A stretch of 35,837 bases of DNA from Hyphococcus sp. (lineage in GTDB: Bacteria; Pseudomonadota; Alphaproteobacteria; Caulobacterales; Parvularculaceae). This document shows positions 1 through 35,837 of the stretch, piece by piece. The DNA lies in the NCBI GenBank assembly GCA_021776315.1, contig JAJFGD010000196.1, positions 1-35,837 on the forward strand. The letters are read 5' to 3'. The notes under the pieces were generated by a model. It was given only the letters and a program-made list of their open reading frames with translations. It searched no databases and was not told the DNA's origin. A program made the translations under genes and the position numbers. The stretch's first letter is position 1; every line of letters begins with the position of its first letter.

Positions 1-2
1 AA

Positions 3-1970
3 CCGCCGAAAAAGCGAAAAGCCACGAGCAAAAAGGCCTCCAAGAAGGCTGCGCCAAAGACAAAAGCGCCAAAGGCGAAATCGGCCAAGCCAAAGGCAAA
101 AGCCGCAAAATCAGAAAGGCCGCCCTCATCCAAAAGTGAAGCGCGCGAGGAAACCTCAAAAAATGGTAACGAAAACAAACACTTATATCAAGACTTTGAT
201 GCCCTATCCGAATATCTGACCGATATTTCCGGAACCAGCCAGGAAGTCATCAAAGATTTCTTTGCTAAGCAAAGCGATGTCCGCCGGGTCACCGGTGAGA
301 TCCCGTCAGACCCGTTGAATGTTGGCGAGGCCTTCCAGGAGATGATGAAGGGCCTTTCCGCCGATCCAGGCACGGTCATGCAGCGTCAGTTCAATCTTTG
401 GGGTGACTACGCGAAATTGATGTCCACCATGTCTCGACGCGTTGCCGGCGAAGAGGTGAAACCATCAGTATTGCCAGATGTTGGCGACAAACGCTTTGTG
501 CATCCCGCTTGGGAAGAAAACCCCATGCTGGATTTCGTCAAGCAATCCTATTTGGTGTTTTCCCGTTGGCTTGAAACAACCATTGATCAAGTCGAAGGAA
601 TGGATGAACACGAAAAAGCAAAGGCTGAATTCTACACCAAGCAATTCATCGATGCCTTTGCGCCTTCAAATTTTGCGATGCTCAATCCTGAGGTCATCGA
701 AGCGACGGTAGAGAGTAAGGGCGAGAACCTGATGAAAGGCCTCAAGAACTTACTTGAGGACATAGATCGAGGCCATGGCGAATTGTCGATCAGGCAAGCT
801 GATCTCGGTCACTTCAAGCTTGGCGAAAATGTTGCAACTACGCCTGGCAAAGTCGTCTTTCAAAATGAAATCCTTCAGTTGATTCAATATTCGCCAACGA
901 CCGAGACAGTGGCGAAAACACCAATGTTGATTTGCCCACCTTGGATCAACAAATTCTATATTCTCGATCTTCAGCCGAAAAACTCTTTCATCAAATGGCT
1001 CGTCGATCAGGGACGCACCGTTTTTGTTGTGTCATGGGTCAACCCTGGCTCGGAGCTTAAAGACAAGAAGTTTGAAGACTATATCAAACAAGGTCTGTTC
1101 GAAGCTCTCGACGCCGTCAATGACGCCACCGGGGTTAAAAAAATTGACACGATCGGCTATTGTATTGGTGGTACAATGCTCTCCACTGCCCTCTCCTTGA
1201 TGGCCAAGAAAGGCGACGATCGGATTAATTCAGCGACGTTTTTCACGGCGCAGGCAGACTTTACCGAAGCCGGCGATCTTCTTTTGTTTGTTGATGACGA
1301 ACAACTCGATGCCATTGAAAAACAAATGGATGCGGCGGGCGGCGTGCTTGAAGGGCGCGCCATGGCGAACACTTTCAACATGCTGCGCTCTAACGATTTG
1401 ATTTGGTCGTTCGTGATCGATAATTACATGAAGGGCAAAGACCCGGCGAAGTTTGATCTTTTATTCTGGAATTCAGATGCAACCAGAATGCCTAAAAATG
1501 TACACCTATTTTATCTTCGCGAGTTCTACCAAAAGAACGCCCTTGCCAAAGGTAACATGGTGATTGACGGCGAGACGCTCGACCTTAGCAAGGTCAATAT
1601 TCCGATTTTCATGCAAGCGGGCGAGACTGATCATATTGCTCCTTATCGATCCATCTATCGCACCGCTCGATTGTTCGCCTCAGGCAAGAACAACAAAGTC
1701 ACTTATATGCTGGCCGGCTCCGGTCACATTGCTGGCGTCGTCAATCATCCGGACAAAAACAAATATCACCATTCCATCAATACGGACCTGCCACCAACAG
1801 TGGAAGAATGGAGCGAGAACGCAGAACGCTTCCCAGGTTCATGGTGGCCCCATTGGATTGAATGGCTCGGTAGCGTCAGCGAAGGCACATGCCCTGCTCG
1901 CCAACCTGGCGATGGTAAGCTTGGCGTCCTAGAAGCGGCACCTGGAAGCTATGTGAAGGTGCAGGCTTAG
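3..1970 (+). CDS. phaC: Class I poly(3-hydroxyalkanoate) synthase, 5'-truncated by the window edge
   Basis: The enzyme polymerises (R)-3-hydroxyacyl-CoA into PHA granules. The frame is open from base 3, so the true start lies before the window; a TTG at 315 is only an internal codon. The lipase-like box GYCIGGT carries the nucleophile Cys (codon 1161-1163), the Asp lies in ETDHIAPY (codon 1629-1631) and the His in SGHIAGVV (codon 1725-1727), which is the family catalytic triad. The N-terminal PhaC domain (NLWGDYAKLM region) precedes the alpha/beta-hydrolase core. The visible protein is 655 residues, longer than the usual class I length near 600. The excess is a Lys/Ala/Pro-rich stretch over roughly codons 3-115, with 15 Lys in the first 36 readable residues, followed by an acidic linker. 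No phasin, phaA or phaB gene is visible next to it. Confidence 0.95.
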   Translation, partial: PPKKRKATSKKASKKAAPKTKAPKAKSAKPKAKAAKSERPPSSKSEAREETSKNGNENKHLYQDFDALSEYLTDISGTSQEVIKDFFAKQSDVRRVTGEIPSDPLNVGEAFQEMMKGLSADPGTVMQRQFNLWGDYAKLMSTMSRRVAGEEVKPSVLPDVGDKRFVHPAWEENPMLDFVKQSYLVFSRWLETTIDQVEGMDEHEKAKAEFYTKQFIDAFAPSNFAMLNPEVIEATVESKGENLMKGLKNLLEDIDRGHGELSIRQADLGHFKLGENVATTPGKVVFQNEILQLIQYSPTTETVAKTPMLICPPWINKFYILDLQPKNSFIKWLVDQGRTVFVVSWVNPGSELKDKKFEDYIKQGLFEALDAVNDATGVKKIDTIGYCIGGTMLSTALSLMAKKGDDRINSATFFTAQADFTEAGDLLLFVDDEQLDAIEKQMDAAGGVLEGRAMANTFNMLRSNDLIWSFVIDNYMKGKDPAKFDLLFWNSDATRMPKNVHLFYLREFYQKNALAKGNMVIDGETLDLSKVNIPIFMQAGETDHIAPYRSIYRTARLFASGKNNKVTYMLAGSGHIAGVVNHPDKNKYHHSINTDLPPTVEEWSENAERFPGSWWPHWIEWLGSVSEGTCPARQPGDGKLGVLEAAPGSYVKVQA

Positions 1971-1996
1971 CACTGCGAAACGACATTGTATTTTAT

Positions 1997-2019
1997 TCGG
2001 CATGTCCGCGTTTGGCCCA
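1997..2019 (+). repeat. Dispersed intergenic repeat, copy A (degenerate)
   Basis: The core ATGTCCGCGTTTGGC matches copies B and C with one substitution in the core. It lies between the convergent phaC and DUF6090-like genes, just before the latter's stop codon. Bases 2002-2030 form an imperfect inverted repeat (ATGTCC...GGTCAT). Confidence 0.5.
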
Positions 2020-2025
2020 AAGTGG

Positions 2026-2790
2026 TCATTCCTGGGCGTACTCGTCATATATCAGTATGCCATCGCGCAAATTGACAATATTGCTGCTGAGGTCCGCTAA
2101 ACGATGGCGTAGCGTTTCAATCAGCCGATCATCTGCACGAAGGTTGTCTACGGCGCGACGCAATTCACCCTCAGGAAAATTCACGACGCAGTCATAGTCA
2201 ATCTCAAGACGAGGCTGGCCGACATCGGCTAGCGGGTCATATCGATCGCCACATTGCTCTCTCAAAGCGTCATGAACGCCCGCCGGAACTAATTCACGGA
2301 ACCGAACGCGATAATTAAAGGATTCAGAATAGTAAAAGGCGTCAAAATATATTCCAGGTTCAAAAAAAAGAGTAGCAATCCTGTGCAGGTTTTCGTTCTC
2401 GATAACGCTAATGGCGCCCGTCGCCACTAATTCATCATAGGCCGCTCTCGACGGAACATATCCCGGTACTTGCGTTGCGCGAAAAGCGGCTACAAGCAAT
2501 GTATTATCATCAGTCTCGGTATTTCCATCAAGGACTGTTGCGGCTATCGCGCCATATCGCCTGACAGCCTCATAATAATCCGCTGTCCAACTCATGGTTT
2601 GACGATGCCGCGCCAGATCATCATTTAATCGGACGGTTAATATCCGTGTTTTGGATTCGGTGATGCGCATGTCATTCCAGGCCGTAATTTGAAATGCGAT
2701 CAAAACGCCAACCACCACGATGATGAACTCAAGCGCTACGGCTGTCCAATTTTGGGCTCTGACATGTTCGATAATGCGGCGCAGCAGCAT
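2026..2790 (-). CDS. DUF6090-like membrane-anchored protein
   Basis: The product is 254 residues. It starts with a basic amphipathic stretch and one membrane helix at about residues 19-38, ending FQITAWND. A hydrophobic VVVGVLIAFQ helix followed by a W-N-D/E pair is the hallmark of DUF6090-type proteins, whose function is unknown. The remainder (about 210 residues) is soluble, probably periplasmic, and rich in Arg, Asp and aromatic residues; it has two Cys (CGD and DCV) that could pair. The start is supported by AAGGGGAAG before ATG 2790. The gene converges on phaC and diverges from the cytochrome c gene. Copies A and B of a short intergenic repeat flank it. The family assignment rests on the N-terminal motif only. 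Confidence 0.7.
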   Translation of the reverse strand: MLLRRIIEHVRAQNWTAVALEFIIVVVGVLIAFQITAWNDMRITESKTRILTVRLNDDLARHRQTMSWTADYYEAVRRYGAIAATVLDGNTETDDNTLLVAAFRATQVPGYVPSRAAYDELVATGAISVIENENLHRIATLFFEPGIYFDAFYYSESFNYRVRFRELVPAGVHDALREQCGDRYDPLADVGQPRLEIDYDCVVNFPEGELRRAVDNLRADDRLIETLRHRLADLSSNIVNLRDGILIYDEYAQE

Positions 2791-2826
2791 GGACTTCCCC
2801 TTGAAAGTGTCCCCTCATAGCATGAA

Positions 2827-2849
2827 TCGCGAATGTCCGCTTTTGGCGA
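2827..2849 (+). repeat. Dispersed intergenic repeat, copy B
   Basis: The 23-base element contains AATGTCCGCTTTTGGCGA and begins TCGC. It differs from copy C at two positions. It lies between the divergent DUF6090-like and cytochrome c genes. Confidence 0.7.
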
Positions 2850-2952
2850 AAACCAGCCGTTTAGGGGATGGGTCGCAAACGACGGATTGCGCAGTGTATT
2901 AGTCATTGGAGTGATATTTTCGGGTCTAGAAAAACATCTATAAACCTATATT

Positions 2953-2964
2953 GTTCACATGAAC
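2953..2964. promoter_or_regulatory. Short inverted repeat upstream of cytochrome c gene
   Basis: GTTCA-CA-TGAAC is a perfect 5-base inverted repeat ending 28 bases before ATG 2993, close to TATATT. It could be an operator or chance; no regulator is identifiable. Confidence 0.25.
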
Positions 2965-2992
2965 TAATAATGGCTAAATTTTGGGCGAGACA

Positions 2993-3874
2993 ATGCGCAT
3001 AGTGATTATATTGATAGCGTTTGCGATTGCCATCATATCGTCAGGATTTGGCACCGTCTATATTATAAGTGAGGCCAGACTTCGTGATTTCCAAACGGAT
3101 TCAAAATTCGACTATCCGATTTCGATGAATGTGGCCGCTATAGAACAGGGCCGGCATATCGCAAGGACTCGAGGCTGCATGGGTTGTCATGGTCAGCAAC
3201 TAGAGGGAAAAGATTTTGGCGAGCAATGGGACTGGCCGGAACGTGCAGTCGCGCCCAATCTTTCCATCTATGCCAATAACAATGATGCAGCAACGATTGC
3301 GGCGGCGATCCGCCAAGGGATTGGTCGCGACGGAAAAGCGCTAACATCGATGCCATCCTTTAATTTTGCGCGACTGACCGACGAAGATACGGCCGCGCTC
3401 ATCGCATTTATGCGATCCGCGCCATTGGTAGAAATATCACTGCCGAAGCCAAAGTTAGGGTGGTCCGTAAGATGGGATTTTGCACGAGGTGCAGAAACAC
3501 ACATGGCAGATTGGGCGGATGTCGTACCATTGCTTCAGGTTGACCCCATAGAGGATCCAGAGAGAGCAAATGGCGAATATTTGGCAATGACCATGTGCAA
3601 CGAGTGTCACGGGCTCGATGTGCGCGGGCAAACTCTATATGGGCAACGGACTCCGGATCTTGCAATGGTCGCAGCGTATTCTCGCGAAGATTTCGAAACA
3701 CTCTTAGAAACTGGCGTTGCTATTGGCGGACGCGAACTCGGGATTATGTCACTTGTTGCCCCGGATAGATTCCCGGAGCTTAGCGAAACGGAACTTGATA
3801 ATTTATACGCATATCTCATTTCGCTTACGGAGGAGCCTATCTCCGCCGATGTTCCATGGCGACCGGAATTATAA
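2993..3874 (+). CDS. Membrane-anchored diheme cytochrome c
   Basis: The 293-residue protein carries electrons in the periplasm. Residues 3-25 form a membrane anchor or uncleaved signal. Two class I c-type heme modules follow: CMGCH at 62-66, with Met in SMPSF as probable axial ligand, and CNECH at 202-206, with Met in LGIMSL. Each module ends in the expected D-L/I-A-Y/F-L/M helix (DTAALIAFMR, ELDNLYAYLI). ATG 2993 is preferred over the TTG at 2981 because GGGCGAG sits just before it and the anchor then begins directly. The layout resembles cytochrome subunits of periplasmic dehydrogenases, but no dehydrogenase gene is adjacent, so the electron donor is unknown. Its upstream region holds repeat copy B and a small inverted repeat. 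Confidence 0.88.
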   Translation: MRIVIILIAFAIAIISSGFGTVYIISEARLRDFQTDSKFDYPISMNVAAIEQGRHIARTRGCMGCHGQQLEGKDFGEQWDWPERAVAPNLSIYANNNDAATIAAAIRQGIGRDGKALTSMPSFNFARLTDEDTAALIAFMRSAPLVEISLPKPKLGWSVRWDFARGAETHMADWADVVPLLQVDPIEDPERANGEYLAMTMCNECHGLDVRGQTLYGQRTPDLAMVAAYSREDFETLLETGVAIGGRELGIMSLVAPDRFPELSETELDNLYAYLISLTEEPISADVPWRPEL

Positions 3875-3946
3875 AGATACATACCCAAACGGGTTAATCT
3901 TTTGATTTGGTGGAATTGATACCCAAATCGGACAGTAAATTTCTTC

Positions 3947-3969
3947 TCGCCAATGTCAGCTTTTGGCGA
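3947..3969 (+). repeat. Dispersed intergenic repeat, copy C, with hairpin potential
   Basis: The element contains AATGTCAGCTTTTGGCGA preceded by TCGCC. It differs from copy B at 2 of 23 positions. TCGCCAA (3947-3953) and TTGGCGA (3963-3969) pair as a perfect 7-base stem around a 9-base loop. It lies downstream of the cytochrome gene; there is no T-run after the stem, so a classical terminator is unlikely. Confidence 0.7.
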
Positions 3970-4006
3970 TTAGTTGCCCCCCAGTCCCGATCACACCCAC
4001 GTGATA

Positions 4007-4021
4007 TTAACCCTTCATTAA
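4007..4021 (+). promoter_or_regulatory. Candidate CtrA binding site (TTAA-N7-TTAA)
   Basis: TTAA (4007-4010), seven bases (CCCTTCA), then TTAA (4018-4021) followed by CC match the full CtrA consensus known from Caulobacter and other alphaproteobacteria. It is 51 bases before the ATG of the 72-residue gene. Binding is inferred. Confidence 0.55.
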
Positions 4022-4072
4022 CCAATTCGAATCACCGTGAGCCTAAACAAAAATTAAGCCGGGGCGGGGCTG

Positions 4073-4291
4073 ATGAGTAAGTTAGATATCACAACGCAGG
4101 ATTTGTTCCTGCGTCTGGGCGCAACGTCTTTGACGCGTAGTGCCAAAGCGGACGCCTTGTTCAGGCGTTTGCGTTTTGATGAGCAATCGCAGATTCAAAA
4201 ATCGCTGACGGGTGCGCCAAAACGAATGGGCGCTGCAGAGATCGACGCTGCACCCGTTGCAAAATCAAGCATTCACAAATTCACGCCTTAA
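4073..4291 (+). CDS. Small unknown protein, 72 residues
   Basis: I do not recognise this protein. It is basic (many Lys/Arg), has no Cys or Trp, and carries no signal peptide or membrane helix, so it is probably cytoplasmic. Support for its being real: an ATG preceded by a G-rich segment (GGGGCGGGG) usable as a ribosome binding site, a CtrA-type site 51 bases upstream, and no better frame in this interval. The middle contains LFRRLRFDEQSQIQKSL, a likely amphipathic helix; the C-terminal 25 residues are Ala/Pro-rich and probably flexible. Its last four bases overlap the convergent glutaredoxin gene. If the CtrA site works, the protein may belong to the motility or cell-cycle regulon, but that is inference. 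Confidence 0.6.
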   Translation: MSKLDITTQDLFLRLGATSLTRSAKADALFRRLRFDEQSQIQKSLTGAPKRMGAAEIDAAPVAKSSIHKFTP

Positions 4292-4623
4292 GCAGCGTGG
4301 GTGATGCCTTTGGTTTCTAGGAACTGGCGCATTTCGCCTTTTTCAAACATCTCGCGAATGATGTCACATCCACCCACAAACTCACCTTTGACATAAAGCT
4401 GCGGGATTGTTGGCCAGTCTGAAAAGACTTTGATGCCATCACGTAAATCGTCTGATTCCAACACATTTTCTGTATTGTACTCGACGCCTAGGTGATCGAG
4501 GATTTGAACAACAACTGACGAAAATCCGCATTGCGGAAATTGCGGTGTGCCCTTCATGAAGAGCATCACAGGGTTGGCGTCAATTTTCGCCTTGATTTCA
4601 CTTTGAACGGCATTTTCAGTCAT
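4288..4623 (-). CDS. grxD: Monothiol glutaredoxin (Grx4/GrxD family, CGFS type)
   Basis: The 111-residue protein binds a [2Fe-2S] cluster together with glutathione and hands clusters to client proteins, often with BolA as partner. The CGFS active site is at residues 32-35, preceded by KGTPQFPQ. The glutathione-binding features (WPTIPQLYVKGEFVGGCDI) and the GGCD motif are intact, and the length is normal. In many proteobacteria bolA and grxD are neighbours; here the only visible BolA is fused to PurL about 9 kb away on the same strand. It is downstream of, and co-oriented with, the SDR gene 38 bases away, and it converges on the 72-residue gene with a 4-base overlap. Confidence 0.95.
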   Translation of the reverse strand: MTENAVQSEIKAKIDANPVMLFMKGTPQFPQCGFSSVVVQILDHLGVEYNTENVLESDDLRDGIKVFSDWPTIPQLYVKGEFVGGCDIIREMFEKGEMRQFLETKGITHAA

Positions 4624-4661
4624 TGGGGTACGCTCCTCGCATTTGTGTTTAGCTAGGCACG

Positions 4662-5525
4662 CTAAGGCGTCTCGTCAAGGTCACGGATCAAGGCATTTAG
4701 CCCAGCCGCGAGGGTTGTCTCACCGTAAATGACGGGTTCAGCCTTGGGTGTCTTGTCTTGATTGGCGCGGGCCACTTGGGCAGCGGAAAGCGGGCCCTTC
4801 AGGCCGAGTGTCTCCGTCACGCGCAGAATTTGAGAAATCGGCCCTGCCGGCATCGGCGCGATGAGCGGTTTCGCATTGGCCGACCGCGCGACCTCTTGAT
4901 ACAGGATTTTTTGGGAGACCGGCTGTGGACCTGCAATCGTGCAAATCTCATTTGAGCCGACGTCACCTGTAATAGCTTCACAGGCAATTTTGGCGACATC
5001 CTTGTAATAAATCGGTTGCTGTAGCGCTTTGCCATGGCCTGGCATCGGCACTACCGGAAAGCGACGCATTGCGCCTACAAGGTTCGCGATATTTCCGTCA
5101 CCCGGGTAGCCATAAATCATCGTCGGTCGGAATATGACCGCTTCTGGTGCCCGCTTGTGAACTTCATCTTCTGCAGCGCGCAATCGCGCATAAACATCCG
5201 CTTCAAAATCGACGGCCACATTATTGCTTGAAAAAAAGACAACCGGAAATCGCCCCGCGACAAGGCTCGCGGCATTTTTTGAAACCGTCAAAATTGGGGT
5301 AAAAATTGCACCGCTGGCATTATCCAATTGCGTGGCCAAAGCCGTCTCATCCGTAACATCCAATTGGACAATACCAGCGCCCAAGTCTTCTAACTGACGG
5401 TACGCTTCCTTATTGGGTGTTCGATAGGTCGCGACGACATTGTGACCTGTTGCGCATAGGCGCCGCACGATTTCCAAGCCCAATGGTTTGCTCGCGCCGA
5501 CTATTAGGATGTGTTTGTCATTCAT
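4662..5525 (-). CDS. Atypical short-chain dehydrogenase/NAD(P)-binding epimerase-like protein
   Basis: The 287-residue protein has an N-terminal Rossmann fold (HILIVGASKPLG at residues 5-16) with GxxxxxG spacing in place of the usual GxxGxxG of extended SDRs. LDVTDE follows at the expected acidic strand. The RPTMIYGYPGDG segment is typical of NDUFA9/NmrA-like atypical SDRs. The position of the usual YxxxK reads YARLR, so classical oxidoreductase chemistry is doubtful and a nucleotide-sensing or isomerase role is possible. It is a cytoplasmic protein with no clear substrate. It is upstream of grxD in the same orientation and could be co-transcribed. The start ATG follows the 53-base gap from the DUF2799 gene. 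Confidence 0.78.
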   Translation of the reverse strand: MNDKHILIVGASKPLGLEIVRRLCATGHNVVATYRTPNKEAYRQLEDLGAGIVQLDVTDETALATQLDNASGAIFTPILTVSKNAASLVAGRFPVVFFSSNNVAVDFEADVYARLRAAEDEVHKRAPEAVIFRPTMIYGYPGDGNIANLVGAMRRFPVVPMPGHGKALQQPIYYKDVAKIACEAITGDVGSNEICTIAGPQPVSQKILYQEVARSANAKPLIAPMPAGPISQILRVTETLGLKGPLSAAQVARANQDKTPKAEPVIYGETTLAAGLNALIRDLDETP

Positions 5526-5578
5526 GGGGGCGGTTTACCCCTAGCCGTCGCAATTACAAAGACCTGACGGCGGCGCTC

Positions 5579-6208
5579 TTAATATTGCCCACTTGCCGCT
5601 AAATAATCCCGATAATCGCGCAATTCTCGCTCGGCACGAACCTGATCCCGGTTGAGCGCAACGATGGCGGTTTCGATATTGCCTTTATCTTCAGAAAAGG
5701 TCTTTAAATCGGCGACAAATTGAACACGGTCTTCAACCGTCGTATCCGGGGCAATCAATCCCGCCTCAGCGTCTGCGATATATTGTTCAACATCGCGCAA
5801 ATCAGAGCGCGCATTGCGAATATCATCTTCAATATTTGCGACCTGCCGTTCCATCTCAAACAATTGTCGACCCGCTTGATAAGCGGCAGAGAACTCAGCC
5901 TCACCGGGGCCACTACAAACGCCATGATAGGTCTGTCCGCCAGAACCCACGGCAAAGCCGCGCGACGGTTCACAATATAGATCTAAGCCTTGCGCGCGCC
6001 CGGCTGTGTATTCCGCCATGTCGACGGTAATACCTGCTTTGCGTGCGCAAGTCGCGCGACGGTCAGACACCGCGGACACTGGCAGACCCGCCGCCCCATC
6101 CTCATATCCAATGGCACGCCAATCCGCATAGAGACACTCATCTTTGGACATGCCGGCACAACCGGTCAGCACCAATAGGCCGCAAATTGCAGCAATGTGT
6201 TTCAACAT
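5579..6208 (-). CDS. DUF2799 lipoprotein
   Basis: The 209-residue protein starts with a lipoprotein signal and lipobox LTGC (Cys17, followed by Ala, compatible with outer-membrane sorting). The body has the DUF2799 pattern: ECLYADWRAIGYEDGAAG, then a Cys-containing stretch, the YTAGRAQGLDLYC segment and FSAAYQAGRQ. The C-terminal third (about residues 120-200) is a charged heptad-like helix, probably coiled coil. Its function is unknown; the family is common as envelope lipoproteins in proteobacteria. It heads the minus-strand group that continues to the SDR and grxD, though gaps of 50 bases leave separate promoters possible. Confidence 0.85.
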   Translation of the reverse strand: MLKHIAAICGLLVLTGCAGMSKDECLYADWRAIGYEDGAAGLPVSAVSDRRATCARKAGITVDMAEYTAGRAQGLDLYCEPSRGFAVGSGGQTYHGVCSGPGEAEFSAAYQAGRQLFEMERQVANIEDDIRNARSDLRDVEQYIADAEAGLIAPDTTVEDRVQFVADLKTFSEDKGNIETAIVALNRDQVRAERELRDYRDYLAASGQY

Positions 6209-6303
6209 GAGTAATCCCCTCTATCGTTGATATTATGGTCGGCGATGAGCCTTAAAACAGCCTTAGCAATTCATAACAAATTCTATTGAGCCAAGCAAAA
6301 ACG

Positions 6304-6837
6304 CTACCCTTGGAAAGCAATTGCCCCAGCTGGTGCCCAATTGCCCACATGACCTCTTCCGCCCTCATAATGCCAAAGCTGCAATCCTTCGGCTTTCGCG
6401 GTAAAGGGCTCAAAATCGGCCGCTAAATGTTCAAACAAGGCCTGCGCCTCATGAACGGGTACTTTGTTCTGCACGGTAATATGGGGGTGAAACCGTTCTT
6501 TATCCTGACCGGTCAACCAAGGCTTAAAGCAATCCGCGAGTTCGGCGTGCACCGCCATCAGCGGATCCGATTGAATCTCATAGGCTACCCCGCGTCCCAA
6601 TCGCAGCAAGCAAGCCACCTTCAAATAAAAACTCCCACGCGCCGCACAACAACGCCCGACGCTTTCTAGAATTCCTTCAAACTGAATGCCCGGTAAATTG
6701 TGAAACAGAGTCAAATGCGCACCGATATAGTTGATTTGCGCAGGAAAATGTTTCTCGCGTTGTTCCTGAAAAAAGCGAGCACTCTTTGCACCTAACTGGA
6801 GTGTGATGATAATGGGGCGATGTTCATGCGCGATCAT
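6304..6837 (-). CDS. 2H phosphoesterase, 2'-5' RNA ligase/LigT-like
   Basis: The 177-residue protein belongs to the 2H superfamily, whose members hydrolyse 2',3'-cyclic or 2'-5' phosphodiester bonds in RNA or nucleotides. The two HxT/S motifs are visible: HLT at residues 41-43 and HIT at 119-121, with HPHITVQNK typical of the second motif. The ATG directly abuts the stop of the 2-hydroxyacid dehydrogenase gene (TAA then ATG, no spacer), which points to one transcript and coupled translation. No signal peptide is present, so it is cytoplasmic. The exact substrate cannot be read from the sequence. Confidence 0.88.
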   Translation of the reverse strand: MIAHEHRPIIITLQLGAKSARFFQEQREKHFPAQINYIGAHLTLFHNLPGIQFEGILESVGRCCAARGSFYLKVACLLRLGRGVAYEIQSDPLMAVHAELADCFKPWLTGQDKERFHPHITVQNKVPVHEAQALFEHLAADFEPFTAKAEGLQLWHYEGGRGHVGNWAPAGAIAFQG

Positions 6838-7800
6838 TTAGACCACGCGATCGACGGGTTCGCCTTTTTCAAAAAAAGCATCAATATTGGCTAAAACACG
6901 CATCGCCATGCCGGCGCGGCTTTCCCAGGTCGCTGAGGCCACATGCGGCAAGCAATAGACATTGGGTAGTTGACGCAATGCTTCGCGGATCGGCCCTGGC
7001 TCCGTTTCAAAAACATCAAGCCCCGCTGCAAAAATCTGCTTCGACTTTAGAGCGTCGATCAGTGCCAGTTCATCAATGATTGGCCCCCGTGAAATATTAA
7101 TTACCACAGCGGATGGTTTCATTTTTTTAATGGCGGCGTCATCAATCATGTGGCGGGTTTTGTCATTCAACGGACAATGCAGGGAGATGATGTCGGCGTT
7201 ACTTAGCAACTCATCGAGATCGACAGATTTTGCTGAATATTCCGCATCGATTGCTGCTGATGGGCGCGGCGTCGTGTAGATTAGGTTCATATCAAAAGCG
7301 CGCGCACGTCGCGCGACGGCCTTTCCCACATTGCCCATCCCAACGATCCCAAGGGTTCGCCCCGTGACACGCTGGCCCCAGCTTTCTGGTGTTAGCATGC
7401 CCCGTCCCTCGCCGGTTTCTGCAATAGACAACCCTTCGCGAAACCGACGGCAAGCCGCAATGATCAAGCCGATAGTAGTATCAGCCAAACAGGGCGTGGT
7501 GACTTCTGGTGTGTTTGAGACTGTAAGGCCGCGCGCCTTGGCGGCATCAAGGTCGATATGATCGACACCAACGCCAATAGACGCGATCATTTTTACCGAC
7601 GCTGGAAGTGCATTGATAAAAGCCGCATCCATCTCGTCAAAAGCAGTGGCAAAAATCGCGCCGGCCCCTTCGGCCAGCGACACAAATTCATTAAGATCTG
7701 CGGTCTCGCCATCCGGTTCGCGAATGTCATATTTTGCGGCCATGGCACCAGAAAGGGCAGCAGGTAATTTTCGGGGGGTTGCGATAATTGAGCGTTTCAT
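6838..7800 (-). CDS. D-isomer-specific 2-hydroxyacid dehydrogenase (glyoxylate/hydroxypyruvate reductase type)
   Basis: The 320-residue cytoplasmic enzyme reduces 2-oxoacids such as glyoxylate or hydroxypyruvate with NAD(P)H. The Rossmann motif GMGNVGKAVARRA is intact. The catalytic set is present: Arg in NISRGPIIDE, Glu in FETEPGP and His in LPHVASAT. SIGVGVDHIDLDAAKARG and TPEVTTPCLADTTIGL are signature segments of the D-glycerate dehydrogenase/GRHPR subgroup. ATG 7800 (MKRSIIATP) is chosen over a GTG 18 bases upstream because homologues begin at this beta strand. The LigT-like gene follows with no gap. The gene diverges from the arylesterase gene. Confidence 0.93.
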   Translation of the reverse strand: MKRSIIATPRKLPAALSGAMAAKYDIREPDGETADLNEFVSLAEGAGAIFATAFDEMDAAFINALPASVKMIASIGVGVDHIDLDAAKARGLTVSNTPEVTTPCLADTTIGLIIAACRRFREGLSIAETGEGRGMLTPESWGQRVTGRTLGIVGMGNVGKAVARRARAFDMNLIYTTPRPSAAIDAEYSAKSVDLDELLSNADIISLHCPLNDKTRHMIDDAAIKKMKPSAVVINISRGPIIDELALIDALKSKQIFAAGLDVFETEPGPIREALRQLPNVYCLPHVASATWESRAGMAMRVLANIDAFFEKGEPVDRVV

Positions 7801-7967
7801 AGGATGCGCGCATAACACAAAACGGGCATTGTGGATTCAGTTTTCAGCCACAAAGTGCAGAGATTGCCGATCACAGGCCAATTTTCTTGCATTGCAACAT
7901 GAGAGCGCTTGCGCAACCTGCCCGTTTTTGAGACCCTAAGCCCCTGGTTTTTTGGAGACATGCCGTT

Positions 7968-9056
7968 ATGCGGCTCGTTTATGGATTGCTCGGAGTATTC
8001 GGGCTCGCGACACTCACGTGGTTTTTGGCGCACATCATTCCTGCTGCTGGAACTTTCGCCACGCTGGAACCCGCTTTGGTTGATCGATGCCGCGCCGTCG
8101 ATATTGCCCCGGGCACTGAAGACGTCACCATCGACCCCAGCCTCAATGCCGCTTTCATCTCGGCGGCTGATCGCCGGGACTGGTACAATGAAACTGGTGC
8201 AACCGGCGTTAATCCGCAAAATGGTATTTACCTAATGTCCCTTGATGGGACCAATGCCGTGCGACGGGTCTCGCCCGATATGGACGGCTTCTTGCCCCAC
8301 GGTATCAATTTGTGGCGTAGCCCAAATGGCGAAAAACGATTGTTCGTCGTCAATCATCCACCAACTGGCGAAGAGATCATTGAGATTTTTGACATCGAAA
8401 ACAATGGCGACCTGACACATTTAGAAAGCATATCATTTGACGACATGCATTCCCCAAATGACGTGCTTGCGGTAGGGCCGCGTCAATTCTACGCCACTAA
8501 TGATCGCGGTTTTGAAAAAGGTCCGCTCGCTTGGCTTGAAGCCTATATGGCTATGCCATTTTCAAGCGTGGTTTATTACGATGGTGAAAATGGATCGATC
8601 GCCGCAAAAGGTATGACTTATGCAAATGGGATCAATCAGTCGATGGATGGTAAAACCGTTTATGTCGCCGAATTCCTGAAACGAAAAATTACACTTTTTG
8701 ATCGCACTCCTGAAACGGGTGCGTTGAAGAAACAGCGGTCAATCTCTGTGAATACTGGCCCCGACAACATCGAAATTTCCGCCGATGGCGCTCTATGGAT
8801 TGCGGGCCATACCAAGGTGTTTGATTTTCTCGCCCATGCTAAAGATGAAAACGAAATTGCACCATCTCATGTCATCCGTCTAAACCCCCGCAATGGATTG
8901 AAGTCAGATGTCTTCATTTCCACTGAAGGAGAGCTAAACGGATCATCAGTTGGTGCCGTTTGGGACAAGACCTTGGTTGTCGGTGCCGTCTTTGACGAAC
9001 AGGTGATGGTCTGCCCGATGTTGGAAATCTTCCTCACCGGGCCAGAGAGACAATAG
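7968..9056 (+). CDS. Paraoxonase/arylesterase-family calcium-dependent lactonase
   Basis: The 362-residue protein is a six-bladed beta-propeller of the serum paraoxonase (PON) family, which hydrolyses lactones and aryl esters. Residues 5-22 form an N-terminal signal anchor, as in mammalian PONs. Predicted Ca ligands align in order: Glu51-Asp52 (PGTED), Asn164 (HSPND), Asn220 or Asn223 (YANGIN) and Asp266-Asn267 (GPDNIE). The catalytic His dyad is visible as His111 (LPHGI) and His130 (VVNHP). Cys41 and Cys349 match the PON disulfide pair. Quorum-signal lactones are a possible substrate, but that is inference. GGAG stands before the ATG. The neighbouring M1 peptidase gene converges on it. Confidence 0.88.
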   Translation: MRLVYGLLGVFGLATLTWFLAHIIPAAGTFATLEPALVDRCRAVDIAPGTEDVTIDPSLNAAFISAADRRDWYNETGATGVNPQNGIYLMSLDGTNAVRRVSPDMDGFLPHGINLWRSPNGEKRLFVVNHPPTGEEIIEIFDIENNGDLTHLESISFDDMHSPNDVLAVGPRQFYATNDRGFEKGPLAWLEAYMAMPFSSVVYYDGENGSIAAKGMTYANGINQSMDGKTVYVAEFLKRKITLFDRTPETGALKKQRSISVNTGPDNIEISADGALWIAGHTKVFDFLAHAKDENEIAPSHVIRLNPRNGLKSDVFISTEGELNGSSVGAVWDKTLVVGAVFDEQVMVCPMLEIFLTGPERQ

Positions 9057-9072
9057 TCGTTTCGTTCTAGCG

Positions 9073-11007
9073 TCAGCCGTTAAATATCTCGTCTATCCGC
9101 CTTTGGGCAATCGGATGGTAACCCGCGCGTGCCCGCTGATAGATATCATCTGCCCACGCCCTTTCATCAGCCTCGATAAGGGCCTCATAAAGCCGGTAGA
9201 TAAACTTGCCGCGACCAACATTTAGCAAGAATGTTTCCAACATCGGTTTGGCGGGCGTGTACTCACCTGCAATCGCTTGCATATACCAAGCAAAAGCGAT
9301 TTCTGCATTTTGGCTGTTCGACAAATCAAATGCCGCATCAAGTGACACAAAATTCTCTTCAGACAAATCATCTGGCAGGTTATTGATGAAATGCAGCCAT
9401 TCATGGGTGGTCCATTCTGCTGTATCGACATCCCCCAGACTCACATCACCGGCGAGCCACTGCGCCTGCTGCGCTGACACTTGTACAAATGCATCAGAGA
9501 CCGGGGCTTCAATGGTATCCGGCAATCCCGGTTCAAACACCCACTCTTTGATTTCCGCTTCGGTTACCGCATCAGGATTATCGGCCCATAGGTGGTCTTC
9601 AAAATAAGCGAGGAAATCTTCCGTCAGAATACTCCTGAATGCGAAATGATCGAAATAACTTTTGAGAAATGGATCAAACGCATCACGGCCAAAACGTTCC
9701 TCTAAAAATTTTAAAAAGAACATCCCCTTAACATAGGCAACACTAGAAAACGCATCATCAGGATGCCCGATCGTTTCTGGTAATTTAAGTTGCGTCAGCG
9801 CTGGGTCACTTTCATCCGCAACCGTGCGGCGCAAACTTTCTAGGTCCAGTGCGCGCTCCATCACTGCCCGACCTTCACCATATAAAACTTCCATAACGCG
9901 GTTCTCGACATACGACGTAAAGCCTTCATTGAGCCACGCGTCGCTCCAAGTCGCATTGGTCACCAAATTACCCGACCATGAATGGGCGAGCTCGTGAGCC
10001 ACGACATTGGTCAGGCTTTTGTCGCCGGCCACTAAAGTTGGCGTCAAAAATGACAAGCGCGGATTTTCCATACCGCCAAAAGGAAAGCTTGGCGGTAATA
10101 CGAGCAAATCATAACGCCCCCAACGATAGGGTCCGTAAAGCGCAGCCGTTGCGTCTTCCATCGCTGGTGTATCTTCAAATTCTGCTGCCGATGCATCAAG
10201 AATATAATCCTCTGCATAAACACCAATGTGATCATTAATGGCTTTGAATGACAAATCCCCAACAGCAATCGCCAACAAATAAGCCGGCACTGGTTGTGGC
10301 ATTTCAAATTCATATTCACCATCACGCGGACCGTCATCTTGTGATGCACTCATCAACGCTACTAGTTCAGGCGGCGTGCGCACGGTCGCAGAATAGGTCA
10401 TTCGCACCGCGGGCGTATCTTGCAAAGGTGCCATAGTCCGCGCAAAAATCGGTTGAAACTGGCTCATCAAAAATGGATGCTCTTTGCTCGCCGTTTGTTC
10501 TGGTGACATCCATTGCAAGCCCTCTGCTGCCGGACTTGTGCTATAGGCGATGCGCACTTGCTGCGGCTTATCAGTCAAGGCTATTTCAAGGCTGGAACCG
10601 AGCACAGGATCATCGGCGCCCAATTCATATTCAGCGTCTATCCAACTACCGTTCTCCCGGGTTTCAATTGACTGAATGTCGAGATCATTCGTGTCGAGAA
10701 TGAGTGACTGCGCATCAGCGTTTAAATAATCAAGGTCGAGCACGGCAAAGCCGTCAATCACTTTCGTGTCAAAATTAATGTCGAAAGTGAGATCAGCATT
10801 GGTTACACGCACCTCATTGTAATTGGCATAGGTAAAACGATCGAGGGGAACCACTTCTGGCGCACTAAAGATCGCCTCCGTCTCTGATACTTCTGCATTG
10901 GCCGTCGTGACGACGTCTTCTTCGTCCTGCGTGGCTTCACGCTCTGCGCAGGCCATCAAACTTAAACCAAGCGCCAATACGCTAACGGTGGAGACAAATG
11001 TTTTCAT
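9073..11007 (-). CDS. M1 family metallopeptidase lipoprotein (leukotriene A4 hydrolase/aminopeptidase type)
   Basis: The 644-residue zinc exopeptidase removes N-terminal residues from peptides. The zinc site HELAH, 18 residues, then E (in NEGFT) is intact, as are the exopeptidase motif GGMENPRL and the transition-state Tyr in SSVAYVKG. The C-terminal helical domain is of the LTA4 hydrolase type. ATG 11007 is chosen: it follows GAGGTG and gives a lipoprotein signal with lipobox LMAC (Cys20), whereas a longer frame upstream lacks a signal. An acidic linker follows the Cys. It is therefore an envelope-anchored peptidase, probably feeding amino acids or dipeptides. It diverges from the NSS transporter gene, a suggestive pairing for peptide-derived amino-acid uptake. 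Confidence 0.95.
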   Translation of the reverse strand: MKTFVSTVSVLALGLSLMACAEREATQDEEDVVTTANAEVSETEAIFSAPEVVPLDRFTYANYNEVRVTNADLTFDINFDTKVIDGFAVLDLDYLNADAQSLILDTNDLDIQSIETRENGSWIDAEYELGADDPVLGSSLEIALTDKPQQVRIAYSTSPAAEGLQWMSPEQTASKEHPFLMSQFQPIFARTMAPLQDTPAVRMTYSATVRTPPELVALMSASQDDGPRDGEYEFEMPQPVPAYLLAIAVGDLSFKAINDHIGVYAEDYILDASAAEFEDTPAMEDATAALYGPYRWGRYDLLVLPPSFPFGGMENPRLSFLTPTLVAGDKSLTNVVAHELAHSWSGNLVTNATWSDAWLNEGFTSYVENRVMEVLYGEGRAVMERALDLESLRRTVADESDPALTQLKLPETIGHPDDAFSSVAYVKGMFFLKFLEERFGRDAFDPFLKSYFDHFAFRSILTEDFLAYFEDHLWADNPDAVTEAEIKEWVFEPGLPDTIEAPVSDAFVQVSAQQAQWLAGDVSLGDVDTAEWTTHEWLHFINNLPDDLSEENFVSLDAAFDLSNSQNAEIAFAWYMQAIAGEYTPAKPMLETFLLNVGRGKFIYRLYEALIEADERAWADDIYQRARAGYHPIAQRRIDEIFNG

Positions 11008-11173
11008 GGAATTACACCTCAACTTTTCGCAGCGCACCATACTGATGCCCGGATAGAACTGCAAATATGCGCAAAACTTGGGATAGCTTGCTATTCTTAG
11101 CAAAAGCCTGAGGATACAAGAATGGAATCGCCATGAGCACGGCGCATTTCGATGGGACGGGAGAGTACAACGC

Positions 11174-12505
11174 ATGGCAGCAACACCGACGAACAGTTCG
11201 AGCGGGCCACGATGGTCATCGCGTTTTGGATTTTTAATGGCGGCGGTTGGGGCTGCTGTTGGTCTCGGTAATTTGTGGCGATTTCCATTTCAGACCGGCC
11301 AAAATGGCGGTGCTGTTTTCGTCATCATTTATTTGATTTGCGTCGTCTTGATCGCCTATCCGATTTTGATGGGTGAGATCGCAATCGGCCGCCGTAAGCG
11401 CTTATCCGCCGTTGGGTCTATGAGTGCACTGGCAAGAGAGTCTGGCCACTCACCGCTCTGGGGCCTCGGTGGACTGATCGCCATCATTGCGAGCTATACA
11501 GTGCTTTCTACCTATAGCGTCGTATCTGGACAAATTATTGCTTATTCCATCATGTCCTTTACCGGCGAGTTTGCGAATGCAGACCCCTCGGCACCACGTT
11601 CTCTCTATGATGGCACGGCCCAAGCGATTATGTGGCATACGTTGTTTATCGGAACAGCCATGTTCATCGTTGCCAAAGGCCTAAAAGACGGCATCGAGCG
11701 CCTCGTTACAATCTTAATGCCCGCTTTCTTTCTTTTGCTTGCAGGACTGTCCGTCTACGCAATGAAAACCGGTGCCGCTGAACAAGCCATTACTTATCTG
11801 TTTTCACCGCGCTTTGACGAGCTCACCCCAGATGTCATTCTCGCCGCGATGGGGCAGTCATTTTATTCAATCGCTGTCGGCACAGCCGCTATGATCACCT
11901 ATGGTTCTTACCTGGAGCGTAAAGAAAATATCGCGTCGAGCAGTGCATTGATTGCGGGCACCGACACACTTGTGGCCATTGTTGCTGGGCTGATGATCTT
12001 CCCCGTTGTCTTTGCGTTTAATCTTGATCCCGCTGCCGGGATGGGATTGATTTTTGACGCCCTGCCCGCTGTTTTTTCAAACATGCCAGCCGGCTCTTTC
12101 ATTGGTGGTGGCTTTTTCCTCTTGGCGTTCATTGCGGCCCTCACCTCAGCAATTATCATGCTGCTTGTAACAGTTGTGTTTATCGAAGAGCGGTTTGGAT
12201 CAAAGCGCGTACCGACCGTCATAGTCTTAGGCATCATCGCCTGGGCCACAGGGGCTGCGAGTGTCAGCTTTGATGGCATCGCTGAGCTTATCGACTTTGC
12301 GGCGGGTAGCATATTCTTACCGGTCGCAGGTTTGTTTAGTGCGATCGTCGCCGGTTGGATTGCGCCACGAGAAGTCATGCGCGATGAACTTCATAATTCG
12401 AGCGAGGCTGTCTTCCGCTTCTGGCGCTTTATGATCCGTTATGTCGCGCCGATTTCAGTGGCGACGGTCCTCGGCTTTGGGCTTATGGCGCATTTTGGTG
12501 GTTAA
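11174..12505 (+). CDS. Sodium-dependent transporter of the NSS (LeuT/SNF) family
   Basis: The 443-residue inner-membrane symporter imports amino acids or related solutes with Na+. The TM1 signature GAAVGLGNLWRFPF and TM2 GQNGGAVFVIIY are diagnostic, and about 11 hydrophobic helices follow, as in bacterial SNF proteins of this length. TM6 contains MGQSFYSIAVG, the unwound substrate/Na+ segment. Gly/Ser in TM1 and TM8 replace any acidic Cl--binding need, so I make no claim on chloride. ATG 11174 starts a short cytoplasmic tail. It diverges from the M1 peptidase gene over 166 bases and converges on the D-threonine aldolase-like gene, which suggests an amino-acid-handling cluster. Confidence 0.95.
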   Translation: MAATPTNSSSGPRWSSRFGFLMAAVGAAVGLGNLWRFPFQTGQNGGAVFVIIYLICVVLIAYPILMGEIAIGRRKRLSAVGSMSALARESGHSPLWGLGGLIAIIASYTVLSTYSVVSGQIIAYSIMSFTGEFANADPSAPRSLYDGTAQAIMWHTLFIGTAMFIVAKGLKDGIERLVTILMPAFFLLLAGLSVYAMKTGAAEQAITYLFSPRFDELTPDVILAAMGQSFYSIAVGTAAMITYGSYLERKENIASSSALIAGTDTLVAIVAGLMIFPVVFAFNLDPAAGMGLIFDALPAVFSNMPAGSFIGGGFFLLAFIAALTSAIIMLLVTVVFIEERFGSKRVPTVIVLGIIAWATGAASVSFDGIAELIDFAAGSIFLPVAGLFSAIVAGWIAPREVMRDELHNSSEAVFRFWRFMIRYVAPISVATVLGFGLMAHFGG

Positions 12506-12515
12506 GCTATCAATA

Positions 12516-13637
12516 CTACCACGCGTTGACACGCGACCAGTCTCCGCACTGATTTTGGTCAGCATCTAACACGCAATAGCGATCAAACTGGGCTGCCGTC
12601 GCGCAGGCGTGGTTCGGTAGAATCCGCCATTGTGATCCGTAAGGGAAATCTGACTTTTTAATCGCCCCCTTGTCACGGCGCGTAATAATGCCGTGTTCTT
12701 GATTGACCATGGAAACGATATAGTCCGGCATGGGTTTGCCGTACACATCGCAAACAAGCCCATAAGCTTGGTCCACTGTCTGACTAGCGGTGCCTCGATC
12801 ACGTGACATGGCCATCCACCCAGCATCGACCAGCACCCAACCTTTATCTGGTTGATGACCAATCACCGATGTTAAAACCGACATGGCAATATCATCTTTG
12901 GAACACAAGCCGAGCCCGGCCATAACCAGATCAAAAGTCGCGTAAACGCCAGCGCGCAATTCGGTGACGCCCCTATGATCGCGCGCCATCAGCGCAGTTG
13001 GTGTTGACCCAACCGAGACATCACGCACCTCATAGCCCGCCTCACGCAGCCGTTCACCTGCTTTGACCGTCATTGCGCGTTCGCGCTCTGCAATGTCCGC
13101 AATGTCATCAAGTGATTTGCCATTATAGGAACCACCCGCATGGGTCGCGACGCCACGCAATCGTCCTGACGCTGTCAACGCCTCAGCAATTGGTAACAGG
13201 GTTTCACTATCCCAGACCAAACCAGCACGATGTCCGTCAACATCAATTTCAATCATCGCAGAAAGTGGTACGCCAAATTTGTTGGATGCGTCACTGACCG
13301 CTTGCGCCGCTTCAACCGTATCCACAAGAAGTGTCAGGTCAGCACCCTTCTTGACGAGCTGCGCAGCGCGTTCCAGTTTGTTGGGCGTGATGCCAACCGC
13401 ATAGAAAATGTCCGTATAGCCCGCTTTGGCAAAGACCTCGGCCTCACGCAATGTTGAAACTGTAATGCGGCTTCCGACTGGGGCATAGATCGCGGCCGCC
13501 TCTACGCTTTTTAAGGTTTTGACATGCGGCCGCAGTACGACACCAAGCGCATCGGCGCGCGCCTTCATGCGCGCGGCATTGGCTTCAAGTTTTGGCTTGT
13601 CGATGAGTAGCGCCGGTGTTTCGATGCCCTGAAGCAT
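12516..13637 (-). CDS. DSD1-family PLP enzyme (D-threonine aldolase/D-serine dehydratase-like)
   Basis: The 373-residue fold-type III PLP enzyme acts on D-amino acids. The N-terminal alanine-racemase-like barrel carries the PLP lysine Lys40 in RPHVKTLKS. The C-terminal beta domain has the metal-binding pair His343 and Cys345 in PNHACATA, as in eukaryotic-type D-serine dehydratase and D-threonine aldolase. Which of the two reactions it performs cannot be decided. The start lies 15 bases after the purL-bolA stop on the same strand, so it is likely co-transcribed with it. The NSS transporter converges on it from the other side with a 10-base gap. Confidence 0.9.
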   Translation of the reverse strand: MLQGIETPALLIDKPKLEANAARMKARADALGVVLRPHVKTLKSVEAAAIYAPVGSRITVSTLREAEVFAKAGYTDIFYAVGITPNKLERAAQLVKKGADLTLLVDTVEAAQAVSDASNKFGVPLSAMIEIDVDGHRAGLVWDSETLLPIAEALTASGRLRGVATHAGGSYNGKSLDDIADIAERERAMTVKAGERLREAGYEVRDVSVGSTPTALMARDHRGVTELRAGVYATFDLVMAGLGLCSKDDIAMSVLTSVIGHQPDKGWVLVDAGWMAMSRDRGTASQTVDQAYGLVCDVYGKPMPDYIVSMVNQEHGIITRRDKGAIKKSDFPYGSQWRILPNHACATAAQFDRYCVLDADQNQCGDWSRVNAW

Positions 13638-13652
13638 TCTCGGAACCTGCCT

Positions 13653-13886
13653 TTACTCCGTACCCTCAGTTTCGAGCGCTAACGCATGTAACGCGCCGCC
13701 CATGCGGCCACCAAGAGCTTTGTAAACCAATTGGTGCTGCTGAACCCGAGACTTTCCATTAAATGCCGCGGAGACGATCCGTGCGCGATAATGGTCGCCA
13801 TCACCGGCGAGGTCTTCGATTTCGATTTCAGCGTCTGGCAACGCTTCAAGCACGAGCTTTTTGATATCTCCGGCAGCCATCGGCAT
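13653..13886 (-). CDS. bolA: BolA-family protein as internal start within purL frame
   Basis: Starting at ATG 13886 this gives a 77-residue protein, the normal BolA/IbaG length. The segment [18 protein letters not shown] and the C-terminal GGALHALAL are the BolA signature; the two conserved His (in QQH and LHA) are the ones used for [2Fe-2S] sharing with CGFS glutaredoxins. AAGGAG (13893-13898 on the minus strand) is six bases before the ATG, which is ideal spacing. BolA-Grx4 complexes handle iron-sulfur cluster transfer or sensing. Partner grxD lies at 4288-4623. A second ATG at 13880 is also possible. Whether it is made alone, as part of PurL, or both, is open. Confidence 0.75.
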
Positions 13887-16379
13887 GGCCGTCTCCTTTT
13901 TGTTTAAGGCGTTCATGTAATCCGGAAGGGCGGATTCAAAAATGTCAGACAAATCAAGCAGTGACAGCGCATCCTTTTCATCCAACAGGATGTCAGGCCC
14001 GCCAAATCGACCAATTTTAGAGGCTTGAACCCCAGCCATCGCCGCTTTCAATAGTAAAGTGTCAGCACCGGCTGGCGTTGCCGCTACTAGGTATCGCCCT
14101 TGGTCTTCACCAAACCAGAAAGCCGCTTTTCGCGTCTTAACCGGCGTTTGCAGGTTGAGACCTCGGCCAGCTGCTAGCGCCATGTCGGCGGCAGCAACCA
14201 AAAGACCACCATCGGCCACATCATGACAAGCGGTAACCAATCCTTCGTCGATCAGCTTGCGCACCAATTCGCCTGTCGTGCGCTCAACCGCAAGATCGAC
14301 TTTCGGCGGCGCCCCGCCCTCAATCGAAAACAGCTCACGCATATAAAGGGATTGCCCCAACCAACCGCGGGTCACACCTATAGAAATAAGCTCGTCACCT
14401 GCTTCGGCACCATCCATGCGAATGGCTTTGCTTGCATCCTCAAGAACGCCCACACCGCCAATGGCTGGTGTTGGCGGGATCGCCTGACCATTGGTTTCAT
14501 TATAGAGCGACACATTTCCGGAGACCACTGGATAGCTCAGCGCTTCGCACGCCTCCCCAATGCCTTCAATGGCACCAACGAATTGCGCCATGATTTCAGG
14601 ACGTTCTGGATTGCCGAAGTTCAAACAATTCGTAATCGCTAACGGTGCCGCACCGGTCGCACAAATATTACGATAGGTTTCAGCGACCGCTTGTTTGCCA
14701 CCCTCATGAGGGTCAGCTTTCACATAGCGCGGCGTCACATCCGTCGAGATTGCAAGCGCTCGGTTGGTACCATGCACACGAACTAATGCCGCATCACCGC
14801 CTGGTGCAATAATCGTGTCGCCCATGACCGTGTGATCATATTGTTCCCAAATCCAACGGCGCGAACACAAATCAGGCGTTGCCATCAAGCGCCCAAGCGC
14901 GGTCAATACCGTTTCTCCACCTGGTGTATCAGCAAGGGAAAGCGTTTCCGCTTTTTGTTCCACTTCAGCTGTTTCAACAATATTGCTAGAGGCAAGGTTT
15001 CGCGCCGCCTCTTCAAAACCACTAAAAGAAACACCATCCGCTTTGGAACGGGCATAAACCCGCGCTTCACCGGCCTGGGTCGTTAGCCCGACGGCATCAA
15101 CCAAGTCAGCATCCCCCAACCGGTCGGCGATCAGCGCCTCAGCAATCGAACGCATTTCATCGGCAGATTTACCCGGCGCCCGCAAAATCGCTTCAGCTTC
15201 ATTGATCGCGATCTCGGGATCCTCAAGCGCTGCTGGTTTTTCAAGCGTGACATGTGGCCGGTCATATTCCGGTGCAGAATCCGCGAGTGGCGAGACCGGC
15301 ATATCGGCGACCGTTTCACCCTTGTGTTTGATGACCAAACGGCCGCTATCGGTTGTGACACCAATCACCGCAAAATCGATATCCCATTTTTCAAAAATCA
15401 CCCGCGCAGCATCTTCACTACCCGGTTTTAGCACCATTAACATCCGCTCTTGCGATTCTGACAACATCATCTCATAGGCCGTCATATTCTCTTCGCGTTG
15501 GGGCACATGGTCGAGATCAAGCTCAAACCCGCCGCCGCCTTTTGCGGCCATTTCGACAGATGAAGAGGTAAGGCCCGCAGCGCCCATATCCTGAATGGCA
15601 ATAATCGCATCTGACGCCATCAATTCTAGACATGCTTCTAAAAGGAGTTTCTCTGTGAACGGATCACCAACTTGTACAGTTGGACGCTTTTCTTCAGACG
15701 CATCATCAAATTCTGCTGACGCCATGGTCGCGCCATGAATTCCGTCGCGACCAGTTTTAGAACCCACATAGACGACGGGGTTACCTACACCGCGTGCGGC
15801 TGAATAAAAAATCTTATGTTTCTCGGCGATTCCCACCGTCATCGCATTGACGAGAATGTTGCCGTTATAGCCTTCATGGAAATTGGTCTCGCCGCCAACA
15901 GTTGGCACACCCATACAATTGCCATAACCGCCAATGCCCGCGACAACACCAGAAACGAGGTGGCGCGTTTTGGCATGATCCATCGCCCCAAAGCGCAAGG
16001 CGTTCATATTCGCCACTGGCCGTGCGCCCATTGTGAAGACATCACGCATGATCCCGCCAACGCCGGTCGCGGCCCCTTGGTAGGGTTCTATGAAGGATGG
16101 GTGGTTGTGGCTTTCCATCTTAAAGATCGCCGCCAGCCCCTCGCCAATATCAATCACACCGGCATTCTCGCCAGGCCCACAGATCACCCAAGGGGCTGAT
16201 GTCGGCAGCTTTTTCAAATGCTTGCGCGAGGATTTATAAGAACAATGCTCCGACCACATGACAGAGAAGATGCCCAGCTCCACCATATTCGGTTCTCGGC
16301 CCATATGGTCCTTGATGCGGTCATATTCGTCCGGCGCGAGGCCGTGTTCAGCAACGATTTCAGGGGTAATTGCGGTCAT
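13653..16379 (-). CDS. purL: Phosphoribosylformylglycinamidine synthase PurL fused in frame to BolA
   Basis: The 908-residue frame begins as small-type PurL, the ATP-dependent FGAM synthetase of purine synthesis that works with PurS and PurQ. Signatures include [10 protein letters not shown] (residues 42-51), [22 protein letters not shown] and [17 protein letters not shown] 16379 (MTAITPEIV) is chosen over an upstream codon. PurL normally ends near WLPAYM; here the equivalent ALPDYM runs without a stop through NALNKKETA into a complete BolA module (about residues 832-908). PurL itself is about 90-100 residues longer than normal, because of an insert near residues 383-488. BolA has its own ribosome binding site inside the frame, so fused and free forms may both be made. 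No purS or purQ is in the window. Confidence 0.93.
13893..13898 (-). promoter_or_regulatory. Internal Shine-Dalgarno for bolA inside the purL frame
   Basis: AAGGAG on the minus strand, encoding Lys-Glu of the linker in the fused frame, is six bases from ATG 13886. It supports independent BolA translation. Confidence 0.7.
14916..15233 (-). other. Extra ~100-residue segment inside PurL
   Basis: Between PHVTLEKP (about residues 375-382) and the [20 protein letters not shown] segment (from about 490), ordinary PurL has some 35 residues; here there are about 130. The extra part is Ala/Glu/Asp-rich, helical in look ([20 protein letters not shown]) and lies at the junction of the two synthetase halves. 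The function is unknown. The comparison with typical PurL is from memory. Confidence 0.6.
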
Positions 16380-16474
16380 AAGAATCCAAACGCCAAATTG
16401 CGCTGTTTCCTTAAGCCGCTTGAGCCTCAGAGGCAATTCGCATCAATCTTTAAGAGGCGAAAAAGACCAGTATT

Positions 16475-17083
16475 TTACTCGTGACCCACAGCGAGCTGAA
16501 GCATGGCCAGGCATTCTTCTCCGCTGGCGTTGGTTGGGCATTCAATCTCAATTTCACTAGATCGTGGTCCGATCAGCCCAAAAACAGCAACCGTGCCAAC
16601 CAATACAACGCTGGCACCAACGACAAGACCACGAATGAAATTCAATGGTAAAGGCAGTGTCTCCAATAAGCCTTTGATTGATGGCGATGTTCTCAATTCA
16701 TGCCTGGCATCTGTCTCTAGAAACTCTGGCTCCACGGGCGCGCTCAACCGATATCCTTGCTTTGGGAGCGTTTCGATAATTCTATAAGGCCTGGCCGTAT
16801 CCCCTAGCGCGCGCCGAAGTTTAGAGATCGCCTGGGTTAATGCTTCATCTGACCCATCTTTTCCCCATATATCGTCGAGAAGCGATTCACGGCTTACGGG
16901 AACGTCCGACACAATCAAAACAGAGAGGAGTTTGCTGATCCGCGGCTCCAATTGATGACCCTTTCCATCAAGGGTGATTCGTCGCTGCAAGGGACAAAAC
17001 AACGCCTCACCAATCTTGAAGCGTTGGACCTTCCCGATAGGGCTCCCTATGGGCTGGTTCATTGCAATATCAATTTGCGCCAT
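16475..17083 (-). CDS. Short CadC/ToxR-like membrane-bound winged-helix regulator
   Basis: The 202-residue protein has an OmpR/PhoB-type winged-helix DNA-binding domain at about residues 30-115 (SRESLLDDIWG, then LTQAISKLRRALGD as recognition helix and IETLPKQGYRLSAPV as wing). One membrane helix follows at about 150-172, then a periplasmic tail of only about 28 residues with Cys182 and Cys191. CadC/ToxR proteins control transcription directly from the membrane; most have larger sensor domains. The two close Cys could form a redox-sensitive disulfide. ATG 17083 is chosen because upstream codons lie in the divergent promoter and hydrolase gene. It diverges from the serine hydrolase gene over 87 bases holding an inverted repeat. 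Confidence 0.85.
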   Translation of the reverse strand: MAQIDIAMNQPIGSPIGKVQRFKIGEALFCPLQRRITLDGKGHQLEPRISKLLSVLIVSDVPVSRESLLDDIWGKDGSDEALTQAISKLRRALGDTARPYRIIETLPKQGYRLSAPVEPEFLETDARHELRTSPSIKGLLETLPLPLNFIRGLVVGASVVLVGTVAVFGLIGPRSSEIEIECPTNASGEECLAMLQLAVGHE

Positions 17084-17116
17084 AAAACATCTCGAAATAT
17101 TTCCGTCAGGTCTGCA

Positions 17117-17139
17117 CTGCCATAATGAGGTATTGGCAG
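17117..17139. promoter_or_regulatory. Inverted repeat in the regulator/hydrolase divergent promoter
   Basis: CTGCCA (17117-17122) and TGGCAG (17134-17139) pair perfectly around 11 bases, with further partial symmetry (ATA / TAT). Its central location between the divergent genes makes it a candidate operator for the adjacent winged-helix regulator. Confidence 0.4.
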
Positions 17140-17170
17140 ATCCGAAAAAAGCAACCCGGAGCAAAAATCG

Positions 17171-18283
17171 ATGAAACGTGCCCCCTTCTCTATCAAGTGT
17201 TTGGTTTTGACTGGCCTTGCTGCTGCCCATGTGTCGACATCTGTAGCCTTTGGTGCCCCTCTTCGTCCTGACGACCCCGCAAACACCGCCAAATTCGAGG
17301 CCACTGTTCAAAAACTGGAGGCGCGTGGCTTTCACGGTGTCGTAGCAATTGCCCCGACAAACGGGAAAGTTTTTTACGCTGGCGTCGGTGATGCAGCGAC
17401 CCAAAGCGGTAAGCCCGATAAAGACACTTTGGTTGATATCGGTTCAATCACAAAAACCATGACTGCTGTGGCAGCAATGACACTTGTAGACGATGGGAAA
17501 TTATCGGTAGCAAATCGGCTGTCAGATTTTTTTTCCGATGTGCCAGAAGACAAAGCATTAATTACAGTCCACCAACTTTTAACCCATTCGGCTGGGTTTC
17601 CCGGTGCTGTCGGCGATGATCAGGAGGGCTTGTCAAAAAGCGTATTTTTAGAACGCGCAATGAATGCAGAGCTGCTTTTCAAGCCCGGGTCAAATTATGA
17701 ATACTCCAATGTGGGTTATTCTTTTGTCGCCGCAATTATCGAACAGATTTCTGGCAAGGGCTATGAAGACTATATTCGCGAAGACGTGATTGGTCGTCGG
17801 TGTGACCGCGCAATTGGATATGAAACGGTCTACGACCCAGAACGATCGCTACTCACCCAAAGTGGTGACAATATCGCCTCAGCCAGTTGGGGCGGCGCGT
17901 CACATTGGGCATTGATCGGCAATGGAGGATTACTGTCATCAGCAAAGGACATGATCTGTTTCCGCCGCACCCTTTTGGACGGCGATATCATTTCACCTGC
18001 CGCCATCGAGCTCACGCAAACACCATTGGTGCGTGAGGGTGAAGGTGCCCCAAGCCATTATGGCTATGGCATGGTTGTTGAGGACCACCCGAATTTTGGC
18101 CGCATTTATTGGCACAATGGTGGGAACGGACAATTTCTCGCCAATTGGACCCATTATGCTGACCACGGCTTCATCGTTTTTACCGCTTCCAATTCACCAG
18201 ACTTTGATGCGGATATGGCTGGCCTTGCCATTGCGGAAACACTCTTTGATTTGAAAATTCTGCCCGACGCAGAGACAGACTAA
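17171..18283 (+). CDS. Exported beta-lactamase-family serine hydrolase
   Basis: The 370-residue protein has a Sec signal peptide (cleavage near VAFGA, residue 29). The penicillin-binding/class C fold motifs are Ser92-xx-Lys95 (SITK), Tyr178-Ser-Asn180 (YSN) and HNGG, in place of KTG, in IYWHNGGNGQ. HxGG is common in esterase, aminopeptidase and peptidase members of this family rather than in true beta-lactamases, so antibiotic resistance should not be assumed. The likely role is hydrolysis of esters, D-amino peptides or peptidoglycan fragments in the periplasm. GGAG precedes ATG 17171. It is divergent from the CadC-like regulator, which may control it. The end overlaps the convergent MpaB-family gene by four bases. 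Confidence 0.9.
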   Translation: MKRAPFSIKCLVLTGLAAAHVSTSVAFGAPLRPDDPANTAKFEATVQKLEARGFHGVVAIAPTNGKVFYAGVGDAATQSGKPDKDTLVDIGSITKTMTAVAAMTLVDDGKLSVANRLSDFFSDVPEDKALITVHQLLTHSAGFPGAVGDDQEGLSKSVFLERAMNAELLFKPGSNYEYSNVGYSFVAAIIEQISGKGYEDYIREDVIGRRCDRAIGYETVYDPERSLLTQSGDNIASASWGGASHWALIGNGGLLSSAKDMICFRRTLLDGDIISPAAIELTQTPLVREGEGAPSHYGYGMVVEDHPNFGRIYWHNGGNGQFLANWTHYADHGFIVFTASNSPDFDADMAGLAIAETLFDLKILPDAETD

Positions 18284-19203
18284 TAAAGATAGTCGTCCGG
18301 CAGCCCCAATCGCCGGCAGGCTTGGATGGCCGGTCCAGACCGCAACATCAATCGGTCGGCCCGGTGTCCCATCCGCGCTATAATCGGCCGTTCCAATGGA
18401 CGCAATCCGAACCGGCGATCCAGACCAATTGCCGAGCGGATGTCTTCTGGCACCAGCTCGACCGCTGCGCGCACCAATGAAGGCTGCGCCAACTGAGCCG
18501 GTTGCGGGAAGGCCTCTGCTTTTTTCATCATGGCTTGGAATTCGAAGATGATCTCTGAGTATTCCAAACGGGGCGTCATATCGGCAAATAATCGGCGTTG
18601 CGCCGCTAGTGTTGAGGGCGCATCGATGCACCCATAGAGCCCCGCAGCATTTTGAGCCTCCGCATAATATCGGTTCTTCTCGTCATCGCTCAATGGCGAA
18701 ACATAGGTTGAATAGGCCTCCAGAAATCCGAACGCCGCAGTGGCTTGCACCCAGGTCAAAAGTTCAGGATCGCTGGCCGAAAAAGGATCCCCATTCGGTG
18801 TCACACCCGACACGCGTTGATGCATATGATTGACCATATCGATCATTTGCCCTGCTTGGTTTTGCGCACCGTAAACGGTCACCATGGCCGCAAGGCCTGT
18901 TCGTTTCAAACGTCGCACTGGATTTTCGCGGAAGGAAGAAAATTCCCAAACGCCCGTCCGTACCCGTGGCTCAGCGAGTTCCAAAAGAACTGCCGTGACA
19001 CCGCCAATAAAGAGCGAGACCGGGTTTTTGAAAATCCGCCAGGAAATGGAATCTGGACCGACCAAGGCGGGCTCACTTGAGGGTTCAGAAAAATCGAACC
19101 GCGCCAGCGCAGGATCACCGAGATAGGCATGCGCGGCTTTATCAAGCCGACGTTCAACTTGGGCTTTTACCCCTGCTCGGATGGCACTTACTGAAAGCAA
19201 CAA
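18280..19203 (-). CDS. Oxygenase MpaB family protein (DUF2236)
   Basis: The 307-residue helical protein belongs to the DUF2236 family, which includes rubber oxygenase (Lcp) and fungal MpaB. Family marks are FIGGVTAVLLELAEPRVRTG, RRLKRTGLAAMVTVYG, HMHQRVSG and DPELLTWVQATAAFGFLEAY. The WVQAT position is usually WVHAT as far as I recall, so one His that members often keep is Gln here. No signal peptide is evident. The start is uncertain: a TTG at 19203 preceded by GAGG is used, while an in-frame TTG at 19239 would add 12 residues; no ATG fits. It converges on the serine hydrolase and diverges from arsM. Confidence 0.82.
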   Translation of the reverse strand: MLLSVSAIRAGVKAQVERRLDKAAHAYLGDPALARFDFSEPSSEPALVGPDSISWRIFKNPVSLFIGGVTAVLLELAEPRVRTGVWEFSSFRENPVRRLKRTGLAAMVTVYGAQNQAGQMIDMVNHMHQRVSGVTPNGDPFSASDPELLTWVQATAAFGFLEAYSTYVSPLSDDEKNRYYAEAQNAAGLYGCIDAPSTLAAQRRLFADMTPRLEYSEIIFEFQAMMKKAEAFPQPAQLAQPSLVRAAVELVPEDIRSAIGLDRRFGLRPLERPIIARMGHRADRLMLRSGPAIQACRRLGLPDDYLY

Positions 19204-19318
19204 TCTACCTCTTTGGATGGAGCATCCTATCTCACGCAATTGTTACCACAAATGGGCAATTTGCTGCTTATTTTCGTCATAGTTGATTGCAGTCACGCTA
19301 AAACCCCGGCACCTATTA

Positions 19319-19334
19319 CGCCGTCGTGACGGCG
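19319..19334. promoter_or_regulatory. Perfect inverted repeat in the arsM leader
   Basis: CGCCGTC (19319-19325), GT, GACGGCG (19328-19334) form a 7-base G+C-rich inverted repeat 23 bases before the arsM ATG. It could be an operator or an RNA hairpin near the ribosome binding site. It does not resemble the A+T-rich ArsR operators I know. Confidence 0.35.
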
Positions 19335-19357
19335 CGATGACTTCTCAAGGGGGCAGC

Positions 19358-20407
19358 ATGAATATCCAAGAAAATGTGAAAGAATATTATGGACGGGCAT
19401 TGTCCTCTTCCGAAGACCTCAAGACCGACGCCTGTTGCACGATCGGCGATATGCCCCAATATCTGCGCCCCTTGCTGTCGAATGTGCATGCTGAAGTGCG
19501 CGCGCGTTATTACGGTTGCGGACTAATAGCGCCACTTTTATTGGAAGGTCGACGCATTCTCGACCTCGGCTCTGGCGCTGGTCAAGATACTTATGTACTG
19601 GCGCAACTGGCTGGTGCGACAGGCTCGGTTGTTGGGATTGATATGACACCCGAACAATTAGCCGTCGCCCGTGATCATCAGAGCTATCACGAAGACAAAT
19701 TTGGTTACGCGAATGTCGAATTCTTAGACGGCGATATTGAAAACCTTGATGCCATCGACCTAGCACCAGGAAGCTTTGATGTGGTGATTTCAAATTGCGT
19801 TATTAATTTGGTTGAGGATAAAGAGGCTGTTTTTGCCGCCGTGAAGAAACTGCTCAACCCCGGCGGCGAGTTCTATTTTGCTGATGTGTATGCGGATCGT
19901 CGCCTATCGATGGACTTGCGTCATGACCCGGTCGCCCAAGGTGAATGTTTGGGGGGCGCACTCTATTGGAATGACTTCCTGAACATGGCGAAGCGCGCTG
20001 GGTTTTCTGATCCACGCCTCGTCACTGATCGCCCACTGACGATTAACAATGCTGGCCTGCGCGAAAAACTCGAGCCCGCACAATTCCATTCTGCAACCTA
20101 TCGCTTGTTCAACATCGACGGATTAGAACCAGCCTGTGAGGATTATGGCCAGGCAGTGATCTACAAAGGTGGGATTACTGAGAGCCAGTCGACATTCTGG
20201 CTAGACAACCACCATTCAATCGAAAAGGGGCGTGTCTTCCCTGTGTGTGGCAATACTTACCGGATGCTGAATGAATCGCGATTTGCTGAGCATTTCCAAT
20301 TCATCGGCGATTGGTCAACGCATTACGGTATTTTCCCGGGATGCGGGGCAATCATTCCGTTTGGTGAAAATGCACCAGAGGCAACAACAAGTGGTGCTTG
20401 TTGCTAA
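19358..20407 (+). CDS. arsM: Arsenite S-adenosylmethionine methyltransferase
   Basis: The 349-residue enzyme methylates trivalent arsenic using SAM. The N-terminal VKEYYGRAL and DLKTDACC segment is the family opening. The SAM-binding motif DLGSGAGQD is at residues 69-77. Three Cys that bind As(III) are conserved in position: Cys54 (YYGCG), Cys147 (ISNCVIN) and Cys197 (GECLGG), with the last two 50 apart as in characterised ArsM; the Cys26-Cys27 pair supplies the N-terminal one. The C-terminal domain has VFPVCGNTYRML and FPGCGA and the protein ends in a Cys pair. ATG 19358 is preferred over in-frame codons upstream because AAGGGGG precedes it. No arsR, arsC or acr3 is nearby. Its stop abuts the stop of the convergent LysM gene. 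Confidence 0.93.
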   Translation: MNIQENVKEYYGRALSSSEDLKTDACCTIGDMPQYLRPLLSNVHAEVRARYYGCGLIAPLLLEGRRILDLGSGAGQDTYVLAQLAGATGSVVGIDMTPEQLAVARDHQSYHEDKFGYANVEFLDGDIENLDAIDLAPGSFDVVISNCVINLVEDKEAVFAAVKKLLNPGGEFYFADVYADRRLSMDLRHDPVAQGECLGGALYWNDFLNMAKRAGFSDPRLVTDRPLTINNAGLREKLEPAQFHSATYRLFNIDGLEPACEDYGQAVIYKGGITESQSTFWLDNHHSIEKGRVFPVCGNTYRMLNESRFAEHFQFIGDWSTHYGIFPGCGAIIPFGENAPEATTSGACC

Positions 20408-21592
20408 TTAGTCCCGATTAGAAAGTGGTTCTGCATATACAGCGTGGCTGATCACCATCGCCGCACCGCCATTACATGCAGCACTTACGCGGGGTTTGCC
20501 CCATACGGTAACCTGCTTGCCAATCAAGTCGGCTGATGATGACTGAGAAGCCAAGCGCCAAACCCGGTTATTTTTAGTTTTCAGCATCATGCAATCGCCG
20601 CGGCTTTCCGTCACTTCACCACTCAAAGTAAATTCGCCATTACCGATGCGCACCATCTGTGGCTGCACACCAATGCGGCTATAATCCGGTAGGTGATAAT
20701 CCATCTTTTCTACTGGCCCAGTAAAGTGAGAAATCGGTGCACCATCAACCGCGTCACTTTTAGCCGCGGCATCGATAAGGCGACAATCAAACCCGTCACC
20801 GTCGGGTGATGTGTTGATTTCAACGAAAGTTTTGTCCGCCGTCGAAATAATCCGGTTTACCTGGTGGATTTTACCTTCGATGGTTTCTTCCAATGTCTTG
20901 CATTCAATCAATTTCGTATTGGCTTTTGCGAGCGCTGCGCTTTTTAACAACGGTGTTTTTGTAACCGTAATTGGGGTCGCAATTGTTGTCGGTAGCGGTC
21001 TGTCGATAGTCTGTACGCCAGCATTGTGGATGCGCATCGCTGACATTTTTTGATAACTCAAACGTCTGTTGATTGAATAAAGCGAAGCGCCTTCTCTGTC
21101 GCCTGAATCCTGGCGAATCCAGGATGGTGATGTATCGGCAATACGCGTGTCACGAACACGCACGCTTGTTATCCGATCGGTGTCCGTACCGCGATACGCC
21201 TCTGCATCGGAAATTGACGAGAAATGGTCGTCTATCTCTGGCGCAACATAGTCCTGCGACACGATATAAGGGTGGTCGGATGTTGTATTATTATCCGTTG
21301 TCGTCGGCGCAACATTTAGCGAAGAAGAAGATCCGCTAGCATAGCGATCTCTTTCTTCGGGGATCGCCAAACGTTCGCCAGGCCGAACATTGCTGGGATC
21401 AACACTTGGGTTGGCTTCGTACAATTCTGAGAGATTGACGTTGCAGCGCATGGCCACACTTGAAAGGGTTGTTGGCGCATCGATGGATAAAGCACCACCA
21501 CATCGCCCTGCCGCAATACTTGGGCTAGCAACAGCGATACCAGCGACCCCAACAAATCCGGCAACAAAATATTTCGATAACGAGCTGCGCAT
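20408..21592 (-). CDS. Exported LysM-domain protein with C-terminal OB-fold-like domain
   Basis: The 394-residue protein has a Sec signal (cleavage near SIAAG, residue 28) and one LysM peptidoglycan-binding module at about residues 35-78 (TLSSVAMRCNVNLSELYEAN ending RPGERLAIP). A long Ser/Thr/Asp-rich, probably disordered, middle follows. The last 90 residues (FTLSGEVTES through KQVTVWGKPRVSAAC) look like a small beta-barrel, reminiscent of DUF5818; two Cys there may pair. ATG 21592 is chosen over longer frames because GGAGGGG precedes it and the signal peptide starts there. It probably acts at the cell wall; no enzymatic domain is seen. The amidohydrolase gene is upstream on the same strand, 180 bases away. 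Confidence 0.82.
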   Translation of the reverse strand: MRSSLSKYFVAGFVGVAGIAVASPSIAAGRCGGALSIDAPTTLSSVAMRCNVNLSELYEANPSVDPSNVRPGERLAIPEERDRYASGSSSSLNVAPTTTDNNTTSDHPYIVSQDYVAPEIDDHFSSISDAEAYRGTDTDRITSVRVRDTRIADTSPSWIRQDSGDREGASLYSINRRLSYQKMSAMRIHNAGVQTIDRPLPTTIATPITVTKTPLLKSAALAKANTKLIECKTLEETIEGKIHQVNRIISTADKTFVEINTSPDGDGFDCRLIDAAAKSDAVDGAPISHFTGPVEKMDYHLPDYSRIGVQPQMVRIGNGEFTLSGEVTESRGDCMMLKTKNNRVWRLASQSSSADLIGKQVTVWGKPRVSAACNGGAAMVISHAVYAEPLSNRD

Positions 21593-21771
21593 AGCCACCC
21601 CTCCACTCAATTCATTCAAATGGTTAATAGCACATCTGCCGAGAATGTTCACCTCCGGGCACCCGAATTCGCAGATGCCGAGCGCAATCTCGGCGAGCAC
21701 CCAGGACTCCAGCACAACGACCTGTAATTACTGGTTTTTTTGCCCACCGGATTTCATGAAAAACCGGCAAG

Positions 21772-23052
21772 CTAGGGCCGTTTGGCGACAATGCCTGCTT
21801 TCATGATGAAATCCACCGATTCGAGAATGGCGATATCCGCAAGCGGATTACCCTCAACCGCAACGATATCGGCCGAGCACCCAACATTGAGACAGCCCAA
21901 AACATTCTCTTGACCAAGGGCCTCTGCGGCCAGGCTTGTGGCCGCCACAATCGCTTGCATTGGTGTCATGCCGAATTGAACCATCCGCGAGAATTGCTTT
22001 GGGTTATCACCATGGGGATAGACTGCACTATCCGATCCAAAGACAACTTTCGCCCCTGCACGTACCGCTCTGGTGAAACTATCGCGCTGTTCGACGCTTA
22101 ATGACCGTTCTTTGTCGATTGCTTCCTGGCGCACACCCAGACGTTCACCCTCCGCCAATGTGAATTCTGTGTTGTAGATATCCATCGACAAATAAACGCC
22201 TTTGCGTTTGGCCATGCGAATGGCTTCGTCATCAAGGAAGCTGGCATGCTCGATGGAATCCACACCCGCTTCGATCGCGTTCTTAATACCAATGGTGCCA
22301 TGTGCGTGCGATGCCACCTTAAGGCCACGCATATGCGCTTCGTCGACAATGGCACTTAGTTCTTCAACCGTACTTTGTGCGGCACCAACCGCGGTCCCTT
22401 TTGAAAAGACCCCGCCGGTTGAACATGTTTTAATGAGATCGACACCGTATTTAATATTCTGGCGCACTTTAGCACGCATTTCCCATGGGCCCGTTGCCAC
22501 GCCGTCTCCGGTTGCTTCATATTCTGGGGGCAGAAGATTATTGTCCGAACAGTGACCACCAACGATCCCTACAGGCGGTCCAGCAACAAACATGCGTGGA
22601 CCGAGGATTTCGCCTTCATTGATCGCATCGCGCAGGGCGAGAATACCATAACCATCAGATCCAACATTTCGAACCGTCGTAAACCCCGCCATCAGTGTCT
22701 TCTTCGCATGAATGACGCCCCAAATAATTTGGCGTTCTTGAGCCAACCCAAGCCCTTCCCAGCCGCGCCCTTTCGTGGCCGAGCCGGTTAAATGCGTATG
22801 CATGTCAATAAAGCCTGGTAGAATGGTGCGATTACCCAGATCAATCACCGGCGTATCAGCGGGCACAGACATCGCTGCGACAGTCGAGGCCGCAACAATT
22901 TTGCCGTCTTCGATCAATAAAGCAGGGCTTTCAATCACCTCTTGTGAAACCGGATCGATCATCCGGGCCGCTGTGACATAGGTGGTTTCGGCATGCGCTG
23001 GTAGCATGATGAAGCCAGCCGCGAGCGCCAAAAGAGATGCAATATTTTTCAT
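21772..23052 (-). CDS. Exported metal-dependent amidohydrolase (imidazolonepropionase/Xaa-Pro dipeptidase-like)
   Basis: The 426-residue protein has a Sec signal cleaved near AHA-E (residue 21). It is a TIM-barrel amidohydrolase: HTH at residues 85-87 (DMHTHL), the carboxylated Lys in DLIKTCSTGG, His in ASHAHG and SIEHASFL, and Asp in FGSDSAVYPHG, the full binuclear metal set. Relatives cleave dipeptides with C-terminal Pro, Arg or Lys, or N-acyl amino acids; the substrate here is open. ATG 23052 starts the signal peptide directly. The gene is divergent from the FAD amine oxidase over about 184 bases that contain an inverted repeat, suggesting shared control of a peptide or amine catabolic step. 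Confidence 0.92.
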   Translation of the reverse strand: MKNIASLLALAAGFIMLPAHAETTYVTAARMIDPVSQEVIESPALLIEDGKIVAASTVAAMSVPADTPVIDLGNRTILPGFIDMHTHLTGSATKGRGWEGLGLAQERQIIWGVIHAKKTLMAGFTTVRNVGSDGYGILALRDAINEGEILGPRMFVAGPPVGIVGGHCSDNNLLPPEYEATGDGVATGPWEMRAKVRQNIKYGVDLIKTCSTGGVFSKGTAVGAAQSTVEELSAIVDEAHMRGLKVASHAHGTIGIKNAIEAGVDSIEHASFLDDEAIRMAKRKGVYLSMDIYNTEFTLAEGERLGVRQEAIDKERSLSVEQRDSFTRAVRAGAKVVFGSDSAVYPHGDNPKQFSRMVQFGMTPMQAIVAATSLAAEALGQENVLGCLNVGCSADIVAVEGNPLADIAILESVDFIMKAGIVAKRP

Positions 23053-23100
23053 AGCAAAATTCCCTTGCGTTGGTTGCCGGGAAGGTCCGCTGTTTGCAGG

Positions 23101-23116
23101 GACCATGTCAATGGTC
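23101..23116. promoter_or_regulatory. Inverted repeat in the amidohydrolase/amine oxidase divergent promoter
   Basis: GACCAT-GTCA-ATGGTC is a perfect 6-base inverted repeat, 48 bases before the amidohydrolase ATG and 120 bases before the oxidase ATG. It is a candidate operator; no regulator gene is adjacent. Confidence 0.35.
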
Positions 23117-23236
23117 GCGCAGTGGTAGGTAGAAGGCATTGAGTCGAATTCTCCTTGCCAGCCACCATAAATGGGATCAGTTTCTCATCTTTATGACGCC
23201 AAAAACGTTAGGGCTTTTTGCGATGGACTGGGGCGA

Positions 23237-24379
23237 ATGAACCTAATGAATAAACCATTATATGACGTAGTTGTGGTTGGCGGCGGTGCGATTGGTGCCG
23301 CGACGAGCTACTATCTCGCGAAGAGCGGTCAATCTGTTTTGCTCATCGATCGTTTCAACCCGCCGCACCCCCATGGCAGCTCCCATGGGCAGTCACGATT
23401 ACTGCGCGTCGCATACGCGGAGGGCGATAAATATGTCGCCATGGTGCGCCGCGCCGTAAAACTCTGGAAAGATCTTGAACAAGAATCCGGCGAGACGCTT
23501 TTTGAGCAGACCGGGGTATTATATGCGGGCTCAAAGAAAAGCGCATTTATGGAAAGCGTTGTAAATTCTGCGCAGTCCCAAGAAATTCCGCTTCTAGTGA
23601 TTGACCAAAAGCAAGCACCTATCGCCGGTCTCTATGCCATGCCGAATGATTGGCTGACCCTGTTTGAACCGGAGGGTGGGTTTCTTCATACGGAACGTTG
23701 TGTCGCCGAAATGTTACGCCTAGCGATGGCGCGCGGTGCAGAACGTTTAACCAATACGCAAGTGCTCGACATACAGTCATCCGGCACTGGGATTGCCATC
23801 GAGACAAGTAATGGGCCCGTCACAGCAAAATCCGTTGTCATATGCGCTGGACCATGGGTCGGCGACCTTGTCCCTGCCCTCAAATCTAAGGTCTCCTATC
23901 AACGGAAAGTCATGCATTGGTATGCTGACGACAAAGAACAGTTTGGCAATGGGGGTCATTTCAAACCATTTGTCGTCCATGACGAAGATAGCAATAGCTG
24001 GTTTTATGGGGTGCCCGACATTGATGGATCCGGGGTCAAAATCGGCGATCATAATTACGAAAACGCAGTCCAACATCCGGATCAAATTGATCGTACAATA
24101 TCTCCGCAAGATACCGACAAGGTTGATGGCCTTGTCAAATCATTCTTGCCGGGCATGGGCAAAAGGATCAAATCGGAAACCTGTCTTTACACGTCCACTG
24201 CCAACACGGATTTTATTTTGGATCGACTGCCTGATTTTGATCGCGCCTTTGTCGCGTCAGGATTTTCCGGGCACGGGTTTAAATTTGCACCCACCATTGG
24301 TGAAATCATGAGCAACATGGTCCTGGGCCATCAATCTGATTTTGACCTTACGTCATTTGCGCTCGCCGCTCACAGTTAG
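23237..24379 (+). CDS. FAD-dependent N-methyl amino acid oxidase (N-methyltryptophan/monomeric sarcosine oxidase family)
   Basis: The 380-residue enzyme oxidatively demethylates N-methyl amino acids, giving formaldehyde and H2O2. The FAD motif VVVGGGAIGAATSYYLAKSG lies at residues 12-31 with Asp38 (LLIDRF). GSSHGQSRLLRVAY is the family signature. Cys316 in ETCLYTSTANTDF corresponds to the Cys that binds FAD covalently. Length and ending (GFSGHGFKFAPTIGE) are normal. ATG 23237, after GGGGCG, is preferred; an upstream start would add residues before the Rossmann fold without support, and ATG 23246 is an alternative. The protein is cytoplasmic. The exact substrate (sarcosine, N-methyltryptophan, pipecolate) is not resolved. 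Confidence 0.9.
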   Translation: MNLMNKPLYDVVVVGGGAIGAATSYYLAKSGQSVLLIDRFNPPHPHGSSHGQSRLLRVAYAEGDKYVAMVRRAVKLWKDLEQESGETLFEQTGVLYAGSKKSAFMESVVNSAQSQEIPLLVIDQKQAPIAGLYAMPNDWLTLFEPEGGFLHTERCVAEMLRLAMARGAERLTNTQVLDIQSSGTGIAIETSNGPVTAKSVVICAGPWVGDLVPALKSKVSYQRKVMHWYADDKEQFGNGGHFKPFVVHDEDSNSWFYGVPDIDGSGVKIGDHNYENAVQHPDQIDRTISPQDTDKVDGLVKSFLPGMGKRIKSETCLYTSTANTDFILDRLPDFDRAFVASGFSGHGFKFAPTIGEIMSNMVLGHQSDFDLTSFALAAHS

Positions 24380-24420
24380 GCCAGCATCCCTTTCATAGCA
24401 TGCAAAGACCGCGTTCTATT

Positions 24421-26088
24421 CTATCTTGTCAGTGGTTTGTATTTAATCCGTTTTGGTACATCCGCATCTGGACCGAGGCGACGCTTTTTATCTTCCATAT
24501 AGTCTTCGAAGTTACCTTCAAACCATTCCACATGGCTGTCGCCTTCGAACGCAAGAATATGGGTCGCGATACGATCTAAGAACCAGCGATCGTGAGAGAT
24601 GATCACGGCGCTTCCGGCGAAGTCATCCAAGGCAGATTCCAATTCCCGCAACGTGTCCACATCCAAATCATTGGTCGGTTCGTCAAGGAGTAACAGGTTC
24701 GCGCCCTCAGTCAGCATCTTAGCGAGCTGCACGCGGTTGCGTTCACCCCCTGACAGATTGCCGACTTTTTTCTGCTGATCGCCACCTTTAAAGTTGAACC
24801 AACCCACATAGGCACGGGACGGCACTTCGCGCTTGCCCAGTTGAATGACGTCGAGCCCACCGGAGATTTCTTCCCAAACGTTTTTGTTTGGATCCAAATC
24901 ATCACGAGATTGGTCGACATACCCCATCTTCACGGTCTCACCGATGCGCAATTCGCCCTCGTCTGGGGTTTCCTCACCGGTTAGCATGCGAAACAGTGTT
25001 GTCTTACCAGCACCGTTTGGCCCAATAACACCGACGATCCCGCCAGGCGGTAACTCAAATGATAATCCTTCATAGAGAAGCTTATCGCCAAACGCTTTCT
25101 TGACGCCCTCAGCCTGTATCACGACACCACCAAGCCGAGGCCCCGGTGGAATTTGAATTTGCGCCGTGTTGATCGTTTCTTTCGCAGCCTTGTTCAAAAG
25201 ATCATCATAGGCACTAATACGCGCTTTCGATTTGGCCTGGCGCGCTTTCGGACTGGCCTTGATCCAATCGGATTCCCGATCGAGGGATTTTTGGCGATTG
25301 CCCTCTTCGCGTTTTTCTTGTTCCAAACGTTTGCGTTTGCTTTCCAACCAGGCCGAATAATTTCCCTCAAACGGAATGCCGCGACCGCGATCAAGTTCCA
25401 ATATCCATCCCGTGACATTGTCTAAGAAATACCGATCGTGTGTGACCAACACCACAGCACCAGGGTACTCTCGCAAATGATGTTCAAGCCAAGCTACAGA
25501 TTCCGCATCCAAATGGTTGGTCGGTTCGTCCAAAAGTAAAAGGTCAGGTTTCGACAATAACAACCGCGCCAGTGCTACACGACGCAATTCGCCGCCAGAA
25601 AGTTTATCCACGGCCCAGTCACCGGGCGGACAGCGCAATGCTTCCATCGCCATTTCGATTTTTGAATCGATATCCCAGCCATCGGCGGCATCAATCTCTT
25701 CTTGAAGCCCGGACATTTTTTCCATCAGCTCGTCAGTATAATTCTCACCGAGTTCGGCTGAGACGGCATTAAAAGCATCAATCTTTTCTTTGATCTCGCC
25801 GACGCCTTCCATGACATTCTCAAAGACGGTTTTAGACGAATCGAGCTCTGGCTCCTGGGGCAGATAGCCAACTTTCGCTCCTTCGGCCGGATAGGCTTCG
25901 CCATTAAATTCCTGGTCGACCCCGGCCATTATCTTCAAAAGCGTCGATTTACCGGCACCATTGACCCCGACGATCCCGATTTTTGCGTCAGGATAGAACT
26001 GTAAGTGTATGTCTTCTAATATCTTTTTCCCGCCAGTGAATTGTTTCGACAGGGCGGACATGAAATAGATATACTGATATTTAGCCAT
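24421..26088 (-). CDS. ettA: Energy-dependent translational throttle protein EttA (ABC-F)
   Basis: The 555-residue protein, the same length as E. coli EttA, binds the ribosomal E site and gates translation by ATP/ADP state. It has two ABC domains: Walker [10 protein letters not shown] and GPNGAGKTT, signatures [15 protein letters not shown] and [15 protein letters not shown], and Walker [13 protein letters not shown] and [12 protein letters not shown]. The P-site tRNA-interaction linker between them is rich in Lys/Arg/Glu (residues about 240-300). No membrane segment is present, as expected of ABC-F. It is transcribed singly, divergent from the PH-domain gene. Confidence 0.97.
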
Positions 26089-26253
26089 GGCTGGGAATGT
26101 GCTCCTAAGGGGTCCAGAATCAGGTTGTGCAGGCGGCGGCGGCGCGTCTTATCGCGCTAAACGCTATATTTCAACGCATTGCGGCATTTTCGTTGCAGGC
26201 AAGAGTGTCTATATAGGGTAGGCAAGCGAACGAGCGTCGGGGAATTAGGTATT

Positions 26254-26796
26254 ATGGCTGGTTACGTAGAACAAACATTAGCGGGCGGCGAAGAGATTAT
26301 AAACCGCGCCAATTTCAATTGGACATACAGCTTCTTTCCCTTGCTGTGGTTTTCATTGGGTGCAGGCGCTGTCGCCATGTTCTTTTTTCTTCAATATGCG
26401 GCTGAAGTCCCATTTGAGGAGCTGCGCATTGGATGGTGGTCAGCGATTATCGGCGGCACTGCGGGATCTCTCATCCTTTTAAACCATCTCATCATTTTGA
26501 TGACGACTGAGATTGTCGTCACAACGTACCGCTTTGTTTACAAAACCGGTCTGATCTCACGCAACACGCAAGAAGTGAGCCTCAATAAAATTGAGGAGAT
26601 TACACTTCACCAATCGGTTTGGGGCCGTGTCTTAGGCTACGGTAAATTGGTTCTACGTGGAACCGGCGTTGGCGTCATCACGTTGCCAGATCTTGATGAT
26701 CCGATTAAATTGCGACGTATTATTGAAAACACCAAGTCCGCATTGCGATCAGACCAACGTGGCCGTCGCCATGACGACGATGACGATTACGCATAG
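26254..26796 (+). CDS. Bacterial PH-domain (bPH2) membrane protein
   Basis: The 180-residue protein has two membrane helices (about residues 27-50 and 65-90) in a helical hairpin, followed by a bacterial pleckstrin-homology domain: TTYRFVYKTGLISRNTQEVS, then LNKIEEITLHQSVWGRVLGYG, a motif seen in YdbS/YdbT-like proteins. The C-terminus is strongly acidic (six Asp near the end). The function is unknown. ATG 26254 (MAGYVEQTL) is chosen; a frame upstream lacks a hydrophobic start. It is divergent from ettA. Confidence 0.88.
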   Translation: MAGYVEQTLAGGEEIINRANFNWTYSFFPLLWFSLGAGAVAMFFFLQYAAEVPFEELRIGWWSAIIGGTAGSLILLNHLIILMTTEIVVTTYRFVYKTGLISRNTQEVSLNKIEEITLHQSVWGRVLGYGKLVLRGTGVGVITLPDLDDPIKLRRIIENTKSALRSDQRGRRHDDDDDYA

Positions 26797-26804
26797 ATCT
26801 TTGA

Positions 26805-27839
26805 TTAATCTTTATTTTCAGCAACACGATCAAGTAGGCTAGCCAATATCGCCATATAGCGCGCATATTCCGCATGGCTAACTTGTGACCAAACGCGATA
26901 ACGCCTTTGGTCAACAAAAGCTTCGATCTTTTGAAACAAATCCGCACCATATGGGGTGTGTGCATATGTTCCTGCAGCGCTCTCAACCACCACATTTGCA
27001 GCAATCAATTCAGCCATCGCCATGTCACATGCTGCTTGCGTCACCCGCCAATGGGATTGGGTGTAGCATCTGGTAATGGCGTAGCCATCAGCTCTGCGCG
27101 TCGCGCCATAGAGTTCATGTGCCAATGGCGTTAGGGCCAGCAGTGACGGATCAACATCATGAGCTGATGCATAAATACTGATACGATAATGGGCATTGTC
27201 GTTTTGAAAGGCGATTTGATCGCCCATGCGTTCATCGATCCGCACGAGCGCTGGCGCATCCGGGGACCATCGAAGCCGATGATCGGTGCGCCACATTATG
27301 CTTTTATTGATGTGATCATCATCAAGCCGCGCTGACGACGTTATAACCTTGTCCAAAACAGTTAGTATGTCACCAGTAATATCTTGATATCGCGCATCAT
27401 GGCGTTCTGCGCGTTCGCGTAAAACAGCACGCCATTCGTCATAGACTTCAATGCCGTAGTCAGTGATGCGCCAACGATCTTCGCCTGCGGCGTCCACAAT
27501 GCCAATTTCTTGCAAATGCTCATAGTCCTGGCGAAGTGCTTCAGCACCATAATGGGGATAGCGTACCAGCACCCATTCTACCCGGTAATCATCCGTCGGA
27601 TATCGATCTAAATGTCGAAGAATAATGGTTGTGTCGTCGATCGATAGGTTTGATCGAGCAGCAAATTCTTCCCTTGCCCCTGTCCGCCAGCTTGCCCCCA
27701 AATGTTGGACAAGACCGGTATAGGTCGCGCCGATGGCTTGGTCTTCCATGGCAAGTGAAGTTACTGAAGGGGCACTACTACATGCGACAAGAAGTAAGCA
27801 GCAAAGACCTGTGGACAATCGATTTATTTTGTTCAACAT
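26805..27839 (-). CDS. Unknown lipoprotein with two winged-helix-like repeats
   Basis: The 344-residue protein has a lipoprotein signal with lipobox LVAC (Cys20, then Ser-Ser). I do not recognise a named family with certainty. Two segments look alike: residues about 100-145 (LRQDYEHLQEIGIVDAAGE, then ITDYGIEVYDEWRAVL) and about 270-315 (MAMAELIAANVVVESAAG, then TPYGADLFQKIEAFV). Both read like a helix, a V-V wing and an L/I-T-x-x-G helix as in winged-helix folds of SCO6745-like or MarR-like proteins. Such folds are normally cytoplasmic, so an exported, lipidated version is odd. It is downstream of fRMsr (30-base gap) and probably in the same transcript. Confidence 0.75.
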   Translation of the reverse strand: MLNKINRLSTGLCCLLLVACSSAPSVTSLAMEDQAIGATYTGLVQHLGASWRTGAREEFAARSNLSIDDTTIILRHLDRYPTDDYRVEWVLVRYPHYGAEALRQDYEHLQEIGIVDAAGEDRWRITDYGIEVYDEWRAVLRERAERHDARYQDITGDILTVLDKVITSSARLDDDHINKSIMWRTDHRLRWSPDAPALVRIDERMGDQIAFQNDNAHYRISIYASAHDVDPSLLALTPLAHELYGATRRADGYAITRCYTQSHWRVTQAACDMAMAELIAANVVVESAAGTYAHTPYGADLFQKIEAFVDQRRYRVWSQVSHAEYARYMAILASLLDRVAENKD

Positions 27840-27869
27840 CGCCTACTCCCAACATCGTTCGACAATATT

Positions 27870-28340
27870 CTAGCCAAACGCATTTTTCATGATCGCTTCC
27901 AACCCTTTGGTATCCGCCTCGTCAAACTGGGCTTTCTTATCGCTATCCACATCAAAAACAGCGATTAAGTCTCCGGTTGGGTTGAATATCGGCACAACGA
28001 TTTCCGATTGCGAGCGCGCATCACAGGCAATGTGATCTGGAAATGCATGCACATCATCGACGCATTGTGTCTCGCCTGTAACCGCAGCCGCGCCACAAAC
28101 GCCTTTATCAAATGGGATCCGCAAGCAACCCATGCTGCCTTGATATGGCCCAATGACAAGCTCTCGCTCTTTCTCCGGATCGACGACATAAAAACCGGTC
28201 CAGAAATAATGATCAAAGCTGTGATGCAGGATGTTAGATACCGTTGCCATGCGCGCCGTCAGGTTTGTTTCGCCATCAATGACGGCAGCAATTTCCTTCG
28301 CGACTTCTGCGTAACGTAGAGATTTTTCATTCTGTGTCAT
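27870..28340 (-). CDS. msrC: Free methionine-(R)-sulfoxide reductase (GAF domain)
   Basis: The 156-residue GAF-fold enzyme reduces free L-methionine-(R)-sulfoxide. The three catalytic/resolving cysteines are Cys72 (MGCLRI), Cys82 (KGVCG) and Cys106 (HIACDARS), with the same 10 and 24 residue spacings as E. coli fRMsr; TGFYVVD, GPYQGSMGC and SEIVVPIF are family marks. It is cytoplasmic and needs thioredoxin or glutaredoxin as reductant. It lies three bases after the EamA transporter stop and before the lipoprotein gene, all on the minus strand, so a three-gene transcript is likely. Confidence 0.93.
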   Translation of the reverse strand: MTQNEKSLRYAEVAKEIAAVIDGETNLTARMATVSNILHHSFDHYFWTGFYVVDPEKERELVIGPYQGSMGCLRIPFDKGVCGAAAVTGETQCVDDVHAFPDHIACDARSQSEIVVPIFNPTGDLIAVFDVDSDKKAQFDEADTKGLEAIMKNAFG

Positions 28341-28343
28341 GGG

Positions 28344-29210
28344 TCAAACATCGGGTGCGCGGACAAGAATGGCAAGCCCAAAAATGGTGACCAGCGCCCC
28401 CAATATGACGCCGACAGGAGCCCAGCCCACACCGACAATCCCCTCCAGCAATATGATGTAGCACGGGGTCAGCAAGACATAGGCTGTCGCTTTCGCCGCC
28501 GGGATCCGCACAACGGCATATTGCAACAAAAAGAAAGTGCCAGCTGTTGTCACTGTCGCTAAATAAGCAACGGTCAGCCATACAAATATGGGCAGCGTCG
28601 TCCAGTCGGTTGCCAATATTTCTCCCAGTGCATAAGGCGTAACCGCGACAGTCGCCCCGACCAGTGTCCAGAATGAAAACAACATCACCGGTTCACCATG
28701 ATTTAGTTTTCGCACGAGCGCCGCATAGAGGGCATGGGCAAATGTACCAGTCAGAAAAATATACTCACCCCGCCCCAAGTTAAATTTCAAAATGGCATCA
28801 ACATCACCGCGAAAGATTACCCACACAGATCCCGCGGCAGCGATCGTTAGACTGATCAACACAACGGGCTTTGCAGATTGTTGTAACAAGAAAAATGCAA
28901 TCGCCGTCGTGAAGAGTGGTAGCAATGTAAAGATTGCACCCGTTGACACCGGGTTCGTTGTTTTTAGCGCTTCGAACATGGTGATGAAGTAGAGCCCCAT
29001 CAAACCGCCAAGCAATATGAACCGCCAAAATGCTTTTGGTTGAATGATTTGCGACCAGTTTTTTTTCGGCAAGGTGAAAAGGGCGGCACCCGCCATCACC
29101 ATTGAGGCCAGAAACAACCGCAATGCCGTGAGCGCACCGGGTTCAATCAGCAACGCAGCGCGACTACCCAACGAAAATGACGCCGCAATCACTAAAGCAA
29201 AAATTGCCAT
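28344..29210 (-). CDS. EamA-family (DMT superfamily) transporter
   Basis: The 288-residue membrane protein has about ten hydrophobic helices arranged as two EamA repeats, as in RhaT/YdcZ-like exporters. Features are the first-helix SLGSRAALLIEPGALTALRL pattern, the LLPLFTTAIAFFLL segment and the repeat-2 LLTPCYIILLEGIVGVG. It probably exports a metabolite such as an amino acid; the substrate cannot be read. Its stop is three bases from fRMsr. The first helix begins almost at Met1, so an upstream start is conceivable but no suitable codon follows. Confidence 0.9.
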   Translation of the reverse strand: MAIFALVIAASFSLGSRAALLIEPGALTALRLFLASMVMAGAALFTLPKKNWSQIIQPKAFWRFILLGGLMGLYFITMFEALKTTNPVSTGAIFTLLPLFTTAIAFFLLQQSAKPVVLISLTIAAAGSVWVIFRGDVDAILKFNLGRGEYIFLTGTFAHALYAALVRKLNHGEPVMLFSFWTLVGATVAVTPYALGEILATDWTTLPIFVWLTVAYLATVTTAGTFFLLQYAVVRIPAAKATAYVLLTPCYIILLEGIVGVGWAPVGVILGALVTIFGLAILVRAPDV

Positions 29211-29306
29211 CGCTAGGTGACCGCGCCATTTCTCTTGGCCTATCGCATGTTGGTTGTTGTTAATGATGCTGACTTTGTTTGTACGGCGAAAATGGGTCCT
29301 AAATTT

Positions 29307-30008
29307 CTATGTTTCGGTGATTGAAAAACGTAACGGTGGCAAGGATCCGATTTCGATTGCCACTTTATCGCCTGGCACTAAGGGCCCAACGCCTTCGGGC
29401 GTTCCCGTAAAAATGAGATCCCCTGATTTCAGTTCAAAAAATTTTGAAAGCGCGATGATAATTTCCGGCACAGTCCAAATCATTGACGTAAGTGGCGCAT
29501 CTTGGCGCACTTCATCATTTACGCGAGTAACCAAATGAGCCGCATCAAAATCATTCGGTGGGAAATCCTGCCATCGCCCAATCGTGCCAATCGGCGCGGA
29601 GTGGTCAAAACCCTTCGCCGTGTCCCACGGTATACCCGCTTTTTTTGCTGCATGTTGCAGATCTCTTCGGGTTAAATCACAGCCACAGGCAGTTCCAAAG
29701 ATAAGACTACCGGCATCCTCTCGGCTTTGCAGGTCTCGCCCGCCCTTCCCCAAGGCGACTACCAATTCCCCTTCAAAATGAAGATTATCCGTCGCTTGAG
29801 GGTATGGAACGTCGTTACCACCAACAACGATGGCATCGGCGGGTTTTGTAAAAAATACGGGAGATGAGGCTTTTGGATCGCCGCCCATTTCTTTGACATG
29901 TTCGGCGTAGTTTTTGCCAACACAAAAAATGCGACGGACTGGGAACATACCGCCATTGTGCACGGGCACGAAAGCGGGCGGATGCGCATCAAAAACCAGT
30001 GACATCAT
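29307..30008 (-). CDS. Fumarylacetoacetate hydrolase family protein (acylpyruvase-like)
   Basis: The 233-residue enzyme cleaves C-C bonds of acylpyruvates or decarboxylates oxaloacetate, as in FAHD1-like proteins. Metal ligands are visible in HFEGELVVALG (Glu-x-Glu) and the Asp of FGTACGCDLTRRDLQ. RIFCVGKNYAEHVKEM and the lid/active-site GDLIFTGTPEGVGPL are family signatures. Two adjacent Met codons (30008, 30005) are possible starts. It is third in a minus-strand set DUF1272 - membrane protein - FAH with a 14-base gap to the membrane protein, so probably co-transcribed. Confidence 0.93.
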   Translation of the reverse strand: MMSLVFDAHPPAFVPVHNGGMFPVRRIFCVGKNYAEHVKEMGGDPKASSPVFFTKPADAIVVGGNDVPYPQATDNLHFEGELVVALGKGGRDLQSREDAGSLIFGTACGCDLTRRDLQHAAKKAGIPWDTAKGFDHSAPIGTIGRWQDFPPNDFDAAHLVTRVNDEVRQDAPLTSMIWTVPEIIIALSKFFELKSGDLIFTGTPEGVGPLVPGDKVAIEIGSLPPLRFSITET

Positions 30009-30022
30009 TTTTCCTTAAAGGG

Positions 30023-30445
30023 CTAATATAAAAGGGACATGCCGACGGCGATCAATGTGACACCAACCCCCGCCCCGATAAACGGAATTTTAAACCAAAA
30101 TGCGCGCGCCATCAGTACATACGCACCGCCAACAATCACGAATGCTAAGCGGACCGTCATGTCACTAAGGATATCCGGTCGCACAAGCGCGCAGTAGGCC
30201 ACCACGGCACCATAGAACATGACACCGATGCTATGGCTAAAATGAAACCCGAGCAAAGACGTCCAAAAATCTTTCGCGTCCTTGGTAAGATTGATCCGCG
30301 TAGCTTTTAAATCATTCAGCAAATCTTTTCGTGCCGGCATGAAATATTGCGGATTTTTCCAGTCCAGCACCGTTAGTCGCAAATGTAATGTACCGAGCAA
30401 AAAGAAAATCGCTGCACCGGCAGCTGTTATCCATTGACCGGACAT
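30023..30445 (-). CDS. Small four-helix inner-membrane protein
   Basis: The 140-residue protein has four predicted membrane helices (about residues 5-25, 70-90, 97-113, 118-138). Between helices 1 and 2 lies a polar stretch, DWKNPQYFMPARKDLL and LKATRINLTKDAKD. It resembles small integral membrane proteins annotated LIC_13387-like, but I am not sure. Its ATG overlaps the TAA of the DUF1272 gene by one base (TAATG), indicating translational coupling. Confidence 0.75.
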   Translation of the reverse strand: MSGQWITAAGAAIFFLLGTLHLRLTVLDWKNPQYFMPARKDLLNDLKATRINLTKDAKDFWTSLLGFHFSHSIGVMFYGAVVAYCALVRPDILSDMTVRLAFVIVGGAYVLMARAFWFKIPFIGAGVGVTLIAVGMSLLY

Positions 30446-30675
30446 TAGGACGCTCCCTTATAAACCCGCTTTGTCGATGCAGGGAATTTTTCTAATAACG
30501 CAGCCGGACGTATGGGGCGCTTTTCGAAGTTACCACCGCAATTGGGACAAACACCCGCCAAAGGACCATCAACGCATTCGACACAGAACGTGCACTCAAA
30601 GGTGCAAATTCTGACGTCTGCATCGACGGCTAGATCTTTGTTACACCGTTCACAATTAGGTCTAAGTTCTAACAT
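30445..30675 (-). CDS. DUF1272 zinc-ribbon-like protein
   Basis: The 76-residue protein begins MLELRPNCERCNKDL and continues ICTFECTFCVEC and GVCPNCGG, giving four CxxC-type pairs that surely bind one or two metal ions. It ends in RRPIRPA-type motif (KRPIRPAALLEKFPAS), which is the DUF1272 signature. The function is unknown; it is a small cytoplasmic protein, possibly zinc-binding. It starts the DUF1272 - membrane protein - FAH set. Confidence 0.92.
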   Translation of the reverse strand: MLELRPNCERCNKDLAVDADVRICTFECTFCVECVDGPLAGVCPNCGGNFEKRPIRPAALLEKFPASTKRVYKGAS

Positions 30676-30736
30676 TGAATTGTTCCCGTTGGACTAAGTG
30701 AAAAAATGTACCGGACGCTCCCCCCGGAAAAATTCC

Positions 30737-31390
30737 TTAGAGTATATTTTGTCCGGTCTTCGCCCAATCATCCAAAAATGCTTGCAGCCCCTTATCAGTC
30801 AAGGGATGGGCCGCAAGGCCTTTTAATACTGACGGTGGCACTGTCGCCACATCGGCACCGGCAATCGCGGAGTCTTTGACGTGATTGGCAGACCGTATCG
30901 ATGCCGCTAAAATTTCCGTACGGAAGTCATAATTATCATAAATCATACGAATTTCACGGATCAAATCCATGCCATCAATATTGATGTCATCTAAACGGCC
31001 AATGAATGGCGAGATAAATGATGCACCAGCTTTTGCCGCCAAAAGTGCTTGATTGGCAGAAAAACAAAGCGTCACATTGGTTTTGATTCCCTCACCGGTT
31101 AGCGCCTTACAAGCGACAAGCCCATCCCAAGTGAGCGGCAACTTCACCACAACATTGTCTGCGATTTTAGCAAGAGAGGTTCCTTCGGCAATCATTTGCT
31201 CGGATTCAACACCAGTGACTTCGGCGCTGACAGGGCCGTCCACAAGCGCACAGATCTCCCCAACAACTTCACGGAAATCACGGCCCGATTTCATCACCAG
31301 GCTTGGATTGGTGGTCACACCATCGACCAAGCCGCTTGGAATTAGCGCGCTGATCTCGTCAACATTTGCGGTATCCACAAAGAATTTCAT
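30737..31390 (-). CDS. fsa: Fructose-6-phosphate aldolase/transaldolase-like enzyme
   Basis: The 217-residue TIM-barrel enzyme belongs to the short transaldolase family (TalC/FSA). [13 protein letters not shown] starts the barrel; GVTTNPSLV carries the Asn/Asp region, Lys83 in [12 protein letters not shown] is the Schiff-base lysine, and [12 protein letters not shown] and [10 protein letters not shown] are family segments. The length is that of FSA. ATG 31390 is chosen over an upstream TTG because the barrel starts there. In alphaproteobacteria this gene often serves as the transaldolase of the pentose phosphate pathway. Confidence 0.95.
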
Positions 31391-31511
31391 TTGAAGTCTT
31401 TCTATCGTTTTGATGTTTAGAACGTCTTGCCGTTTAGGTAGCGCTAGACACACACGCCAACCGAACTCGCACCATACTAATACTTAGCCAAACTCTTTTG
31501 GCAGTACTGAC

Positions 31512-32885
31512 TTAATTTCGTAGAGGCTGCCATTGCCAATAGGTCAATGACCGCCACCCCCATTCGAGGGGGCCGAACCGGAATCGCGCCAACCACCACA
31601 TACTAAATGCCAGTTGAAAGACCCAGAATGCAACCATAATTGCATAGATCCCTGTCCTTTCGACGGAGCCAAAAAGACCCAGACCGATGCCACTGAATAT
31701 CAAATTCGCAATCACTGACTGGCTTATATAATTGGTCAGCGCCATCCGTCCCGTCGCCGTCAGCGCACGCATGAATAAGCTCGTAGAAATTGCTTTCCAC
31801 AATACAAAAAACAACCCGATATGTCCGAGCGTCATGGCCACCCGACTGACCTGATCGAACGCTGTCCATGCCCAATGGGTGAGCATGAATTGGGCCTCGA
31901 AGGAGGAAAGGACAGATCCTGTGCGGAAGGTTATGCCAATACCATAGCCAATTGCCGCCATGGTCCCATATAAGCGAAGGCTGCGCTCGGCCGTAATGAT
32001 ACGCCACTTATAAAGCGCCATGCCTAAGAACATCATGGTGAGCGCATCCACAATCCACCAACACATCTCATCGAAAGTGGTTAGATATCGGGCCACGGTT
32101 TTTGCATTGGCAATGAATACTGTCGCCGGTGACCCGGTTCGCTCAGCAATCTGGATTTCAAGAAGCTCTTGGGGTGGCCTATAACCTGCTGTGACCTTTT
32201 CCCATTGCTCCAGGGTTTCTTCTTCTTCGACGGATAGCACCCCACCAGCCTCAGCACGGGCTTCGATAGCAACGACTTGGTCGCTCAGCTCAATCTTATC
32301 GAATTCCTCAGTTGTGGCTTGCACTACCAAAACAGCCAATAACGCAACAGCAATGCCCAGAAGCTTTCGCGGCGACAAAACGCGGAATGGAAATAAAATC
32401 AATCCGGCGAGACCGTAGATCAGCAATATGTCATCGGGCATCAGCAACACGACCGCATGGGCAAAGCCGATAACCGCGAGCCACATCATCCGGCGATAAT
32501 AAAGGTCGGCGATGCGGATCGGTCCATCAGGTGAAATGGCTTTGGCGGTGAATAGAACCACGCCAGCGCCAAACATCACGGAAAAAAGCCCGCGCATGGA
32601 GCCATGCACCAAGACTTCCGCGGTACCCCATAAGCCATAATTGATGGGTCCGTCGCCGCCCGCCACAAAAGGATTGCTATAAGCAATCTCTGGCAAGCCA
32701 AGTGCAGCAATCGTCATGATGAAGATGCCAAGCACGGCAAAACCGCGCAAAGCGTCTAGTGCATCAAATCGGGATGATAATGGTCCTTGTACCCGGGATG
32801 CTTGTACACTGGATTCTCCGGCGCTGGGTTCTTGTGGGCTGGGCTTTTGGGTCGCTAGACCGCCACCCTCGAATGTACTCTCCAC
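31512..32885 (-). CDS. DUF418 integral membrane protein
   Basis: The 457-residue protein has about ten membrane helices and ends in the DUF418 signature (RFRFGPLEWGWRSLTYWQ). The N-terminal helix region RFDALDALRGFAVLGI is the usual DUF418 opening (acyltransferase-3-like). The first 38 residues are a Ser/Pro/Gln-rich tail that looks disordered. GTG 32885 is the likely start, since no ATG occurs before the first helix. It lies downstream of no close gene and upstream of FSA by 122 bases. The function is unknown; members are often thought to modify or export cell-surface molecules. Confidence 0.9.
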   Translation of the reverse strand: MESTFEGGGLATQKPSPQEPSAGESSVQASRVQGPLSSRFDALDALRGFAVLGIFIMTIAALGLPEIAYSNPFVAGGDGPINYGLWGTAEVLVHGSMRGLFSVMFGAGVVLFTAKAISPDGPIRIADLYYRRMMWLAVIGFAHAVVLLMPDDILLIYGLAGLILFPFRVLSPRKLLGIAVALLAVLVVQATTEEFDKIELSDQVVAIEARAEAGGVLSVEEEETLEQWEKVTAGYRPPQELLEIQIAERTGSPATVFIANAKTVARYLTTFDEMCWWIVDALTMMFLGMALYKWRIITAERSLRLYGTMAAIGYGIGITFRTGSVLSSFEAQFMLTHWAWTAFDQVSRVAMTLGHIGLFFVLWKAISTSLFMRALTATGRMALTNYISQSVIANLIFSGIGLGLFGSVERTGIYAIMVAFWVFQLAFSMWWLARFRFGPLEWGWRSLTYWQWQPLRN

Positions 32886-32916
32886 TGCTCATCAATCCTT
32901 CTCTCCCCACTGAGAA

Positions 32917-32931
32917 CGCCAAAAGCGGTCC
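32917..32931 (-). repeat. Dispersed intergenic repeat core, copy D
   Basis: On the minus strand, GGACCGCTTTTGGCG matches the core of copies B and C with one or two substitutions. It lies upstream of the DUF418 gene. The surrounding 282 bases hold no gene I can support. Confidence 0.5.
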
Positions 32932-33167
32932 TAACCTTAGGAGTACCCGCGCCTTTTTACTAGCAAAGACGATGCCGATACTGTCCTTTCAACACGTCCT
33001 CGACACCATGGCGAGAGGCCGCATGGAAAAAGGCTTGTAATTCCGCCTTGGGGTTGAGATATGCAACCTCTGCCTGGTCGGGTTGCTCTGGGTTTCACGT
33101 AACAGGCTCTTGTTTTTATTAGCGGTTTTGCGATGATAGCAAACCAAGCGACGGGTGGGGCCTTCCC

Positions 33168-35051
33168 ATGGGAAAAATTAGTCCGGAAAACCAATCAATC
33201 GTGGTGCGTTTTGCAGGCGATTCTGGTGACGGCGTACAGCTTTTAGGATCACAATTCGCGGAGTCGACGGCCCTTGCCGGGTCGGATTTCTCGACCTTTC
33301 CGGATTTTCCTGCGGAAATTCGAGCGCCTGTTGGTACGACCTTTGGGGTCTCGGCGTTTCAAATTAACCTTGGTGCGCGACGCATTTCGACCGCCGGTGA
33401 TCAACCAGATGTGTTAGTGGCCCTTAACCCAGCTGCGCTAAAGGTGAATTTACCTTTGCTACAAAAGGGTGCGCTAATTGTTCTGAACACAGACGCATTT
33501 AACGATCGTAATTTTGCGAAAGCCCATATTGCGGCGGACCCGCGCGAAACTGGTGAGCTTGACGATTACCAAGTGATCGAAATTGGGATTTCCACCCAGA
33601 CGTTGGAAGCGGTTAAACCCCACGGCCTGTCCAAAAGTGACGCAGAGCAATGTAAAAACTTCTGGGCCTTGGGCGCGGTGCTTTGGATGTTCGGTCGCGA
33701 CCGTAAACCGATTGCCGATTGGGCCACGCAAAAATTTGGCAAGAAAGCATCGCAAGCACTAATCGGAAATATAGCCGCCCTTGATGCGGGTCACGCTTTT
33801 GCCGAGACCGCAGAGCTTTCCGCTGAGATTCCGCAATTTGTGATTGGCGAAGCGCCAATGTACTCTGGCGAGTATCGTTCGATCACTGGCGCAGAGGCTT
33901 TGTCCCTCGGTCTCGCCGCAGCCGGTGAATTGGCCGATCGCGAAATCATGTTCTGTGGCTATCCCATTACGCCGGCCTCTTCGATCCTGCACCATTTGTC
34001 AAAAATGGGTGACCTTGGCGTTGCAACCTTTCAGGCTGAAGACGAAATTGCCGCCTGCTGCGCGGCAATCGGTGCCTCCTTTGCGGGAGCGATCGGGGTG
34101 ACCTCGTCATCTGGTCCCGGTATCGCTCTGAAAACGGAAGCCATTGGTCTTGGGATGTCAGTGGAATTACCGCTGGTGATCATCAACTCACAACGGGGTG
34201 GCCCATCAACGGGTCTGCCAACAAAAACTGAACAGTCGGATCTTTACCAAGCGATCTATGGACGTAATGCCGACGCACCCTTGCCCGTTATTGCAGCTGC
34301 TGGCCCCGGTGATTGTTTCGACACGGCGATTGAAGCGACGCGTATCGCGCTTCGCCACATGACGCCGGTATTTTTGCTTACCGATGGATATATCGCCAAT
34401 GCGGCGGGTCCGTGGGCGCTGCCGAATATGGATGATTTCGAGCCCATCCTTCATGGCGCACCACCAGCACCGGAAGAAGATTCGACAGCGCGCAAAAAAG
34501 CGATCTGGAAGCGTGATCCATCGACCCATGGTCGCCCTTGGGTGGTACCTGGTATGGAAGGGTTGGCGCATCGCGTTGGTGGTCTCGAGAAAGATATCGA
34601 GACAGGTGACATTTCTTACGATGCGGATAATCACCAAGCCATGTCAGAATTGCGGGCGAAAAAAATCGACGCCATCGCAGAATTTATTCCGGACCAAGAG
34701 GTTGAACAGGGTGCCAAAAAAGGCCCCCTCGCCGTGGTTGGTTGGGGATCGACCCATGGTGCCATTTGGCGCGCCGTGAATGATGCCCGTGCACAAGGCT
34801 TTGACGTCGCGCAAATCCACTTGCGCTATATGAACCCATTGCCAAAAAATCTTGGCAAGCTCCTGGCGAGCTATGACAAAGTCATCTTGCCAGAAATGAA
34901 TATGGGCCAGTGTGCAACACTGCTCCGCGACAAGCTGGAACTTAAAGTCATTCAGTTGAACAAGGTTTCTGGGCAACCGTTCAAGGTCTCAGAAATCGTC
35001 GATTCCATCAAAGACCATTACCCTGCAGCGATGAAGAAAGCGGCGGAGTAA
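33168..35051 (+). CDS. korA: 2-oxoacid:ferredoxin oxidoreductase, fused gamma-alpha subunit (KorA)
   Basis: The 627-residue subunit works with KorB to convert 2-oxoacids such as 2-oxoglutarate and CoA to acyl-CoA, with ferredoxin as acceptor. The N-terminal gamma domain shows VVRFAGDSGDGVQLLG and FPDFPAEIRAPVGTTFG; the alpha (pyrimidine-binding TPP) domain begins near YRSITGAEALSLGL and includes GYPITPASSILHHLS, GAIGVTSSSGPGIALKTEA and QRGGPSTGLPTKTEQSDL. The C-terminal transketolase-like domain has WGSTHGAI. The order and motifs match KorA. ATG 33168 follows GGTGGGG. KorB begins at 35811 after one inserted gene. Confidence 0.95.
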   Translation: MGKISPENQSIVVRFAGDSGDGVQLLGSQFAESTALAGSDFSTFPDFPAEIRAPVGTTFGVSAFQINLGARRISTAGDQPDVLVALNPAALKVNLPLLQKGALIVLNTDAFNDRNFAKAHIAADPRETGELDDYQVIEIGISTQTLEAVKPHGLSKSDAEQCKNFWALGAVLWMFGRDRKPIADWATQKFGKKASQALIGNIAALDAGHAFAETAELSAEIPQFVIGEAPMYSGEYRSITGAEALSLGLAAAGELADREIMFCGYPITPASSILHHLSKMGDLGVATFQAEDEIAACCAAIGASFAGAIGVTSSSGPGIALKTEAIGLGMSVELPLVIINSQRGGPSTGLPTKTEQSDLYQAIYGRNADAPLPVIAAAGPGDCFDTAIEATRIALRHMTPVFLLTDGYIANAAGPWALPNMDDFEPILHGAPPAPEEDSTARKKAIWKRDPSTHGRPWVVPGMEGLAHRVGGLEKDIETGDISYDADNHQAMSELRAKKIDAIAEFIPDQEVEQGAKKGPLAVVGWGSTHGAIWRAVNDARAQGFDVAQIHLRYMNPLPKNLGKLLASYDKVILPEMNMGQCATLLRDKLELKVIQLNKVSGQPFKVSEIVDSIKDHYPAAMKKAAE

Positions 35052-35058
35052 ACAACCA

Positions 35059-35787
35059 ATGCGTTTGTTGATGGCACCAATATTTATTCTTGCAGCCTGC
35101 CAGTCGGTACAAGCAACTGCGAATAAACCATCTTTACAACCTGATCACGCAATCGAATTGAGTGAAATACAAGAACTTAATTGTCCTGACGAAACATATT
35201 TCGATTCAAGCTCCTTAACCTACGCGTTTTCAAATGGTGAAGAAACTTGGGGAAATGAAACTAGGGAAAATTATGCCGAGCACGCTAGGGATTTTGCTAG
35301 CGACAGACTCTGCGCTGCGGGTATGAATTCTATTTACTCAAAACGAGAAAATAGTGCCGAAGAAATCTACAGACTAACCTATATGCCCTCATTTCATTCG
35401 CCAATTTCCGTTGAATTTCATATATCTTCTGATAAAATATTTTATTTCGCTCGAAGTTGGAAATACCATCGCGATCAGATCGTGCTTGGAGAGAAATCGC
35501 ATTATGTATTCTTTACTGGTTTTGAAAGTTGGGAAGAGAAATCTGGTAATCTAGATATGCGCCAAGCTAATGATTTGCGTTCCTTGTTTGACGCAGAATT
35601 TGTTTGCGAAACAGGCATTCACTATCCAGGCGGTCATGATGGATCGACCCGCTATTTTGAGCGCCTCAAAAACCAACAATTTTGCATTTTGTCTGAATGG
35701 TCTGAACCGAAAAATACAACCGCAAAGAAAAACGAAATTGAAATCCTCCAGCTAGTTGGGTTGGAAAACTTTCACTCTGGCTATTAG
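35059..35787 (+). CDS. Unknown lipoprotein gene inserted between korA and korB
   Basis: The 242-residue protein starts with a very short lipoprotein signal (MRLLMAPIFILAAC, lipobox LAAC, Cys14). I do not recognise the family. It is rich in aromatic residues and in Asn/Ser/Glu, and has four further Cys (CPDE, LCAA, VCET, FCIL) that could make two disulfides, consistent with a periplasmic or surface location. Its codons are A+T-rich: four 60-base lines of it contain 18 to 29 G+C, against 37 in a korA line, by my count. The start is 7 bases after the korA stop and its stop is 23 bases before the korB ATG, so it is inside the operon. It may have been acquired recently. Confidence 0.75.
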   Translation: MRLLMAPIFILAACQSVQATANKPSLQPDHAIELSEIQELNCPDETYFDSSSLTYAFSNGEETWGNETRENYAEHARDFASDRLCAAGMNSIYSKRENSAEEIYRLTYMPSFHSPISVEFHISSDKIFYFARSWKYHRDQIVLGEKSHYVFFTGFESWEEKSGNLDMRQANDLRSLFDAEFVCETGIHYPGGHDGSTRYFERLKNQQFCILSEWSEPKNTTAKKNEIEILQLVGLENFHSGY

Positions 35788-35810
35788 GTAATCAAAGTTA
35801 GGCTGTAACA

Positions 35811-35837
35811 ATGAACGCTCCCCTTACCGCAAAAGAT
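35811..35837 (+). CDS. korB: 2-oxoacid:ferredoxin oxidoreductase beta subunit, first nine codons only
   Basis: The nine visible codons read MNAPLTAKD, the usual opening of alphaproteobacterial KorB (which continues with the TPP-binding CPGCGD region, outside the window). The assignment rests on this start and on its place after korA. Confidence 0.7.

Follow-up and report, generated by a model that had tools for sequence, protein, structure and literature searches.

BolA is familiar as a domain of larger proteins, as in the SufE-BolA protein of plants (SufE1) and in Grx-BolA architectures. We know of no preserved internal bolA start in either kind of fusion. An excerpt of PMC6558291 lists the existence of fusion proteins as one indication of a link between Grx and BolA. 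The gene that we describe here is similar in that BolA is one domain of a larger protein. However, the partners of BolA in the SufE and Grx fusions belong to iron-sulfur metabolism, while here the partner is PurL, an enzyme of purine synthesis. In a structure search, the BolA part matched chain 4pui, which is named as a SufE-like protein. A domain search of the fusion found AIRS, AIRS_C, FGAR-AT_linker, and BolA, and no SufE or glutaredoxin domain.

There is also a described case of a small protein that is made from within a longer frame. According to an excerpt of PMC11899642, Cas11b of Haloferax volcanii is a small C-terminal protein that arises from an internal methionine of cas8b, with a possible Shine-Dalgarno sequence. 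Our gene shares the single reading frame and the in-frame internal start. On the other hand, as far as that excerpt goes, Cas8b and Cas11b belong to one CRISPR system, whereas PurL and BolA come from different pathways, the origin of our gene from two genes is still visible, and our case is known from sequence. The closest relatives of the locus itself are the neighbouring but separate purL and bolA (yrbA) genes of other Alphaproteobacteria: these are the same genes in the same order, and often in the same frame, but at least one stop lies between them, which leaves two proteins only. In the literature that we surveyed, we found no explanation for this adjacency, which is seen in many Alphaproteobacteria. 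Among the matches listed in the openly accessible literature (titles and the starts of abstracts, with most subscription papers outside), no paper described a PurL-BolA fusion. Two papers that might have been reports of it, PMC10927867 and PMC3261824, were false leads, judging from excerpts of them.

The window that we analysed is a stretch of 35,837 nucleotides from a draft genome of Hyphococcus sp., a member of the Parvularculaceae, and all of the features that we discuss are on its minus strand. The fused gene (13653..16379) encodes 908 amino acids in one frame, with 908 codons from the ATG at 16379 to the stop at 13653-13655. A TTG at 16436 in the list of open reading frames merely extends this frame upstream. 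The PurL part, which is subunit II of FGAM synthase, covers residues 1-822 (13914..16379) and ends in ...ALPDYM. It is followed by the linker NALNKKETA (residues 823-831; 13887..13913), whose sequence varies within the Parvularculaceae, and then by a complete 77-residue BolA of the YrbA type (residues 832-908; 13653..13886). The first codon of BolA is an internal ATG (M832 of the fusion; 13884..13886) that aligns with the ATG of separate bolA genes, and the Shine-Dalgarno sequence AAGGAG (13893..13898) precedes it with a spacing of exactly six bases. The calculated masses are about 96 kDa for PurL-BolA and about 8.2 kDa for a free BolA that begins at the internal methionine. The original prediction had reported one uninterrupted frame at these coordinates, a linker that is read through without a stop after ALPDYM, and AAGGAG six bases before an ATG at 13886; it was right on each point.

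From its sequence, the N-terminal part is certainly PurL. It scores 1017.1 bits against NF002290 (cut-off 648) and 931.4 bits against TIGR01736 (cut-off 525.75), and the best Foldseek match of the fusion model is 3viu, the PurL of Thermus thermophilus. A separate PurS scored over the cut-off in 25 of 25 genomes searched, including the window's own genome. We also noticed that about 90-100 residues are inserted where the two halves of PurL meet (14937-15215; residues ~389-481). This insert is present in 12 of 12 aligned PurLs from the Parvularculaceae and in 0 of 10 from other families (an eleventh was left out as incomplete). The insert is modelled as beta-alpha-beta-beta-alpha-beta, which is ferredoxin-like, with a mean pLDDT of 86. 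We considered the idea that it is a second PurS and rejected it, as the profile comparison gave a probability of 6%. A Pfam search of the insert gave no match, and a fold search with its model gave weak matches only, to many families.

The C-terminal part is, with equal certainty from its sequence, BolA. In its free form it scores 56.3 bits against PF01722 (cut-off 25.7), while it does not reach the cut-off of NF008638, the transcriptional regulator BolA (28.7 versus 137 bits). Its best solved relative is YrbA, chain 5nfk (E 8.7e-28), which we take to be the Sinorhizobium meliloti protein. That protein differs in being a separate, single-domain protein, but its histidines have the same numbers as ours if translation begins at the internal ATG: His32 (863 of the fusion; 13791..13793) and His67 (898 of the fusion; 13686..13688). 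These two residues are metal and Fe-S ligands of S. meliloti YrbA, according to an excerpt of PMC7538681. His32 and the C-terminal His motif with His67 are both intact in 52 of 52 complete BolA parts of the Parvularculaceae; this count excludes three of 55 genomes, one with unknown bases after BolA residue 42 (G042) and two that are cut inside BolA (G001 and G008).

Monothiol glutaredoxins are the usual partners of BolA, and YrbA-type members characteristically form a [2Fe-2S] heterodimer with them. The expected partner of a free BolA here is the glutaredoxin of this kind in the same genome. The window encodes one of the Grx4/GrxD type (grxD; 4288..4623), which scores 147.7 bits against TIGR00365, over the cut-off, and this family scored over the cut-off in 20 of 20 genomes searched. 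In the window, about 9 kb of DNA with unrelated genes separates the fusion from grxD, which is downstream on the same strand. In one relative (G039), grxD comes after bolA at a distance of about 100 bases, and in another (G075) at about 1 kb. This is the pattern that one would expect if an earlier purL-bolA-grxD cluster had been broken up in the window's genome. That genome also encodes a second BolA, of 98 residues, but this is of another type with a longer loop. To the extent of its draft assembly, a free BolA of the YrbA type could therefore come only from the fused gene in this genome. Across the Parvularculaceae, the matches listed besides the fusion were pieces of it at contig ends and weak BolA hits (E 2.1e-11 or worse), to which the 98-residue protein belongs.

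The fusion is found throughout the family. We searched 62 genomes of Parvularculaceae, including the window's own, and all 55 that cover the junction, from 8 genera, have the fused frame without a stop. No genome was unfused. The other seven were not assessable: four had no purL match (G057, G044, G046, and G062), and in three a contig end cuts purL before the junction (G011, G060, and G077). A search of 40 relatives also showed the fused frame across the genus, which was confirmed by reading the junctions. Five of the fused genomes are single-contig assemblies (G004, G049, G054, G065, and G073). Since the same frame is present in 55 of 55 genomes, the fusion is more than chance. The original prediction had proposed that related genomes be checked for the same frame, and they do have it. 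The event is not one of a single genome, as had been implied, but an old trait of the Parvularculaceae. Leaky read-through, which had also been suggested, does not fit either, with a stop at the junction in 0 of 55 genomes. As an aside, contigs end inside the fused gene in nine drafts (G001, G005, G008, G011, G012, G013, G058, G060, and G077), perhaps because of assembly trouble at this locus.

Outside of the Parvularculaceae, the fusion was found in none of the 237 genomes of the order in which we found this bolA. Our sample of the order had 299 genomes, of which 239 are from other families, and 95 of these were among the matches listed. In seven of them, purL and bolA share a frame that is interrupted by exactly one stop; in the others among the matches listed, bolA is away from purL or in a different frame. 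For the remaining 144 genomes, we searched with BolA alone. Two of them (G247 and G271) gave no match; in the other 142, the open frame with bolA never exceeds 300 codons. Frames of that length are too short for PurL-BolA, so none of the 237 is fused. Four of the 95 listed genomes had odd open frames, which were considered as fusions and rejected: in G034 (857), G219 (604), and G240 (288), there are stops or another frame between the genes, and in G266 (301), bolA is a separate frame beside grxD.

More distant relatives give the same picture, with the caveat that the class and phylum samples were limited to joint matches at E 1e-40 or better, and a more diverged fusion could escape. In the class sample (385 genomes), 68 others had a joint match, each with at least one stop within it, and in the phylum sample (398 genomes), two Parvularculaceae were fused and five others had stops. 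Of 80 named loci, in a scan that favours same-frame pairs, four are fused and 76 have a stop between purL and bolA. Separate bolA genes mostly start with ATG-NNN-ATG, which is like the internal start of the fusion. In another family of the same order (f4; G026 and G111), the pair is in register with one TAA between, and the leader, if translated, would read ...PETDMPMAA. The ancestral pair may have resembled this arrangement. One stop loss near the root of the Parvularculaceae would account for the distribution of the fusion, and the original prediction that a purL stop was lost between neighbouring genes is supported.

Has the internal start been kept as well? All 55 fused genomes have the ATG, and at a suitable distance before it there is a Shine-Dalgarno core in 54 of 55, versus 131 of the 1,291 remaining in-frame ATGs in these purL genes. 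These numbers support the original prediction of a preserved bolA ribosome binding site. The mean pairing energy is -8.25 kcal/mol at the internal start versus -2.82 kcal/mol at other in-frame ATGs, computed with a 16S tail (anti-Shine-Dalgarno) whose sequence we assumed; a pattern search for this tail matched 0 of 8 genomes. An energy of -6 or lower is reached by 37 of 41 internal signals versus 3 of 41 assumed purL starts, which were set by rule and look doubtful in a few genomes. If the same peptides were recoded synonymously with the codon usage of these genes, the core would be expected in 29.3 of 55 genomes, while 54 have it. Taken genome by genome, this test falls below 0.05 in just 4 of 55, so the signal lies in the set. 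All of these comparisons count related genomes as separate points, so their significance is overstated.

The core appears to be conserved as DNA more than as peptide. It is encoded as Lys-Glu, Glu-Glu, Thr-Glu, Pro-Glu, Gly-Glu, or Gly-Gly, among others. Each of the three codon phases is represented, and the phase (taken from the first match) switched at least 10 times on the tree. Among the 55 genomes, between 4 and 15 different residues occur at each of positions -1 to -12. The upstream peptide is not wholly free, as Glu at -4 is kept in 78% of genomes, which makes it the most constant residue there, and Lys at -5 in 44%. The region around the start is also open. The mean folding energy of the 60 bases around the ATG is -9.3 versus -18.3 for other purL windows, and it is above the median of its own gene in 51 of 51 genomes. 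(The folding and start-energy comparisons use the 51 and 41 of 55 sequences with enough upstream sequence.) Compared with synonymous recodings, the start region has less structure than their median in 51 of 55 genomes, which holds for 42% of 306 control sites. In one genome (G043; loci L137 and L199), there is no recognisable Shine-Dalgarno core; free BolA may have been lost there, or another signal may be used.

The fused frame has been kept through many changes of the linker, which varies from 6 to 25 residues. There were at least 14 changes of length on the tree, and all of them kept the frame. A length change has about one chance in three of doing so. Together with the absence of stops from all 55 junctions, this suggests that there is selection on the fused frame too. 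The counts are approximate: 14 and 10 are minima on one quick tree, which includes the 45 of 55 sequences with over 700 residues of PurL and has several weak branches, and linker length was taken from a simple motif at the end of PurL. A model of the fusion (mean pLDDT 75, pTM 0.73, from 25 sequences) has the PurL fold and a BolA-like end, and it informs on these folds rather than on contacts between PurL and BolA.

We think it very probable, from these patterns in the sequences, that this is one gene with two selected products: PurL-BolA and a free BolA that is made by internal initiation. Each product could instead be the only one that matters. If only the fusion were made and needed, then the Shine-Dalgarno sequence and the ATG would be a fossil of the bolA leader. 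The genome without a core would fit with this, and given how constant Glu is at -4, Lys-Glu and the methionine may be retained for the protein's sake. But the core persists in all of the other genomes despite the shifting peptide and codon phase, and synonymous recoding would give a more structured start region, so we consider a fossil very unlikely. Conversely, selection could act on free BolA only, in which case PurL would carry its BolA tail as a harmless side effect of a stop loss that became frozen. The linker is indeed poorly conserved and is modelled with low confidence. Free drift, however, should have broken the frame somewhere, and instead it is intact throughout, after all of those length changes and with no stop in any genome. 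We find this explanation very unlikely too.

It is also conceivable that PurL and BolA are released from a polyprotein by a cut within the linker. The model's confidence is below 50 at residues 827-832, which might suit a cutting site, though it is equally low elsewhere (193-241, 260-268, and more). Apart from Glu at -4, each linker position agrees in about half of the genomes at most, so there is no obvious shared cutting site, and the internal start renders cutting unnecessary. This makes a polyprotein highly improbable. Finally, the original prediction gave a sequencing error as its main alternative, and the window comes from a draft assembly in 275 contigs. But a sequencing or assembly error at the junction would have to recur in every assessable genome, in 8 genera, and in the single-contig assemblies. 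For the family it is refuted, and its probability for the window is negligible.

Under our preferred explanation of one gene with two products, the stop of purL would have been lost once, in the common ancestor of the Parvularculaceae, where purL and bolA were presumably in register, and the leader of bolA would thereby have become the linker. Initiation at purL would now yield a PurL that carries a YrbA-type BolA domain at its end. Ribosome entry at the former Shine-Dalgarno sequence of bolA, within the coding sequence, would yield the free 77-residue BolA, and this could then pair with the genome's own monothiol glutaredoxin. Thus the fusion would tie part of the cell's BolA to PurL, and the internal start would provide free BolA for Grx. 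The original prediction that the cell may make both PurL-BolA and free BolA stands as an inference from the conserved signals, and to that extent only.

What might the tether do for PurL? The original prediction suggested that it might link a purine enzyme to the BolA-Grx iron-sulfur system. The tether might serve simply to produce the two proteins together or, at the other extreme, put purine synthesis under the control of iron status. In one scenario, PurL-BolA would be a purine enzyme that responds to iron or redox state: a Grx4 that carries a [2Fe-2S] cluster would dock on the tethered BolA and tune FGAM synthase, and free BolA from the same message would compete for this Grx. The ratio of PurL-BolA to free BolA would then set how purine synthesis tracks iron status. 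The ferredoxin-like insert in the PurL of this family could take part in the docking of Grx4. We consider an iron-responsive enzyme of this kind rather unlikely.

Whatever the tether does, the locus appears to be a clear case in which two genes became one and two products were kept. If so, annotation that takes the longest frame would miss free BolA across the Parvularculaceae. And because this family has merged purL and bolA, with both the fused frame and the free start seemingly under selection, an action of BolA on or near PurL becomes testable.
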